Shown: positions 1 through 64,000 of the stretch, one piece after another | Layout: every line of letters starts with the position of its first letter | Position numbering within the stretch: the stretch's first letter is position 1 | Source: Guptibacillus hwajinpoensis | GTDB lineage: Bacteria; Bacillota; Bacilli; Bacillales; Guptibacillaceae | Direction of reading: 5' to 3' | Assembly (NCBI RefSeq): GCF_020171785.1 | Contig: NZ_JAIVAE010000009.1 | Span: 124,001-188,000, forward strand | Length of the DNA stretch: 64,000 bases | The notes under the pieces: model-generated | Database searches by the model: none | Seen by the model: the letters and a program-made list of their open reading frames with translations, nothing else | Told to the model about the DNA's origin: nothing | Made by a program: the position numbers and the translations under genes

Positions 1-119
<119 letters not shown>

Positions 120-143
120 AACGATTGGTAAGGAGGAGAACAA

Positions 144-2552
144 ATGCTTGTATCAATGAATTGGCTACAGCAGTATGTAGATTTAGATAGTTACTCAGCT
201 GATGAACTGGCAGACCTAATCACAAAAGGTGGTATTGAGGTCGAGACAGTTGAACAGCTTAATAAAGGAATTAGCGGAGTGGTGATTGGTCACGTTCTTG
301 AATGTCAGCAACATCCTGATGCTGACAAACTTAATATTTGTAAAGTTGAGATCGGTGAGGAAGAACCAGTCCAAATTATTTGCGGAGCACCAAATATTGC
401 ACAGGGTCAATATGTTGCCGTTGCGAAAGTTGGCGCCGTACTTCCAGGCAATTTCAAAATTAAGAAAGCAAAATTGCGTGGAGAAGCTTCTCACGGTATG
501 ATTTCCTCGCTACAAGAACTTGGAATTGAAAGTAAACTTGTTTCGAAGGAATATGCTGATGGAATCTTTGTATTTAGTGAAGATGTGACACCTGGGGAAG
601 ATGCCCTTGAATATTTAAACCTTCATGATGAAGTTCTTGAGCTGGGTCTTACACCGAACAGAGCGGATGCGATGAACATGATTGGTGTCGCTTATGAAGT
701 AGGTGCGGTATTGAATCGTTCGATTGAACTTCCGTCACCAGAGCTTGTTCGCTCAGATGAAGACGTAGAAGGATATGTGTCAGTTCGTGTAGAAAATGAA
801 GGGGATAATCCTTATTACGGGGCTACCGTAATTAAAGACGTAACGATAAAACCTTCGCCACAGTGGCTTGTGAATCGTCTTGTTTCTGCTGGTATTCGTC
901 CAATTAATAATGTTGTTGATATTACAAACTATGTTCTACTTGAATATGGTCAGCCGCTGCACGCGTTTGATTATGATCGCTTTGGATCAAAGGAAGTCGT
1001 TATCCGCCGAGCAATTGAAGGTGAAAAAATTGTCACTCTTGATGATGTGGAACGGTCGCTTTCAAGTGAACATCTTGTTATAACCAATGGGTCAACACCT
1101 GTTGCTGTTGCTGGTGTAATGGGTGGAGCTGACTCTGAAGTGCAAGAGGATACGACAACGATCCTACTTGAAGCCGCTTATTTTAATAGTAAGCTTGTCA
1201 GAAAGTCATCGAAAGACCTCGGACTCAGAAGTGATTCAAGTGCTCGTTTTGAAAAAGGAATTGACCGTAATCGCGTTGTTGGCGCAAGCGAACGTGCGGC
1301 TCAGCTTATTCAAGAAATTGCTGGAGGCACAGTTCTAAAAGGCATTGCTGAGCAAGGTGCTCGTACAATTGAAGCTCTTGACGTTAGCATTGAAGTAAAT
1401 CGAATTAATCAAGTTCTAGGAACAGAAATTACTGAAACAGAAGTTGCTGCAATCTTTGAGCGTTTGCAATTCTCTTATCAAAATTTTGGTGGCACGTTTA
1501 CGGTTCAAGTACCACCACGTCGCCCGGATATTACAATATCAGAGGACTTAATCGAAGAAGTAGGACGTCTTTACGGATATGATAATGTTCCTGCAACGTT
1601 ACCTCTTACAGAAAGTACACCTGGTCAGTTGTCAGAATATCAAGGGAAACGCCGCCATGTTCGCCGCACGCTTGAAGGTGCAGGTCTATACCAAACGGTT
1701 ACGTATTCACTTACTTCACCATCAAAGCGTCATTTCTTCTCTGATGAGTCAGTAGAAGCTGTTCGTCTGGCGATGCCAATGAGTGAAGAAAGAAGTGAAC
1801 TTAGAACGAGTTTAATCCCTCACTTATTAGAGGTTGCTCAATATAACCGAAACCGTCAGTTAGAGAATATTGCTTTCTATGAAACAGCTTCTGTATTCTT
1901 ACCAGGTGATGAGCTACCGGTTGAACAAGAACATCTTGCTGGTGTTGTGTCAGGACTGTGGCAAGAGCATCTGTGGCAAAAAGAAAAGAAAGCGGCAGAT
2001 TTCTTTGTTGTAAAGGGAATTCTTGAAGAACTTGCTGTAGAATTCGGTGTCGAAGATCGTGTCACCTTCGTACGTGCAGAAGAGCCTAAGCTTCATCCGG
2101 GTCGCACAGCAGCTGTCTATCTCGATGAAGAGCTTATCGGATACATTGGTCAGCTTCATCCTGAAGTAGAGAAAGAGCTTGATTTAAGTGAAACATACGT
2201 CTTTGAAATCAATCTTGAGAAATTACTTAAAGCGGATGTTGCTCATCTAAAATACAAGAAGCTTCCTCGTTTCCCATCTGTTACAAGAGACGTTGCGCTC
2301 GTTGTGAACGAGTCACTTGAAGCAGGTGAAGTGAAGCGCGTCATTAAAGAAGCGGGTGGATCTAAGCTTGTTGAGATTCAATTGTTTGATGTCTATCAAG
2401 GGGAACATCTTGATGAAGGGAAAAAATCACTAGCTTTCTCTCTCAGATATTACAATCCTGAACAAACGTTAACGGAAGAAGAAGTAAAGAAAGCGCATGA
2501 CCGTGTTCTTAAAGCAGTAGAAGAACAGTTTGGAGCTGCACTTCGTCAATAG
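144..2552 (+). CDS. pheT: phenylalanyl-tRNA synthetase beta subunit
   Basis: PheT is the beta subunit of cytoplasmic phenylalanyl-tRNA synthetase; it binds tRNA-Phe and edits mischarged Tyr-tRNA. The 802-residue product has the usual full length and domain order: an EMAP/OB-type tRNA-binding domain at about 40-148 ([12 protein letters not shown]), the B3/B4 editing domain, a B5 domain near 405-480, a catalytic-like core and a C-terminal FDX-ACB anticodon-binding domain from about 708 ([16 protein letters not shown]). The ATG at 144 follows a strong AAGGAGGAG site. It is cotranscribed with pheS and ends at a hairpin terminator. Confidence 0.97.
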
Positions 2553-2553
2553 T

Positions 2554-2584
2554 AAAAAAAGCCTCCCTGACAGGGAGGCTTTTC
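2554..2584. terminator. bidirectional terminator between pheT and the nucleoside transporter
   Basis: A GCCTCCC/GGGAGGC stem closes a short loop, with an A-run on the left and a T-run on the right, so it can end transcription of the convergent genes on both strands. Confidence 0.9.
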
Positions 2585-2595
2585 TAATGCAAGTT

Positions 2596-3786
2596 TTACA
2601 TAAACATTCCAACAAATATAGCTGTGATAAATGAGGCAAGAGTTCCGCCAATGATCGCTTTTAATCCAAGCTTTGATACTTGTGAACGCTTTGAAGGTTC
2701 AAGTGAGCCTAGCCCAATAATTAATTGACCAATGGATGAGAAGTTGGCAAAGTTACATAGCGCTACAGAAAGAATGGCGACTGTTTTATCAGAGAGCTGA
2801 TCTTGAATTGCCGTTAAATTTTGAAAGGCAACAAATTCATTAATCGACATTTTTGTGCCGATAATGGAGGCAGCGCGAAAGGCTTCATCAGCTGGAATAC
2901 CGACAAGTAGTGAGAATGGATAGAAAATATAACCTAATATAGTGCTAAGGTCTGTTCCTACTACACCTAACATGCCGTTAACTACAGCCAGGATACTTAT
3001 AAAAGCGATCAGAAGGCCACCGATATTAAGGGCAAGCATGACGCCACTTACCGTACCTTCAGCAATCGCTTCAAAAACGTTTGCGTGTTCAGATCTTTTC
3101 ATTTTAACTTTATCGTTCGTTTGTGATACTTCAGTCTCAGGTTCCATCACTTTAGAGATAACAAGCGAGACGAAAGGAACACTAAAGACGGAGATTAATA
3201 AATATTTTAGCTCAATTCCCATAAGCGAATAGCCGACGAGAATGGCTCCACTTGCAGATGCTGTACCACCTACCATGATGGCAAAGATTTCTGATCTCGT
3301 AAGCATCTTCAAATAAGGTTTTACAAGTAAAGGTGCTTCTGCTAGGCCTAGAAACGAATTTCCGACAGCGTTGAACGTTTCAACTTTTGTTGTACCCATT
3401 AATTTACCAATTGTTACACCAATAACTTGAACAATTAAAGGAATGATGCGCATATAATAAAGGGCTGATACTAGAGCTGAAATGAAGATAATGACGGCGA
3501 GGACATTGATCGCAAAAACAAACGTTAAATCTGTTTGTTCATATAATCCTCCAAACACAAATTGAATCCCTTCGTTACTATAATTGATCACGTTTTGTAC
3601 AGCAGCTGAAGCCTTTTCTAGCATAACTTTCCCAGCATTAACTTTTAATACGAATAGAACGAAAAGACCTTCAATGAGGATACCGACCCCGATCGTTCTC
3701 CACTTTACTGATTTTTTCTTGTTACTCATTAACCATGCAATTGCAAGGACGCCGATAATAGAGAGTAGTCCTGTTAAAATACTCAT
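2596..3786 (-). CDS. nupG: CNT-family (NupG/NupC-type) purine nucleoside transporter
   Basis: A 396-residue polytopic membrane protein of the concentrative nucleoside transporter family, which imports nucleosides with a coupled cation. It shows the CNT hallmarks: an N-terminal membrane segment, the segment ALYYMRIIPLIVQVIG, the core 'NSFLGLAEAPLLVKPYL', and 'FANFSSIGQLIIGLGSLEPS' near the C-terminus. The ATG at 3786 is preferred because an AGGGGGA site sits just upstream and the family begins about here; the reading frame stays open 40 codons further but runs into the riboswitch leader. Purine-nucleoside specificity is inferred from the guanine riboswitch in its leader, as on B. subtilis nupG, and from the neighbouring purine nucleoside hydrolase. 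Pyrimidine transport cannot be excluded. Confidence 0.85.
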   Translation of the reverse strand: MSILTGLLSIIGVLAIAWLMSNKKKSVKWRTIGVGILIEGLFVLFVLKVNAGKVMLEKASAAVQNVINYSNEGIQFVFGGLYEQTDLTFVFAINVLAVIIFISALVSALYYMRIIPLIVQVIGVTIGKLMGTTKVETFNAVGNSFLGLAEAPLLVKPYLKMLTRSEIFAIMVGGTASASGAILVGYSLMGIELKYLLISVFSVPFVSLVISKVMEPETEVSQTNDKVKMKRSEHANVFEAIAEGTVSGVMLALNIGGLLIAFISILAVVNGMLGVVGTDLSTILGYIFYPFSLLVGIPADEAFRAASIIGTKMSINEFVAFQNLTAIQDQLSDKTVAILSVALCNFANFSSIGQLIIGLGSLEPSKRSQVSKLGLKAIIGGTLASFITAIFVGMFM

Positions 3787-3843
3787 GATGTCTGATTCCC
3801 CCTGAAAAAGAATTGTTGCTTCACAAATAAAAATTGGGTAAAT

Positions 3844-3874
3844 AAAAAACCCGTCCTTTATAGAAAAGTCCGAG
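3844..3874 (-). terminator. terminator of the nupG guanine riboswitch expression platform
   Basis: On the minus strand, downstream of the aptamer and about 60 bases before the nupG start, CTCGGACTTT and AAAGGACGGG form a stem with two central mismatches, followed by GTTTTTT. This is the expected position for ligand-promoted transcription termination, giving repression by guanine or hypoxanthine. The matching antiterminator was not worked out. Confidence 0.6.
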
Positions 3875-3938
3875 TTTACAGGAAGAAGTTCGGCACGAAA
3901 AAACAAAACATACTTGTCTAATCGACGATGCCATACTT

Positions 3939-4010
3939 TCCCTATAGTCCAGCAATTCTCGGTCGCTGGGTAGATACTCTTTGGACCCTATTTCCAAAAT
4001 TATATAGAGA
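3939..4010 (-). promoter_or_regulatory. guanine riboswitch aptamer (purine riboswitch) in the nupG leader
   Basis: Read on the minus strand, TCTCTATA (4010-4003) pairs with TATAGGGA (3946-3939) as P1. P2 is TTTGGA/TCCAAA closing a 7-base loop AATAGGG. J2/3 contains TATCTACC. P3 is CAGCGA/TTGCTG closing CCGAGAA. These match the xpt-type purine aptamer, including the GG and CC loop bases that form the kissing interaction. J3/1 reads GACTATA; the C at the specificity position (C74 in xpt) predicts guanine/hypoxanthine rather than adenine. A weak promoter (TTGCTA, 17-base spacer, TAGATT) lies upstream on the same strand. Confidence 0.9.
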
Positions 4011-4133
4011 TAAATGTGAAGTTGTATTCATCAATCTATCAGAAGATTTCATAGGTAGCAAGACCTATTAGTAAAGTAACAATGTTTTGAAAATTCCAGT
4101 ACTATTTGTAAGCGTTCGACAAAATATTACATG

Positions 4134-4162
4134 TTGCTTCCTTATTCGCGCTCTGTTAGAGT
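4134..4162 (+). promoter_or_regulatory. possible sigma-A promoter for the nucleoside hydrolase transcript
   Basis: TTGCTT, a 17-base spacer and TAGAGT lie 23 bases before the plus-strand aptamer, the right place to start a transcript that includes it. Both hexamers are weak matches. An inverted CGAAC core at about 4113-4118 could be half a PurR box, but the flanking bases fit poorly. Confidence 0.35.
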
Positions 4163-4184
4163 ACAAAGTGATTTAAAAATGGAA

Positions 4185-4251
4185 ACTCATATATGTCGGG
4201 AATTGGCCTGCACGTTTCTACCCTGTTACCTGAAATAATAGGACTATGAGT
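4185..4251 (+). promoter_or_regulatory. second guanine riboswitch aptamer, in the nucleoside hydrolase leader
   Basis: P1 is ACTCATA (4185-4191) paired with TATGAGT (4245-4251), seven perfect pairs. P2 is TGTCGG/CCTGCA with one mismatch around loop GAATTGG, close to the canonical GATATGG. J2/3 is GTTTCTACC, identical to the consensus. P3 is CTGTTA/TAATAG around CCTGAAA. J3/1 is GACTATGAG, with the C that selects guanine. The 75 bases from P1 to the start codon have no T-run, so control is probably translational; 4214-4222 can instead pair with 4278-4286, and 4222-4230 with 4310-4317 next to the ribosome site. Confidence 0.85.
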
Positions 4252-4326
4252 AAATGAATTTTCATAAAACGGCGTTTGGTAGAGACGGTAGTAAAGGACA
4301 TGAGAGTTTGGTACAGGAGGATATAA

Positions 4327-5301
4327 ATGGAGAAAACAAAGGTGTACTTTAATCATGACGGTGGCGTGGATGACTTAGCATCACTCTTTTTATTGCTGAA
4401 CATGGATGAGGTTGAACTTGTAGGCGTTTCAGTTATTCCAGCTGATTGCTATTTAGAACCGGCTGTTTCAGCGAGCAGAAAAATCATTGATCGCTTTGGA
4501 AAAGGGATTGATTTAAATGTATCGGCTTCAAATTCAAGAGGGGTTAATCCGTTTCCTAAAGATTGGCGCATGCATGCTTTCTACGTTGACGCACTACCGA
4601 TTCTTAATGAATCAAATCAAGTGAATACGCCATTGTCAGAAAGACCAGCCCATCTGCATTTGATTGATGTACTTGAGAGCAGTTTAGAACCGATAACGCT
4701 TCTTTTTACTGGTCCTTTAACTGATCTTGCTAGAGCGTTAGAAGTAGCACCAGCGATTGAACAAAAAATTGAAAAGTTAGTGTGGATGGGTGGCACATTT
4801 TTAGAAACAGGAAATGTCGAAGAACCTGAGCACGATGGGACGGCAGAGTGGAATGCGTTCTGGGATCCAGAAGCGGTTGCGACTGTCTTTGATACGTCAA
4901 TTACGATTGAAATGGTGGCGCTTGAAAGTACAAATCAGGTTCCATTAACAAATGATATTAGAAATATGTGGGCAGCTCAGCGAAAAGAAATTGGGGTCGA
5001 TTTCATCGGGCAATGTTATGCGATGTGCCCGCCTCTTGTACATGTTGAAACCAATTCGACATACTACTTATGGGACGTGCTTACAACTGTTTCTGTCACA
5101 CCTCAGTCATTCATTCACTCGAGAAAAGTAAACTGTCGTGTTGAAAAGGACGGCGTAAGCCAGGGGAGAACGGTGCTGGATAAAACAGGCCGTGAAGTTA
5201 TCGTTGTCGACGATGTAGATCGTGATCTTTTCTTTCAATATTTTACTTCTGTTATGCTTCTAGCCGAGGATGGGTTAGAAGCACCACAACTCTATTTGTA
5301 A
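4327..5301 (+). CDS. purine-specific (IAG-type) nucleoside hydrolase
   Basis: A 324-residue member of the IU-NH/IAG-NH superfamily, which cleaves the N-glycosidic bond of ribonucleosides to base plus ribose at a calcium-bound aspartate cluster. Motifs follow the purine-specific trypanosomal IAG enzymes rather than the IU type: NHDGGVDD at 9-16, NPFPKDWR, DGTAEWNAFWDPEA, STNQVPL and YLWDVLTT, where W249 precedes the calcium-ligand D250 as the base-stacking tryptophan does in IAG hydrolases. The first Asp of the DxDxGxDD signature is Asn9, while D11, D15 and D16 are kept. ATG at 4327 follows AGGAGG. It lies divergent from the nucleoside transporter and behind its own guanine aptamer, suggesting purine nucleoside salvage. 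Substrate choice is inferred. Confidence 0.85.
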   Translation: MEKTKVYFNHDGGVDDLASLFLLLNMDEVELVGVSVIPADCYLEPAVSASRKIIDRFGKGIDLNVSASNSRGVNPFPKDWRMHAFYVDALPILNESNQVNTPLSERPAHLHLIDVLESSLEPITLLFTGPLTDLARALEVAPAIEQKIEKLVWMGGTFLETGNVEEPEHDGTAEWNAFWDPEAVATVFDTSITIEMVALESTNQVPLTNDIRNMWAAQRKEIGVDFIGQCYAMCPPLVHVETNSTYYLWDVLTTVSVTPQSFIHSRKVNCRVEKDGVSQGRTVLDKTGREVIVVDDVDRDLFFQYFTSVMLLAEDGLEAPQLYL

Positions 5302-5305
5302 TATG

Positions 5306-5338
5306 AAAAAGCTGGCTCACTGTGAGCCAGCTTTTTTT
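5306..5338. terminator. bidirectional terminator between nucleoside hydrolase and rnhC
   Basis: GCTGGCTCAC and GTGAGCCAGC form a perfect stem flanked by AAAAA on the left and TTTTTTT on the right, serving both convergent genes. Confidence 0.95.
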
Positions 5339-5344
5339 GATAGT

Positions 5345-6295
5345 TTAATGCCGAGCTTGATCTGCGATTTTCTTTGCTTTTAGGCTATTGGCAAAATGCA
5401 TCTTGGCTATTTTTTCAAGTACGTCATTACCATGCTTTTGAATTAATTTAGCAGCTGCAAGGTCTACCGCTGGGCCGGCTCCTTTCGGAAGTTTTACATT
5501 GTTTTCTTTCCCAAGCCGATCGATTTCCATCACAAAGGAGTATCTAGCAATGATTGAAGCAGCTGCAACAGCTAAATGGATTTCCTCTGCTTTCGTGGCG
5601 AAATAGACGTTTTCTTTTATGACCGTTGATTGACCTTTTAAGTAATTAAAATAAATCTCTGGTTTTGCAAACTGATCGATTAAAATCGCATCGTAGCCGT
5701 CTACTTTCCGTGTCACATTCTGAATGGCCTGGTTATGTAATAGCGCCTTCATCTTACCCTGGTTCATTCCTTTTCTTTGCATGTTGTTGTACTTTTCGTT
5801 CGGAAGAATAAGAAGGCTATATGGGATCGTTTTTATTAGATTTCGTGCGATCTCGATAATTTCGGGATCTTTCATCCCCTTAGAATCTCTTACACCAAGT
5901 TCTCTTAAAAGCGGAATTTGGTTTTGGTCTACATAAGCTGCAACGACGGTTATAGGACCAAAGAAATCTCCTGTCCCAACTTCATCACTTCCGATTGCTG
6001 ATAGCGTTGAGATAGTGGGCGGAGGGGCGTATTGGTGGTCACCAACGGTTTTCTTTTTTGATCCTGTAGGCTTTTTGGGGTTCACTGTTCCGCTCGATTG
6101 CCATTGTTTGGCTTCTTGCTCTGCAGCTGCCCCCTGAAACATGACTTTTCCAGATTTATAGCCTGTAATAGTACAGGCTGACGTTTTCGCTACGAACACG
6201 CTCCCTGGGGGTTGTTTATCGCTTAAGTGACTGTTGTATTTCTTTTTAATTTCATTCATAATGGTAGGTGATACAGTTAATACAACCTGTGACAT
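5345..6295 (-). CDS. rnhC: ribonuclease HIII
   Basis: RNase HIII removes RNA from RNA/DNA hybrids in the cytoplasm. The 316-residue protein has the TBP-like N-terminal substrate-binding domain (about 1-80), a Lys-rich linker (PKKPTGSKKK) and an RNase H-fold catalytic domain with the acidic signature GSDEVGTGDFFGP, D104 and E105 being the first two active-site residues; a further Asp in 'ILIDQF' fits the third. AAAGGAG precedes the ATG at 6295. It is divergent from zapA, the arrangement seen in B. subtilis, and is transcribed alone. Confidence 0.96.
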   Translation of the reverse strand: MSQVVLTVSPTIMNEIKKKYNSHLSDKQPPGSVFVAKTSACTITGYKSGKVMFQGAAAEQEAKQWQSSGTVNPKKPTGSKKKTVGDHQYAPPPTISTLSAIGSDEVGTGDFFGPITVVAAYVDQNQIPLLRELGVRDSKGMKDPEIIEIARNLIKTIPYSLLILPNEKYNNMQRKGMNQGKMKALLHNQAIQNVTRKVDGYDAILIDQFAKPEIYFNYLKGQSTVIKENVYFATKAEEIHLAVAAASIIARYSFVMEIDRLGKENNVKLPKGAGPAVDLAAAKLIQKHGNDVLEKIAKMHFANSLKAKKIADQARH

Positions 6296-6329
6296 AACAA
6301 AACTCCTTTGTGAACTATGCTTGCATCCT

Positions 6330-6338
6330 ATTATATCA
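6330..6338 (-). promoter_or_regulatory. extended -10 promoter for rnhC
   Basis: On the minus strand the sequence TGATATAAT supplies a perfect TATAAT with a TG extension 35 bases before the rnhC start. No good -35 hexamer is seen, as is usual for extended -10 promoters. Confidence 0.5.
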
Positions 6339-6378
6339 GAATCTGTTAACCAAGAAGAATGGTTCGGGAGCGCTGTAT

Positions 6379-6407
6379 TTTAAAAACACTTATTTTCGTG
6401 CTATGAT
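6379..6407 (+). promoter_or_regulatory. probable sigma-A promoter for zapA
   Basis: TTTAAA, a 17-base spacer and TATGAT lie about 40 bases before the zapA start in the rnhC-zapA divergent gap. Confidence 0.45.
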
Positions 6408-6446
6408 ACAAGTTAGGATTCTTTCTCGTGATAGGAGGCTTATGGG

Positions 6447-6707
6447 GTGACAGACAGTCGTGGTAAAGTTCGTACAACTGTGGAAATCTATGGTGAACAA
6501 TATACAATCGTCGGTGATAAAAGTCATCAACATATTCTTGAAGTCTCGAAATTAGTCGATGAGAAGATGAATGAGATTAAAGGAATGAATACTTATTTAG
6601 ATACAAAGCGACTTGCTGTATTAACAGCGGTGAATATTGTGAATGATTACGTCATGATTAAGAAAGAACTTGAAGATTTAAAGAAAAAACTGAGAGAAGA
6701 GGAATAA
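6447..6707 (+). CDS. zapA: cell division protein ZapA
   Basis: ZapA is a small cytoplasmic protein that bundles FtsZ filaments at the division septum. The 86-residue product has the usual pattern: a short beta-rich head (KVRTTVEIYGEQYTIVG) followed by a long helix and C-terminal coiled coil ending KKELEDLKKKLREEE. The start appears to be GTG, preceded by an AGGAGG-like site. cvpA follows seven bases later, and the gene pair lies next to rnhC as in B. subtilis. Confidence 0.93.
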   Translation: MTDSRGKVRTTVEIYGEQYTIVGDKSHQHILEVSKLVDEKMNEIKGMNTYLDTKRLAVLTAVNIVNDYVMIKKELEDLKKKLREEE

Positions 6708-6713
6708 CGATAG

Positions 6714-7256
6714 ATGGTTGATCTCATTCTTTTTATAGTATTGGTAGGAGGTTTTCTTATTGGTCTTCGTAGAGGGCTGATCCTACAAGTTGTTCATTTA
6801 GTTGGATTTATCGTTTCGTTTATAGTGGCCTATCTGTATTTTAAAGATCTTGCGCCTCATCTAAAGCTGTGGATCCCATATCCATCCTTTGGAAACGAAG
6901 CTTCTTCAACTGCGATGGTATTTGAAGCGATTAATTTAGAAGCTACCTATTATAGTGGTATTGCGTTTGCGCTATTGTTCTTTGGTACTAAAATCCTCAT
7001 GCAAATTATCGGATCGATGCTCGACTTTCTTGCTGATCTTCCTATCTTAAGAACAGTGAACGGCTGGCTAGGAGGAGTGCTGGGGTTTGTAGAGGTATAT
7101 ATTGTCGTGTTCTTGTTTCTATTTATTGCAGCACTTGTACCAAATGAAACCGTCCAAACAGCGATTTCAAATTCGTTTCTTGCAGAAAGCATCGTTAAAC
7201 ATACCCCCGTGTTAACGGAACAAATAAAAGATTTATGGAGTACTCATGTCGCATAA
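6714..7256 (+). CDS. cvpA: CvpA-family membrane protein (YshB)
   Basis: A 180-residue membrane protein of the colicin V production (CvpA) family. It begins MVDLILFIVLVGGFLIGLRRG, the usual first membrane segment and Gly-Leu-Arg-Arg-Gly turn, and has further hydrophobic segments at about 25-45, 80-100 and 118-142. The family's molecular role in Firmicutes is unclear. It is cotranscribed with zapA, starting seven bases after the zapA stop, and corresponds in position to B. subtilis yshB. Its stop codon is next to a hairpin terminator. Confidence 0.88.
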   Translation: MVDLILFIVLVGGFLIGLRRGLILQVVHLVGFIVSFIVAYLYFKDLAPHLKLWIPYPSFGNEASSTAMVFEAINLEATYYSGIAFALLFFGTKILMQIIGSMLDFLADLPILRTVNGWLGGVLGFVEVYIVVFLFLFIAALVPNETVQTAISNSFLAESIVKHTPVLTEQIKDLWSTHVA

Positions 7257-7284
7257 CCCTTCAACTAGAAGGGTTATTTGTTTG
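7255..7284 (+). terminator. terminator after zapA-cvpA
   Basis: AACCCTT and AAGGGTT form a stem beginning within the cvpA stop codon and are followed by the T-rich ATTTGTTTG. Confidence 0.7.
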
Positions 7285-7296
7285 TGAATACAAAGC

Positions 7297-7610
7297 TTCC
7301 AGCGCTTGTCGGACCTAAACGGTCGCTTCCGCTTTTCGATGTCTAGCTGCAGCGCCCAGGTCCTCGAGTCGCTTCGCCTTTCGCTCTGAACACAAAGGGC
7401 GTGTTCAAATCGAAAGGCTCCAGCGCTTGTCGGACCTAAACGGGGCGCTTCCGCTTTTCGGTGTCTAGCTGCAGCGCCCAGGTCCTCGAGTCGCTTCACC
7501 TTTCGCTCTGAACACAAAGGGCGTGTTCAAATCGAAAGGTTCCAGCGCTTGTCGGACCTAAACGGACGCTTCCGCTTTTCATGTCTAGCTGCTGCGCCTA
7601 TCCCCTCGAG
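7297..7610. repeat. tandem array of an about 121-bp palindromic repeat, two full copies plus a partial third
   Basis: The phrase TCCAGCGCTTGTCGGACCTA recurs at 7298, 7419 and 7541, giving units of 121 and 122 bp. Each full unit holds two inverted repeats: GGACCT...AGGTCC enclosing GGCGCT...AGCGCC, and CCTTTCG...CGAAAGG enclosing GAACAC...GTGTTC. Copies differ at only a few bases. The third copy breaks off after 'TGTCTAGCTG' and runs into a different palindrome (7594-7688). There is no coding potential. Elements of this kind are scattered non-coding repeats in Bacillaceae genomes; whether they are mobilised in trans is unknown. Confidence 0.85.
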
Positions 7611-7688
7611 GTTATAAGCCAATCCTAATTGTGGCAAAGAGCGCCACATTTAGGCTCGTCTTATGCTTATCGGGGATAAGCAAGGCGC
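7594..7688. repeat. 95-bp imperfect inverted repeat fused to the repeat array
   Basis: GCGCC (7594) pairs with GGCGC (7688), TATCCCC (7599-7605) with GGGGATA (7672-7678), ATAAGC (7614-7619) with GCTTAT (7665-7670), and CCTAATTGTGGC (7624-7635) with GCCACATTTAGG (7643-7654) with one mismatch. The whole can fold into a long interrupted hairpin. It looks like a second repeat family, or the terminal part of the first, ending about 90 bases before polX. Confidence 0.75.
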
Positions 7689-7711
7689 TTTCGCTTTTCA
7701 AGTAAAAATAA

Positions 7712-7740
7712 TTGGATTTGTTTGGGTTTATGGATACGAT
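7712..7740 (+). promoter_or_regulatory. possible promoter for polX
   Basis: TTGGAT, a 17-base spacer and TACGAT lie just outside the palindromic repeat and 37 bases before the polX ATG. Confidence 0.45.
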
Positions 7741-7776
7741 AGTAGTAATGATCTTTTTATGAAGGGTGAGTATGGG

Positions 7777-9492
7777 ATGAATAAGAAGAATGTGATTCGT
7801 TTTTTAGAAGATATTGCGGTTTATATGGAGCTTAAAGGTGAAAACCCTTTTAAAATATCAGCTTTTCGTAAGGCGGCGCGTGCGCTGGAAACGGATGATC
7901 GAAGCATGGATCAAATTGAAGATCCGGCTGAGCTTAATGGAATTGGAAAAGGGACGGCAGCGGTCATAAACGAGATTCTTGAAAATGGCGAGTCAGAAAC
8001 GCTTGAGACTTTGAAGAAAGAAGTGCCGTCTGGTCTTGTCCCTTTATTGAAATTACCAGGTCTTGGTGGAAAGAAACTTGCTAAGCTCTACAAAGAACTT
8101 GGTGTTATTGATATGGCTACATTAAAAAAAGCGTGCGAAGCGGAACAAATTCAGGAGCTCCCTGGGTTTGGAAAGAAAAGTGAGGAGAAGATCTTAGAGG
8201 CGATCGAAGAAGCAGGAAAACGACCTGAGCGACTTTCAATTGCTTACATGCTTCCACTTGCAGAAAAGATTGAACGACAACTAAGCGAATTGGAGCAAAT
8301 CGAAAAGTTTGCACGGGCAGGCAGTTTGCGTCGTGTGAGGGAGACCATTAAAGACCTCGACTTTATTATTGCTACAACTGCTGCTGCTGACGTATCAGAA
8401 AAGCTCCTTAAACTAGAAGGAATTTCAAAAATCATCGTTAAAGGAGATACAAAAATCACGCTTGAGCTTGATGATGAATATGGCGTCTCAGTCGATTTTA
8501 GGCTTGTAAAACCAGAAGAATTCGCTTCAACCCTACACCATTTTACTGGTTCACAAGCTCATAATGTGAAGATGAGACAAATTGCTAAGAAGAAAGGCGA
8601 GAAAATTAGTGAATATGGAGTAGAGTCTGTTGAAACAGGTGAAGTTATCACGTTCAAAAATGAGAAAGAATTTTATGCTCATTTTGGACTCGCTTATATT
8701 CCCCCAGAAATTCGTGAAGATCGTGGTGAGATTGAAGAAGCAGAAAAAAACAAAATCGATCTCGTGCAACTCTCAGATATTAAAGGTGACCTACATATGC
8801 ACTCTACCTGGAGCGATGGGGCGTATACGATAGAAGATATGGCTGAACGTGCTAGAGATAAGGGGTATTCTTATATCGCAATTACGGATCATTCGCAGTA
8901 TTTAAAAGTTGCAAATGGATTAACACCAGAGAGGTTACGAGAACAAAGAGAAGAAATTAACCGACTGAACAAAAAATGGACAGACTTCAAAATATTTGCT
9001 GGAGTCGAAATGGATATTTTGCCAGATGGTACACTAGATTATGACGATCAGCTGCTTGCTGAAATGGATTTCGTCATCGCTTCCATTCATTCGTCCTTTT
9101 CTCAAGATGAAGATACGATTATGAAGCGGCTTGAAACAGCGCTCAGAAGCCACCATGTAGATCTTATCGCACACCCATCTGGAAGATTACTTGGAAGACG
9201 AAACGGGTATGCTCTGGATCACGATAAGCTCATTAAACTTGCAAAAGAGACGGGAACTGCACTTGAGTTAAATGCGAATCCAAACCGTTTAGATCTTGCG
9301 GCTGAATGGCTTCAAAAAGCACAAGACAATCATGTTAAAATAATGATAAATACAGATGCCCATCACATGGACATGCTTGAACATATGGAAATTGGTGTAG
9401 CAGCTGGAAGAAGAGGATGGCTGCGTAAAGAGAGCGTGTTAAATACGTATACGCCAAAAGATCTGGAAGCTTTTTTTCATCGGCATCACTAA
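7777..9492 (+). CDS. polX: DNA polymerase/3'-5' exonuclease PolX
   Basis: PolX is a family X DNA polymerase with a PHP domain, acting in base-excision and gap repair. The 571-residue product matches the B. subtilis enzyme in length. Order: helix-hairpin-helix segments (LNGIGKGTAAVINEI near 50, LPGLGGKKLAKLY near 95, LPGFGKKSEEKI near 130), the polymerase core with GSLRR and the Asp pair D193/D195 in KDLDFIIAT, then the PHP exonuclease with D338, H340 and H342 in GDLHMHSTWSDG and 'NTDAHH' near the end. The ATG at 7777 gives the family's MNKKNVIRFLEDIAVYME start; the frame continues upstream into repeat DNA. mutS2 follows after 31 bases. Confidence 0.95.
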   Translation: MNKKNVIRFLEDIAVYMELKGENPFKISAFRKAARALETDDRSMDQIEDPAELNGIGKGTAAVINEILENGESETLETLKKEVPSGLVPLLKLPGLGGKKLAKLYKELGVIDMATLKKACEAEQIQELPGFGKKSEEKILEAIEEAGKRPERLSIAYMLPLAEKIERQLSELEQIEKFARAGSLRRVRETIKDLDFIIATTAAADVSEKLLKLEGISKIIVKGDTKITLELDDEYGVSVDFRLVKPEEFASTLHHFTGSQAHNVKMRQIAKKKGEKISEYGVESVETGEVITFKNEKEFYAHFGLAYIPPEIREDRGEIEEAEKNKIDLVQLSDIKGDLHMHSTWSDGAYTIEDMAERARDKGYSYIAITDHSQYLKVANGLTPERLREQREEINRLNKKWTDFKIFAGVEMDILPDGTLDYDDQLLAEMDFVIASIHSSFSQDEDTIMKRLETALRSHHVDLIAHPSGRLLGRRNGYALDHDKLIKLAKETGTALELNANPNRLDLAAEWLQKAQDNHVKIMINTDAHHMDMLEHMEIGVAAGRRGWLRKESVLNTYTPKDLEAFFHRHH

Positions 9493-9523
9493 TTATATTC
9501 CGTTTTCTTAGGAGGAACGACCA

Positions 9524-11869
9524 TTGCAGAAAAGAGTATTACGGCTACTTGAATACGATAAAGTAAAAGAACGATTAGGGAAACATGTTTCATCCTCATT
9601 AGGTAAGCAGAAAGTTGAACAATTGACGCCTTTATTTTCACTTGAAGACGTGAATCATCAGTTGGAAGGGACAGAAGAAGGAAGAAAAGTGATTCGCCTT
9701 CGCGGACAAGCTCCGTTAGGAGGAATACGTGATATTAGACAAAGTGTGAAGCGCGCTGAGATTGGTGGCACGTTAAATCCTTCTGAATTACTCGATATTT
9801 CTAGCACTATTTATGGAGGACGTCGTTTTAAAACCTTTCTTGAAAATATGATCGAGGATGGTGTTGAGCTACCTCTTCTAGGAGATTTAGTTCACCAAAT
9901 TATGCCAGAGACAGATCTTGAAAAAGAAATTAACGCCTGTATCGATCAGGATGGAGAAGTACTCGATTCAGCGAGCGATGCATTACGACGCTTAAGAACG
10001 CAGCTGCGGAGTTTTGAGTCACGCGTCCGTGAGAAGTTAGAAAGTCTTATTCGCTCGTCAAGCACAAGAAAAATGCTTTCTGATGCGCTCGTTACAATTC
10101 GAAATGAACGCTATGTGATTCCGGTGAAGCAAGAGTACAGAGGTTCATTTGGTGGAATGGTTCACGATCAATCATCATCAGGTGCAACATTATTTATTGA
10201 ACCTCAATCGGTTGTTTCAATCAATAATCAGTTGAAAGAAGTAAAAGTGAAAGAAAAGCTTGAAATCGAGCGGATCTTAACTGAGCTTACAGGAAGCGTA
10301 TCAGAAGCATCTGATACGCTTCGACACAATGTCGAGGTGCTAGCCGACATTGACTTTATATTTGCGCGTGCTCTTTATGCAAATGAATTAAAAGCAACAA
10401 ACCCTTCGATGAATGATGAAGGAGAACTTGAAATTAGGCAGGGCCGTCATCCGCTTCTACCTCAGGACCAAGTTGTGCCTTCTTCCCTTTATCTTGGCAA
10501 AGATTACTCTTCACTCGTCATCACAGGGCCAAACACGGGAGGGAAAACCGTAACGCTTAAGACTGCTGGTCTCCTTACACTTATGGCTCAATCCGGATTA
10601 CATATTCCGGCTGATGAAGGCTCCACGATGGCAGTTTTCCAGAATATCTTTGCCGACATTGGTGATGAACAGTCAATTGAACAGAGCTTGAGCACATTTT
10701 CTTCTCACATGACGAACATTGTTCAGATTTTAAAAAATATTGATCACAATAGTCTCGTTCTTTTTGATGAGCTTGGTGCGGGAACCGATCCACAGGAAGG
10801 TGCTGCACTTGCGATCTCCATCCTTGACTATGTGTATAACCGTGGATCGAGAGTGATTGCAACGACCCACTACAGCGAATTAAAAGCGTATGCTTACAAT
10901 CGTGAAGGTGTTATGAATGCGAGTGTAGAATTTGATGTAGAGACGTTACGTCCTACCTATCGACTATTAATTGGCGTACCTGGTCGAAGCAATGCATTTG
11001 AAATTTCAAGACGCCTTGGCCTAATGGATGATATTATCGATGATGCTAAGTCGCAAATTTCTAGCGAAAGCAATAAAGTGGATCGTATGATTTCTTCTCT
11101 TGAGGATAGTCAAAAGCAGGCGGAATTGGATCGACAGGGAGCATTTGATCTTAGGAAAGAAGCAGAGTCCTTAAAGAAAGACCTTGAGGCACAGCTTGAG
11201 AAATTTGAAAATCAGCGTGAGCGATTATTTGAAGAGGCGGAACGAAAAGCAGCCGAAGAGGTAGAAAAAGCACAGGAACAGGCAAAGAAAATCATACAAG
11301 ATCTTCGTACTTTCCAAAAAGGTTCGGTTAAAGAGCATCAGTTAATCGATGCACAGAAGCAGCTCGAGGATGCTAAACCTGAATTAAGGACATCAAAGCC
11401 AAAACAGAAAAAAGCGCAAGAAAAAGTGTATGGACCTGGAGATGAAGTAAAGGTAATTAGTTTTAACCAAAAAGGTCATATCGTGGAAAAAGTCGGAAAG
11501 AACGAATATCAGGTTCAATTAGGTATTATGAAAATGAATGTAAAAGCTAATGATCTTGAACCGATTAAATCTAAGCCCGCAGTAGAGCGCAAACCGTTTG
11601 TTACGGTACGAGGAAATAATAGTCAGGTCAAAACGGAGCTCGATTTAAGGGGTAAAAGATATGAAGATGCACAAATGGAAGTAGAGCGCTATATTGACGA
11701 CGCTTTACTTGCTGGTTATCATCAGGTTTCAATTATTCACGGAAAAGGCACTGGCGCTCTAAGAAAAGGTGTTCATGAATGGTTGAAACGCCATTCGAGA
11801 GTGAAAAACCTTCGCATGGGTGGCATGAATGAAGGTGGCGGTGGCGTAACCGTCGTTGAACTGAAGTAG
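9524..11869 (+). CDS. mutSB: endonuclease MutS2
   Basis: MutS2 is an ATPase with a C-terminal Smr nuclease domain, linked to suppression of recombination and, in B. subtilis, to rescue of collided ribosomes. The 781-residue protein has the core/clamp region, Walker A GPNTGGKT at 335-342, the '[15 protein letters not shown]' Walker B, a long charged coiled coil (about 515-625), a KOW-like segment ([20 protein letters not shown]) and the Smr domain with LDLRG and HGKGTGALR. The N-terminal mismatch-recognition domain of MutS is absent, as expected. Start is TTG at 9524, eight bases after AGGAGG. It forms an operon with the following membrane genes. Confidence 0.96.
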
Positions 11870-11886
11870 AGAAAGGATTTTAAACG

Positions 11887-12294
11887 ATGGAGCAGTTTTG
11901 GGATAGTGTAGCATTTCAAACCGCGGCAAATTATAGTGTTGTTATTGTTTGCATGATCGTGTTTTTATCAGTCTTTGAATTTGTGACATCATATCGGAAC
12001 TGGGAAGAAATCCAAAGAGGAAATCTCGCCGTAGCTATGGCTACAGGCGGGAAAATCTTTGGGATCGCAAACATTTTTCGCTTTTCGATTGAGCATAACG
12101 ATTCTCTTGTCACGATGATGGGGTGGGGCGTTTTTGGTTTTTTACTATTGTTAATTGGATACTTTACTTTTGAATTTTTGACACCTAAATTTCGAATTGA
12201 TAAAGAAATAGCAGCGGATAACCGGGCAGTAGGATTTATTTCAATGGTTATATCAATTGGACTGTCTTTTGTTATTGGTGCGGGGATTTCATAA
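11887..12294 (+). CDS. yshE: DUF350-family membrane protein (YshE-like)
   Basis: A 135-residue protein with four hydrophobic segments at about 15-35, 48-66, 78-98 and 113-133, matching the small DUF350 membrane family. Function is not known. It starts 17 bases after mutS2 and occupies the position of yshE in B. subtilis. The gene is followed after 12 bases by a very small membrane-peptide ORF that probably shares its transcript. Confidence 0.8.
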   Translation: MEQFWDSVAFQTAANYSVVIVCMIVFLSVFEFVTSYRNWEEIQRGNLAVAMATGGKIFGIANIFRFSIEHNDSLVTMMGWGVFGFLLLLIGYFTFEFLTPKFRIDKEIAADNRAVGFISMVISIGLSFVIGAGIS

Positions 12295-12306
12295 GAGGAG
12301 CACACT

Positions 12307-12390
12307 ATGGAAACGTTATGGAAAGTTCTAATGGTCGTATCAGGAATCTTTTTTATTGCAGGAATGATATATTTGATTTATTTTGTTTGA
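12307..12390 (+). CDS. 27-residue single-pass membrane peptide
   Basis: An ATG at 12307, seven bases after AGAGGAG, opens METLWKVLMVVSGIFFIAGM plus seven more hydrophobic residues before TGA at 12388. The product would be one transmembrane helix with almost no flanking sequence. It lies 12 bases after the DUF350 gene and ends just before that operon's terminator, so it is likely translated from the same message. No family is recognised; it could be a subunit or regulator of the DUF350 protein, which is inference only. Confidence 0.6.
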   Translation: METLWKVLMVVSGIFFIAGMIYLIYFV

Positions 12391-12395
12391 ATGAG

Positions 12396-12428
12396 AAGAA
12401 GAACAGGCCGATCCTGTTCTTCTTTTCT
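12396..12428 (+). terminator. terminator of the polX-mutS2-yshE transcript
   Basis: AAGAAGAACAGG and CCTGTTCTTCTT form a perfect 12-bp stem with loop CCGAT, followed by TTCTTT. Confidence 0.88.
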
Positions 12429-12561
12429 TTACATATCGATTAATTAAGAGGCTTGGGACAGATAATTCTTTTATATGAAACTAAACTATTTTACTAAACT
12501 TGTCTCCCTTTTACGACGAGAAATGCCAATGTATTCAAAAAAATCAAAAAAAGATAGGATA

Positions 12562-12577
12562 ATTGAAGCGTTTTCAT
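12562..12577 (+). promoter_or_regulatory. catabolite-responsive element (cre-like) in the lcfA promoter region
   Basis: ATTGAAGCGTTTTCAT matches the CcpA consensus WTGNAANCGNWNNCAW at 15 of 16 positions (T for G at position 3). It overlaps candidate promoter hexamers (TTGAAG at 12563, TATAAT at 12578), so CcpA would block lcfA when glucose is plentiful. The rest of 12429-12638 holds a T-rich stretch with GGGACA and TGTCTCCC arms, no FadR-type operator and no other gene. Confidence 0.6.
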
Positions 12578-12638
12578 TATAATTATCTTATAGAGAGATT
12601 TGGTTTGGAAGGAGACGTGAAAGGGAGGTTGATAAAAA

Positions 12639-14330
12639 ATGATACAAATGCCCGAAAAAGAGTGGTTTAATTTTTATCAAAATGGAGTACCGACCTCAAT
12701 TGAATATGAGGAGAAGCCTCTCCATGCTTATCTTGTGGATGCAGCTTCAAAGCATCCTAACAAAAAAGCCGTTCATTTCCTTGGAAAAGAGCTAACTTAC
12801 CAAGAACTTCATACGCGCTCAAGACGTCTCGCAAATTCATTGCGTGAAAATGGTCTCAAAAAGGGTAGTAGAGTTTCGATTATGCTGCCAAACTGTCCTC
12901 AGGCAGTTATTAGTTACTATGCTGTTCTGATGGCTGGAGGGGTCGTTGTCCAAACGAATCCCCTTTATATGGAAAGAGAGCTTGAACATCAGTTAAAAGA
13001 TTCTCAGGCAGATATGATGATATGCCTTGACCTCGTCTTGCCTAAGGTTTTGAAGGTAAAAGATAAAACGGTATTGCAACATATTATTGTAACAAAAATT
13101 CAAGATTACTTACCATTTCCTAAGAATATGCTTTATCCTTTAGTACAAAAACAGAAAAAACAAGGATTGCTTGTGGAAATGCCTTCAACAAATCAAATTC
13201 ATACGTTTCAAGAATGGGTAGCATCTGGTAAGGACGAAGAGATAGAGATAGATGTTAATGTAAAAGAAGACCTTGCTCTTCTTCAATATACGGGCGGTAC
13301 AACGGGTCTTGCCAAAGGGGTAATGCTCACTCACTTCAATCTTGTGGTTAATACAATGCAATGTAAGCACTGGATTCATGATGCGAAGTATGGTGAAGAA
13401 CGTGTGCTAGGAATCCTCCCATTTTTCCACGTGTATGGAATGACTTGTGTAATGAATTTATCAATTATGTATGCGGCGAAAATGATCATTCTCCCTAAAT
13501 TTGAGCCAAAGGATACGTTGAAAACAATTCAAAAACAAAAACCGACTCTTTTCCCCGGTGCACCTACTATCTATATATCTTTACTGAATGATCCTGATAT
13601 TGATCGATATGATTTATCATCAATCAAGGCTTGTATAAGTGGATCAGCTCCACTTCCAATTGAAGTTCAACAAAAGTTTCAAGAAAAAATAAGCGGTCGC
13701 CTTGTTGAGGGCTATGGGTTAACAGAATCCTCACCTGTTACTCATTCCAACCCTTTAGATGGTACAGTTGTAGGGAGCATTGGGCTTCCGTGGCCTGATA
13801 CGGATGCGAAGATTGTCAATGCAGCTGATGAAGAGGCTGAGATAAAGGAAATAGGAGAACTTATTGTAAAAGGTCCTCAAGTGATGAAGGGCTATTGGAA
13901 TCGACCAGATGAAACATCAGCTGTGTTAAAAGATGGTTGGCTATACACTGGAGATATGGCTTATCGAGATGAAAAAGGTTACTTCTATGTTGTGGATCGA
14001 AAAAAAGATATGATCATTGCTGGCGGTTATAATATATATCCTAGAGAAGTCGAAGAGATTTTATATGAGCACCCTGCTGTTCAAGAAGCTGTGATTATTG
14101 GTGTACCGGATGCTTACCGTGGTGAAACGGTGAAAGCGTTTGTTGTGTTAAAGAACACTGCAAATGTAACAGAGGATGAGTTAAATCAGCATTGTCGTCG
14201 CTATTTAGCGGCTTATAAAGTGCCAAGATTGTATGAATTTAGAGAAGAGCTTCCTAAAACAACAGTTGGGAAAATTTTGCGACGAGTGCTTGTCGATGAA
14301 GAGAGAGCAAAAGAAAACCAATCGCTATAG
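12639..14330 (+). CDS. lcfA: long-chain fatty acid--CoA ligase
   Basis: This adenylate-forming enzyme activates long-chain fatty acids to acyl-CoA with ATP, the entry step of beta-oxidation. The 563-residue product shows the AMP-binding P-loop YTGGTTGLAKGVMLTH at about 217, 'FFHVYGMT', the ACS motif region EGYGLTESSPVTH, the ADP-forming-like hinge DGWLYTGDMAYRDEKGYFYV, and the C-terminal lysine loop PKTTVGKILRR. GGGAGG precedes the ATG at 12639. It is the first beta-oxidation gene here but is separated from fadR by a strong terminator that starts inside its last codons, so it may be transcribed alone. Confidence 0.94.
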   Translation: MIQMPEKEWFNFYQNGVPTSIEYEEKPLHAYLVDAASKHPNKKAVHFLGKELTYQELHTRSRRLANSLRENGLKKGSRVSIMLPNCPQAVISYYAVLMAGGVVVQTNPLYMERELEHQLKDSQADMMICLDLVLPKVLKVKDKTVLQHIIVTKIQDYLPFPKNMLYPLVQKQKKQGLLVEMPSTNQIHTFQEWVASGKDEEIEIDVNVKEDLALLQYTGGTTGLAKGVMLTHFNLVVNTMQCKHWIHDAKYGEERVLGILPFFHVYGMTCVMNLSIMYAAKMIILPKFEPKDTLKTIQKQKPTLFPGAPTIYISLLNDPDIDRYDLSSIKACISGSAPLPIEVQQKFQEKISGRLVEGYGLTESSPVTHSNPLDGTVVGSIGLPWPDTDAKIVNAADEEAEIKEIGELIVKGPQVMKGYWNRPDETSAVLKDGWLYTGDMAYRDEKGYFYVVDRKKDMIIAGGYNIYPREVEEILYEHPAVQEAVIIGVPDAYRGETVKAFVVLKNTANVTEDELNQHCRRYLAAYKVPRLYEFREELPKTTVGKILRRVLVDEERAKENQSL

Positions 14331-14345
14331 CGGTTGGTTTTCTTC
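14316..14345 (+). terminator. terminator overlapping the lcfA stop codon
   Basis: AACCAATCGC and GCGGTTGGTT pair over ten bases (one G-T) around TATA, followed by TTCTTCT. The stem starts four codons before the stop. Confidence 0.85.
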
Positions 14346-14450
14346 TATATTCTTAGAATGATCGGAAAAGTTACAATTATTCTGGAAAAATTCGCACATT
14401 TCTGCTTTTTTGTGGTATGATTGCTTTGTGAAAAATCTCCTGATTCCAAC

Positions 14451-14460
14451 CGAGCGCTCG
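14451..14460. promoter_or_regulatory. perfect 10-bp palindrome upstream of the fadR promoter
   Basis: CGAGCGCTCG, within AACCGAGCGCTCGTTC, is GC-rich in an AT-rich gap and sits 16 bases before the fadR -35. It resembles a TetR-type operator but is unlike the FadR site at 14513. No regulator is assigned. Confidence 0.35.
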
Positions 14461-14475
14461 TTCAGAAATCTAATG

Positions 14476-14505
14476 TTGACAATATTGTGGTCGTATCGCT
14501 ACAAT
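14476..14505 (+). promoter_or_regulatory. sigma-A promoter of fadR-fadB-etfBA
   Basis: A perfect TTGACA at 14476-14481 and TACAAT at 14500-14505 are separated by 18 bases. Transcription would start within the FadR operator. Confidence 0.75.
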
Positions 14506-14512
14506 AAGATTA

Positions 14513-14530
14513 TGAATGAACACTCATTCA
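14513..14530. promoter_or_regulatory. FadR operator
   Basis: TGAATGAACACTCATTCA is an 18-base palindrome matching the B. subtilis FadR site TGAATGAMTANTCATTCA except at one central base. It begins eight bases after the -10 hexamer, so bound FadR would block initiation; long-chain acyl-CoA would release it. It implies autoregulation and control of the genes downstream. Confidence 0.88.
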
Positions 14531-14572
14531 TTTTTATGTGAGTGCCGGATAAAGAATAAAGGAGAACTTCAT

Positions 14573-15166
14573 ATGGTAGAAAAGGGGAAAAAAAGGGGTC
14601 CGAAATACGATAAGATTATTGATGCAGCCGTTGTAGTCATTGCCCAGAATGGGTATCACCAGGCGCAGGTATCTAAAATAGCGCGTGAAGCTGGAGTGGC
14701 AGACGGTACGATTTATCTTTATTTTAAAAATAAAGAAGATCTGCTCATTTCGTTATTTCAGAAAAAAATGGGAAGCTTTATCGATAAGACAGAAGAACAA
14801 ATTGCAAAAAAAGAGAATGCAATGGATAAATTGTTTACGCTGATCGATATGCATTTCAAACACCTTGGTTCTGACTATGAACTTGCAATTGTAACTCAGT
14901 TAGAATTAAGACAGACGAACAAAGCACTTCGCGCGCAAATTGGCGAAGTATTAAAAAAATACTTAACGCTTGTGGATCACATCTTGCATGAGGGGATTAA
15001 GTCAGGATTATTTATAGAGGAATTAGATATTCGCCTTGCTAGACAAATGATCTTTGGAACACTTGATGAAACCGTCACAAACTGGGTCATGAAAGATCAC
15101 AAGTTCGAATTGGAACCACTTGCTAAGCCGCTTCATCATCTTTTAATTAACGGCTTAAGCAAATAA
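14573..15166 (+). CDS. fadR: TetR-family fatty-acid degradation repressor FadR
   Basis: FadR represses beta-oxidation genes until long-chain acyl-CoA binds. The 197-residue product has the TetR HTH at about 12-58 (KIIDAAVVVIAQNGYHQAQV then KIAREAGVADGTIYLYFKNK) and an all-helical ligand domain ending with DETVTNWVMKDHKFELEP, as in the B. subtilis protein. ATG at 14573 follows AAAGGAG; an in-frame upstream ATG at 14516 is disfavoured because it lies inside the operator and lacks a ribosome site. It heads the fadR-fadB-etfB-etfA transcript. Confidence 0.94.
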   Translation: MVEKGKKRGPKYDKIIDAAVVVIAQNGYHQAQVSKIAREAGVADGTIYLYFKNKEDLLISLFQKKMGSFIDKTEEQIAKKENAMDKLFTLIDMHFKHLGSDYELAIVTQLELRQTNKALRAQIGEVLKKYLTLVDHILHEGIKSGLFIEELDIRLARQMIFGTLDETVTNWVMKDHKFELEPLAKPLHHLLINGLSK

Positions 15167-15172
15167 ATAGAT

Positions 15173-15192
15173 ATCCCGGCTTTGACCGGGAT
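15173..15192 (+). other. short hairpin between fadR and fadB
   Basis: ATCCCGG and CCGGGAT form a 7-bp stem six bases after the fadR stop. There is no T-run, so it is more likely a processing or mRNA-stability structure than a terminator. Confidence 0.5.
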
Positions 15193-15218
15193 AGTAAAGT
15201 ACTGAGAGGAGTGGAGAA

Positions 15219-15992
15219 GTGGAGTTCATAAACATTTTGAATGAAAACAAAGTAGCGCATATTACGTTGAATCGTCCTCCAGCTAACGCTGTAGCTTCCG
15301 ACGTTTTGCGAGAATTGTCAGAGGCATTCACTCAAATTGAAGACGATCCTGAGACAAAGGTAATCTTGATCTCTGGTGAAGGAAGGTTCTTCTCAGCAGG
15401 TGCTGATATTAAAGAATTCACAACGGTTAGCACTGAAGAAGGCTTTGCGGATCTGGGTAGCTATGGGCAACAATTATTTGATAAAATGGAAGCGTTCTCA
15501 AAACCGATCATTGCCGCTATTCATGGTGCTGCGCTTGGAGGAGGTCTAGAATTAGCAATGGCATGTCACATTCGCTTCGTAACAGAAGATGCCAAGCTAG
15601 GTCTGCCTGAGCTGCAGTTAGGTTTGGTCCCTGGATTTGCAGGTACACAACGACTGCCTGCGTTAGTTGGAAAAGCAAAAGCAGCTGAAATGCTACTTAC
15701 GAGTGAACCCATCTCAGGACGCGAGGCATTAGAACTTGGCTTAGCAAATCAGGTATATAGCGAGGAAGACCTTCTACCAAAAGCGAAAGAATTCGCTGAA
15801 AAAATTGCTAAGAAAAGCGCCGTAGCTGTAAGCTATGCTCTTAAACTACTTACTTATTCAAAAACAGAAAAATTTGATGAAGGCGTTCAAAAAGAACGAG
15901 AGTATTTTGGAAAGGCATTCGCTTCAGAAGATGGACAAGAAGGCATTCGAGCGTTCATCGAGAAGCGTCCGCCAAACTTTCAAGATAAATAA
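15219..15992 (+). CDS. fadB: enoyl-CoA hydratase
   Basis: A 257-residue crotonase-family enzyme that hydrates 2-trans-enoyl-CoA in beta-oxidation. It shows the oxyanion-hole segments FFSAGADIKEF near 66 and IHGAALGGGLELAMACHIRF near 105, the active-site region LGLPELQLGLVPGFAGTQRL near 130, and ends with a basic 'KRPPNF' crotonase tail. Start is GTG at 15219 with GAGGAGTGGAG upstream. It follows fadR and precedes etfB with a 29-base gap, as in the B. subtilis lcfA operon. Confidence 0.92.
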   Translation: MEFINILNENKVAHITLNRPPANAVASDVLRELSEAFTQIEDDPETKVILISGEGRFFSAGADIKEFTTVSTEEGFADLGSYGQQLFDKMEAFSKPIIAAIHGAALGGGLELAMACHIRFVTEDAKLGLPELQLGLVPGFAGTQRLPALVGKAKAAEMLLTSEPISGREALELGLANQVYSEEDLLPKAKEFAEKIAKKSAVAVSYALKLLTYSKTEKFDEGVQKEREYFGKAFASEDGQEGIRAFIEKRPPNFQDK

Positions 15993-16021
15993 GGTAAATT
16001 AATTCAGGGAGGGATAAAGAT

Positions 16022-16792
16022 ATGAACATTTATGTCATTATGAAAAGAACTTTCGATACAGAGGAAAAAATCGTGATTGAAAATGGGAAAATCAGTGAAG
16101 AAGGCGTTGAATTTATTATTAATCCATATGATGAGTATGCGATAGAAGAAGCGATTCAACTACGCGACGATCATGGTGGAGAAGTAACAGTGGTGAGCAT
16201 TGGGGATGAAGAAGTTGAAAAAGAGCTTCGTACAGCTCTAGCAATGGGCGCAGATAAAGCTGTTCTTATTAACAATGAAGATCTTGATGAAAGCGATCAG
16301 TATACGACCACTGCCCTTCTTGCAGCTTATTTCGAGGATAAAGAATACGATATTATTCTTGGCGGAAATGTATCAAACGATAACAGCACGGGTCAAATTG
16401 GTCCACGCCTTGCTGAAAAACTTGGAATCGCTTACGTAACCACGATTACGAAGCTCGATATTGATGGAACAACGGCTACAATGGAACGTGATGTAGAAGG
16501 GGACATGGAAGTTGTTGAAGCGCAACTCCCATTGCTTGTTACAGCTCAGCAGGGGCTAAACGAACCGCGTTATCCATCGCTCCCAGGAATCATGAAAGCA
16601 AAGAAAAAGCCTCTAGAAGAAATTGATTATGATGATCTTGATGTCGATGAGGATGAAATTGAAGCTAAAACAGAAACCATTGAAGTCTATTTGCCACCTA
16701 AAAAAGAAGCTGGAAAAGTACTTGAAGGTGAAATTGGAGATCAAGTGGAAGAATTAGTGAAATTACTTCGCCAGGAAGCGAAAGTTATCTAG
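16022..16792 (+). CDS. etfB: electron transfer flavoprotein beta subunit
   Basis: EtfB forms with EtfA a soluble FAD/AMP heterodimer that takes electrons from acyl-CoA dehydrogenases. The 256-residue product has the ETF alpha/beta domain: DEYAIEEAIQLRDDHGGEVTVVSIG, 'LAMGADKAVLI', the beta signature VEAQLPLLVTAQQGLNEPRYPSLPGIMKAKKKPL at about 170-200, and a charged C-terminal tail. GGGAGGGAT precedes the ATG. etfA starts 13 bases downstream. No acyl-CoA dehydrogenase gene is present in the window, so its electron donors are encoded elsewhere. Confidence 0.95.
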   Translation: MNIYVIMKRTFDTEEKIVIENGKISEEGVEFIINPYDEYAIEEAIQLRDDHGGEVTVVSIGDEEVEKELRTALAMGADKAVLINNEDLDESDQYTTTALLAAYFEDKEYDIILGGNVSNDNSTGQIGPRLAEKLGIAYVTTITKLDIDGTTATMERDVEGDMEVVEAQLPLLVTAQQGLNEPRYPSLPGIMKAKKKPLEEIDYDDLDVDEDEIEAKTETIEVYLPPKKEAGKVLEGEIGDQVEELVKLLRQEAKVI

Positions 16793-16805
16793 GAGGGGAT
16801 TAACC

Positions 16806-17783
16806 ATGGCCAAAAAAGTTCTCGTATTTGCAGAAGCGCGTGACAATGAACTACGAAATGTTTCATTTGAAGCAATTGGTGCAGGGAAAGAAATTGCAGC
16901 CGGTGGCGAAGTAATTGCAGCCATTGCTGGAGAAAACGTGAGCTCTTTAACAGATCAACTTTTTCATTACGGAGCGGACCGTGTCATTAAAGTGGAAAAT
17001 GAAAAACTAAAAAATTATACAAGTGATGGTTATGGGCAAGCATTTTTACAGATCGTTAAGAGCATCGATCCTGATGCTATTTTAATGCCACATACATCAA
17101 TGGGGAAAGATTTAGCGCCACGCCTTGCAAGTAAGCTTGATGCTGGTCTTATCTCAGATGCTACTGGTATTGAACTTGATGGAGAAGGAGTCGTTTTTAC
17201 ACGACCAATCTATTCTGGTAAAGCATTTGAGAAGAAAAAAATAAAAGAAGGCATTATTATTGCTACAATTCGTCCAAATAATATTGCTGCTCTCGAGAGT
17301 GACGAATCACGCTCTGGAGAAGTATTTGAAGAAAGTGTAGAAATTAAAGATCTTCGAACAATTGTTAAAGAAGTCGTTCGTAAATCAACTTCCGGTGTCG
17401 ACCTCTCTGAGGCAAAAGTGATTGTCGCTGGCGGTCGAGGCGTTAAAAGTGAAGAAGGATTTGAACCGCTACAGGAACTTGCAGATCTTCTCGGTGCTGC
17501 TGTAGGGGCATCTCGCGGCGCTTGTGATGCTGATTATTGTGATTACTCGCTTCAAATTGGGCAAACAGGTAAAGTGGTAACGCCAGACCTTTACATTGCT
17601 TGTGGAATTTCAGGGGCCATCCAACACTTAGCGGGTATGTCTAACTCAAAAGTTATTGTTGCGATTAATAAAGATCCTGAAGCCAGCATTTTTAGTGTAG
17701 CGGACTATGGAATAGTTGGAGATTTGTTTGAAGTGGTGCCACTTCTGACACAGGAATTCAAAAAAGTTTTACAAACAAGCTAA
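16806..17783 (+). CDS. etfA: electron transfer flavoprotein alpha subunit
   Basis: EtfA carries the FAD of the electron transfer flavoprotein. The 325-residue product has an N-terminal alpha/beta domain and the conserved C-terminal FAD domain: [33 protein letters not shown], '[27 protein letters not shown]' and [26 protein letters not shown]. It follows etfB closely behind AGGAGGGG and ends the fad-etf transcript at a strong terminator. Together with fadB it serves fatty-acid oxidation under FadR. Confidence 0.96.
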
Positions 17784-17784
17784 G

Positions 17785-17815
17785 AAAAAAGCGAGCTAAT
17801 ACAGCTCGCTTTTTT
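17785..17815 (+). terminator. terminator after etfA
   Basis: GCGAGCT and AGCTCGC form a stem around AATAC, preceded by AAAAAA and followed by TTTTTT. Confidence 0.93.
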
Positions 17816-17852
17816 GATGAAGTTAATTATGAATCGTGTTTTTAGTGCGAGC

Positions 17853-17878
17853 GTTTTATTCTCTAAAAGATAGGGAAG
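17853..17878 (+). promoter_or_regulatory. possible sigma-B promoter for trxA
   Basis: GTTTTA, a 14-base spacer and GGGAAG resemble the general-stress sigma-B consensus (GTTTWA, GGGWAW) with one mismatch. B. subtilis trxA is known to have a sigma-B promoter, which supports the call. Confidence 0.4.
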
Positions 17879-17920
17879 AATGAATGTAAGTCAAAAGAAT
17901 GGAATCAGAAAGACGATTAA

Positions 17921-17929
17921 TGATATACT
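17921..17929 (+). promoter_or_regulatory. extended -10 promoter for trxA
   Basis: TGATATACT combines a TG extension with TATACT, 105 bases before the trxA start. The leader between (17930-18034) holds small hairpins such as TTGAT/ATCAA but no recognised riboswitch. Confidence 0.45.
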
Positions 17930-18034
17930 CAATTTGTGCCAGTTGATGACATATCAAGATGGCAGAGCACACTGAGGCAACCGGCCTTAACCTGGTATTC
18001 TCAAGTGATAAATGTTTAAGGAGGAAGATACAGT

Positions 18035-18346
18035 ATGGCTATCGTACACGCTACAGATCAAAGTTTTGCACAAGAAACAAGTGAAGGTCTCGTTCTTGCA
18101 GATTTCTGGGCACCATGGTGTGGCCCTTGTAAAATGATTGCTCCTGTACTAGAAGAGCTTGACGCTGAAATGAGCGACGTGAAAGTAGTAAAACTTGACG
18201 TTGATGAAAATCAGGAAACAGCAAGCAAATTTGGTGTAATGAGCATCCCAACGCTTCTCGTTTTCAAAAATGGTGAGGTTGTTGACCAGGTTGTCGGCTT
18301 CCAACCAAAAGAAGCACTAGCCCAAACACTTTCTAAGCATCAATAA
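18035..18346 (+). CDS. trxA: thioredoxin
   Basis: Thioredoxin is the main cytoplasmic dithiol reductant, kept reduced by thioredoxin reductase. The 103-residue product has the complete fold and the active site W28-C29-G30-P31-C32 in [10 protein letters not shown], the conserved cis-proline loop 'MSIPTLLVF', and the usual C-terminal 'VGFQPKEAL' helix. AAGGAGGAAG lies ten bases before the ATG. It is a single-gene transcript with a strong terminator, and it marks the left border of a block absent from the B. subtilis order, where uvrC follows directly. Confidence 0.97.
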
Positions 18347-18359
18347 GGAAGAATGATTA

Positions 18360-18400
18360 AAGCATTCGAATCTGTTAATCAGATTCGAATGCTTTTTTTT
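18360..18400 (+). terminator. terminator after trxA
   Basis: AAGCATTCGAATCTG and CAGATTCGAATGCTT form a perfect 15-bp stem around TTAAT, followed by eight Ts. Confidence 0.97.
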
Positions 18401-18435
18401 GTGTTTTTTTTGTGGGGTATCCAAAAGAAACGCTA

Positions 18436-18464
18436 TTGACACTGATAATCGTTCTCGATATAAT
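18436..18464 (+). promoter_or_regulatory. consensus sigma-A promoter with a Fur-like box in the spacer
   Basis: TTGACA (18436-18441) and TATAAT (18459-18464) are both perfect and 17 bases apart. The spacer contains TGATAATCGTTCTCG (18443-18457), which keeps the left half of the 7-1-7 Fur box TGATAATNATTATCA and four of seven bases of the right half. A regulator binding here would occlude RNA polymerase, so iron repression of the lipoprotein gene is plausible. Confidence 0.6.
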
Positions 18465-18504
18465 CATCATGGATAAACGACCTGATGAAAAGGAGTTTTA
18501 CATA

Positions 18505-19704
18505 ATGAAAAAATCAACGATGCTATTTACTTCTATTACGCTTGCAGCTACGGTTCTCGCTGCATGTGGTAATGATTCTGAAAATGCTGCAAATACAGGT
18601 AGCAATTCTCAGGAACAAACAAATTCTGCTTCGAAATCAGAAACAAAGTCAAGTGACATGACGATTGAAAGCGCTGCTACTACGAAGCAGGTAGAAGCGT
18701 ACCAAGAGATGTTGAATGAGCTCAACAACATGAAAGAAGAAAAAGAGGTGGATTGGGATCTTATTGAATCCACTTACTCAAACGAATTGAAAAGTGCTGT
18801 AAATGAAATCGATAGTGAATTTGATACTTTTATTACGACAGGTATTCAAGCTGGTAAATCAGGCGAGATTGACCAAAATGTTGCTCGTCAGATGATTGAT
18901 AAAGGGACTCAATCCTATTTCTATCAAAAACAAAAGTCTCTTCAACAGGCGGTAATTGATGCAAAAGATGCAGGAAAAGATGAGGAAGCTATGCTTCATT
19001 TTGAAGAAGTGAAAATGCTTGCTGAGAAAGTATTTGTTCCTACTGCAGAAAAGCGAGACTCCTATTATGAACTTGAAGGAGATTCTAGTCTTGTAGAAAA
19101 CATCAATAATGGTCTTTCAGCACAGGAAGACGCTCTTTCTGAAGGAGATATGGAAAACTTTTCTGTAACAAAGCAAGTAACTGATAAATCAATATATAAG
19201 AGCTACTACTTGGCAGCGAATTCTTATGCTGAGAAAATTCAAGAAGCCGTAGGCTCTGGTGAAACAGAAGAGCTTCAAATTATGCAAACAGAAGCACTTG
19301 GATTTTATCAAGCTATTAAAGGATCTCTCTCAGGCGGAGATGAAGAAGCTGCACAGAAGCTAAGCGAGCTATTCGATATTAGCAATGATCCAGAGGCTAT
19401 TAAAGCAGATGAAGTATCTAACTTGTTCGAAAAAGCATTTGCTGGAAAAATTAAAGGCTATCATGAAAAAGTTGCTGAATTAGATGAAAACAATCTTTCT
19501 GAAGGAAAAGAGGCTGCAATGGAAGCCAACGTTTTCTTAAAAGCTATCGAAATGCCGTTAATGGAAGCACTAGGTGAAGATGAGACAAATGCCGTGTACG
19601 AAGATGCACAAAGTTGGTTTGATGCTGTTTCGGATAACGACGCTGAAGAGGCAAATAAACTAAGTGAACAAATTTTGACCACACTAGAAAGTGTAGTAGA
19701 ATAG
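18505..19704 (+). CDS. helical surface lipoprotein, possibly iron-regulated
   Basis: A 399-residue product with a lipoprotein signal: MKKSTMLFTSITLAATVLAAC with the lipobox LAAC, so it should be anchored outside the membrane. A low-complexity Ser/Asn/Glu linker (about 25-55) is followed by an acidic, mostly helical domain of about 340 residues. The segment AMLHFEEVKMLAEKVFVPTA and the later FYQAIKGSLSGGDEEAAQKL suggest two related helical halves. No named family is recognised. The ATG at 18505 is chosen for its AAGGAG and signal peptide. The Fur-like promoter and the FTR1 locus 4 kb downstream hint at a role in iron uptake, which is inference. Confidence 0.7.
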   Translation: MKKSTMLFTSITLAATVLAACGNDSENAANTGSNSQEQTNSASKSETKSSDMTIESAATTKQVEAYQEMLNELNNMKEEKEVDWDLIESTYSNELKSAVNEIDSEFDTFITTGIQAGKSGEIDQNVARQMIDKGTQSYFYQKQKSLQQAVIDAKDAGKDEEAMLHFEEVKMLAEKVFVPTAEKRDSYYELEGDSSLVENINNGLSAQEDALSEGDMENFSVTKQVTDKSIYKSYYLAANSYAEKIQEAVGSGETEELQIMQTEALGFYQAIKGSLSGGDEEAAQKLSELFDISNDPEAIKADEVSNLFEKAFAGKIKGYHEKVAELDENNLSEGKEAAMEANVFLKAIEMPLMEALGEDETNAVYEDAQSWFDAVSDNDAEEANKLSEQILTTLESVVE

Positions 19705-19713
19705 TTTTAGATT

Positions 19714-19744
19714 GAAATGGCCGCTAATTGCGGCCATTTCTCTT
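19714..19744 (+). terminator. terminator after the lipoprotein gene
   Basis: GAAATGGCCGC and GCGGCCATTTC form a perfect 11-bp stem around TAATT, followed by TCTTGT, a modest T-tract. Confidence 0.8.
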
Positions 19745-19791
19745 GTCATTAAGTTTTTTAGAGATTGAAGTGTATAGCGGGAGTGCATAGT

Positions 19792-20739
19792 ATGAAGATA
19801 TTAATTACTGGAGGGGCAGGTTTTATAGGCAGTAGTCTTGCAAAAACGCTTTTAAAAGCTGGTCACCATGTGTCGCTTATTGATCATTTTTCATCATATT
19901 ATCATGTAGAGCGAAAGGTAGAACAATTAGAGGAAATTAAGAAAAATGGACCTGTAAGTGTACATAGGTTTGATTTGTTAGATGCTGATCAAACATCGGC
20001 CCATTTCAAAGCCCACAATTATGATAAAGTAATCCATCTTGCTGCCCTTCCTGGTGTTCAATTTTCATTAAAACATCCATTAGATTATATCGACCAGGAT
20101 ATCAAAGTAGTCGTGAATGTTTTAAGTGCAGCGGGTGAAGCTGGTATACCTCATATTTTGTTCGGATCGTCTTCTTCTGTATACGGAAGTCGAGAAGCGG
20201 GTCCAGTGAAGGAAGAGCAAGCTAGTGGGAAAGTGAAATCACCTTATGCAGCGGCGAAGGCAGGAGCAGAATCGTTTTGTCACGCATATCAATCGCTCTA
20301 TGGCTTTAAATTAACGATACTGCGATTCTTTACCGTATATGGACCGTGGGGGCGACCAGACATGGCGATTCCTCTCTTTATTGATAAGTTGATAAAAGGC
20401 GAGGAGATCACCGTGTATGATCGCGAGCAATCAAGAGATTTCACTTATATTGATGATATTATTCAGGGCATAACGTTAGCCTTTAAGCAGGAGGGCTTAT
20501 CTGAAGTTTATAATTTAGGTTCGGGATCACCTGTGCATCTCACAGAGTTGATCCAATTGCTTACTCAGTATTTTCCAAGTGCGAAGGTGAGAGAAGATAC
20601 GTTTCGGCTAGGAGATGTTCGGCATACGTGGGGAGATATTAGTAAGGCACGAAATGAACTGGGCTATTCTCCTGAAGTAACCTTTCAAGAAGGGATAAGA
20701 AGGACAATTGAATGGGCAAAAAGCTATCACGAGTTATAA
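19792..20739 (+). CDS. NAD-dependent epimerase, UDP-glucuronate 4-epimerase type
   Basis: A 315-residue extended short-chain dehydrogenase/reductase that would epimerise a nucleotide sugar in the cytoplasm. It has the NAD motif GGAGFIG at 7-13, the catalytic serine region GSSSSVYG and YAAAK (Tyr and Lys). The stretch RFFTVYGPWGRPDMA and 'RDFTYIDDI' is characteristic of UDP-glucuronate 4-epimerases, though GalE-like or other UDP-hexose activity remains possible. ATG at 19792 is preferred over an in-frame ATG at 19765 because it starts the Rossmann fold directly and has GGGAG upstream. It overlaps the next gene by 28 bases and heads a four-gene unit. Confidence 0.85.
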   Translation: MKILITGGAGFIGSSLAKTLLKAGHHVSLIDHFSSYYHVERKVEQLEEIKKNGPVSVHRFDLLDADQTSAHFKAHNYDKVIHLAALPGVQFSLKHPLDYIDQDIKVVVNVLSAAGEAGIPHILFGSSSSVYGSREAGPVKEEQASGKVKSPYAAAKAGAESFCHAYQSLYGFKLTILRFFTVYGPWGRPDMAIPLFIDKLIKGEEITVYDREQSRDFTYIDDIIQGITLAFKQEGLSEVYNLGSGSPVHLTELIQLLTQYFPSAKVREDTFRLGDVRHTWGDISKARNELGYSPEVTFQEGIRRTIEWAKSYHEL

Positions 20740-21653
20740 AATGGGTATTTGGCTTGTTACTACTCTCTCTCTTTGCATTTCTTCTGTTAAATGAATTTAA
20801 TGTTACTACGCTAACCACCCTTACTAAAGAGTTAATCAGCAACCCAGGCTTGTTGTTTGTAATGGTTATCGGGTATACGTCCTCTTTTTTATTACGAGGT
20901 TTGTGTTGGAGGTTACTTGTTGATAGGACCATTTCCATGAGAGTTTATTTAGCAGGAATCTTTTACAGCTTGTTTTTTAACCACCTTTTACCGTTTAAGG
21001 GAGGAGAGGCTGTACGAATGGGGGTTCTTGCACATAAACAAAAAGGACAATGGACAGCATCTATTCAATCTGTTGTCATCCTACGTGCAATTGATCTTTT
21101 CTGGCTTGGTGTTTTTGCCATGATTGGTGCAGAACTTTTTGGGATTTCGATTAGTACAACGTTTTTATTAGGAATGCTAACTCTCTGTTTAGTGATCGTA
21201 TTAATTCTTATCCTGTATGTAAGAAAGAAGGCTAATGCGGGTTTTTTGTACAAACAGTTCGCTATGATGAAGAAACTAGTAAACTCGCCTTACATGGTTC
21301 TTATCTTCCTCATTTCATGTCTCAGTTGGATAGCTGAAGGAATCGTCGTTTATTCCGTTGCTGGCTTTAACCATCACTTTGCCTATTTGGACGCTATGTG
21401 GGTAACCGCTTTATCAGTTGGATCAGGAGTGTTCCAGCTTGCTCCTGGAGGTTTTGCCACCTATGAAAGTGTGATGAGCTTCTCACTTCATCAGGTTGGT
21501 ATTGGATGGGAAGAAGCCTTTTCAATTGCGCTTGTTACTCATGCTTTTAAATATGCTTATTCTTTTGTCTCTGGTTTAGTTGCTTTTTATCTTTACCCTC
21601 TTCGATTTCAGGAGTTGAGGTCGTTTATGAAAAAGAAAGGAGAAACATCATGA
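20712..21653 (+). CDS. UPF0104/LPG-synthase-type integral membrane protein, possible flippase
   Basis: A 313-residue protein with about eight hydrophobic segments, matching the membrane part of lysyl-phosphatidylglycerol synthase and the stand-alone UPF0104 (AglD-like) family. Family features seen are FKGGEAVRM after the second segment, 'ILRAIDLFWLGVF', and APGGFATYESVMSFSLHQVG. Stand-alone members are often found with lipid-linked sugar pathways and are suspected of moving lipids across the membrane; this is not established. Its ATG lies inside the end of the epimerase gene and its TGA overlaps the next start (ATGA), so translation is coupled. Confidence 0.8.
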   Translation: MGKKLSRVIKWVFGLLLLSLFAFLLLNEFNVTTLTTLTKELISNPGLLFVMVIGYTSSFLLRGLCWRLLVDRTISMRVYLAGIFYSLFFNHLLPFKGGEAVRMGVLAHKQKGQWTASIQSVVILRAIDLFWLGVFAMIGAELFGISISTTFLLGMLTLCLVIVLILILYVRKKANAGFLYKQFAMMKKLVNSPYMVLIFLISCLSWIAEGIVVYSVAGFNHHFAYLDAMWVTALSVGSGVFQLAPGGFATYESVMSFSLHQVGIGWEEAFSIALVTHAFKYAYSFVSGLVAFYLYPLRFQELRSFMKKKGETS

Positions 21654-23113
21654 AACAAGCTTCAGGATTTGAAAAGATAGCAGCTAGATGCTGGAATCTT
21701 CTAAATGAAGGTAAACCATTTACCCCTATTTTTGTAACGGGGACGATGTTGTTATTATTTATTACGCAGTGGACTTCGGGCGCGTTTTGGGGAGCATTTT
21801 TTCTAGGATTCGTTGCTGTATTACCAATTCTCGTACTTTATTATGTTTATGATTATCCTTTATTTCTACGAAATTATTTGTGGATTCCTCTCGTAGGATA
21901 TTTATTGATTTTTGATCAATTCTCCTTATCAGCGGCTATGCTTGGGATCGGCCTTTATTTTTTCTTTACTGTCTTTTTTTGGGGCACGTTCTACTATCAT
22001 CTTCGTATTGGAACAAGTTGGCTGAACTTCACTCGCTTCTGGAAGTTGGTACTTAAGAATAGTGATTCCACGAGCGGTAACGCACAAGAACAGCTCCCTA
22101 AATTTTTGTTGATTTTATCGATCTGGACCGCGGTTATTGAAACTTCTCTCACGAATAGAAGTGCGTTTGATTGGACAACACTTGCTTTCTTTTATGCAGG
22201 AATATGGTTGTTTAGCTTTATTCTTCATCATTACCTGTTTGACTGGAAACCAGCAGTGAAATCGGACTACACAAAACCAGTGAAATCTACTCCTACAAAC
22301 GAGCGCGTCATTATGATCGTGATTGATGGGATGCGGAAAGAACGATTTCAGGAAGCGAACACGCCATTCCTTGATTCTTTAAAGAAAAATGGGACAGAAT
22401 ACAGTCAAATGGAAACTGTTTATCCAGCTCGTACTGTTGTTTGCTTTTCTTCTATGATGACAGGTACATATCCACTTGAGCACGGTATCAAGTCCAATAT
22501 GGTTTGGAATCTAGGTGTAAAAGTAGAAACGATTTTTGATTCACTACGAAAGGTTGGAAAGACAGGAAGGCTTCTCGGAATTGCTCACCTTGTTGATGCG
22601 ATGGGTAATGATGTTGATACTGTCACGGCTGTTATGAATAATGATGTGGCTGATACGAAAATCATGGAAGGTGCTCGTCAGATAATGCTAGATAAAAACC
22701 CTGACTTCTTTACGGTACAGCTAATTGGTACTGATCAAACTGGGCATGCACGAGGTGTACTGTATGATGATTACATTCAAAAAATTGAAGAAGCTGATAA
22801 ATTAGTAGAAGATTATGTTCACTTCCTACAAGAAAATGGGTTTATGGAAAACACAACTTTGATTGTATGCGCTGATCATGGACAGGCGGATGGAATCGGA
22901 GGACACGGCCATCTTGATGAAGGGGAACGGTTCGTGCCATTTTTCTTAAATGGCCCATCGATTGCTAAAGGTAAAATTGTCGAAGAAAAACATAGCCTTA
23001 CGTCCGTTGCACCGACAGTGGCGCATTTACTTGGAGCCCCTATTCCATCGCATAGTAGGGGAGCAATTCTAGAGGAAGCTTTTCAAGATAGGAAGGAAGA
23101 AGTAATAAAATGA
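21650..23113 (+). CDS. membrane-anchored alkaline-phosphatase-superfamily hydrolase
   Basis: A 487-residue fusion: about six hydrophobic segments in residues 25-205, then a type I phosphodiesterase/nucleotide-pyrophosphatase domain (about 215-480). Metal-site motifs are visible: VIVIDGMRKE (Asp), 'YPARTVVCFSSMMTGTYP' (Thr nucleophile region), GTDQTGHARG (Asp and His), 'CADHGQADGIGGHGHLDEG' (Asp-His and His). The substrate is unknown; phosphodiester or pyrophosphate bonds in a surface glycan or lipid carrier are plausible. Four-base ATGA overlaps on both sides tie it to the neighbouring membrane protein and glycosyltransferase. Confidence 0.8.
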   Translation: MKQASGFEKIAARCWNLLNEGKPFTPIFVTGTMLLLFITQWTSGAFWGAFFLGFVAVLPILVLYYVYDYPLFLRNYLWIPLVGYLLIFDQFSLSAAMLGIGLYFFFTVFFWGTFYYHLRIGTSWLNFTRFWKLVLKNSDSTSGNAQEQLPKFLLILSIWTAVIETSLTNRSAFDWTTLAFFYAGIWLFSFILHHYLFDWKPAVKSDYTKPVKSTPTNERVIMIVIDGMRKERFQEANTPFLDSLKKNGTEYSQMETVYPARTVVCFSSMMTGTYPLEHGIKSNMVWNLGVKVETIFDSLRKVGKTGRLLGIAHLVDAMGNDVDTVTAVMNNDVADTKIMEGARQIMLDKNPDFFTVQLIGTDQTGHARGVLYDDYIQKIEEADKLVEDYVHFLQENGFMENTTLIVCADHGQADGIGGHGHLDEGERFVPFFLNGPSIAKGKIVEEKHSLTSVAPTVAHLLGAPIPSHSRGAILEEAFQDRKEEVIK

Positions 23114-23883
23114 AGCAACACGTCATTGTTTTTTTACCTGCACACAACGAAGAGGATTCGATTGGTGAAGTAATCAAACAAATCCCAAGAGATATTCATC
23201 CCACCGTTCGCGTAAGTGTATTAGTGATAGACGATGGGTCTACGGATCGAACTGTAGAAGTATCTAAATCAGCAGGTGCAGACTACATTTATTCTTTTAA
23301 AACAAATCAAGGACTTGGCGCTGCGGTTCGAAAAGGAATTTCTCACTCCATCGAACTTGGCGCAGATATTGGCGTTATGCTTGATGCTGATAATGAATAC
23401 CCGGCATGGCAGTTACCTGACCTACTCGAACCTGTTTTTAATTGCGAAGCAGACTATGTGATGGGATCTCGGTTTAAAGGAACGATTGATGGCATGCGAT
23501 TACATCGGCGGCTAGGCAATTATTGTTTTACGTTTCTTCAATCACTCCTTTTGCAAAAGTGGATTTATGATGGGCAATCAGGAATGAGGGTTTTTTCAAG
23601 ACAGGCGATGGAGCACAGTGAAATTATTCATGATTACAACTATGCTCAGGTACTAACATTAAATCTTGTTAGAAAAGGATTTAGAGTTAAGGAAGTGCCA
23701 ATCACTTATCAAGTACGCTCGACAGGTGAATCCTATATTAAATTCAAAGCGTATTTAACTTCCGTTTTACCAGCGATTTTTAAGGAAATGACTCGCCCCG
23801 TTCAGAAGGTAGCGATCAACTATCACGCCCATGATCTCGATCTTAACAAGAGAGAAGCAATCATGGCAGAAAAGTCACACTAA
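23110..23883 (+). CDS. GT2 glycosyltransferase, polyprenyl-phosphate sugar synthase type
   Basis: A 257-residue GT-A fold family 2 glycosyltransferase of the DPM1/polyprenyl-phosphate type. It shows 'FLPAHNEEDSIGEVI', VLVIDDGSTDRTVE, 'GLGAAVRKGI', the metal-binding LDADNEYP in place of DxD and 'GSRFKGTIDGMRLHRRLGN'. No C-terminal membrane segments are present. Such enzymes usually load a sugar onto polyprenyl phosphate on the cytoplasmic face. It starts with an ATGA overlap and ends the four-gene set; no terminator is evident before the next, Fur-controlled operon. The donor could come from the epimerase three genes upstream, by inference. Confidence 0.85.
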   Translation: MKQHVIVFLPAHNEEDSIGEVIKQIPRDIHPTVRVSVLVIDDGSTDRTVEVSKSAGADYIYSFKTNQGLGAAVRKGISHSIELGADIGVMLDADNEYPAWQLPDLLEPVFNCEADYVMGSRFKGTIDGMRLHRRLGNYCFTFLQSLLLQKWIYDGQSGMRVFSRQAMEHSEIIHDYNYAQVLTLNLVRKGFRVKEVPITYQVRSTGESYIKFKAYLTSVLPAIFKEMTRPVQKVAINYHAHDLDLNKREAIMAEKSH

Positions 23884-23897
23884 TTACCGATCTGTTA

Positions 23898-23930
23898 TTG
23901 ACTTCAATGATGATAATCATTATCATTATC
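23898..23930 (+). promoter_or_regulatory. promoter with a perfect Fur box before the FTR1 operon
   Basis: TGATAATCATTATCA at 23911-23925 is a perfect 7-1-7 Fur box, and the longer GATAATCATTATCATTATC (23912-23930) matches the 19-base classical site in reverse orientation at all but one position. It lies over the spacer and -10 of a promoter TTGACT (23898-23903), 17 bases, TATCAT (23921-23926). Iron-loaded Fur should repress the two genes downstream. Confidence 0.9.
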
Positions 23931-23947
23931 AATGAGGAGGATTTCTA

Positions 23948-24709
23948 ATGAAAAAACGCATTCTATCATCAGTCTTTTTACTAATACTTATTTGTACTCT
24001 TGCTGTACCAGATCTTGCTCAAGCTTATTCCTATGGTGATCCTACTGAAGAAAAAGTAGCTGAAGCCTATAGTGAGATGTCTGCTAAATTAAATGAATCT
24101 CCTCCTAATTTTAATCAAGCCAACGAAATATTTTCTTCTGTCAAAGAAGAAATACAATTACATATGGGTGATGATGCGGTTCAGGCTGTTCAAACTGAAT
24201 TAGACAATGAGAATGAAGAAGCTGTGATGACAAATATGCAGCAAATTCTCGTGCTTAATATCTCTAGAAGACTTGAAAATGTAGAGAAGGATTTTGAAGA
24301 GTATGATACGACAAGAAAATTGGTTGGTAAAGCAGATGCTACATATAAAACGCTCTCTCCAGTAGTGAAAGACTCAAATCCTAAACTTGACGAAACAATA
24401 AAAAATGAGTTTGAAGTTATACTTGATTCTCTCGGTAATCCTGGTTTGTTCGGGGTTGGTGAGAAGGAATCGAATGAAGAACAGTTTGCTGAAAGCAAGA
24501 AAGTTATTCTTGATGGATTACAAGACCATTTTGAAATGAAATCGGTTGAGATCGGTCACTTTGGTGAAAGTGCGACGGAAGAAGAAACGTCGAGTGGGAA
24601 AACAGATTGGACTGATTTAGGTCAACTTTCGAATTGGATCCCGCTCATCATTCTTTTAGTAATAATTATTGGAGTTGTCATTTATACAACAAGAAAGCGT
24701 CGTCGCTAA
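23948..24709 (+). CDS. secreted, C-terminally membrane-anchored helical protein, FTR1 partner
   Basis: A 253-residue product with a signal peptide (MKKRILSSVFLLILICTLAV, cleavage likely after AQA near 25), a mainly helical extracellular domain of about 195 residues and a single C-terminal membrane segment (about 230-247) ending in TTRKRRR. The stretch ATYKTLSPVVKDSNPKLDET recalls helical iron-binding partners such as EfeO, but this is weak and no family is claimed. It is the first gene after the Fur box and lies 29 bases before the FTR1 permease gene, so it probably delivers or senses iron for the permease. Confidence 0.7.
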   Translation: MKKRILSSVFLLILICTLAVPDLAQAYSYGDPTEEKVAEAYSEMSAKLNESPPNFNQANEIFSSVKEEIQLHMGDDAVQAVQTELDNENEEAVMTNMQQILVLNISRRLENVEKDFEEYDTTRKLVGKADATYKTLSPVVKDSNPKLDETIKNEFEVILDSLGNPGLFGVGEKESNEEQFAESKKVILDGLQDHFEMKSVEIGHFGESATEEETSSGKTDWTDLGQLSNWIPLIILLVIIIGVVIYTTRKRRR

Positions 24710-24738
24710 GCATTTGTTTGTAGAAAGGGGAAAGTTTA

Positions 24739-25680
24739 ATGGAAATTCAGGCATTACTGATCATGTTCAGAGAAGTACTTGAAGCGCTTCTCATTATTGG
24801 AATCATAACCACTTATATGAAACGAATGGGACAGTGCCAGTATAACAAGTTTGTCTGGTTAGGAGCCGGTCTTGCTGTTGTAGCAAGTATTGGAGTTGCC
24901 ATGCTGTTTCAGGTTGTTTTCACAGGATTCGCTGCGATGGGAAGCGAGATCTACCTGAAGATTTCCATTATGCTTATCTCAGCTGTTTTATTAACTCAAA
25001 TGGTATTCTGGATGGCGTCTCATAGCCGTAACCTTAAAGGTAAAACTGAGGGGAAGATGACGGAATATATCACGACAGGTAATGTTATTGGGATGGTAAT
25101 TCACTCCTTCTTAGTTGTTCTACGAGAAGGTGTTGAAACTGTTTTCTTCTTTGCAGCAATTACTGGAGGGGACATCGGGAAAGGATTTGAAGGATGGGGA
25201 GCGATTACTGGAGTCTTAATTGCTTCCGCCGTTTCATACTTTTTCTTTAAAGGTACGATGCGTATTCCACTTAAATCCTTCTTTAAGATCACTGGTATTT
25301 TTATTGTACTCATTGCAGGTGGGTTATTTGTACAGGGAATATCAATGATGCAGGATATTAAATTAATTGGCAGTGTTATGCCTCATGTGTATGACTTAAC
25401 ATGGTTTTTACCTGAACATCCAATTGACTATGCCCATTACGTGCGAGATCAAGGGGTAGCTCCGTTACTCTCTGGTGATATCGGTATCTTCTTTAAAGCA
25501 TTGTTTGGTTATTCCTCAATGCCTTCCATTGAAGAAATTATAGGGTATGTCGGTTACTTTACCGTAATTTACTTGCTCGTCAATCACCAGAAAGAGCCAG
25601 TAAAAGCAGAAGTAAAAGAATCTAATAATAAAGCTGTTTTCAAAGCAACGAACGAGATGAATGAATCTGCAGTAAAATAA
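24739..25680 (+). CDS. FTR1-family high-affinity iron permease
   Basis: A 313-residue polytopic permease of the Ftr1/EfeU family, which imports ferric iron. Two copies of the REGLE-type motif are present: REVLE at 11-15 in the first membrane segment and REGVE at 129-133 in the fourth, the glutamates being the presumed iron ligands. About seven membrane segments are visible. The N-terminus is MEIQALLIMFREVLEALLII with no large extracytoplasmic domain. It shares a Fur-controlled transcript with the secreted protein upstream. EfeO-like and EfeB (dye-decolorising peroxidase) genes, the usual partners, are absent nearby. ATG follows GAAAGGGG. Confidence 0.9.
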   Translation: MEIQALLIMFREVLEALLIIGIITTYMKRMGQCQYNKFVWLGAGLAVVASIGVAMLFQVVFTGFAAMGSEIYLKISIMLISAVLLTQMVFWMASHSRNLKGKTEGKMTEYITTGNVIGMVIHSFLVVLREGVETVFFFAAITGGDIGKGFEGWGAITGVLIASAVSYFFFKGTMRIPLKSFFKITGIFIVLIAGGLFVQGISMMQDIKLIGSVMPHVYDLTWFLPEHPIDYAHYVRDQGVAPLLSGDIGIFFKALFGYSSMPSIEEIIGYVGYFTVIYLLVNHQKEPVKAEVKESNNKAVFKATNEMNESAVK

Positions 25681-25688
25681 ACTGACTA

Positions 25689-25724
25689 AGTACAAGGCGG
25701 AATAAATCGTCTTGTGCTTTTTTT
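25689..25724 (+). terminator. terminator after the FTR1 gene
   Basis: AGTACAAGGCG and CGTCTTGTGCT pair over 11 bases with G-T pairs around a loop of eight, followed by TTTTTTT. Confidence 0.88.
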
Positions 25725-25736
25725 CATCATTAGTAT

Positions 25737-25755
25737 CGCAAACGATAGCTTTGCG
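25737..25755. repeat. inverted repeat in the leader of the GT-C gene
   Basis: CGCAAACGATAGCTTTGCG has 6-bp arms around seven bases, with a second small palindrome ATCGCAAACGAT overlapping it. It lies 33 bases before the gene start and could be an operator or an mRNA hairpin. No regulator is assigned. Confidence 0.35.
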
Positions 25756-25787
25756 CCTCTGTTTGAAACTGAAAAGGATGATACAAA

Positions 25788-27287
25788 ATGAATCGAGCTT
25801 TTAGAAATCGAAAGGAACGGTATGCCATTCATACTCTGGTATGGGTTGTGTCACTCATTAGCCTTATGTTCCTCGTATGGTGGAGATTTATTTATGCAAT
25901 CGAGTCCCCACGTTCCTGGGATCAGGTTGACTTTACTTTAGCCCTCGATCGTTTTGATTTATTTGCAATGCAGCCACATTTTCCAGGGTATCCTTATTTT
26001 ATTCTTGGAGGCATTTGGCTAAATAAATGGATTTTTAATCCAGCTGAGGCACTTGCAACGTGGAATTCTCTTCTTATGCTACTTGCCATATATCCAATGT
26101 ATAGAATAAGTCGATCGTTTCTCTCAAAGACGTTTAGCATTGTAGCCGTCAGTCTTATTCAATCTATGGTGTTTGTAAATGTCCTAACCGTTCAACCGAT
26201 GAGTGAAGCTTCAGCGGTTGCAATTCTCTGGTGGTATATGTGGAGTTTACAACAGGGCTTTATTAAACATTCAACTGTTTGGATCGTAATATCTTCGTTT
26301 TTCTTTAGTTTATTACTAGGGGTGCGATTATCGTATTTACCGTTCGGAATTGGCTTCGTTTTGCTATTAATTTATCAAAAAAACAAATTCACAACAAAAG
26401 AATATCTCTCTTTTTTGATGATGCAAGTGCTAGTGGCAGTAGTTTTTCAGTTCATATGGGTTGGAGGTCTTGCTGTTTCTGAAGGAGGGGTCGCTGCTTT
26501 TCTTCAGCTCGCATTAGGCTTCTCTGAAGGTCACTTTGAAGAATGGGGAGGAACAGCTGTTTCCGCATCGACTTCTTTTTTTGAGCGTCTATCTCATCTG
26601 TTTCTAAATAATATTGGATGGACAGGGATTGGTGGGCAAAACCTTTTCGTATTGTTATTACTCATAGCACTCTTAGTATACTTAACAATGGTTCGAGTGA
26701 AGAAACCAATAAGGATTACGGAAGTCTCATGGTTTGGATGGGCGTTTGTCAGTATGATCTTTAGTTATTTTCTTTGGGCTTTATTTGCACAGAATATAGA
26801 TAAGCCTCGCCATATTCTCCCGCTTCCAGGAATGGTATTGCTTGGATTTCTATGGTGTGGATTAAAAAAACAATGTGATGGGTCGAAAAGAATGCTGCTA
26901 TTGTTAGCAGTCATAATTAGCGTGCAGTCAGCGGTTTCTTATACAACCATGAAGGAAGCAAACGATCCAGCGGCTGTTTATCAATTAATTGATTACCTAG
27001 AAGACGAGACTGAACCGCTTATTGTGTATACTTGGGAAGAAACAAGGGTAATGTCTTTTAATCGTGTTTCATTTGAACATGAACAAATTTACACTTATTC
27101 ATCCTTTCTGGCAGATCTTCGTTATTATGATAATCATCGTGTGTATTTAACAGAGCAAGTAGTTGAAGGGTTTGCAAAACAAGGGATACCGATTGAAGAT
27201 CAAGTGAAACGAGTCCAAACATTTCATTCTTCACCGCTTTATGACCCTGTCTATCATGATATCGTGTTATATGAGTTTCAACAGTAA
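25788..27287 (+). CDS. GT-C-type integral membrane glycosyltransferase
   Basis: A 499-residue protein with about eleven hydrophobic segments. After the first segment an extracytoplasmic loop reads SWDQVDFTLALDRFDLF then QPHFPGYP, the arrangement of acidic residues and Pro-Gly-x-Pro seen in GT-C (PMT/ArnT-like, GT39/GT83) enzymes that use polyprenyl-phosphate sugars outside the membrane. A soluble C-terminal domain (about 395-499) follows the last membrane segment. Acceptor and sugar are unknown. The gene has its own leader after the FTR1 terminator, and pairs logically with the GT2 synthase 2 kb upstream. It is the last gene before synteny resumes at uvrC. Confidence 0.7.
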   Translation: MNRAFRNRKERYAIHTLVWVVSLISLMFLVWWRFIYAIESPRSWDQVDFTLALDRFDLFAMQPHFPGYPYFILGGIWLNKWIFNPAEALATWNSLLMLLAIYPMYRISRSFLSKTFSIVAVSLIQSMVFVNVLTVQPMSEASAVAILWWYMWSLQQGFIKHSTVWIVISSFFFSLLLGVRLSYLPFGIGFVLLLIYQKNKFTTKEYLSFLMMQVLVAVVFQFIWVGGLAVSEGGVAAFLQLALGFSEGHFEEWGGTAVSASTSFFERLSHLFLNNIGWTGIGGQNLFVLLLLIALLVYLTMVRVKKPIRITEVSWFGWAFVSMIFSYFLWALFAQNIDKPRHILPLPGMVLLGFLWCGLKKQCDGSKRMLLLLAVIISVQSAVSYTTMKEANDPAAVYQLIDYLEDETEPLIVYTWEETRVMSFNRVSFEHEQIYTYSSFLADLRYYDNHRVYLTEQVVEGFAKQGIPIEDQVKRVQTFHSSPLYDPVYHDIVLYEFQQ

Positions 27288-27364
27288 TCGGTTGAAGAGT
27301 GACTATGTTACAATAAAAGGGGAACATAGATACGCCTTGAAAGGGAGCAAAGAGGTGAGTCAGT

Positions 27365-29146
27365 ATGGAACAACATTTGAAAAATAAGCTAGCGATTCTT
27401 CCTGACCAACCCGGGTGTTACTTGATGAAAGATCGCCAGGGAACGATCATTTATGTCGGGAAAGCGAAAGTGTTGAAAAATAGAGTGCGTTCGTATTTTA
27501 GCGGATCACACGACGGGAAAACTCAGCGTCTAGTAGGCGAAATACGCGATTTTGAATATATCGTTACTTCTACAAATCTTGAAGCTCTTATTTTAGAGCT
27601 TAATTTAATTAAAAAACATGATCCAAAATATAACGTCATGCTTAAAGATGACAAAAGCTATCCTTATATTAAAATAACGGCTGAAGAGCAGCCGCGCTTA
27701 ATCACTACACGCAAAATCAAAAAAGATAAAGGGAAATATTTTGGTCCATATCCAAACGCCTATGCAGCTAGTGCAACAAAGAAGTTATTGGACCGTCTCT
27801 ATCCATTGCGAAAATGTCGAAAGATGCCTGATCGGGTCTGTCTTTACTATCATATCGGACAATGTCTTGCGCCTTGCGTTAACGACATTACGAAGGAACA
27901 AAACAAAGAAATGATTGAGGGCATTACCCGCTTTTTAAATGGAGGTCATCAAGAAGTAAAAGAAGATATCGAACGAAAAATGATGACTGCGTCAGAAAAC
28001 ATGGATTTCGAGCGAGCAAAAGAGTTTCGAGATTTAATGTTTCATATCGATAAAGTAATGGAAGTACAGAAAATCCAATCCAATGATGGCATTGATCGAG
28101 ATATATTCGGCTACAGCTTTGACAAAGGGTGGATGTGTGTCCAAGTTTTCTTTGTACGTCAAGGGAAATTAATTGAAAGAGATGTTTCGCTTTTTCCTTT
28201 CTATAATGACGCTGAAGAAGATTTCTTAACCTATATCGGTCAGTTCTACCTTCAGCAAAATCATCCTAAACCGAAAGAGGTTTTACTTCCTCAGCAGGTA
28301 AATGCTCAGATGGTTGAAGAACTTCTTCAAATTCCTGTTCATCAACCTAAGCGCGGAAAGAAAAAAGAACTTGTAGAGCTTACAATGAAAAATGCAACGA
28401 TTGCACTTAATGAGAAATTCTCATTAATAGAACGGGATGAAAAGAGAACGATTGATGCTGTTGAAAATTTGGGCGATCAGCTCGGTATAGACGCACCTCT
28501 TCGAATTGAAGCTTTTGATAACTCAAATATCCAGGGAACCAACCCAGTCTCAGCGATGGTGGTGTTTATTGATGGAAAACCAAAGAAAAATGAATATCGA
28601 AAGTATAAAATAAGAACGGTTGATGGTCCAAATGATGTAGGATCAATGAAAGAAGTTGTCAGAAGAAGATATTCGAGAGTGTTAAAAGAAAGTGGACCAC
28701 TCCCTGATTTAATTATCATTGATGGTGGCATTGCTCAAATACAAGCAGCAAAAGACGTTCTTGAGAATGAGCTTAGTCTTGAAATTCCGGTTTGCTCTCT
28801 TACTAAAGATGAGAAACATAAAACATCTCACCTTCTCATTGGAGATCCTCCACAGGGTGTATTCTTACCAAGAAATAGTCAAGAATTCTATCTTTTACAG
28901 CGAATTCAGGATGAAGTGCATCGGTTTGCTATTACATTTCATCGACAGCTTCGAGGTAAATCAATGCTTAAATCAAGCCTTGATGACATCCCAGGTATAG
29001 GTGAGAAAAGAAAAAAGAAGTTGTTGAATCATTTTGGATCCATTAAAAGGATGAAAGAAGCCACTGCAGAAGATCTTCATAATGCCGGATTACCGATGAA
29101 TGTAGCGGAGGAAGTTGTGGCTCGATTTGAAAATCATTCAAATTAA
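27365..29146 (+). CDS. uvrC: excinuclease ABC subunit C
   Basis: UvrC makes the dual incisions in nucleotide excision repair with UvrA and UvrB. The 593-residue protein has the N-terminal GIY-YIG nuclease ([23 protein letters not shown] at about 13-35), the Cys-rich segment [21 protein letters not shown], a UVR helix that binds UvrB (about 203-238), the RNase H-like endonuclease domain with '[11 protein letters not shown]' and '[11 protein letters not shown]', and C-terminal HhH motifs ([16 protein letters not shown]). ATG at 27365 follows AGAGGTG. It marks the right border of the accessory block. Confidence 0.97.
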
Positions 29147-29160
29147 TTTTCAAGAACATC

Positions 29161-29189
29161 TTGCGGCATTCACGTAAGTTCGTTATAAT
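29161..29189 (+). promoter_or_regulatory. promoter of the lysC leader
   Basis: TTGCGG, 17 bases and a perfect TATAAT lie 38 bases before the lysine aptamer. Confidence 0.7.
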
Positions 29190-29226
29190 GAGTGAAATTT
29201 AATAGTTCCACACTTCGAAAGTTGAA

Positions 29227-29412
29227 GTGATGGTAGAGGCGCAAAAACCATTAGTAAGCTTACGGGAGAGTGTTAAGACTCGTTGATCGTAGTTGAAAGG
29301 GGAATTTGCCGAAGTGGAAAGGCGCTTATCCGTCTGAAACTGGATCTGTATTGAATAAATGCAGAGCTGTCATCCAATACCTACCCGGGAATTGGATGGA
29401 GAACTATCTCAC
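29227..29412 (+). promoter_or_regulatory. lysine riboswitch (L box)
   Basis: The leader carries the conserved L-box blocks in order: AGAGGCGC, TTAGTAAG, GGGGAATTTGCCGAAG, a GAGCTGTCATCC segment and TGGAGAACTATCTC, with P1 formed by GTGATGGTAG and CTATCTCAC. Lysine binding should favour the terminator that follows, lowering aspartokinase II synthesis. This is the known control of B. subtilis lysC. Confidence 0.95.
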
Positions 29413-29442
29413 AAAGGGACGTTTTCTTGGATTTGTTATGAA

Positions 29443-29477
29443 AACAACAGTGAGGTTTTTCTCATTGTTGTTTTTTT
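29443..29477 (+). terminator. lysine riboswitch terminator
   Basis: AACAACAGTGAG and CTCATTGTTGTT pair over 12 bases (one G-T) around GTTTTT and are followed by a T-run. The T-run itself begins a second hairpin, TTTTTTTATACTTTAAT with ATTAAAGTATATAAAAAA (to 29518), of unknown role. From there to the lysC start nothing else is seen. Confidence 0.9.
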
Positions 29478-29644
29478 ATACTTTAATAGCGAAAAGAATC
29501 ATTAAAGTATATAAAAAAACAAAGGCATCGCTTTTTATTAGCGGAGCAATTTATCCATTTCGACTCTTAAATTCGTGAGTATGAGTAAGATGCGAGTAAA
29601 ACGCATAGTGATAACCAAGCTGTATGAAAGAAAGGATGGAGAGA

Positions 29645-30880
29645 GTGGGACTACGTGTATTGAAATTCGGAGGTACGTCTGTTGGAGATGTAGAAAAAAT
29701 TAAAAATGTTTCCAAAAGACTAATGGAAGCTGTAAACAATGGAGACGAGGTTGTAGCAGTTGTTTCCGCAATGGGGAAAACAACGGATGAACTTGTGGGG
29801 TTATCAAAAGGAATTACTTCTAAACCATCTCCAAGAGAGCTTGATATGCTCCTAACGACTGGTGAACAAGTGACAACGGCACTTCTTTCAATGGCCTTAA
29901 ATGAAGAAGGATACGAAGCTATTTCACTAACAGGCTGGCAGGCTGGAATTAAAACCGAAACGTTTCATGGTAATGCAAGAATTCTTGATATAGATGCTTC
30001 CCGGATGAATCAACACCTTGCTGAAGGGAAAATCGTGATTGTTGCAGGATTCCAAGGGTTAACGGATACATCTGACATTGCAACGCTTGGCCGCGGTGGT
30101 TCTGATACAACAGCTGTCGCAATTGCAGCCGCTCTTAAAGCGGATCGTTGTGAAATTTATACAGATGTAGATGGCGTTTATACGACCGATCCTCGCTATG
30201 TGAAAGGGGCAAGAAAGCTTTCGACGATTTCGTATGACGAAATGCTTGAACTAGCCAATCTGGGCGCTGGTGTCTTGCATCCGAGAGCAGTTGAGTTTGC
30301 AAAAAACTACAATATCCTGCTTGAGGTACGCTCAAGCTTTACAAATGAACCCGGAACATTAATTGAGGAGGTCGTATCAATGGAACAAAATTTAGTCGTT
30401 AGAGGTCTTGCTTTTGAAAGTAATGTGACAAAAATAACAATTTCAGGTTTACCGAATGAGCTTACAACGCTCCCATCTCTATTTTCATCCCTTGCTTCAA
30501 ATGGCATAAACGTAGATGTTATCATTCAAAGCACGGGAGAGAAAAATACAACGAGCATCTCGTTTTCAATTGAAACTGCTTCTCTCGAGTTAACGCTAGA
30601 TGTCCTTCGTCGTATCAAAGTGAAACTTCCTTATGAACATATTTATCATGAATCAGATCTAGCTAAAGTATCAATAGTCGGATCTGGTATGATTTCGAAT
30701 CCAGGCGTTGCTGCACAGATGTTTGAAGTACTTGCTGAACATGGAATTGAAATGAAGATGGTTAGCACATCAGAAATCAAAGTATCAACGATCGTTCCAG
30801 AAGAAAAAATGATTTATGCAATTGAGTCCTTACATGACAAATTCCAGCTAGATGAGAGAACACCTGTTAATCAAATGTAA
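29645..30880 (+). CDS. lysC: aspartokinase II, alpha and beta subunits
   Basis: Aspartokinase phosphorylates aspartate at the head of lysine, threonine and methionine synthesis; this isozyme is the lysine-controlled one. The 411-residue alpha subunit begins with the kinase motif KFGGTSVG, contains 'TLGRGGSDTTAVAIAAAL', and has two ACT domains from about 245. GTG at 29645 is preferred since it puts the KFGGTS motif at the usual distance and has AAAGGA eight bases upstream; in-frame ATGs at 29624 and 29636 are alternatives. An internal ATG at 30380, behind GAGGAGGT, encodes a separate 166-residue beta subunit (MEQNLVVRGLAFESNVTKIT), as in B. subtilis. Confidence 0.95.
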   Translation: MGLRVLKFGGTSVGDVEKIKNVSKRLMEAVNNGDEVVAVVSAMGKTTDELVGLSKGITSKPSPRELDMLLTTGEQVTTALLSMALNEEGYEAISLTGWQAGIKTETFHGNARILDIDASRMNQHLAEGKIVIVAGFQGLTDTSDIATLGRGGSDTTAVAIAAALKADRCEIYTDVDGVYTTDPRYVKGARKLSTISYDEMLELANLGAGVLHPRAVEFAKNYNILLEVRSSFTNEPGTLIEEVVSMEQNLVVRGLAFESNVTKITISGLPNELTTLPSLFSSLASNGINVDVIIQSTGEKNTTSISFSIETASLELTLDVLRRIKVKLPYEHIYHESDLAKVSIVGSGMISNPGVAAQMFEVLAEHGIEMKMVSTSEIKVSTIVPEEKMIYAIESLHDKFQLDERTPVNQM

Positions 30881-30883
30881 TCG

Positions 30884-30913
30884 AAAAGGAGACCACGGCG
30901 TGGTCTCCTTTTT
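30884..30913. terminator. terminator between lysC and yslB
   Basis: AAAAGGAGACCAC and GTGGTCTCCTTTT form a long perfect stem around GGC that can serve both convergent genes. Confidence 0.93.
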
Positions 30914-30918
30914 ATTAA

Positions 30919-31359
30919 TCAAATCTGATCTTTCGGGTCCCATTTTACTGTAAATTGAATGTCATTCTTTTTATCAATTTCATAGGCCTCAGCAATGCAA
31001 TGGAGCATGTTTTGATATTGTTCAGCAAGAAAGCCTGCCTCTAGTTGATAACAGGCAATACGACTTGTTTTTTTGCGTTCTGTGATGAGTTCTGAATGAA
31101 GATCGAACGTTATTTCATTCTTTTTTTCTTGTACAATTGATAATCGCCCCCAACCAGCACGTTGGAAAAACTCTTCAATCTCTTCTCGTGTGGAGAGAGG
31201 GAACTGTCTGGCCATTTCTTTTCCAGTCCAGTATAAAACAGCAGGCTGCTCACTTCCAAGAAGTTCAGGAATAAGAATTTCTCGGTAGAATTCATACCCA
31301 AAAGCAGTTGTTTCTAGTTCATGGCTGTAATCAATCGAGTTTGTACGCTTCTTAAACAT
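30919..31359 (-). CDS. yslB: YslB family protein (DUF2507)
   Basis: A 146-residue cytoplasmic protein of the DUF2507 family, whose fold is related to 4-vinyl-reductase-type domains and whose function is unknown. It reads FGYEFYREILIPELLGSEQP, then 'YWTGKEMARQFPL' and 'FFQRAGWGRLSIV', typical of YslB. GGGAGG precedes the ATG at 31359. Its position between lysC and sdhC, facing lysC, is that of B. subtilis yslB. Confidence 0.9.
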   Translation of the reverse strand: MFKKRTNSIDYSHELETTAFGYEFYREILIPELLGSEQPAVLYWTGKEMARQFPLSTREEIEEFFQRAGWGRLSIVQEKKNEITFDLHSELITERKKTSRIACYQLEAGFLAEQYQNMLHCIAEAYEIDKKNDIQFTVKWDPKDQI

Positions 31360-31516
31360 AAATTCCTCCCAGCTTTTCTACTAAATTATTATAACGTTTA
31401 ATAGTAAAATCCTCCATAGCATAAACGATAGAATTTACAACAAAGGAAGCGTATTCAATAGATAGAAATAAAAGTCTAGCAAAGCAATTTTGAAAACTCA
31501 AAATGTACGCGTTTTC

Positions 31517-31545
31517 TTGACGGTCCTAAATGATGGGAGTACAAT
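31517..31545 (+). promoter_or_regulatory. sigma-A promoter of sdhCAB
   Basis: TTGACG, 17 bases and TACAAT make a strong promoter 121 bases before sdhC. Just upstream, 31491-31506 is a perfect inverted repeat TTTTGA/TCAAAA that could be an operator. The remainder of the 306-base yslB-sdhC gap shows no gene. Confidence 0.75.
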
Positions 31546-31665
31546 GGGTATGTCACAATATAATCGACAGAAAGCGATGATTTCTGTGCATGCAAAGACT
31601 TCTTTAATAGAAAAAATGCACTGGCAGATGGTAGCTTAACAACTTAAAAGGGGGACACACAAAAC

Positions 31666-32274
31666 ATGGCCGCAAGTCGAGACTTTGTAAGCCGAAAATT
31701 GCATTCGCTTCTAGGAGTAATTCCACTCGGACTCTTCGTTATTCAGCATTTAACAGTTAACTATTTTGCAACAAGAGGGCCCGAAGCATTTAATGACGCA
31801 GCTCACTTTATGGAGAGTCTTCCATACAGGTATGTGCTCGAAATTTTTGTCATTTTCTTACCGCTCTTATTTCATGCGATTTACGGTGTTTATATCGCAT
31901 TTCAATCCAAAAATAACGTTAGTCGCTACGGCTATCTACGTAACTGGATGTTTTACTTGCAGCGGATCTCAGGCGTGGTCGTATTAATCTTTGTAACATG
32001 GCACGTCTGGCAAACGAGATTACAGGCTGCAATGGGAGCTGAAGTGAACTACCAAATGATGGTTGATATCTTATCAAATCCAGCCATGATGATCTTTTAC
32101 ATTATCGGTGTACTTGGTACAGTATTCCACTTCGCCAATGGCTTATGGTCATTCTTCGTAAGCTGGGGCTTTACAGTAACACCAAAATCACAGCGTGTGA
32201 TGACTTATGTCACAATGATTATTTTCGTTGCACTTTCAGTAGTAGGCATGCGCGCATTGTTTGCATTTGTATAA
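31666..32274 (+). CDS. sdhC: succinate dehydrogenase cytochrome b558 subunit
   Basis: The 202-residue membrane anchor of complex II carries two b-type haems and passes electrons to menaquinone. Five hydrophobic segments are visible, beginning KLHSLLGVIPLGLFVIQHL, with histidines suitable as haem ligands in the HSLLG/QHL region, 'LLFHAIYG', 'VTWHVWQTR' and 'GTVFHFANG'. This is the single-anchor Bacillus type rather than separate SdhC and SdhD. AAGGGGGAC precedes the ATG. It opens the sdhCAB operon. Confidence 0.95.
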   Translation: MAASRDFVSRKLHSLLGVIPLGLFVIQHLTVNYFATRGPEAFNDAAHFMESLPYRYVLEIFVIFLPLLFHAIYGVYIAFQSKNNVSRYGYLRNWMFYLQRISGVVVLIFVTWHVWQTRLQAAMGAEVNYQMMVDILSNPAMMIFYIIGVLGTVFHFANGLWSFFVSWGFTVTPKSQRVMTYVTMIIFVALSVVGMRALFAFV

Positions 32275-32349
32275 GAAAGTGAACTGTCTTCACCACGTCT
32301 GATACATAATTTTTCAGACAGAGCCAGCATTTAAGGGGGAACCGTTCTT

Positions 32350-34113
32350 ATGAGTAAAGGTAAATTAGTGATAGTTGGAGGCGGCCTAGCAGGATTAATG
32401 GCAACCATCAAAGCTGCTGAAGCAGGAATGAACGTGGATCTACTTTCCATCGTTCCAGTTAAACGATCTCACTCTGTATGTGCACAGGGGGGGATAAATG
32501 GGGCTGTTAATACAAAAGGGGAAGGTGACTCTCCCTGGGAACATTTTGACGACACTGTCTATGGAGGAGACTTTCTTGCAAATCAGCCTCCTGTAAAAGC
32601 AATGTGTGATGCGGCACCAGGTATTATTCATTTAATGGATCGAATGGGTGTTATGTTCAACCGTACACCTGAAGGTCTTCTTGATTTCCGCCGCTTTGGT
32701 GGTACACAGCATCACCGTACTGCGTTTGCGGGTGCTACGACTGGTCAGCAGCTTCTTTATGCGCTAGATGAACAAGTGCGTCGTCATGAAGTAGCAGGAC
32801 TTGTTACGAAGTATGAAGGATGGGAGTTCTTATCAGCTATTCTCGATGATGATGGTGTTTGTCGCGGTGTGGTTGGTGAAAATTTAACGACTTCTGAAAT
32901 CCGAAGCTTTGAAGCTGATGCGGTTATTATGGCGACAGGTGGACCTGGTATTATTTTCGGTAAGAGTACAAACTCAGTAATTAATACCGGATCTGCAGCT
33001 GGAGCGCTCTATCAGCAAGGAGCAATTTATTCAAATGGTGAATTTATTCAAATTCATCCAACTGCAATTCCAGGTGATGATAAACTTCGCCTCATGAGTG
33101 AGTCAGCACGTGGTGAAGGTGGCCGTGTATGGACTTATAAAGATGGAAAGCCATGGTATTTCCTTGAAGAAAAGTACCCGGCTTATGGTAACCTTGTTCC
33201 GCGAGATATTGCGACAAGAGAAATCTTCGATGTTTGTGTTAGTCAAAAGCTTGGAATTAATGGGGAAAACATGGTTTACCTTGATCTTTCTCACAAAGAT
33301 TCGAAAGAGCTAGATGTTAAACTTGGCGGTATTATTGAAATCTATGAAAAATTCATGGGAGACGATCCACGCAAAGTACCTATGAAAATATTCCCAGCTG
33401 TTCACTATTCAATGGGTGGACTATGGGTTGATTTTAATCAGCAGACAAATATTCCAGGATTGTTTGCAGCTGGGGAATGTGACTATTCTCAACATGGTGG
33501 TAATCGTCTTGGAGCAAATTCTCTTCTATCATCTATTTATGGTGGAATGGTTGCAGGTCCGAATGCAGTTGACTACATTAATGGACTAGAATCAACGGTG
33601 GAAGATCTTTCTTCTTCTTTATTTGAGAAACACCAACAAGAAGAGCAAGCGAAACAAGATGCGATTATGAAGATGGATGGTACAGAAAATGCTTATCAAA
33701 TTCATAAAGAGCTTGGCGAATGGATGACTGCCAACGTTACAGTAGTGCGTAATAATGATAAGTTGAAAGAAACGGATGAAAAGATCCAAGAGTTGATGGA
33801 GCGTTACGAGAATATCAATATTAATGATACGTCCAAATGGAGTAATCAAGGGGCTTCGTTCACACGACAGCTTTCAAACATGCTGCAGTTAGCACGAGTA
33901 ATTACAATCGGTGCTTTAAATCGTAATGAAAGTCGTGGAGCACATTACAAGCCTGATTTCCCTGAACGTAATGATGAAGAGTGGTTAAAAACAACCATGG
34001 CCAAATACGATGCAGTTAACAACAAACCAGAGTTCTACTACGAAGAAGTAGATACATCATTAATTAAACCTCGTAAACGTGATTATTCTAAGAAGAAAGC
34101 GGGGAATAAATGA
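32350..34113 (+). CDS. sdhA: succinate dehydrogenase flavoprotein subunit
   Basis: SdhA oxidises succinate to fumarate with covalently bound FAD at the inner face of the membrane. The 587-residue product has the dinucleotide motif VIVGGGLAGLMA at its N-terminus, the FAD-attachment region RSHSVCAQGGINGA, the catalytic 'QIHPTAIPG' and 'SARGEGGRVW' segments, and 'AGECDYSQHGGNRLGANSLL'. Its last codons overlap the sdhB start by four bases. It ends in a Lys/Arg-rich tail. Confidence 0.96.
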   Translation: MSKGKLVIVGGGLAGLMATIKAAEAGMNVDLLSIVPVKRSHSVCAQGGINGAVNTKGEGDSPWEHFDDTVYGGDFLANQPPVKAMCDAAPGIIHLMDRMGVMFNRTPEGLLDFRRFGGTQHHRTAFAGATTGQQLLYALDEQVRRHEVAGLVTKYEGWEFLSAILDDDGVCRGVVGENLTTSEIRSFEADAVIMATGGPGIIFGKSTNSVINTGSAAGALYQQGAIYSNGEFIQIHPTAIPGDDKLRLMSESARGEGGRVWTYKDGKPWYFLEEKYPAYGNLVPRDIATREIFDVCVSQKLGINGENMVYLDLSHKDSKELDVKLGGIIEIYEKFMGDDPRKVPMKIFPAVHYSMGGLWVDFNQQTNIPGLFAAGECDYSQHGGNRLGANSLLSSIYGGMVAGPNAVDYINGLESTVEDLSSSLFEKHQQEEQAKQDAIMKMDGTENAYQIHKELGEWMTANVTVVRNNDKLKETDEKIQELMERYENININDTSKWSNQGASFTRQLSNMLQLARVITIGALNRNESRGAHYKPDFPERNDEEWLKTTMAKYDAVNNKPEFYYEEVDTSLIKPRKRDYSKKKAGNK

Positions 34114-34871
34114 TGAGTGAAAAGAAAACCGTTACTCTTAAAATAAAAAGGCAGGATGGCCCTGATTCTGCGTCGTATGAAGAAACGTTTACAATTCCTT
34201 ATCGTCAAAACATGAACGTGATTTCTGCTTTAATGGAAATTCGTCGTAATCCTGTTAATGCGAATGGGGAGAAAACAACTCCAGTTATTTGGGAAATGGG
34301 TTGTCTTGAAGAAGTTTGTGGAGCTTGTTCAATGGTGATTAACGGTAAACCACGCCAATCTTGTACAGCTCTTTTAGACCAGCTTGAACAGCCGATTCGT
34401 TTGGCTCCGATGACAACATTCCCTGTCGTGCGTGATTTGGCAGTCGATCGGAGTAGAATGTTTGATGCGCTTAAGAAAGTAAAAGCCTGGATTCCCATCG
34501 ATGGAACTTATGATCTTGGTCCAGGTCCAAGAATGCCAGAAAATAAACGTCAGTGGGCTTATGAGCTATCAAAATGTATGACTTGCGGTGTTTGCCTTGA
34601 AGCATGTCCTAACGTAAACAGCCGTTCTGAATTTATTGGCCCGGCGGCTGTATCTCAAGTACGCTTATTTAACGCCCATCCAACAGGTGCAATGAACAAA
34701 GAGGAACGTCTTGAAGGTTTAATGGGAGATGGGGGCCTCGCCAATTGCGGTAACTCGCAAAACTGTGTGCAATCCTGTCCGAAGGGCATTCCATTGACAA
34801 CTTCTATTGCTGCAATGAATCGAGCGACTTCACTTCAAACATTTAAAAACTTCTTTGGAAGTGATCACTAA
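34110..34871 (+). CDS. sdhB: succinate dehydrogenase iron-sulfur subunit
   Basis: SdhB carries electrons from FAD to the haem anchor through three Fe-S clusters. The 253-residue product has the N-terminal ferredoxin-type cluster (MGCLEEVCGACSMVINGKPRQSC) and the C-terminal clusters (SKCMTCGVCLEACPN and 'NCGNSQNCVQSCPKGI'). It overlaps sdhA by four bases (ATGA) and ends at a strong terminator. In B. subtilis ysmA and gerE follow; here gerE follows without ysmA. Confidence 0.96.
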   Translation: MMSEKKTVTLKIKRQDGPDSASYEETFTIPYRQNMNVISALMEIRRNPVNANGEKTTPVIWEMGCLEEVCGACSMVINGKPRQSCTALLDQLEQPIRLAPMTTFPVVRDLAVDRSRMFDALKKVKAWIPIDGTYDLGPGPRMPENKRQWAYELSKCMTCGVCLEACPNVNSRSEFIGPAAVSQVRLFNAHPTGAMNKEERLEGLMGDGGLANCGNSQNCVQSCPKGIPLTTSIAAMNRATSLQTFKNFFGSDH

Positions 34872-34899
34872 AAAAGATCCCCTTTTGGGGATCTTTTTT
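34870..34899 (+). terminator. terminator after sdhCAB
   Basis: AAAAAAGATCCCC and GGGGATCTTTTTT form a long stem around TTTT. Confidence 0.95.
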
Positions 34900-35026
34900 C
34901 ATGAAGATAGTTTTGGATGTATGCTTCTCCTTTTACTTACGATATTTCTCAGGAAATGATGAACAAGAGCGAAGGTTGTCATATTGGTTTTATTAAAGAT
35001 ATTAGGTAGAAAATATGAATAAATGT

Positions 35027-35054
35027 AACACGACTGATAGAAATTCATATATTG
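35027..35054 (+). promoter_or_regulatory. possible sigma-K promoter for gerE
   Basis: AAC, 16 bases and CATATATTG resemble the mother-cell sigma-K consensus (AC, 16-17, CATANNNTA) with one mismatch. B. subtilis gerE is sigma-K dependent, which supports the reading. Confidence 0.45.
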
Positions 35055-35110
35055 TATGGACTATAGGATTTCAGTTGAAGTAGCTTTGTTGCCCTATCGA
35101 GGAGGGTGGA

Positions 35111-35338
35111 ATGTTGAAAGGGAACCACTACCGACCAAAGCCACTATTAACCAAAAGAGAAAGAGAAGTTTTCGAACTACTTGTTCAAGACAAAACAACA
35201 AGAGAAATCGCAGAAGAACTGTTTATTAGCGAAAAAACAGTTCGAAACCACATTTCGAACACGATGCAAAAGCTTGGAGTAAAGGGGCGTTCTCAGGCTG
35301 TTGTTGAATTGCTTCGACTGGGAGAGTTAGAAATTTAG
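35111..35338 (+). CDS. gerE: spore-coat transcription regulator GerE
   Basis: GerE is a very small LuxR-type DNA-binding protein acting late in the mother cell to switch coat genes on and off. The 75-residue product is essentially only the HTH domain: LTKREREVFELLVQDKTTRE, then 'EELFISEKTVRNHISNTMQKLGVKGRSQAVVELLRLGELE'. Its presence indicates a spore former. GAGGAGG precedes the ATG. It is a single-gene unit closed by a terminator; in this genome a glucose PTS cluster follows. Confidence 0.96.
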   Translation: MLKGNHYRPKPLLTKREREVFELLVQDKTTREIAEELFISEKTVRNHISNTMQKLGVKGRSQAVVELLRLGELEI

Positions 35339-35341
35339 TTG

Positions 35342-35366
35342 AACCGGCTTAATAAAGCCGGTTTTT
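35342..35366 (+). terminator. terminator after gerE
   Basis: AACCGGCTT and AAGCCGGTT form a 9-bp stem around AATA, followed by TTT. Confidence 0.88.
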
Positions 35367-35595
35367 CCTATTAAGTATAGAGATTTGTTAGGTAGTTATT
35401 AAACTATTCTAAGATAACGGTAAGATAAATTTTGTGGGTCGGTTCCAATAACTAAAGGTGGCTTATCGATTTAGAGGCACATGTATATATAGTCTCCAAT
35501 AATAACGACAGAAAAGAAATATAATCCGTAAAGGTGAAAAATACTCTCAAAACGTTTATGATGGAGGGGAGACGATCGATTGGAACGTTTTCTCA

Positions 35596-35624
35596 TTGAC
35601 GTAATACCTGTAATTTACTATCAT
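35596..35624 (+). promoter_or_regulatory. sigma-A promoter of glcT
   Basis: TTGACG, 17 bases and TATCAT lie 52 bases before glcT. The 230 bases between the gerE terminator and this promoter are AT-rich and show no gene or recognised element. Confidence 0.65.
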
Positions 35625-35675
35625 TAGGACGTTCATAATCACAAATGAAACCGGTTTAATGAGGGGAACTTGAAC

Positions 35676-36515
35676 ATGAATGGTGGATTTGAAATTAAGA
35701 AAATTCTGAATAACAACGTCGTTATTGCTATTTCTGACCAAAATACTGAAGTGGTATTAACTGGGAAAGGTATCGGATTTAATCAGAAACAGGGCGAAAG
35801 GCTAGATGAATCAAAAGTAGACAAGTATTTTATTCTTATCGATAAGCATGAGCAAGAACAATACAAATTATTGGTGCCGAATGTTTCGGAATCTTTTATT
35901 GCCATTATGAATGATTCGATATCTTTGATTGAAGATAAATTAGATTCTCAACTTGATGAACATATTCATGTGTCATTAACAGATCATCTTTCTTTTGCAA
36001 TTAAACGTCTTCGTCAAGGCCTAGATGTGAAATATCCTTTTTTAGTAGAAACGCAAACGATGTATCCAAAAGAATATACAGTTGCTGAAGAAGTGATTCA
36101 GCACATTAACCATAAGCTAGATGTCGCTCTTCCAGATGGAGAAATCGGTTTTGTTGCACTGCATATCCATAGTGCCATTACAAATCGTAGTGTTGGAAAA
36201 CTTAATAAATATTCAGCTTTAATCAATCAATTGGTACATGTGATTGAAGACTCATTACACCTTGTCATTGATCGAACTGGAATTGATTATTTACGACTTG
36301 TTCGTCATTTGAGACATGCGATTGAACGAAGTGAATTGAATCAGCCAGTTGAAGCTCACGAACGTTTAGAAAAAGTGTTGAAAGAAGAATATCCTGTGTG
36401 CTATAATCTGTCATGGAAGTTGATTAAGATAATGCAAAGGGAACTTCGAACGAATTTTCCTGATGCAGAAGCAGTTTACTTAACAATGCACTTGCAAAGG
36501 CTTTCTCCTAAATAA
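35676..36515 (+). CDS. glcT: transcription antiterminator GlcT (BglG family)
   Basis: GlcT binds the RAT site in the ptsG leader and prevents termination when glucose is being transported. The 280-residue product has the N-terminal CAT RNA-binding domain (MNGGFEIKKILNNNVVIA, 'GKGIGF') and two PRD domains with conserved histidines (EHIHVSLTDHLSFAI, 'GFVALHIHSA', 'RLVRHLRHAI', 'VYLTMHLQRL'). ATG at 35676, nine bases after GAGGGG, is preferred to the in-frame TTG at 35670. It sits directly upstream of ptsG, as in B. subtilis. Confidence 0.94.
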   Translation: MNGGFEIKKILNNNVVIAISDQNTEVVLTGKGIGFNQKQGERLDESKVDKYFILIDKHEQEQYKLLVPNVSESFIAIMNDSISLIEDKLDSQLDEHIHVSLTDHLSFAIKRLRQGLDVKYPFLVETQTMYPKEYTVAEEVIQHINHKLDVALPDGEIGFVALHIHSAITNRSVGKLNKYSALINQLVHVIEDSLHLVIDRTGIDYLRLVRHLRHAIERSELNQPVEAHERLEKVLKEEYPVCYNLSWKLIKIMQRELRTNFPDAEAVYLTMHLQRLSPK

Positions 36516-36530
36516 CTAAATACTTAACGG

Positions 36531-36562
36531 TAACGTGTTACTGATACGATCAGGCATGAGTG
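36531..36562 (+). promoter_or_regulatory. RAT site (GlcT-binding RNA antiterminator)
   Basis: ACGTGTTACTGATACGATCA followed by GGCATGAGTGA matches the ptsG ribonucleic antiterminator. Its 3' part is also the 5' arm of the terminator stem, so the two folds exclude each other. Confidence 0.88.
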
Positions 36563-36638
36563 AAACCGGAATGACAAAAATTGATTGGGGTATAGTATAT
36601 CCTGATTGAATTGTCGTACCGCCACTCATGCCTTTTTT
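36553..36638 (+). terminator. GlcT-controlled terminator in the ptsG leader
   Basis: GGCATGAGTG (36553-36562) pairs with CACTCATGCC (36623-36632) and is followed by TTTTTT. The 60-base interior can form additional stems (GACAA/TTGTC and GGTATA/TATATCC), making an unusually long terminator arm. Confidence 0.88.
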
Positions 36639-36680
36639 ATATTTAAATTCTTTGGGGGAAAAATAAAAGGAGGAAAACAA

Positions 36681-38717
36681 ATGTTTAAACAAGCTTTCGG
36701 GGTTTTACAACGCGTTGGTAAAGCACTAATGCTTCCAGTGGCGATATTACCTGCTGCTGGTCTTCTACTTGGTTTTGGTAATGCTTTCCAAAACCCAACA
36801 TTGCTTGAAAAATTACCATTCATGTCCGCAGAATGGTTTCAACTTCTCGCTACAGTAATGGAAGAGTCTGGTGGGATTGTATTCGCTAACCTTGCTCTAC
36901 TATTTGCGGTTGGTGTAGCGATTGGATTATCAGATGGAGACGGAGTTGCCGGTATTGCCGCAATTGTTGGTTTCCTTGTTATGAATATTACGATGGGCGT
37001 GCTTGAAGGCGTTTCGGCTGATCAAGTAGCTGAAAGCGCATCATATGCCAATGTATTAGGGATACCTACTCTTCAAACGGGGGTATTTGGAGGGATAATT
37101 GTCGGTATTCTTGCCTCCTTTATGTATAAACGGTATTATAATATTCAACTTCCTCAATATCTTGGCTTCTTCGCTGGGAAACGTTTTGTTCCAATCGCTA
37201 CGGCGGTTTCAGCTTTGATACTTGGCGTCATCATGATTTTTGTTTGGCCGCCAATTCAATCAGGTCTAAATGCATTCTCTCACAACATGCTTGATGCGAA
37301 CCCTGCTCTTGCAGCATTTGTGTTCGGTGTCATTGAACGTTCATTGATTCCATTCGGTCTTCACCACATTTTCTACTCACCTTTCTGGTTTGAGTTTGGG
37401 CAGTACACAAATGCTGCTGGTGACATAATCCGTGGAGATCAAAAGATTTTCTTTGAACAATTAAAAGATGGTGCTGAGCTTACAGCTGGAACGTTCATGA
37501 CCGGTAAATTCCCGTTTATGATGTTTGGACTTCCTGCAGCAGCACTTGCAATGTACCATGAAGCTAGACCTGAAAAGAAAGCGGTTGTAGCGGGTATTAT
37601 GGGGTCAGCTGCGCTGACATCTTTCTTAACAGGAATTACTGAGCCACTTGAGTTCTCATTCTTATTCGTTGCACCAGTTCTTTTCGGGATTCATGCTATT
37701 TTTGCAGGACTTTCCTTTATGACTATGGCATTACTTGATGTTAAAATTGGTATGACTTTCTCCGGTGGTGTTATTGACTTCCTTCTATTCGGAGTTCTAC
37801 AAGGTAGAACAGCATGGTGGTTAGTTATTCCGGTAGGATTAGTGTTTGCTTTAATCTACTACTTCGGCTTCCGTTTTGCGATTCGTAAGTTTAACTTAAT
37901 GACGCCAGGACGTGAAGAAGATGAAGAAGATGAAATAGCAGACGACGGCCAAGAAAATACTGCTCTAGCCTACAATGTGCTTCAAGCCCTTGGTGGCGAA
38001 AGCAATATCACGAACCTAGATGCTTGTATTACGCGACTGCGTGTTTCTGTGGCAGATAAAGGTGAAGTTGATAAAAAACGTCTAAAACGCCTTGGTGCTT
38101 CAGGTGTTATGGAAGTAGGAAATAACATTCAGGCAATCTTTGGAACGCAATCTGATGGGCTGAAAGGCCAGATTAGAGATATTATTAGTGGGAAAACACC
38201 AAAACCACTTCAGGATCAGAAGAAAGAAGAAAAGACTGAAAAACCTTCTGGTGTTAAAGGAAAAGATCATCTCATCTCTCCTTTAGAAGGAAAAATCATG
38301 CCAATTACGGAAGTGCCTGATCAGGTGTTCTCTGGTAAGATGATGGGTGACGGTTTTGCGATTGAACCAACTGATGGCTTGATTGTTGCACCGGTTGATG
38401 GCAAAATAATGAATGTGTTCCCAACGAAGCATGCAATTGGTATTGAGTCTGTTAATGGTCGTGAAATTCTAATTCACGTTGGAATTGATACGGTTAATCT
38501 CAAAGGTGAAGGTTTCGAAGTATTTATTAGCGAAGGTGATGAAATTAAACAAGGCCAAAAGCTAATGAAAGTTGATCTCGCTTATATTAAAGAAAATGCA
38601 ACCTCAACAATCACGCCTATTGTGTTCACAAACCTTGAAGAGGGAGAAACGATTGACCTTTCAAAAGAAGGTACTGTTTCTCGGGAAGACAAAGATATTA
38701 TCACAATATCAAAATAA
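36681..38717 (+). CDS. ptsG: glucose-specific PTS enzyme IICBA
   Basis: PtsG takes up and phosphorylates glucose. The 678-residue product has the domain order IIC-IIB-IIA: a membrane domain (about 1-395, with [20 protein letters not shown] and '[18 protein letters not shown]'), IIB with the phosphorylated Cys449 in [12 protein letters not shown], and a C-terminal IIA domain with H584 and the phosphoryl-accepting H599 in [20 protein letters not shown] at 36681 follows AAGGAGG; the frame continues upstream through the RAT terminator but is non-coding there. ptsH follows after 31 bases. Confidence 0.97.
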
Positions 38718-38748
38718 AAAATATAACAATTGAAAGAGGGAATTTAAA

Positions 38749-39015
38749 ATGGCAGAGAAAAATTTCACAGTAACAAGCGAATCAGGAATTCATGCACGTC
38801 CGGCAACAGCACTAGTAAACAAAGCAGGTCAATATAGCTCTGACGTAACGCTTGATTATAACGGAAAGTCTGTAAACCTTAAATCAATTATGGGCGTAAT
38901 GAGCCTTGGCATTCAACAAAACTCTGAAATCACTATCAAAGCAGAAGGATCAGATGCTGATGAGGCGATTGCAGGACTAACTGAAGTTATGGAAAACGAA
39001 GGTCTAGGCAAATAA
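38749..39015 (+). CDS. ptsH: phosphocarrier protein HPr
   Basis: HPr relays phosphate from enzyme I to sugar-specific enzymes II and, when phosphorylated on serine by HprK, acts as CcpA corepressor. The 88-residue product has the phosphorylated H15 in SGIHARPAT and regulatory S46 in [12 protein letters not shown]. Its stop codon overlaps the ptsI start by one base. Both control residues are intact, consistent with the cre-like site seen before lcfA. Confidence 0.98.
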
Positions 39016-40742
39016 TGTCTAACCAGCTGACTGGAATTGGCGCTTCTGCGGGGATAGCTATTGCGAAAGCGTTCGTACTCGAAAACCCGGCTCTTGAAAT
39101 TGAACAAACTTCAATTTCTGATACAGGTGCTGAAATCGAACGTTTTGAAGCGGCCGTTCATCGTGCTAAAGAAGAACTCGAAGTAATAAAAAACCACGCC
39201 AATGAACAGCTCGGGGAAGATAAAGCAGCGATTTTCGCTGCTCATCTTCTCGTTTTATCTGATCCAGAGTTGTTGAATGCGGTTAAAGATAAAGTGAATA
39301 ACGAGAACGTAAATGCTGAAAGTGCTATGAGCGACGTTTCGAATATGTTTATTAGCATGTTTGAAAATATGGATAACGAGTACATGAAAGAACGTGCTGC
39401 TGATATTCGTGACGTATCCAAACGTGTGCTTGCTCATTTACTAGGCGTTACGTTTACTTCTCCTGGAGCGATTACAGATGAAGTGATTGTGTTAGCAGAA
39501 GATCTTACTCCTTCTGACACTGCTCAGTTAAACAAGCAGTTTGTTAAAGGATTTGCGACTGATATTGGTGGGAGAACATCTCACTCTGCCATCATGGCTC
39601 GTTCAATGGAAATTCCGGCTGTTGTTGGAACGAAAACAATTACTTCTGAAGATGTAGAAGGTAAGATCGTGATCATTGATGGAATCGATGGTAATGTAAT
39701 TGTTGATCCTACTGAAGAAGAAATCGCACAATATACGAAGAAAAAAGAACACTTCGAAGCCAAAAAGCAAGAATGGGCAAAGCTTGTAAATGAGCCTACG
39801 ACAACAAAAGATGAAAAACATGTTGAACTTGCTGCGAACATTGGAACACCTGAAGATGTAAAAGGAGTTCTTGAAAATGGCGGCGAAGGTGTTGGTCTTT
39901 ACCGTACTGAATTCCTTTATATGGGGCGTAATGAATTACCTTCAGAAGAAGAGCAGTTCAATGCTTATAAAGAAGTTCTTGAGAAAATGGACGGCAAACC
40001 CGTTGTCATCCGTACGCTTGATATTGGTGGAGATAAAGAGCTACCTTACTTAAACCTTCCAAAAGAAATGAATCCTTTCCTTGGGTTCCGTGCGATTCGC
40101 CTTTGCCTGGAAGAAACAGAGATTTTCCGTACGCAGCTTCGCGCGCTTCTTCGTGCTAGTGTGTTTGGAAATCTTAAAGTGATGTTCCCTATGATCGCCA
40201 CTGTTGGTGAATTCCGTCAGGCGAAAGAAATGCTTCTTACTGTTAAAGAGGAGCTAATTGGTGAAGGAATCCAAGTTTCAGAAGAAATCGAAATTGGAAT
40301 GATGGTTGAAATTCCAGCAACTGCTGCTATGGCAGACGTTTTTGCTAAAGAAGTTGACTTCTTTAGTGTTGGAACGAATGATCTTATTCAATATACGATG
40401 GCTGCTGACCGAATGAATCAAAAAGTCTCTTACCTTTACCAACCATATAACCCTGCGATTCTTAGACTTGTTAAGATGGTTATTGACGCAGCTCATAAAG
40501 AAGGTAAATGGGCTGGTATGTGTGGTGAAATGGCTGGAGATCAAATTGCGATTCCGATACTTCTTGGTCTTGGCCTAGATGAATTCAGCATGAGTGCAAC
40601 GTCAATTTTGCCTGCTAGAAGTCAAATGACGAAGCTTTCAAAAGAAGAAATTTCTTCGCACATCGATCACATTCTCTCACTTGCAACAAATGAAGAAGTG
40701 GTTACCTATGTACAAGAAAATTTCGCAACGGAAGAGCTATAG
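39015..40742 (+). CDS. ptsI: PTS enzyme I
   Basis: Enzyme I takes phosphate from phosphoenolpyruvate and passes it to HPr. The 575-residue product has the phosphorylated H190 in [13 protein letters not shown], the PEP-binding domain with '[14 protein letters not shown]', and the signature [19 protein letters not shown] with Cys in 'GMCGEMAGD' near the C-terminus. It starts at ATG overlapping the ptsH TAA (TAATG). The stop codon lies in a terminator stem. Confidence 0.97.
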
Positions 40743-40763
40743 GAAACTATAGCTCTTTTTTTC
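40733..40763 (+). terminator. terminator overlapping the ptsI stop
   Basis: AGAGCTATAG and CTATAGCTCT form a perfect 10-bp stem around GAAA, followed by TTTTTTT. Confidence 0.95.
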
Positions 40764-40938
40764 GTTTTAATGTGTGTTCAACAGGGACTAAAAAATAATT
40801 GATGAGTGTCTCATAGCGTGTGAGATCGAGTTAGCACAAATTGAATGGGTAAAGGAAGCTGAAAGTATAACACTCTTCTTGCAATTCACTGCGTCTACAA
40901 TCAAAATAGACTATAGGATAAAATAAGGGGGAGAATGA

Positions 40939-41391
40939 ATGTCTCATGAATTAACGAGAGAACCAGCTTCGATTGTTGATATAGAGAAATCACTTCGGAT
41001 GGTGGCGGGTATCATTAAGCAAAATGGACGTGAACTTTTAAGTGAATTCTCCATTACACCTCCTCAATTTCTAGCACTCCAATGGCTTTCTGAATATGGA
41101 GATTTAACCATTGGTGAGCTATCAAATAAGATGTACCTTGCTTGTAGTACTACGACGGATCTAGTCGATCGAATGGAGAAAACAGATCTAGTAAAACGAG
41201 TCAAAGACCCACACGATCGTCGCGTTGTTCGAATTCATATACTTGATAAGGGAAATGACATTATTAAAAAAGTTATTCATAAAAGACAGGTCTATTTGGA
41301 GAAGATTACACGAAAATTTTCAGGTGATCAAGTTAAAGCATTGGAAGAAAGTTTGCATTTGCTTTATGACGAAATGAAAAAAAACGAATAG
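40939..41391 (+). CDS. ysmB: MarR-family transcription regulator (YsmB-like)
   Basis: A 150-residue winged-helix regulator with MarR features: an N-terminal dimerisation helix, 'FSITPPQFLALQWLSEYGDL', recognition region LSNKMYLACSTTTDLVDRME, and the wing 'KRVKDPHDRRVVRIHIL'. Its targets are unknown. GGGGGAG precedes the ATG. It lies 27 bases before racE, the arrangement seen for ysmB and racE in B. subtilis, so the two are probably cotranscribed. Confidence 0.9.
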   Translation: MSHELTREPASIVDIEKSLRMVAGIIKQNGRELLSEFSITPPQFLALQWLSEYGDLTIGELSNKMYLACSTTTDLVDRMEKTDLVKRVKDPHDRRVVRIHILDKGNDIIKKVIHKRQVYLEKITRKFSGDQVKALEESLHLLYDEMKKNE

Positions 41392-41418
41392 GACCGGTAA
41401 GTAGAGAGGCGAAATGTT

Positions 41419-42216
41419 TTGAAAAAACCAATTGGGGTTATCGATTCTGGAGTTGGCGGTTTAACGGTAGCTCGAGAGATAATGCGTCAATTACCAAAGG
41501 AAGAAATTGTTTATTTAGGCGATACGGCAAGGTGTCCATACGGACCTAGGACTGCGCCTGAAGTAAAGCAGTTTACGTGGGAAATGACAAATTATCTTCT
41601 TGAGAAATATCAAATTAAAATGTTAATAATTGCATGCAATACGGCTACAGCAGTCGTTCTAAAAGAAATTCAAGATGAACTCAACATACCAGTAAGGGGC
41701 GTGATTCATCCTGGAGCAAGAAGTGCAATCAAAGAAACAACGAATAAGTATATAGGGGTTATCGGCACAGCTGGCACGATTAAAAGTAGGGCTTATGAAT
41801 ATTCATTAAAAGCAATTGATGACAATGTTAAGGTGGAAAGCCTTGCATGTCCTCCTTTCGTTCCTCTTGTTGAAACGGGTAATCTATCCAGTGAAGAAAC
41901 CTACCAAACTGTTAGAAATACCCTTTCTCCCCTGCTTCATAAAGGGATTGACACATTGATTCTCGGGTGTACTCATTATCCATTGTTAGAACCGGTTATT
42001 CAATCAGTGATGGGAGAAGAGACGACTATTATTTGTTCCGGTGATGAAACTGCTTATGAAGTAAGTGGTATCTTAGAATATAGCTCGCTACTATATACTG
42101 GTGATAACCGACCTTCCCATACCTTTCTAACAACTGGATCGATAGATAATTTTACAAGGATTGCGAGCCATTGGCTAGAATATCCTGTGAAAAATGTAAA
42201 ACGTATTGAGCTCTAA
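41419..42216 (+). CDS. racE: glutamate racemase
   Basis: RacE makes D-glutamate for peptidoglycan. The 265-residue product has the two catalytic cysteines, C73 in [11 protein letters not shown] and C184 in [11 protein letters not shown], the N-terminal DSGVGGLTV motif and '[13 protein letters not shown]'. Start is TTG at 41419, with GAGAGGCG upstream. It follows the MarR gene and ends at a terminator. A poly-gamma-glutamate role is possible in some bacilli, but nothing here indicates it. Confidence 0.95.
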
Positions 42217-42239
42217 TCCACTTTGGATTAGAGTTTTTA
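42211..42239 (+). terminator. terminator after racE
   Basis: CTCTAATCC and GGATTAGAG form a 9-bp stem around ACTTT, overlapping the racE stop, followed by TTTTT. Confidence 0.93.
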
Positions 42240-42358
42240 TTATAGAAAATTAGAATGACGCTCTAAAACATTCCTGATCACTAAGCTTCATAACGAACAA
42301 TCGAATCATTCATTCCTTTACCTTTCAATATGGATACACAACTAATTATCAACAGTCA

Positions 42359-42388
42359 GGTATAAATTGAAATATAACTCGTATAAAT
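42359..42388 (+). promoter_or_regulatory. possible sigma-E promoter for gerM
   Basis: GGTATAAATT and CGTATAAAT, about 12-13 bases apart, loosely resemble sigma-E -35 and -10 elements. B. subtilis gerM is sigma-E dependent. The match is weak. Confidence 0.3.
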
Positions 42389-42419
42389 GGTAGTACAAAC
42401 CATCCGGGGAGGGATAGCT

Positions 42420-43505
42420 ATGCGTTTACGCGGGATTGGATTCGCGCTATTGTTGCTTTCATGTATACTAACGATATCTGGCTGTGGATTTGGTTTTGAA
42501 AAGTCACTTAAGGAAATTGATCCTCCAAAGGTCGATTATGTTAATGAAGGGGAGCAGATGGAGGATAATGAAACTGGCGCAACTAAGGAAGGAGAGGTAG
42601 AAGAAGCAACTGGTGAAGAACCTTCTGAAGAAGTGACTGAAATGACGACCCGTCAACTTTATCTACTGGATGCCAATGGGATGGTAGTGCCTCAAAGTTT
42701 TCAGCTCCCTGCAGTGGAAAGCGCTGCGAAACAAGCGCTTGAATATCTCGTGGTGGACGGTCCAGTAACCGAAATGCTACCTAACGGGTTTAAAGCAGTG
42801 TTACCTGCAGGTACAGTTGTTCAAGGAATTGACCAGATGGATAAAACGTTAGTAGTCGATTTTTCAAATGAGTTTAAAGACTATGCTGCTGAAAATGAGA
42901 AGCAAATTCTTGAAGCAGTTACATGGACTCTTACCCAATTTGATGGTGTAGAGAACGTGAAGATTCAAATCAATGGTTATGATCAAACAGAAATGCCCGT
43001 TAATGGCACGCCAATTGGAGAAAATGTGAGCAGGGCAAATGGTATAAATCATGAGATGGGCAATGTTGTGGATGTTTCCAATAGTGAAGACATTACAGTC
43101 TACTTCATGGCTCAAAATGAAGATTACTCCTATTATGTACCAGTAACCAAGCGGATGGAAGGCGTTTCTGATGATGTACGAGGAGTATTGAAGGGTTTAA
43201 TGGAAGGGCCGCCTGTGCAATCTGGATTATTTAGTCAGTTTTCTAAAGATATTAAGTTATTGGGGGCTAATGAAGAGGATGGTTTGTTAACACTTGATTT
43301 CAATGAGGCGATTTTAACAGGATCTGAAGAAATGGTGCTCGAGCAAGATATGTTAAATAGTCTTGTTTTATCGTTAACTGAACAAGCAGACATTAAAGAA
43401 GTGGCAATAACCGTAGATGGCCATTCGGAAGTGATTGATGAATCTGGAAACGCTCTGTCTGAGCCGGTTTCAAGACCAGAGGACGTTAACAAAGTGGGTT
43501 TTTAA
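42420..43505 (+). CDS. gerM: spore germination/sporulation lipoprotein GerM
   Basis: GerM is a mother-cell lipoprotein with two GerMN domains, needed for normal engulfment-stage spore assembly and germination. The 361-residue product has a signal peptide with lipobox ISGC (MRLRGIGFALLLLSCILTIS then GC), an acidic linker (about 45-85), and two GerMN domains at about 88-205 ('LVVDGPVTEMLPNGF', 'VVDFSNEFKDY') and 232-350 ('VLKGLMEGPPVQSGLF', 'LTLDFNEAIL'). ATG at 42420 follows GGGGAGGG; an upstream in-frame start is disfavoured. It is followed by a terminator before rph. Confidence 0.93.
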   Translation: MRLRGIGFALLLLSCILTISGCGFGFEKSLKEIDPPKVDYVNEGEQMEDNETGATKEGEVEEATGEEPSEEVTEMTTRQLYLLDANGMVVPQSFQLPAVESAAKQALEYLVVDGPVTEMLPNGFKAVLPAGTVVQGIDQMDKTLVVDFSNEFKDYAAENEKQILEAVTWTLTQFDGVENVKIQINGYDQTEMPVNGTPIGENVSRANGINHEMGNVVDVSNSEDITVYFMAQNEDYSYYVPVTKRMEGVSDDVRGVLKGLMEGPPVQSGLFSQFSKDIKLLGANEEDGLLTLDFNEAILTGSEEMVLEQDMLNSLVLSLTEQADIKEVAITVDGHSEVIDESGNALSEPVSRPEDVNKVGF

Positions 43506-43525
43506 AATAGAATATGATAGGATGT

Positions 43526-43550
43526 AGAGGCAGGGATACTGCCTCTTTTT
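43526..43550 (+). terminator. terminator after gerM
   Basis: AGAGGCAG and CTGCCTCT form an 8-bp stem around GGATA, followed by TTTT. Confidence 0.85.
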
Positions 43551-43578
43551 ATGTTTATTAAGAGAGGTAAATGACTAC

Positions 43579-43629
43579 ATGATTGTTGTTGAGAAAAAGG
43601 AAGAGTTGCTAATAGGAGGACAAGTATGA
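43579..43629 (+). CDS. possible 16-residue leader ORF coupled to rph
   Basis: ATG at 43579 opens [16 protein letters not shown] and its TGA overlaps the rph start codon (ATGA). A GAGAGG sits upstream at somewhat long spacing. Such an overlap could couple rph translation to the leader, but chance is a fair explanation for so short a frame. Confidence 0.25.
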
Positions 43630-44384
43630 GAGTTGACGGGCGTCAAAAAAATGAGTTAAGAGAAGTACATATTGAAAGAGATTATATAAAACATCCAGAG
43701 GGTTCAGTTTTAATTACAGTAGGCGAGACAAAAGTAATCTGCTCTGCCTCAATTGAAGATCGAGTTCCTCCATTTATGCGTGGACAGGGCAAAGGGTGGA
43801 TTGCTGCTGAATATGCCATGTTACCGCGTGCGACTGAGCAGAGAAATATAAGAGAATCAAGTAAAGGAAAAGTGGCTGGTCGTACGATGGAAATTCAGCG
43901 GTTAATTGGAAGGGCGCTGCGAACCGTGGTTAACCTTGAAGCGCTTGGTGAGCGCACGATATGGATTGATTGTGATGTCATTCAAGCCGATGGTGGAACA
44001 CGTACAGCTTCCATTACAGGAGCATTTGTCGCTCTTGCAATAGCTGTAGAAAAAGCAATGGATCGGAAGCAAATTAAGAAAATGCCGTTAACGAACTTCC
44101 TTGCAGCTACATCTGTTGGCATTGACCGTAATGGTTCAGCTTTATTAGATTTATGTTACAAAGAAGATGCTTCTGCTCAAGTAGACATGAATATTGTGAT
44201 GACGGGAAGCGGAGAATTTGTTGAACTTCAGGGTACAGGTGAAGAAGCAACGTTTAACATGAACCAACTTAATGAAATGCTTGCACTTGGAAAAACTGGT
44301 GTGGAAGAATTAATTAACACACAAGCTGAAGTAATCGGAGACTTTGCGACTAAGATAAAGGAGGCATCATCAGCAGATGCGTAA
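43626..44384 (+). CDS. rph: ribonuclease PH
   Basis: RNase PH is a phosphorolytic 3'-5' exoribonuclease that trims tRNA precursors and forms a hexameric ring. The 252-residue product is full length: [20 protein letters not shown], '[14 protein letters not shown]', the phosphate-binding '[18 protein letters not shown]' and '[19 protein letters not shown]'. AGGAGG lies eight bases before the ATG. It overlaps the next gene by eight bases. The pairing with a tRNA gene 1.2 kb downstream is probably only positional. Confidence 0.97.
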
Positions 44385-44970
44385 ACTGCTTATTGCGACG
44401 CAAAATAAGGGCAAAGTAAAAGAATTTAAGCGGAGGTTTGAATCTGATGAGCTGAGTGTTCTTTCTTTACTTGACATTGAAAACTCTCCGGATGTAGCTG
44501 AAACAGGCAGTACATTCGCTGAAAATGCAGTTTTAAAAGCGGAAGCAATCATGAAGCTGACAAATCAGCCTGTTATTGCTGATGACTCAGGACTTGTTAT
44601 CGATGCACTTGATGGAGACCCAGGCGTGTATTCTGCTCGTTATTCAGGACCAGAAAAAGATGATGAGGCAAACATTGATAAAGTATTAATGGAAATGAAA
44701 GATGTTCCTAAAGAAAAGCGACACGCCTCCTTTCAATGTGTCCTCGCAGTAGCCATACCAGGTCAAAACACAGAAATTTTCTCGGGGACGTGCAGTGGCA
44801 TGATTACGTTTGAACGTTCTGGAAGCTATGGATTTGGCTATGACCCGATTTTCTACGTTCCTTCTTATGATAAAACGATGGCTGAACTTTCTCCTGAAGA
44901 GAAAAATGCGATTTCTCATAGGGGGCAAGCACTCGATCGTTTAGAAGAGGTGTTTAAGGAATTATTTTAA
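44377..44970 (+). CDS. ysnA: non-canonical purine NTP pyrophosphatase (RdgB/HAM1, YsnA)
   Basis: This enzyme hydrolyses ITP, dITP and XTP to the monophosphates, keeping deaminated purines out of nucleic acids. The 197-residue product has the family motifs [15 protein letters not shown] at the N-terminus, '[16 protein letters not shown]', '[24 protein letters not shown]' and '[14 protein letters not shown]', ending with '[14 protein letters not shown]'. Its start lies inside the last codons of rph, as in B. subtilis, so translation is coupled. Confidence 0.95.
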
Positions 44971-44989
44971 TGAAAAGAGGTGGCGTAAT

Positions 44990-45505
44990 GTGAAAGTACT
45001 AGTTGTAAGTGATAATCATAGCTCTAATGAAGAATTACACCATCTGGTAGAACGCCATAAGCATGAAGTGGACTGTATGATCCACTGTGGAGACTCTGAA
45101 TTTGATTATGATGCTGAGGAGATGCTTCCGTTCCAGGTAAGAGTCAGAGGGAATTGTGACTTTGATGACCGCTATCCAGATGAGTTAGTACGAACGGTGG
45201 GAAATAAAACTATTTTCACTACGCACGGCCACTTGTATAATGTAAAGATGAGCTTAATGAAATTGCACTATAAAGCAAAAGAAGCTCAGGCAGATTTAGT
45301 TTGCTTTGGTCATTCGCATGAAGTGTTAACAGTATTCGAAGATGGTACGCTTTACCTTAATCCAGGCAGTGTGAAACTTCCGAGAAAACCCGCTATTCAA
45401 ACTTACGCGATTGTGGAGTGGACGAGTGATGCAATTGAAGTCACATACCATGATGAAAATGGAAAAGTGATTGAGGAAATTTCCTCAACGTTTACTCTTT
45501 CATAA
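44990..45505 (+). CDS. ysnB: YfcE/MJ0936-family metallophosphoesterase (YsnB)
   Basis: A 171-residue calcineurin-like phosphodiesterase of unknown physiological substrate. It has the metal-binding motifs VSDNHSS (Asp, His), 'MIHCGDSEFDYD' (GD), 'VRGNCDFDD' (GNCD), 'FTTHGHLYNV' and 'CFGHSHEV' (GHxH type). GTG at 44990 is the start, behind AGAGGTGG. It is the third gene of the rph-ysnA-ysnB transcript, which ends at the terminator that follows. Confidence 0.92.
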   Translation: MKVLVVSDNHSSNEELHHLVERHKHEVDCMIHCGDSEFDYDAEEMLPFQVRVRGNCDFDDRYPDELVRTVGNKTIFTTHGHLYNVKMSLMKLHYKAKEAQADLVCFGHSHEVLTVFEDGTLYLNPGSVKLPRKPAIQTYAIVEWTSDAIEVTYHDENGKVIEEISSTFTLS

Positions 45506-45508
45506 TAG

Positions 45509-45539
45509 AAAAAAACGCAGCGCATGCTGTGTTTTTTTT
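45509..45539 (+). terminator. terminator after rph-ysnA-ysnB
   Basis: ACGCAGC and GCTGTGT form a stem around GCAT, with A-run and T-run on either side. Confidence 0.9.
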
Positions 45540-45552
45540 CTATTGTTTCCTA

Positions 45553-45581
45553 TTGACTTTACTAATGTGATTCGATATAGT
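45553..45581 (+). promoter_or_regulatory. promoter of tRNA-Arg
   Basis: TTGACT, 17 bases and TATAGT lie 42 bases before the mature 5' end of the tRNA. Confidence 0.75.
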
Positions 45582-45622
45582 AATACATGTCGCTAGAAAC
45601 TGAATTGATTTATACTAACAAT

Positions 45623-45699
45623 GTCCCAGTAGCTCAGCAGGATAGAGCAACAGCCTTCTAAGCTGTGGGTCGCAGGTTCGAATCCTGCCTGGGACACCA
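45623..45699 (+). tRNA. tRNA-Arg (anticodon UCU)
   Basis: The 77-base gene folds as a normal cloverleaf: acceptor GTCCCAG/CTGGGAC, D arm GCTC/GAGC, anticodon arm ACAGC-CTTCTAA-GCTGT with anticodon TCT, and T arm GCAGG-TTCGAAT-CCTGC. The 3' CCA is encoded. It reads AGA (and AGG by wobble). There is no sign of an integrated element or att repeat at its 3' end. Confidence 0.97.
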
Positions 45700-45714
45700 T
45701 TATATGTTTTCTTT

Positions 45715-45751
45715 AAAGGCATTTATCCTTTGTGATAGAATGGCTTTTTTT
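45715..45751 (+). terminator. terminator after tRNA-Arg
   Basis: AAAGGCATTTATC pairs with GATAGAATGGCTTT with one mismatch and one bulge, followed by a T-run. The following 190 bases to ysoA contain no recognised feature. Confidence 0.7.
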
Positions 45752-45942
45752 GTATATCTGATGTTGCTAATGGACTTTTACAGCAATCATAAGTAAACAG
45801 ATATAAGGATTTCAGATTCCGGTAGCGTGCTTCAGCTTGAGTTTACAGGTGGATACTGATAAACTGATATCTAATCGTAGCTGCGCCTTTCCTGCTGTAA
45901 ACTCTTTTAATAGAGAATATAAGAGAGTGGAGCGATTACGTC

Positions 45943-46971
45943 ATGGATAAAGAAAAGGATGAAAGGAAAATAGTTTATTTTCCAAACGTGGCAGGTAAGC
46001 TTGTCGAAAAAGGAATGGCAGCACTAAAAGCTAAAGAAATAACAAAAGCGCATGAACATTTTAGTCAGCTACTTGAAATTGAGCCGGAACATCCACAGGG
46101 GCATTTTGGAATGGTTTTAAGCCTAGTGGAGATGGGCAATTTGAGTGAAGCGTCTGAACGCTGTGAAACAATGATGCAGCAGGGGATCGGGGACTATTAC
46201 GACATTTTTCAAGTATACATATCAATTTTAGTTCAGCTTGGAAAGTATCAGAAAGTAGTTACGATGATCGAAGCAGTATTACAAGAAAATCAACTTCCGT
46301 CTAACATTGCGGAGTCGCTCTACCAGCTGCTACATTTTAGCAGACAAATGACAAGCTATGACCTTGATTCTGAGGCTGATTATGATGCTGGTCACGAGGA
46401 AGATGTTGACAAGCTCATTGATTATTTGGAGAGCGATAAGACGGAAAAACAGTGGTTAGCCATTCAAAAATTAAGCACTGTGGATGAACAAAAGTCTCTC
46501 CCCGTATATCTTACATATTTAAATGCAACAAACAAGGATCCTCTTCTAAAAAGTCTTGTTTTACAAGTATTGAGAGAAAAGGAATTGGATCAAGAAGTTG
46601 TCGTACATAAGTTTGGAAGAGAAATCAAGGTGAATCCAGCTACATTAAAGGATATCTTTTTACAAGATTTCTCCTTAAGTGTGAAATCCAAGCTCTCTGA
46701 TGTTGTCGAGCAGGGGAATCCTGCACTATTTGAAATGTGCATGCAAATTTGGTGGCACTATTTATTTGCCATTACACCATTTGAAGCAGAACCTTCAAAT
46801 AGTTCAGTATGGGCAGCTGCTGTCCATAAGGTTGCAGCTGAAATGAACGGTGAAGACGTAACAAATGAAGATCTACGTATGTTTTACGAAGTAAAGCCTT
46901 CCGAGTTCGAAGTAGCTGCGAATCGAATCATGAATATTGAGAATCAACCCTTTTATCGGCCATTCGAATAG
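45943..46971 (+). CDS. ysoA: tetratricopeptide-repeat protein (YsoA-like)
   Basis: A 342-residue soluble protein with TPR-like helical repeats in its first 140 residues (GMAALKAKEITKAHEHFSQL then 'HPQGHFGMVLSLVEMGNLSEA', and 'IFQVYISILVQLGKYQKVV') and a helical C-terminal region with no recognised motif. Such proteins usually mediate protein contacts. Its place between the tRNA and tig matches ysoA of B. subtilis. The ilv-leu operon found to its left in B. subtilis is missing here. Confidence 0.82.
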   Translation: MDKEKDERKIVYFPNVAGKLVEKGMAALKAKEITKAHEHFSQLLEIEPEHPQGHFGMVLSLVEMGNLSEASERCETMMQQGIGDYYDIFQVYISILVQLGKYQKVVTMIEAVLQENQLPSNIAESLYQLLHFSRQMTSYDLDSEADYDAGHEEDVDKLIDYLESDKTEKQWLAIQKLSTVDEQKSLPVYLTYLNATNKDPLLKSLVLQVLREKELDQEVVVHKFGREIKVNPATLKDIFLQDFSLSVKSKLSDVVEQGNPALFEMCMQIWWHYLFAITPFEAEPSNSSVWAAAVHKVAAEMNGEDVTNEDLRMFYEVKPSEFEVAANRIMNIENQPFYRPFE

Positions 46972-47065
46972 TAATACATGGAAACGAAATGGTTTTGCTT
47001 GCGCTAACGCGTCATTATCGTTAAGCTGTACTATGGCTAAACGGTTTTCATTCACGCCGTATGTG

Positions 47066-47093
47066 TTGAAAACTCGCTGTTCTATGTTATAAT
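47066..47093 (+). promoter_or_regulatory. sigma-A promoter of tig
   Basis: TTGAAA, 16 bases and a perfect TATAAT lie 137 bases before the tig start, leaving a long structured leader. Confidence 0.7.
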
Positions 47094-47131
47094 ACAATAG
47101 TTGCAAACCCATATTTACTAGTAAAAGAGAC

Positions 47132-47187
47132 CGTTTAAAAGACAGTAGACGCTTTTATACTCCAAAAGGCGTCATCTTTTTTAAACG
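47132..47187 (+). other. two-tier hairpin in the tig leader
   Basis: CGTTTAAAAGA (47132-47142) can pair with TCTTTTTTAAACG (47175-47187), and inside it GACGC (47148-47152) pairs with GCGTC (47169-47173), with TTTT/AAAA extending the inner stem. The inner hairpin followed by ATCTTTTTT looks like a terminator; the outer pairing would hide that T-run. This could be an attenuator, but no ligand motif is recognised. Confidence 0.55.
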
Positions 47188-47230
47188 CTCGATTAGTGGA
47201 AATATATTTATTGTTGGAGGTAATGTGTAA

Positions 47231-48523
47231 ATGACTGCAAATTGGGAAAAGCTTGAAGGTAACCAGGGCGTCCTTACTGTTGAGGTAGACGCTGCTGAGG
47301 TAAATAATGCGCTTGATGAAGCATTCAAAAAAGTTGTAAAACAGGTTAACGTTCCTGGATTCCGTAAAGGAAAAATGCCACGTTCTCTTTTTGAAAAACG
47401 TTTTGGTGTAGAATCTCTTTATCAAGATGCTCTTGATATTATTCTTCCTAAAGCTTATTCAGAAGCAATTGACGAATCTGGTATCGAGCCAGTTGATCGT
47501 CCTGAAGTTGACGTTGAGCAAATGGAAAAAGGTCAAAACTTGATCTTTAAAGCAACTGTAACGGTTAAGCCTGAAGTGAAACTTGGCGAATACAAAGGTC
47601 TTGAAGTAGAAGAACAAGACACTAATGTTACAGATGAAGAAGTGGAAGCTGAGCTTAAGTCACTTCAAGAAAAGCAAGCTGAGCTTGTAGTAGTTGAAGA
47701 TGGCGAGCTTCAAGAAGGCGATACTGCTGTTATTGACTTCGAAGGTTTCCTTGGTGAAGAACCATTTGAAGGTGGAAAAGGCGATAACTATTCATTAGAA
47801 ATTGGCTCTAACACTTTCATCCCTGGTTTTGAAGAGCAATTGATTGGTGAGAAAGCTGGCGCTGAGAAGGAAGTTAAAGTAACTTTCCCTGAAGAGTACC
47901 ATGCTGAAAATCTTGCTGGACAAGAAGCTACTTTTAAAGTGAAAATTCATGACATTAAGCGCAAGGAGCTTCCTGAGCTTGATGATGAGTTCGCTAAAGA
48001 CGTAAATGAAGAAGTTGAAACGCTTGATGAGCTTAAGAAAACAACGAAAGAAAATCTTGAAAAACAAAAAGCAGAAGATGCTGACGTTCAAAAGAAAGAC
48101 TCGTTGATTGAAAAAGCTGCTGAAAACAGTGAAATTGATCTTCCATCTGCAATGGTAGATGCAGAAGTAGATCGCATGCTTCAAGAATTTGAGCAGCGTC
48201 TACAACAGCAAGGCATGAACCTTGAAATGTACTACCAGTTCTCCGGACAAGATGAGAAAGCTCTTCGCGAACAAATGCAAGAAGACGCTGAAAAGCGCGT
48301 ACGTACAAACTTAACGCTTGAAGCGATTGCAGATGCTGAAAACGTGGAAGTTTCTGAAGAAGAAGTAAACGAAGAACTTTCTAAAATGGCTGCAATGTAC
48401 AACATGGAAGAAGAACAAATTCGTTCCATGTTAACGATGCAAGGTGGCACTGATGCACTTAAAGGTGACCTACGCATTCGTAAAGCAATTGATGTTCTTG
48501 TAGATAACAGTAAAAAAGCATAA
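47231..48523 (+). CDS. tig: trigger factor
   Basis: Trigger factor is the ribosome-bound chaperone and prolyl isomerase that meets nascent chains. The 430-residue product has the ribosome-binding signature [19 protein letters not shown] at about 37-55, a PPIase (FKBP-type) domain at about 160-245 ([21 protein letters not shown]) and a long helical C-terminal chaperone domain. GGAGGT precedes the ATG. It is followed by clpX, as in B. subtilis and many other bacteria, with a terminator between. Confidence 0.97.
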
Positions 48524-48550
48524 TTCAAGCTAATAGACTGGCTTATTTTG

Positions 48551-48579
48551 AACAAGGCGCTTAATTGCGCCTTGTTTTT
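48551..48579 (+). terminator. terminator after tig
   Basis: AACAAGGCGC and GCGCCTTGTT form a perfect 10-bp stem around TTAATT, followed by TTT. Confidence 0.93.
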
Positions 48580-48668
48580 ACAAAAAGAAGTAGTAATGAA
48601 ATGACACGAAGTTGCTAAACATAGTAGTAAGACAATCACTCGATACATAATAAGCTATAAAGAGTCGT

Positions 48669-48698
48669 TTTACTTCGTATCCTTTTGTGTTATATGAT
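48669..48698 (+). promoter_or_regulatory. possible promoter of clpX
   Basis: TTTACT, 18 bases and TATGAT lie 151 bases before clpX in the 325-base gap after tig. The leader has no CtsR operator (tandem GGTCAAA heptads) and no recognised riboswitch. Confidence 0.5.
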
Positions 48699-48848
48699 AC
48701 AATTTCAGTACATAAATAGGATGAGAAACCAGTGGTGGATAACCGTTATGATTGCTTTTGATAATCAGAGTTCGAATGAACAGACGGAGATCCTTTTCCA
48801 GATAGACCTACTCGGGTTTCATCGAGATCAAAGGTTAGGGGTGAATTC

Positions 48849-50123
48849 ATGTTTAAATTTAACGATGAAAAAGGACAACTTAAGTGTTCATTCTGTGGTA
48901 AAACACAGGATCAAGTCCGTAAGTTAGTTGCAGGACCAGGTGTCTATATCTGTGATGAGTGTATTGAACTTTGCACTGAAATCGTTGAAGAAGAGCTTGG
49001 AACTGAAGAAGAGGTGGATTTCAAAGAAGTACCGAAACCTCATGAAATTTGCCAGATTCTTGATGACTATGTCATTGGACAGGAGAAGGCTAAAAAGTCA
49101 TTATCAGTAGCTGTTTACAATCACTATAAGCGAATCAATGCATCTTCGAAACCTGATGATGTAGAGTTGGCAAAAAGTAACATTGCTCTCATCGGACCGA
49201 CCGGTAGTGGTAAAACATTACTTGCACAAACGCTGGCTAGAATTCTAAACGTACCTTTTGCTATTGCAGACGCTACGTCGTTAACAGAAGCTGGTTATGT
49301 TGGTGAGGATGTTGAGAACATTCTTCTTAAGCTAATCCAAGCAGCGGATTACGATGTGGAGAAAGCCGAAAAAGGAATTATCTACATCGATGAAATTGAT
49401 AAGGTAGCTCGTAAGTCGGAAAATCCATCGATCACACGTGATGTATCTGGTGAAGGTGTTCAACAGGCCCTTCTTAAAATTCTTGAAGGTACAACAGCTA
49501 GCGTACCTCCACAGGGTGGCCGAAAACATCCACATCAAGAATTTATTCAAATTGATACAACAAATATTCTCTTTATTTGTGGTGGGGCATTTGACGGAAT
49601 TGAGCAAATTATTAAGCGTCGACTTGGTAAGAAGATTATCGGATTTAGTGGTGAAGCGAAACAAGAGGATCTCAAACCTGGTGAATATCTAGGTAAAGTT
49701 CTTCCAGAAGATTTACTACGCTTTGGACTTATTCCTGAATTCATCGGCCGTCTTCCTGTTATTGGAAGCCTTGAGCCGCTTGATGAAGAAGCACTTGTTG
49801 AAATTCTTACTAAACCTAAGAATGCGCTTGTTAAACAATATCAAAAGCTTCTTGAACTTGATGATGTTGAGCTTGAATTTGAAGATGATGCACTTGTTGA
49901 AATTGCGAAACAGGCAATTGAACGTAAAACAGGTGCGCGTGGACTTCGTTCCATTATTGAGGGCATTATGCTTGATGTCATGTATGATCTTCCTTCACGT
50001 GATGAAATTAAAAAGTGCGTATTATCTGCTTCTACAGTAAGCGAAAAAACGACACCTAAATTAATCCTTGAAGATGGTTCAGTCATCGATGAAGACAAGA
50101 AATCGCCAAAAGAGAGTGCTTAA
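48849..50123 (+). CDS. clpX: ATP-dependent protease ATP-binding subunit ClpX
   Basis: ClpX is the AAA+ unfoldase that feeds substrates to ClpP. The 424-residue product has the N-terminal zinc-binding domain with C13, C16, C35 and C38 ([21 protein letters not shown]), Walker A GPTGSGKT near 116, Walker B 'IIYIDEIDK', the '[16 protein letters not shown]' segment containing the IGF-type ClpP-contact region (IIGFSGEAK), and the sensor/C-terminal domain '[13 protein letters not shown]'. ATG at 48849 follows AGGGGTG. clpP is not in the window. Confidence 0.97.
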
Positions 50124-50126
50124 TCT

Positions 50127-50161
50127 AAAAACCAACCACTAAAGTGTGGTTGGTTTTTTTG
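50127..50161 (+). terminator. terminator after clpX
   Basis: AACCAACCAC and GTGGTTGGTT form a perfect stem around TAAAGT, followed by TTTTT. Confidence 0.95.
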
Positions 50162-50258
50162 TATGTATAGCTCCTCCTAAATTAACATGATATCCTTCTC
50201 GGTCTTACACTTAGTGGGTTGAATGCTAACTTTCGGCTAGTCATTTTGTTCATTTCCG

Positions 50259-50288
50259 GTTTATGGAACCTATGCTGAGGAGATACTA
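50259..50288 (+). promoter_or_regulatory. sigma-F-type forespore promoter of lonB
   Basis: GTTTA (50259-50263) and GGAGATACTA (50279-50288) are 15 bases apart and match the sigma-F consensus (GYWTA and GGNRANANTW) at every specified position. B. subtilis lonB is transcribed in the forespore by sigma-F. Confidence 0.8.
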
Positions 50289-50320
50289 GTGCTATTGATC
50301 AATCATCAGGAGGTAGAAGT

Positions 50321-51988
50321 ATGAATTGGACAGGGATAGCACTAGCAATACAATTGTTTTTTGGGATTGTCATAGGATTGTATTTCTGGAATTTACTTCG
50401 GAATCAGCGAACTCAAAAGGTTTCTATAGATAAAGAATCACGAAAAGAAATGGAGCATTTACGTCGATTAAGAAGCATTTCTTTAAGCGAACCGTTATCA
50501 GAGCGTATTCGCCCTACAGGCTTTTCAGAAATCGTTGGTCAGGAAGAAGGAATTCGTACGTTAAGGGCTGCGATCTGTGGGCCAAATCCACAGCACGTTA
50601 TCATTTATGGCCCCCCTGGAGTAGGAAAGACGGCAGCAGCAAGACTTGTATTGGAAGAAGCGAAACGTAATCGGAGAACACCTTTTAAACAGTCCGCTGT
50701 CTTTGTAGAGTTGGATGCAACGACGGCCAGGTTTGATGAGAGAGGGATAGCGGATCCATTAATCGGTTCTGTTCATGATCCTATATACCAAGGTGCAGGA
50801 GCGATGGGACAAGCGGGTATTCCTCAGCCGAAGCAAGGAGCAGTTACGAATGCTCATGGCGGTATTCTTTTTATTGACGAAATAGGAGAGCTTCATTCGA
50901 TCCAAATGAATAAGTTATTGAAGGTGCTTGAGGATCGTAAAGTTTATCTTGAGAGTGCTTATTATAATGAAGAAAACACAACGATTCCGAATCACATACA
51001 CGATATCTTTCAAAACGGACTACCAGCAGATTTTAGGATGATCGGAGCTACAACAAGAACACCTGACGACATTCCCCCTGCTATTCGTTCAAGATGTATG
51101 GAAGTATATTTTCGTGAGCTAAGTCAGGATGAAATCGCACGAATTGCAACGAGAGCAGCCAAAAAGCTAAATTTAACTCTTGATGAAGATGGAATTGAAC
51201 GAGTAAGTCGATATGCTAGGAATGGGCGCGAAGCAGTTAATTTAATGCAAATAGCAGCTGGACTAGCCATTACAGAAAACCGTGATCGGATAACGGCTAC
51301 CGACATGGAATGGGTCGTCCATGCGAGTCGGCTTTCGCCTCGACCTGAAAGAAAAGTACCGCTTTATCCGGCTGTAGGTGTTGTGAACGGGCTGGCGGTT
51401 TATGGACCTAATACTGGTGCGTTACTTGAGATTGAGGTCACGGCAGTTAAAGGAAAATTAGAAAAAGAAGGTTCCGTTACCATTACAGGAATTGTAGAAG
51501 AAGAAAGCATCGGAAATCAATCAAAGTCCATACGAAGAAAAAGTTTAGCCAAATCTTCCGTAGAAAATGTGATGACTGTATTAAAGTCCATGGGCATTCC
51601 TGTAGACGCTTATCAGTTACATATTAATTTTCCTGGAGGAGTACCTGTAGATGGTCCATCAGCAGGTGTAGCCATTGCAACAGGGATCTACTCAGCAATT
51701 AAAGGAACTCCTGTTAGTAATAAAATTGCGATGACGGGTGAAATTAGTATTCATGGGTTTGTTAAGCCAGTAGGCGGTGTTTTTGCAAAAGTTACGGCTG
51801 CGCGTGATGCCGGAGCTGAACTAGCGCTTATTCCGAAAGAAAACGATGAGGAAATGTTGCAAATAATTAAAGGTATTAAAGTTGTAGCCGTTACACATCT
51901 CTCGGAAGTGTTTGATGCTGCGTTTGAAACTGGAAAACCCCAAGAATTCCCTTCCATTGTTATTGGAAAATCCCAGCCAGGAAGTTAA
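50321..51988 (+). CDS. lonB: forespore Lon-type protease LonB
   Basis: LonB is a membrane-anchored, sporulation-specific Lon protease. The 555-residue product begins with one membrane segment (about 4-24, ALAIQLFFGIVIGLYFWNLL), then an AAA+ module with Walker A GPPGVGKT at 97-104 and 'GGILFIDEIGELH', and a C-terminal Lon protease domain with catalytic S447 in VPVDGPSAGVA and a Lys in 'KPVGGVFAKV'. It lacks the N-terminal substrate domain of LonA. AGGAGGT precedes the ATG. A weak GC hairpin with TTTTT overlaps its last codons. Confidence 0.95.
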   Translation: MNWTGIALAIQLFFGIVIGLYFWNLLRNQRTQKVSIDKESRKEMEHLRRLRSISLSEPLSERIRPTGFSEIVGQEEGIRTLRAAICGPNPQHVIIYGPPGVGKTAAARLVLEEAKRNRRTPFKQSAVFVELDATTARFDERGIADPLIGSVHDPIYQGAGAMGQAGIPQPKQGAVTNAHGGILFIDEIGELHSIQMNKLLKVLEDRKVYLESAYYNEENTTIPNHIHDIFQNGLPADFRMIGATTRTPDDIPPAIRSRCMEVYFRELSQDEIARIATRAAKKLNLTLDEDGIERVSRYARNGREAVNLMQIAAGLAITENRDRITATDMEWVVHASRLSPRPERKVPLYPAVGVVNGLAVYGPNTGALLEIEVTAVKGKLEKEGSVTITGIVEEESIGNQSKSIRRKSLAKSSVENVMTVLKSMGIPVDAYQLHINFPGGVPVDGPSAGVAIATGIYSAIKGTPVSNKIAMTGEISIHGFVKPVGGVFAKVTAARDAGAELALIPKENDEEMLQIIKGIKVVAVTHLSEVFDAAFETGKPQEFPSIVIGKSQPGS

Positions 51989-52155
51989 CGGGCGGGGTTT
52001 TTCTTTTTGCAATAGTGATCCATCTAGTTTTCTATGCAACGGTTACACATCGAATTGCCTAAACGGTTTTCATTTTAAGGAAGAAATTGCTACTATTTTT
52101 ACGTAGTAAGTTTCCTGATGGATATAAGTTTTTTTAGAGTTTGAGCAGGGATGAT

Positions 52156-52185
52156 TAGACAAGTAGAAGAAACTTAGGATACAAT
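52156..52185 (+). promoter_or_regulatory. possible promoter of lonA
   Basis: TAGACA, 18 bases and TACAAT lie 86 bases before lonA. No CIRCE or CtsR heat-shock operator is seen in 51989-52270. Confidence 0.5.
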
Positions 52186-52270
52186 GAAGTACAACTTATC
52201 AATAGTATAAGCTCGGATTAAAAATGATTTTCATAACGTTTTTATAGTTTGTTGTCTGGAGGTGCCATGA

Positions 52271-54592
52271 TTGAAAAATGAACATAAAACATTACCATTG
52301 CTACCTTTAAGAGGATTGCTTGTTTATCCCTCAATGGTTCTTCATCTCGATGTAGGCCGGGATAAGTCGGTTCAAGCACTTGAAAAGGTCATGATGGATG
52401 ATCAAAAGATTTTTCTCTCTACACAAAAAGAAGTGGAGATAGAAACACCTGAAGTAAAGGATATTTATGAAATTGGAACACTTGCTACTGTAAAGCAAAT
52501 GTTGAAATTACCAAATGGTACAATCCGCGTACTCGTTGAAGGACTTCAGCGAGGCAAGATTATTGAGTTTAAAGATACAGAAGAATTTTACGAAGTTGAG
52601 ATCGAACAAATCGATGAAAGTGCTGATATGAATGTGGAAGACGAAGCGTTAATGCGCACAGTGCTTGATTTGTTTGAACAATACATTAAAGTTTCAAAAA
52701 AGGTGACGGCGGAAACATTTGCTTCAGTGAGTGATATTGAACAGCCGGGGCGATTAGCTGATATTATTGCTTCTCACCTCTCTTTAAAGATTCGCCAAAA
52801 ACAAGAAATTCTCGAAACGTATAGTTCACATGAACGATTGAATAAGTTGATTGAAATTCTTCAAAATGAAAAAGATGTAATTGATCTTGAAAAGAAAATT
52901 GGCCAACGTGTAAAGCGCTCAATGGAGAAAACACAAAAAGAGTACTACCTTCGTGAACAAATGAAGGCTATTCAAAAAGAACTTGGTGAAAAAGAAGGCA
53001 AAACTGGTGAAATTGCTACTTTAAAGGAAAAAATTGAGGAAGCCGATATGCCTGAAAACGTTCAGGAAATGGCATATAAAGAGCTAGATCGTTATGAAAA
53101 GATTCCACAGAGCTCTGCTGAAAGTTCTGTCATTCGGAACTATATCGATTGGTTAATACAAGTGCCTTGGTCCAATGAGACAACAGATAATCTTGACATT
53201 AATCATGCTGAAAAAATTCTCGATGAGGACCATTATGGTCTCGAGAAAGTGAAAGAAAGAGTGCTCGAATACCTTGCCGTTCAGCAGCTTACAAAGTCGT
53301 TAAAAGGACCGATTCTTTGTCTTGTTGGACCACCAGGAGTTGGGAAAACATCACTTGCAAGATCTGTTGCACGGTCAATTGGCCGTGAGTTTGTTCGAAT
53401 TTCTCTCGGTGGTGTACGTGATGAAGCAGAAATTCGTGGACATCGTAGAACTTACGTTGGTGCGATGCCTGGTCGTATTATCCGTGGCATGAAAAAAGCG
53501 GGTACTGTCAATCCGGTCTTCCTATTGGATGAAATCGACAAAATGTCGAATGATTTCCGTGGTGATCCATCTTCAGCATTATTGGAAGTGTTGGATCCGC
53601 AGCAAAATAATACGTTTAGTGACCACTATATTGAAGAACCTTATGACCTTTCAAAAGTGATGTTTGTGACAACTGCAAATAACCTTTCAACAATTCCTGA
53701 GCCACTTCTTGATCGAATGGAAGTGATTCAAATTGCAGGATATACGGAAATTGAAAAAGTGAACATTGCTAAAAACTACCTTGTTCCTAGGCAACTTGAA
53801 GAACATGGGTTGAAAAAAGGGAATCTCCAAATTAGAGAAGAGAGTCTTTATAAGCTAGTTCGTCATTATACACGAGAAGCTGGGGTGCGTAACCTAGAAC
53901 GTCAAATTGCAACGGTTTGCCGGAAAGCAACAAAAATAATTGTATCAGGGAAGAAAAAACGAGTTATCGTTACTGAAACAATGCTGGAAGAGTTGCTAGG
54001 TCATCCGAAGTTCCGTTATGGTGAGGCTGAAAAAGAAGATCAAGTTGGTACAGCGACAGGGCTCGCTTATACAACCGCAGGAGGAGATACGTTAGCAATT
54101 GAAGTATCCCTCTCGCCAGGAAAAGGCAAATTGATCTTAACAGGCAAGCTAGGGGATGTGATGAAGGAATCAGCACAGGCTGCGTTCAGCTACATTCGCT
54201 CGAAATCTGAAGAGCTCTCGATTGATCCAACATTCCATGAAACGAACGATATCCACATCCATGTTCCAGAAGGTGCTACACCTAAAGATGGTCCTTCTGC
54301 GGGAATTACAATCGCTACAGCCCTTGTATCTGCGTTAACGGGTAAGGCAGTTCGAAGAGACGTAGGGATGACAGGAGAAATCACGCTTCGAGGACGAGTT
54401 CTTCCGATTGGTGGACTAAAGGAAAAGTCCCTTAGTGCTCACCGTGCTGGATTAACAACAATTATTATGCCGAAAGAAAATGAGAAAGATCTGGATGATA
54501 TTCCAGAAAGCATTCGCAAAGATTTAACATTCCTTCCAGTGTCACATCTGGACGAAGTGTTAAAAACCGCACTTGTGGGGGAGAACAAATGA
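52271..54592 (+). CDS. lonA: ATP-dependent protease LonA
   Basis: LonA degrades misfolded and regulatory proteins in the cytoplasm. The 773-residue product has the N-terminal LAN domain ([23 protein letters not shown]), a coiled coil ([20 protein letters not shown]), the AAA+ module with Walker A GPPGVGKT from 353 and '[10 protein letters not shown]', and the Ser-Lys protease domain with S676 in [13 protein letters not shown] and Lys in '[11 protein letters not shown]'. Start is TTG at 52271, eight bases after GGAGGT; a nearby ATG at 52267 is in another frame and stops at once. It overlaps ysxC by four bases. Confidence 0.97.
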
Positions 54593-55170
54593 AAGTAACA
54601 AAATCAGATTTTATTATCAGTGCTGTTAAACCAGAACAGTACCCAGTAGAAGGCTTGCCAGAGATTGGCTTAGCCGGACGATCAAACGTTGGGAAATCTT
54701 CGCTTATTAATACACTGATTAATCGTAAGAACCTTGCTAGAACTTCTCAAAAACCTGGTAAAACCCAGACGCTTAATTTTTATCTTATTAATGAACGTTT
54801 GTATTTTGTTGATGTGCCCGGTTACGGATTTGCTAAGGTATCTAAGAAAGAAAGAGATGCCTGGGGCAAAATGATCGAAACCTATTTAACTGATCGCGAT
54901 CAGTTAAAAGCAGTCATCCAAATCGTAGATTTACGCCATGCCCCTTCAAATGACGACGTGGTAATGTACGATTGGTTAAAGCACTATGAAATTCCGGTGA
55001 TTGTCGTAGCGACAAAATCGGATAAGATCCCTAAAGGGAAATGGCAAAAACATTTAAAAGTTGTAAGTCAGACATTAAAAATTGAACCAACAGATCGACT
55101 CGTTACATTTTCTTCTCATACTGGACAGGGAAAAGAGGATGTCTGGAATGCAATAAAATCCTACTTATAG
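54589..55170 (+). CDS. ysxC: ribosome biogenesis GTPase YsxC (EngB)
   Basis: YsxC is an essential TrmE-Era-EngA-EngB-type GTPase needed for 50S subunit assembly. The 193-residue product has G1 [12 protein letters not shown] near 30, G2/G3 'GKTQTLNFY' and DVPGYGFA, G4 TKSDK and G5 'FSSHTGQG'. Its ATG overlaps the lonA stop (ATGA), the same lonA-ysxC pairing as in B. subtilis. A terminator follows. Confidence 0.96.
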
Positions 55171-55176
55171 ATTTCG

Positions 55177-55201
55177 AACCCGGTCAAAGGACCGGGTTTT
55201 T
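55177..55201 (+). terminator. terminator after lonA-ysxC
   Basis: AACCCGGTC and GACCGGGTT form a 9-bp stem around AAAG, followed by TTT. Confidence 0.9.
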
Positions 55202-55358
55202 CTATGGGTTTTATTTTCAGATTATTAAGAAAAGAATGTTTTTAATTGGATTGGAAAGGGAATGGGAATAAAGTAGAGGAAAAAGAAGAATGTACCGGCT
55301 CTTTGTGTGCTATCAGAGCTTAGGCTGGAATAGGGGGTGTAAAGACTATGAGTCAGAA

Positions 55359-55388
55359 TTGAAAGAAATGTCTAAATATTGGTATGAT
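55359..55388 (+). promoter_or_regulatory. promoter of the amino-acid ABC transporter
   Basis: TTGAAA, 18 bases and TATGAT lie 64 bases before the binding-protein gene. A small GCAGTT/AACTGC hairpin lies in the leader. No T-box, S-box or other riboswitch motif is visible in 55202-55452. Confidence 0.55.
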
Positions 55389-55452
55389 AGGAATAACGCA
55401 GTTTACATAATCCTAACTGCATATAAGAAAAGTCGTACAAGGGGGACATGGG

Positions 55453-56268
55453 ATGATGAAAAGAAAATGGAGTTTTCTCACAGCTATTATGGTAATGTTT
55501 TTACTTGTTTTAACAGCGTGCGGAGGAAATGAAGAAAGTAGTGGAACATCTAGTTCTGAAGGAGAAGACGGATTGGAATTAACGGAGGATGGGAAATTTA
55601 GTTATGTTGTATCAGGGGAGTTTCCTCCATTTAGCACAGTAGATGCAAATGGTGATCTTGATGGATTTGACGTTGCGGTAGGTAAAGCCATTGCGGAAAA
55701 ACTTGATCTTGAACCCGCCGTTGAAAAATTTAAATTTAGCGGGATGGTATCTGCTATTCAATCTGGTCGTTATGACGCAGCGGTTGCAAGTCATACGATT
55801 ACTGATGAACGTAAGGAAGCCGTGAATTTTAGTGAGCCCTACTATTATTCAGGACCTGTTCTTTATGTTCAGCCTGGTAGTGAAATTCAGAGTGTAGAAG
55901 ACCTAGAAGGTAAAGACGTAGCTGTTTCAAAAGGTTCAACTTATGAGAAATCAGCACAAGAGTACACCGGTAAAATTTCCAATTACGATAGTGACCAAAC
56001 TGCGTTACGCGCCCTAAGTGAAGGAAAGCATGATGCGGTGATAACAGATGATATTACAGGCAAACAGGCAATGGAAGAGGATTTTAAGATTGAGAAAGTA
56101 GAGCAGTTAGGAACAAGTGAACAAGCTGTTGCGATTAAGAAGGAAAACTCAAATCTTCTTGAAGCGGTTAACAAAGCTCTAGAAGAGTTAAAAGAAGACG
56201 GAACGTTAACAAAACTTAGCGAGGAATACATCGGAGTCGATATCACCCAGAATCCTGAAAGTGAGTAA
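55453..56268 (+). CDS. amino-acid ABC transporter substrate-binding lipoprotein
   Basis: A 271-residue family 3 (polar amino acid) solute-binding protein. The signal ends in the lipobox LTACGG at about 20-25, so it is membrane-anchored outside the cell. The mature domain shows 'SYVVSGEFPPFSTVDANGDLDGFDVAVGKAIAEKL', 'AVASHTITDERKEAVNFSEPYY' and 'VAVSKGSTYEKSAQEY', typical of glutamine/arginine/cystine binders; the ligand cannot be told. ATG at 55453 or the next codon both fit GGGGGAC. It is separated from the permease gene by a strong hairpin that should make it the most abundant product. Confidence 0.9.
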   Translation: MMKRKWSFLTAIMVMFLLVLTACGGNEESSGTSSSEGEDGLELTEDGKFSYVVSGEFPPFSTVDANGDLDGFDVAVGKAIAEKLDLEPAVEKFKFSGMVSAIQSGRYDAAVASHTITDERKEAVNFSEPYYYSGPVLYVQPGSEIQSVEDLEGKDVAVSKGSTYEKSAQEYTGKISNYDSDQTALRALSEGKHDAVITDDITGKQAMEEDFKIEKVEQLGTSEQAVAIKKENSNLLEAVNKALEELKEDGTLTKLSEEYIGVDITQNPESE

Positions 56269-56274
56269 GTTTGA

Positions 56275-56305
56275 GGAATGTGTGCGGTGCGCGCATTCCT
56301 TTTTT
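56275..56305 (+). terminator. intra-operon terminator after the binding-protein gene
   Basis: GGAATGTGTGC and GCGCGCATTCC pair over 11 bases (two G-T) around GGT, followed by TTTTTT. Partial read-through would supply the permease and ATPase genes at a lower level. Confidence 0.88.
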
Positions 56306-56343
56306 ACCTGTAATGTTACTGAATTCTAAGGAGCTGATCGCAT

Positions 56344-57003
56344 TTGCCAACATTTGCTCATTTTTTTGAAACGCTATTAGAGAGCTATCCAGTATTCTTT
56401 GAAGGACTCTGGCTTACAATTCGGGTTACATTCGTATCTGTTTTAATAGCTGTTTTTATTGGTCTATTTTTTGCTTTATTTAAAATTTCACAATCAAAGA
56501 TATTAAATTGGATTGCAAATGTGTACATTGCTGTTATTCGAGGTACACCGCTAATAGTTCAAATTTTTATCTTCTATTTTGGTTTAACCGAGTTCAACAT
56601 CCCTAAGTTTTGGGCTGCCTCAATTGGACTTGCCCTACATAATGGGGCTTACATTGCAGAAATTTTTCGTGGTTCCATTCAATCAATCGACAAAGGTCAG
56701 ATGGAGGCAGGTCGCTCTCTTGGGATGAGTCATACACTTGCGATGCGACGCATTATACTCCCACAGGCTTTTAGAAGAGCGTTGCCACCACTTGGTAACC
56801 AATTTATCATTGGATTGAAAGATTCCTCGCTAGCAGCATTTATAGCCCTTCCAGAATTGTTTAGCGTTGCAACTACACAGGGGGCAAGAACGTTTGATGA
56901 GATGACGTATTTACTTATAGTAGCTGTATACTATCTCGTCCTTGTATTAATCTTCACGCTTCTTGTTAATCTCCTTGAAAAACGATTATCTGCTAGTGAT
57001 TAA
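56344..57003 (+). CDS. amino-acid ABC transporter permease
   Basis: A 219-residue polytopic permease of the His/Glu/Gln/Arg/opine family. It has about five membrane segments and the conserved cytoplasmic EAA loop [28 protein letters not shown] at about 120-147, which contacts the ATPase. Start is TTG at 56344 after AAGGAG. It lies between the binding-protein gene and the ATPase gene, completing an importer that probably works with a permease homodimer. Confidence 0.92.
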
Positions 57004-57023
57004 GAACGAGAGAGGTGCTGTCG

Positions 57024-57764
57024 ATGGTAGAAAAAGCGGAAATGATTCGAGTAGAGAAATTGAACAAATCATTTGGAGATCTTCACGTCCTAAAAGATAT
57101 TGATCTTGAAGTAAATGAAAGCGACGTTGTCGTGCTTATAGGCGCCAGTGGTTCTGGTAAGAGTACGCTGCTTCGGTGCATGAATTTTCTTGAGATCAAA
57201 AATAGCGGAAACGTTATTATTGAAGGTGAAACGATTGACCCTCAAAAAAACGATTTAAATAAAGTCAGACAGCGCGTCGGCATGGTTTTTCAACATTTTA
57301 ACCTTTTTCCTCATAAATCGGTTTTAGAAAATGTCATTGAAGCTCCGTTGATGGTAAAAAAATTAAAGCGAGCCGAAGCGGAGAAAGAGGGAAAGGAACT
57401 TCTTGCAAAAGTAGGTCTTGGAGATAAAGCAAATGTCTACCCTAATAAACTTTCTGGCGGTCAGAAGCAGCGAGTTGCTATTGCGCGAGCACTTGCCATG
57501 AAGCCTGATATTATGCTGTTTGATGAGCCGACATCAGCGCTTGATCCTGAATTAGTGGGAGAAGTTCTATCTACGATGAAAGAACTAGCAAAAGAGGGTA
57601 TGACAATGGTTGTCGTCACACATGAGATGGGTTTTGCTCGAGAGGTTGGAGATTGGGTCGTCTACATGCACGATGGAAAAATTGTAGAGAAAGGCCACCC
57701 AAGTGAATTGTTTAGTGAACCAAAGGAACAGAGAACGCAGGACTTCTTAAGTTCTATTTTATAA
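57024..57764 (+). CDS. amino-acid ABC transporter ATP-binding protein
   Basis: A 246-residue GlnQ-type ATPase. Motifs: Walker [10 protein letters not shown] near 38, Q-loop '[12 protein letters not shown]', signature [15 protein letters not shown], Walker [15 protein letters not shown], and H-loop 'VVTHEM'. ATG at 57024 is preferred, with AGAGAGGTG upstream; an in-frame GTG at 57015 would lie within that site. It closes the three-gene transporter set, which has no counterpart at this place in B. subtilis. Confidence 0.93.
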
Positions 57765-57781
57765 CATGAATTTTGGAATGA

Positions 57782-57815
57782 AAAAGTAAGGGGTGATGGC
57801 CCCTTACTTTTTTTT
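57782..57815. terminator. bidirectional terminator after the ABC transporter
   Basis: AAAAGTAAGGGG and CCCCTTACTTTT form a 12-bp stem around TGATGG, with T-runs readable on both strands. The right arm overlaps the stop codon of the convergent gene. Confidence 0.95.
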
Positions 57816-58280
57816 CGTTACAAGATAAATTCCAATAAGAATTAATGCGAGCGGCCAAAACTTTCCAACAAAGGAAAAAGTGGAGTTAAGCCAGAGTTCT
57901 AAACCAGAATAAAGAAGTTCAATAATGGAAAGGGCGAGTAAAAGTAACCCAGGAACGAGACCGGTTTTTTTTGTTTTATAGTATGTAACCAGATAAGCTG
58001 CACTTAGGATTAGTGTATACATTCCCCAGCTATCTGGCCAAACAGCGATTTTAGAGACAAAATAGAAATGTACGCCAAGCCCAAGGAGCAAAATCCCCGG
58101 AAAAAGCATATTCCCTTCTTTTGCAATAAAACCTTGAAAGATCATGGCGAGACCTATCACAATTAAAATAACTTGCCAGTTCATGAGATGATCTGAAAAG
58201 GGAAGGTTTAGCGTTTGAAATAAATAATAAAGTCCGATTCCAATAAATAAAACACCCGGAAATATACTTTGACGTTTCAA
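57804..58280 (-). CDS. small integral membrane protein with LiaI/DUF5668-like segments
   Basis: A 158-residue protein made almost wholly of paired hydrophobic helices, about six segments, with repeated 'PGVLFIGIGLYYLF', 'PGILLLGLGVHFYF' and 'PLALILIGIYLVTKKK' units like those of LiaI-type membrane proteins. Function is unknown. TTG at 58280 is chosen because AGGAGG lies seven bases upstream; the frame runs 21 codons further without a ribosome site. It lies between ysxC and hemA, where B. subtilis has ysxD, but homology to YsxD was not verified. Confidence 0.65.
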   Translation of the reverse strand: MKRQSIFPGVLFIGIGLYYLFQTLNLPFSDHLMNWQVILIVIGLAMIFQGFIAKEGNMLFPGILLLGLGVHFYFVSKIAVWPDSWGMYTLILSAAYLVTYYKTKKTGLVPGLLLLALSIIELLYSGLELWLNSTFSFVGKFWPLALILIGIYLVTKKK

Positions 58281-58517
58281 TGAAAATCCTCCTAGTTGAA
58301 AGAGATACGCAAGTTTTGCTATACAATTGATTTTCTGGTACATTAATAGTTGTATGATTACTAATAATATGCAGAGATAATTCTATATTCATCATATCAT
58401 AATTGCTTTCATAGTCTGTTCACATTATATAACTCTGTGCAATTTGTCACATGTTATAATAGTGATAGATGATAGCAAAAGATTAGGTTTGGTTAACAAT
58501 TTTTTGGGGGTGGAACG

Positions 58518-59891
58518 ATGCACATCCTGGTCGTAGGGTTGAACCACAAAACAGCCCCTGTGGAAATACGAGAGAAACTTTCCTTTCAGGAGAATGATTT
58601 GCCTGAAGCATTAGATAAGTTGCGTCACTCTAAAAGTATTCTAGAAGCTGTGATCTTATCAACTTGTAACCGTACAGAGTTATATGTTGTTGCTGACCAG
58701 CTTCATACAGGGAGATATTATTCAAAAGCTTTTCTATCTGAATGGTTCGGAATTGAGAAAGAAGAATTTTCACCATATCTAGTCATTCGCGAAAACGATG
58801 CGGCGACAGAACATCTTTATCGTGTAGCATCTGGACTTGACTCTCTTGTTATCGGGGAAACGCAAATACTTGGACAAGTTCGCGATGCTTTCTTGCTTGC
58901 TCAGCACTCAGAGACAACAGGAACCATTTTTAATCAGCTTTTCAAGCAGGCGATTACTCTAGCTAAACGGTCCCATTCGGAAACCGAAATTGGAGAAAAC
59001 GCCGTTTCAGTCAGCTATGCTGCAGTCGAGTTAGCGAAGAAGATTTTTGGTGGACTGCAAAATAAACACGTTGTTATTCTTGGCGCAGGCAAAATGGGTG
59101 AGCTCACTGCTAAGAACTTGCAAAGTAACGGTGTAGATCAAGTAACGGTCGTGAATCGTACGCTTGAGAAAGCAACAGAGCTTGCTTCGCGTTTTAAGGG
59201 ACAGGCTCGTTCTATGGATGAAGTAGAAACTGCGCTTACTGATGCAGATATTCTAATCAGTTCAACTGGGTCTACAAACTATGTTCTAACCGAGCAAAAT
59301 GTAAGACCGCTTCTCAAAAAGCGCAGAGGTCGTCCATTATTTATGGTTGATATTGCTGTTCCGAGAGATCTAGATCCATCCCTTAATAATATGGACTCGG
59401 TTTTCTTGTATGACATTGACGATCTAGAAGGAATTGTTGAAACCAATATTGCAGAACGTAAGAAAGAAGCAGAGAAAATTGAGCTAATGATTGAAGAAGA
59501 TCTTGTTCAATTTAGAGAGTGGCTTAATACACTCGGCGTTGTACCAATGATTACAGCTTTACGTACGAAGGCACTTGCGATTCAAGCAGAAACAATGAAT
59601 AGTATTGAACGTAAATTGCCTAACTTAACGGATCGAGAACGAAAAGTATTAAGTAAACATACGAAAAGTATAGTGAACCAGCTGCTACGTGATCCTATTG
59701 TTCGGGTAAAGGAGATGGCTGCAGAGCCAAATGCAGAGGAGTCGCTTGAGATCTTCACGAAAATCTTTGCGATTGAAGAAGAAATTGAGAGAGAACTTCA
59801 TAAGCAGCGAGTGAAAGAAAACGAAGAAAAAAGGCAGCATGAATCCGTTGACTACTCCCCTTTATTACAGGCATCGCAGTTGCGCTCCTAG
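58518..59891 (+). CDS. hemA: glutamyl-tRNA reductase
   Basis: HemA reduces glutamyl-tRNA to glutamate-1-semialdehyde, the first step of C5-pathway haem synthesis. The 457-residue product has the catalytic C50 in [11 protein letters not shown], '[21 protein letters not shown]', an NADPH Rossmann motif ([17 protein letters not shown]) and a helical dimerisation domain at the C-terminus. GGGGGTGG precedes the ATG. It begins the hemAXCDBL operon. Upstream, TTATAATAGTGATAG (58454-58468) is a degenerate match to the PerR box. Confidence 0.96.
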
Positions 59892-59908
59892 GAGAGGAGA
59901 CATGATTT

Positions 59909-60736
59909 GTGACGAACGCCAGCTGGCTTTATGATATAACCATACTACTTTATGCTCTTAGTGTACTGGGTTATTTTATTGATTTCCTGCAGAACAACCG
60001 GAAAGTAAATCAGTTTGCTTTCTGGTTGCTTTCTATTGTCTGGGTGCTGCAAAGTGCGTTTCTTGTAACGCAGATTATTGAAATTGGCGGTTTCCCGATT
60101 TTAACACCTTTTGAGGGGTTATTTTTTTATGCGTGGGTGATTGTCTCGCTATCGCTCTTGATTAATTGGTTTTTTCGAGTCGATTTTTTTGTCTTTTTTG
60201 CAAATGTACTCGGTTTCAGCATTATGGCGATCAATTTATTTGCTACTAGAGAACAGGCTTCAAGTCTGCTCACGGAACAACTGATGTCTGAGCTGTCGAT
60301 TATTCACATTACAATGGCATTTTTATCATATGGAGCATTTTCGCTTTCGTTTATTTTTTCAATTATGTATTTGATTCTTTACCAGATGTTGAAGAGAAAA
60401 AAATGGAATAAACGATTAAGAAGATTTGGCGACCTATCCCAGCTTGAGAAGCTGTCCTATTTATGTAGCGTTCTCGGTGTTCCACTGCTATTACTAAGTC
60501 TTATATTAGGAATTGTTTGGGCTATTTTAAAGGTAGACCAATTTAGCCTGCTCGATGCTAAAGTAATTATTTCATTCTTTGTACTAGGCGCTTATAGTAC
60601 CTACTTATATCAAAAAGTGGCTAGAGAGATGGAAGGGCGTTCCCTAGCGTTATGGAATGTTGCTGCGTTTCTTATTGTATTAATTAATGTCTTCCTTTCT
60701 GGAACATTGTCAGAATTTCATTTCTGGTATGTATAA
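59909..60736 (+). CDS. hemX: HemX, cytochrome c assembly-type membrane protein
   Basis: HemX is a polytopic membrane protein that lowers the cellular level of HemA in B. subtilis. The 275-residue product has about eight hydrophobic segments and belongs to the CcmC/CcsA-like family, with a '[17 protein letters not shown]' loop in place of a clear tryptophan-rich haem-binding motif. GTG at 59909 follows GAGAGGAG at about nine bases. It lies between hemA and hemC, the conserved Bacillus order. Confidence 0.9.
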
Positions 60737-60761
60737 GGGAGAACAGGTTGGAGGAGTAACA

Positions 60762-61691
60762 ATGCGTAAAATTATCGTAGGCTCAAGAAGAAGTAAATTA
60801 GCGATTACTCAAACGAAGTGGGTGATCAGTAAGTTAAAGGAGTTAAACCCCGGCGTAGATTTTGAAATAAAAGAGATTGTCACTCGTGGTGACAAAATCT
60901 TGGACGTCACCCTTTCCAAGGTTGGAGGAAAAGGGTTGTTTGTGAAGGAAATTGAAGACGCGATGTTAAACGGTGATATCGATATGGCTGTTCATAGTAT
61001 GAAAGATATGCCTTCAGTTCTTCCGGAGGGTCTAATGATTGGCTGTATTCCAGAACGGGAAGATCATCGAGACGTGATTATCTCTGAATCAAAAAAAACA
61101 TTTAGAGAACTACCTGAGGGTGCTGTGATTGGTACAAGTAGTCTAAGGCGCGGGGCACAGTTAAAAGCGATACGACCTGATGTTGAAATTAAGTGGATTC
61201 GCGGCAATATTGACACACGTATTCGTAAATTAACAGATGAAGATTACGATGCGATTGTGCTAGCAGCTGCAGGTCTACATCGCATGGGTTGGTCAAAAGA
61301 AATTGTCACAGAGTACCTTGATCCTGACTTGTGCGTACCGGCTGTAGGGCAGGGAGCACTCTCCATCGAGTGTCGAGAGAGCGATGATGAGTTAAAAGCG
61401 ATTCTTGAGAAATTTAGCGATAAAGAAACAACGAGAACAGTGTTAGCAGAACGCGCTTTCCTTCATACACTTGAAGGAGGTTGTCAGGTTCCGATTGCAG
61501 GTCATGCGACGCTTAATGGTGACAAAATTACGGTTACGGGCCTTGTTGGAGAACCGGATGGATCTATTATTATTAAAGAGATGGAAATGGGTAGTGATCC
61601 TATACAAGTAGGAAATACGCTTGCGAATCGAATGAAGGAACAGGGTGCTAAGGACATCCTTGATCGTGTGAAAGAGGAATTAGATCAATGA
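60762..61691 (+). CDS. hemC: hydroxymethylbilane synthase (porphobilinogen deaminase)
   Basis: HemC joins four porphobilinogen molecules into hydroxymethylbilane on a dipyrromethane cofactor. The 309-residue product has '[12 protein letters not shown]', the '[30 protein letters not shown]' region and the cofactor-binding Cys near 241 in [16 protein letters not shown] at 60762 follows GGAGGAG; a longer in-frame extension overlaps hemX and is not favoured. It overlaps hemD by four bases. Confidence 0.96.
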
Positions 61692-62434
61692 GTTCTCCGC
61701 TCTCAGGAAAGCGTGTAATGGTCACGAGAGCTAGGGAGCAGGCAGGGACATTTACGAAATTAATTGAAGAAAGAGAGGGGATTTCGATTGAAATCCCTCT
61801 TATTTCGTTCCAACCGCGAAATCAATTGTTAAATTCGATTGAATTAAGCGAATATAGCTGGCTCTTATTTACGAGTGCCAATGGCGTACGTTTTTTCTTA
61901 AAGCAGGCGAATATTCCAAAAGGTATAAAAGTTGGCGCGGTTGGAAGCAAAACAGCAAAAGCCCTTAAGCGGTATGGAATTCAGATTGATCTTATGCCAA
62001 ATGATTTTGTTGCGGAAGGACTAGTTGCCGCACTAGCAAAGCAAGCTGAGCCCAATGAGAAAATACTGCTACCAAGGGGAAATCTTGGTCGAGCGGTATT
62101 ACCGGGGCAATTAAATGAATTAGGGTACGATGTTACTGACCTACCTATTTATGACACTGTCATTCCATTTGAATCCAAGGCAGCGTTAAGAGACGTAGTG
62201 GAAAATCAGGCGTGTGATGTGATTACGTTCACTTCTTCGTCAACAGTCCATCATTTTGCTGAACTTCTTGGTGCGGACAATTTGAAAGATCTGCTTAAAG
62301 GGATCACAATAGTAGTAATTGGCCCGATCACTGAGAAGACGCTGCGATCTTACGGGATCGTACCGCAAGTCGTGCCTGACCAATATACCATTGAAGGAAT
62401 GCTTGAAAGCCTTGAGCGTTTTTTTAATAAATAG
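61688..62434 (+). CDS. hemD: uroporphyrinogen-III synthase
   Basis: HemD closes and inverts ring D of hydroxymethylbilane to give uroporphyrinogen III. The 248-residue product shows the loosely conserved two-domain pattern: [20 protein letters not shown] at the start, '[13 protein letters not shown]', '[14 protein letters not shown]', '[12 protein letters not shown]' and '[14 protein letters not shown]'. Sequence conservation in this family is low, but its place between hemC and hemB and the ATGA overlap with hemC make it secure. Confidence 0.94.
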
Positions 62435-62446
62435 GAGGAAAAGATA

Positions 62447-63424
62447 ATGGAAAAAGCAAACTTTCATCGTCACCGTCGATTAAGACGTTCTGAATCAATG
62501 AGATCCCTCGTAAGAGAAACGTATTTACATAAAGAGGATTTTATCTATCCGATTTTTGCAGTTGAAGAAGAAAATGTGAAAAGAGAAATTCCATCTATGC
62601 CAGGTGTTTATCACTATTCACTAGACCGTTTGAATGAAGAGGTACGTGAAGTCGTTGATCTTGGTATTAAATCCATTATGATTTTTGGTGTTCCAAATCA
62701 TAAAGATGCCGTTGGTTCAGAGGCATACTGTGATACGGGAATTGTCCAAAAAGCAATTGCACAAATTAAAGAGGAGTTTCCTGAGTTAACTGTTATTGCA
62801 GATACATGCTTGTGTCAATATACTGATCATGGGCACTGTGGTGTTATCGAGAATGGTTATGTGCAAAATGATGAATCACTTCAACTACTTACAAGAACAG
62901 CGATTTCTCAAGCTAAAGCAGGAGCTGATATGATTGCCCCATCGAACATGATGGATGGTTTCGTAGCAGCCATTCGTCATGGCCTTGATGAAGCAGGTTT
63001 TGTTGATGTTCCTATTATGAGCTATGCTGTGAAATTCTCATCTGCCTTTTATGGTCCATTTCGTGATGCTGCTCATAGTACACCACAGTTTGGTGATCGC
63101 AAAACGTATCAAATGGATCCAGCTAATCGACTCGAAGCCATTCGAGAAGCAGAAAGCGACATTGAAGAAGGTGCTGATTTCTTAATGGTAAAACCGGCCC
63201 TTTCTTATCTTGATATCATTCGCGAACTAAAAGATCGCTTCCCACTTCCAATGGTTGCTTATAACGTCAGCGGGGAATATTCCATGATAAAAGCCGCAAG
63301 TCAAAATGGGTGGCTGAATGAACAAGAGGTTGTCCTTGAGAAACTAACAAGCATGAAGCGTGCGGGAGCAGATCTAATCATCACTTATTTTGCAAAAGAC
63401 GCTGCTCGCTGGCTAGATCAATAG
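62447..63424 (+). CDS. hemB: delta-aminolevulinic acid dehydratase (porphobilinogen synthase)
   Basis: HemB condenses two 5-aminolevulinate molecules to porphobilinogen. The 325-residue product has the zinc-site cysteines in [20 protein letters not shown], indicating a zinc-dependent enzyme, and active-site lysines in [19 protein letters not shown] and 'DFLMVKPAL'. AGGAGG precedes the ATG, 12 bases after hemD. Confidence 0.97.
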
Positions 63425-63448
63425 AACTGAAAGAGAGGGACTACAAAA

Positions 63449-64000
63449 ATGGGTAATTACGATCGTTCCAAAGAAGCTTTTAAAGAAGCATCTAAAGTGA
63501 TGCCTGGTGGCGTAAACAGTCCAGTTAGGGCATTTAAATCCGTAGGCATGGATCCGATTTTTATGGAAAAAGGAAAGGGCTCTAAAATTTACGATATCGA
63601 TCAAAATGAATATATTGACTATGTACTCTCTTACGGTCCACTCATTCTTGGCCATGCTGATGAACAGGTTGTGAATCGATTGAAAGAGGTGACGGAGCTT
63701 GGAACAAGCTTTGGTGCACCAAGTCAATATGAAACAAAACTTGCGGAGCTTGTCATAGAACGAGTCCCTTCGATTGAAATTGTCCGTATGGTAAATTCTG
63801 GTACAGAAGCTACGATGAGCGCATTGCGGTTAGCGAGAGGCTACACGGGTCGTAATAAAATCCTTAAGTTTGAAGGGTGTTACCATGGCCACGGTGACTC
63901 TTTGTTAATTAAAGCTGGGTCCGGCGTCGCTACACTTGGTCTTCCTGATAGTCCAGGCGTGCCTGAGGGCATTGCGAAAAATACCATTACGGTTCCGTAT
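63449..64000 (+). CDS. hemL: glutamate-1-semialdehyde 2,1-aminomutase, N-terminal part (partial)
   Basis: HemL is a PLP enzyme that turns glutamate-1-semialdehyde into 5-aminolevulinate. The visible 184 codons read [20 protein letters not shown], then '[10 protein letters not shown]', '[14 protein letters not shown]', '[40 protein letters not shown]', typical of GSA aminotransferases. The PLP-lysine region is beyond the window edge. It starts 24 bases after hemB with AGAGAGGG upstream, the last gene of the hem operon as in B. subtilis. Confidence 0.96.

Follow-up and report, generated by a model that had tools for sequence, protein, structure and literature searches.

Divergent guanine-type purine aptamers before a nucleoside transporter gene and a nucleoside hydrolase gene in Guptibacillus hwajinpoensis

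The stretch of DNA analysed here, called the window throughout, comprises 64,000 nt of Guptibacillus hwajinpoensis (GCF_020171785.1, contig NZ_JAIVAE010000009.1, positions 124,001-188,000 of the forward strand). A transporter gene and a nucleoside hydrolase gene stand back to back in it and are read divergently, and each of them has a purine aptamer of its own in the intergenic region that they share (Table 1). The preliminary description of this DNA had the aptamers leading to a nucleoside importer on the minus strand and to a nucleoside hydrolase on the plus strand, and the Pfam assignments agree with both names. The transporter carries the domains Nucleos_tra2_N, Nucleos_tra2_C and Gate (PF07662/PF01773/PF07670), and it scores 392 bits against the NupC/NupG model TIGR00804 of NCBIfam, which is below the cut-off of 442.

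In a PDB sequence search, the best match of the hydrolase was 2c40 (6.4e-136), an entry that carries only the name 'inosine-uridine preferring family protein'. With the same query, IAG hydrolases were found from 4.4e-39, compared with 1.3e-16 for the best IU-type hydrolase, and among enzymes of named specificity the hydrolase is thus nearest in sequence to the purine-specific (IAG) group. IAG nucleoside hydrolases are purine-specific enzymes of trypanosome origin, of which the protein described here is, by this likeness, only a distant relative. Since it is far closer to them than to the IU-type enzymes, a purine specificity of the hydrolase is likely.

Table 1. Features of the divergent locus (positions are those of the window)
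Feature	Position	Strand	Basis or remark
Concentrative nucleoside transporter gene (CNT, NupC/NupG type)	2596-3786, ATG at 3786	minus	Pfam, NCBIfam
Intrinsic terminator of transporter leader	3844-3877	minus	-11.3 kcal/mol, then T run
Candidate antiterminator strand CUUUUCUAUA in terminator	3859-3868	minus	complementary to P1 3' strand
Second candidate competing strand	3877-3888	minus	pairs with P1 3' strand in ligand-free minimum-energy fold
P1 3' strand, common to aptamer and competing helices	3936-3946	minus	folding
Purine aptamer, transporter leader, guanine type	core 3939-4010, Rfam match 3925-4027	minus	RF00167
Possible hydrolase promoter, TTGCTT-17 bases-TAGAGT	4134-4162	plus	read in sequence
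Purine aptamer, hydrolase leader, guanine type	core 4185-4251, Rfam match 4167-4266	plus	RF00167
Anti-aptamer strand GGUAGAGACGGUAG	4278-4291	plus	complementary to 4208-4222 (P2 3' side and J2/3), one bulge
Anti-aptamer strand GACAUGAGAGU	4297-4307	plus	complementary to P1 5' strand and J1/2
Ribosome-binding site AGGAGG of hydrolase	4315-4320	plus	read in sequence
Nucleoside hydrolase gene	4327-5301	plus	IU_nuc_hydro PF01156, 166 bits

The whole window was scanned against all Rfam families by cmscan, and RF00167, whose gathering score is 37, was matched at 73.7 bits (E 3.5e-11) on the minus strand and at 68.1 bits (E 7.9e-10) on the plus strand, with no third purine match in the window. This is the covariance search of both strands that the preliminary description had proposed, and its claim of a complete aptamer on each strand is borne out: both cores lie inside their matches, both matches exceed the gathering score, and P1, P2, P3, J2/3 and J3/1 are all present in the two alignments. 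Its reading of a guanine-selecting C in J3/1 holds as well, as this joining region is GACUAU in each, with C at the ligand-pairing position. C or U at that position is the rule by which guanine and adenine selection are told apart (PMC11477304, in the part of the paper available). The same scan also found a lysine riboswitch elsewhere in the window (29226-29414, plus strand, 102.3 bits).

Both aptamers are thus real, conserved and of the known guanine kind. They share with the guanine riboswitch (guanine-I, RF00167) the three-way junction, the GG/CC letters in L2 and L3 through which the two loops would make contact, the pocket letters of J2/3 and J3/1 and the guanine-type C. J2/3 of the plus aptamer is GUUUCUACC, exactly the consensus, and that of the minus aptamer is GUAUCUACC, which differs at a position variable within the genus, where 8 of the 13 full-length copies of the transporter aptamer have GUUUCUACC. 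In contrast to guanine-I, where L2 counts seven bases, the plus aptamer has an L2 of only six (AAUUGG), one C of its P2 is unpaired, and its leader lacks an intrinsic terminator. The UAU in its J1/2 recurs in two other aptamers of this genome, those of guaA and of the lipoprotein gene.

The transporter leader has the layout of an OFF switch, in which the aptamer is followed by a separate terminator that does not overlap it. A simple consensus scan did not flag this terminator, the internal loop being the presumable reason. In 12 of the 13 full-length genus copies of the transporter, the terminator reaches -8.6 kcal/mol or better, the remaining copy (G012) having one of only -1.8 kcal/mol. As to the helix that might compete with P1, there are two candidates. 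One of them lies within the terminator and forms nine pairs with the P1 3' strand (-5.9 kcal/mol); with this helix forced, the whole leader folds at -54.2 kcal/mol, compared with a minimum of -65.0, and this candidate antiterminator, being 10.8 kcal/mol worse, would thus not be favoured at equilibrium. The other abuts the terminator and leaves it intact in the predicted ligand-free minimum-energy fold. The total energy of the duplexes between aptamer and leader was not distinguished from that of shuffled transporter leaders (p 0.448).

The Bacillus subtilis gene yxjA, which we take to be nupG, is the known system with which this leader may be compared. There, a guanine-type aptamer lowers expression of a nucleoside transporter, and a central helix competes with P1 and with the terminator (PMC9756952, in the available part of the text). 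The parts of the minus-strand leader follow one another in the same order, a likeness of order between leaders that are unaligned, and the terminator-excluding helix is only a candidate here. Unlike yxjA, the transporter described here stands back to back with a hydrolase that bears its own aptamer. By the mechanism we propose for the transporter, ligand would keep P1 closed, the competing helix with the P1 3' strand would thereby be blocked, and the separate terminator would stop transcription. The aptamer and the terminator are present as described, and from their arrangement we infer the OFF action. The transporter half of the locus is in this respect ordinary.

The genus sample consisted of 14 genomes, the one that holds the window included. 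The transporter is full length in 13 of them, and the aptamer core is present in all 13. In the remaining one, a remnant of the C-terminal part of the transporter, with a stop, still has a purine aptamer match beside it (G003:C17:630772-631309). An ortholog of the hydrolase was found in 11 of the 14 genomes, with the plus aptamer before it in eight, while the other three (G002, G003 and G010, whose hydrolases are 83-84% identical) have a short leader without aptamer. In the possible hydrolase promoter, which a simple consensus scan did not flag, TAGAGTACAAAGT is kept in all 11 orthologs. It needs to be added that a palindrome stands at window 4113-4118, which is CGTTCG in 9 of the 11 orthologs, CGATCG in G003 and CGTACG in G004, and that the divergent promoter regions of the two genes resemble each other (TTGCTnCCT ... 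TCTGnTAGAnT). The palindrome and the promoter likeness could represent a regulator site in the shared intergenic region.

In the hydrolase leader, 75 bases separate the aptamer from the start codon, and no terminator-like hairpin was found after the aptamer in any of the eight genus leaders, that of the window included; if the leader is a switch, control would therefore act on translation or on message stability. The predicted free-state minimum-energy fold breaks the aptamer, as CUGCaCGUUUCUACC (4208-4222) pairs with GGUAGAGACGGUAG, and the P1 5' strand together with J1/2 pairs with GACAUGAGAGU. Both of these anti-aptamer strands stand upstream of the ribosome-binding site. Among seven closely related genomes, none of the 14 sites of GGUAGAGACGGUAG and one of the 11 sites of GACAUGAGAGU vary, as do 4 of the 67 sites of the aptamer; taken together, the anti-aptamer strands have 1 variable site in 25, compared with 17 in 26 for the linker at 4252-4277 (Fisher p 3.9e-6). 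When the eighth genome, G004, is included, 7 of 14, 2 of 11 and 7 of 67 sites vary, respectively, and the comparison of strands and linker becomes 9 of 25 against 23 of 26 (p 1.4e-4). G004 has lost GGUAGAGACGGUAG, and it keeps GACAUGCGAG and a shorter complement to J2/3 (GAAACG). As the anti-aptamer strands are conserved while the linker is variable, the alternative pairing predicted for the hydrolase leader looks selected. Against such selection speaks that helix changes in the genus leaders are one-sided, as far as is visible by eye.

Folding energies bear on this leader in several ways, and the results on duplexes and on ensembles also count against selection of the pairing. The duplex energy between aptamer and leader, a measure that proved too blunt, beats that of shuffled leaders only weakly in the eight genus hydrolase leaders (p 0.012-0.256), and in 25 relatives outside the genus p ranges from 0 to 0.51 (0 of 200 shuffles in two of them and 0.02 in one). 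The ligand-free ensemble of the hydrolase leaders is computed to be 6.1-15.1 kcal/mol more stable than the aptamer-forced one, tertiary contacts and ligand being excluded from both. For the eight genus genomes, the energy needed to open the start region (-20 to +15) was computed with either 60 or 15 coding bases folded. With 60, it is 5.5-9.6 kcal/mol in the free state and 5.0-8.7 in the aptamer state, and it is lower in the aptamer state in seven of the eight genomes, by 0.4-1.5 kcal/mol, which leans toward ON. With 15, it is higher in the aptamer state in four genomes (by 0.3-1.6), equal in three and lower by 0.1 in one. As this lean shifts with the length of coding sequence folded, secondary structure does not yield the sign of the hydrolase switch. 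A pairing of the ribosome-binding site with P3, found by hand, was also dropped, its downstream side being kept in just three of the eight genomes (G000, G009 and G007).

To place the hydrolase leader in a wider context, we considered the best 80 of 345 related stretches, a sample of close relatives rather than of nucleoside hydrolases at large; five of these 80 loci have a shorter upstream flank. The nearest named relatives are two Pseudalkalibacillus records and Bacillus sp. RAR_GA_16, with hydrolases 92-93% identical. By Rfam, a purine aptamer stands upstream of the hydrolase, on the sense strand, in 28 of these best 80 of 345 loci (11/18, 4/18, 7/18, 4/18 and 2/8 in the successive batches), three of them within the genus of the window and 25 outside it. 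Model R1 finds the same 28 loci, a count that is partly circular because 7 of the 12 rows of its alignment, A2, are hydrolase aptamers; the Rfam scan is independent of that model. The loci with an aptamer include Sporosarcina, Halobacillus, Psychrobacillus, Lysinibacillus, Lederbergia, Peribacillus and Oceanobacillus, as well as one record titled Paenibacillus.

In all 25 aptamer loci outside the genus, the aptamer is followed by a terminator, of -7.4 to -21.7 kcal/mol. Among hydrolase leaders without aptamer, where the stretch considered is a different one (250 bases upstream of the gene), 16 of 50 reach -7 or better, and among shuffled leaders 5 of 100 do. GGUAG, which is complementary to J2/3 CUACC, the same idea as that of GGUAGAGACG in the window, forms part of the terminator in 18 of the 25, while in the five Halobacillus leaders it is an arm of the terminator that, by eye, looks complementary to the P1 3' strand instead. 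Downstream of the hydrolase, and on its strand, 10 of the 25 aptamer loci outside the genus have a transporter belonging to the same family, as do 15 of 50 loci without aptamer; the pair of hydrolase and transporter is therefore common and not tied to the aptamer. The preliminary description had proposed a joint role of the two genes in purine nucleoside salvage. The IAG-like hydrolase and the downstream transporters speak for this indirectly, whereas the part of the idea that ties it to the aptamers was weakened, the pair occurring without them as well.

Several further loci among these relatives deserve mention in their own right. In Heyndrickxia sporothermodurans, a purine aptamer belongs to a divergent transporter, a distant (28%) member of the same family, and the adjoining hydrolase has none (L109:3192-3298, minus). 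Two Oceanobacillus hydrolase leaders (L094:3212-3286 and L045:3187-3264) have weak aptamers, scoring about 42-44 bits, in which both the joining regions and the loops are altered; these may represent decay or a specificity variant such as 2'-dG-III. In a Sporosarcina record, a purine aptamer (L046:7787-7863) reads GAUUAC, and the U with which its ligand would pair makes it, by letter, one of the adenine type. On one Lederbergia citrea contig the hydrolase occurs twice (L048 and L053), at a distance of about 5 kb, and only one copy has an aptamer directly upstream.

A hydrolase tree was built from 91 rows, 86 of them different, by a quick method and with a midpoint root. On this tree the distribution of the aptamer requires seven changes, of which well-supported branches force at least six, and these changes may be gains, losses or both. 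The platforms differ, with GGUAG terminators, the Halobacillus terminators and none in the genus of the window, which suggests more than one gain of the hydrolase aptamer. Hydrolases of the genus branch beside sequences of the B. licheniformis and B. pumilus types, which are without aptamers (support 94), and the tree gives no sign that a terminator once existed in the genus leader.

Scoring of 150 of 371 first-look candidates gave at least nine RF00167 matches in the genome from which the window is taken, and all nine aptamers found have C in J3/1. Apart from the two described here, they stand before genes that we read, from the translated downstream frames and not from database results, as two NCS2-type permeases, xpt with a permease, guaA, purE, an adenine deaminase and a nucleosidase-like lipoprotein. 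The predicted lipoprotein, which resembles a nucleosidase or phosphorylase, follows a guanine-type aptamer (L006:1501-1603), and to judge from its translation it perhaps adds extracellular nucleoside cleavage to the same regulon. The plus aptamer is 74% identical to the xpt and lipoprotein aptamers and 64% identical to the minus aptamer, which ranks only seventh when the other eight in the genome are ordered by likeness to it.

A related class is known on the same type of gene. The 2'-dG-III RNAs, published in 2022 with five representatives, occur only on purine nucleoside hydrolase genes of Firmicutes; all three of their joining regions depart from the guanine consensus, and they are predicted to be ON switches with a terminator (PMC9295807, in the part available). 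The plus aptamer shares with them, as far as that text describes the class, the purine-aptamer scaffold and the gene type, which is here IAG-like by likeness. Compared by published description and not letter by letter, the leader described here differs from 2'-dG-III in its guanine-I pocket and in having no terminator. We also considered the plus aptamer as a member of that class and rejected the assignment, since its J2/3 (GUUUCUACC) and J3/1 (GACUAU) are canonical and the definition, in the available text, needs all three joining regions to deviate. The preliminary description knew of no guanine riboswitch described on a nucleoside hydrolase gene, and this calls for correction: a relative has been published, although that class, as its available description goes, deviates in all three joining regions, and the plus aptamer does not. 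A canonical guanine aptamer before a nucleoside hydrolase was not found in our literature search, figures, supplements and most subscription papers aside, and in the available part of PMC3766115, iunH appears under preQ1 riboswitches and not under purine riboswitches. The hydrolase half of the locus thus extends the guanine regulon to a gene type known, in the literature searched, only for a variant class.

To judge from sequence and folding models, it seems on balance probable that both leaders are ordinary guanine-I riboswitches that sense guanine or hypoxanthine and hold down nucleoside uptake and cleavage when these bases are plentiful. On the hydrolase side, the two downstream strands, whose pairing is predicted and conserved, would occupy J1/2, J2/3 and P1 of the aptamer when ligand is absent, and the aptamer would persist when ligand is present. 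The terminator-bearing leaders of the same gene in relatives weakly support, by analogy, OFF as the direction of the hydrolase switch too. Against this reading of both leaders count the greater computed stability of the ligand-free hydrolase ensembles, the three genus orthologs without aptamer and the ligand-free fold of the transporter leader, in which the terminator persists. That the plus match might be due to chance, or be a relic inverted copy of the transporter aptamer, is brought to mind by the two aptamers lying head to head within about 250 bases. However, we ruled out chance and an inverted duplication of the neighbour on the E-values of the two matches (7.9e-10 and 3.5e-11), the mere 64% identity of the two aptamers, with the minus one so low among the others of the genome, and the conservation of the plus aptamer in eight genomes, and we regard this explanation as having practically no chance of being right.

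Two other explanations concern what the hydrolase aptamer does. On one hand, it may be a remnant, still able to bind guanine perhaps, with an inert expression platform and a constitutively expressed hydrolase. The lack of a terminator in all eight genus leaders, set against its presence in all 25 aptamer-bearing leaders elsewhere, is in line with this idea, as are the three sister genomes with a short leader and no aptamer, and start-site accessibility does not clearly change between the two states. We nevertheless find a remnant unlikely, as the aptamer and the anti-aptamer strands persist on either side of a freely changing linker, and as the tree gives no hint of a terminator having ever stood there. 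On the other hand, the hydrolase riboswitch could be an ON switch, perhaps for guanine nucleosides (guanosine or 2'-deoxyguanosine), so that a substrate would induce its own destroyer while guanine shuts the transporter. This would fit the 2'-dG-III RNAs, for which no gene type other than purine nucleoside hydrolases is reported and ON is the predicted direction (PMC9295807, in the part available). It would also fit the predicted folds, in which the stretch upstream of the ribosome-binding site is locked in the free state and largely released in the aptamer state, and in which, with 60 coding bases, opening of the start region costs slightly less in the aptamer state in seven of eight genomes. 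With 15 coding bases, however, this lean is reversed or absent; the leaders of relatives, an aptamer and then a separate terminator, have the OFF layout; and whereas 2'-dG-III, as described in the available text, deviates in three joining regions, J2/3 and J3/1 are canonical here and J1/2 UAU recurs before guaA and the lipoprotein gene. An ON switch is thus, in our opinion, quite unlikely. We hold as very doubtful the fuller proposal that the hydrolase leader is a terminator-less purine riboswitch, with a guanine-type aptamer of short L2, that acts in a sense opposite to that of its divergent neighbour and possibly reads nucleosides. If that opposite-sense reading were true, a single intergenic region would contain both an OFF switch for import and an ON switch for breakdown.

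As for the reading that we prefer, with two ordinary guanine-I riboswitches, its bearing goes beyond this locus. In a third of the close relatives considered (28 of the best 80 of 345), an IAG-like hydrolase gene is preceded by a guanine-type aptamer, and this adds a gene type to the guanine regulon. That such aptamers occur before these hydrolases, having been gained or lost several times, points to purine nucleosides as the substrates of the enzymes. Nature here allows terminator-based guanine switches to be compared with terminator-less ones within one gene family, and guanine-I with 2'-dG-III sensors on one kind of gene.
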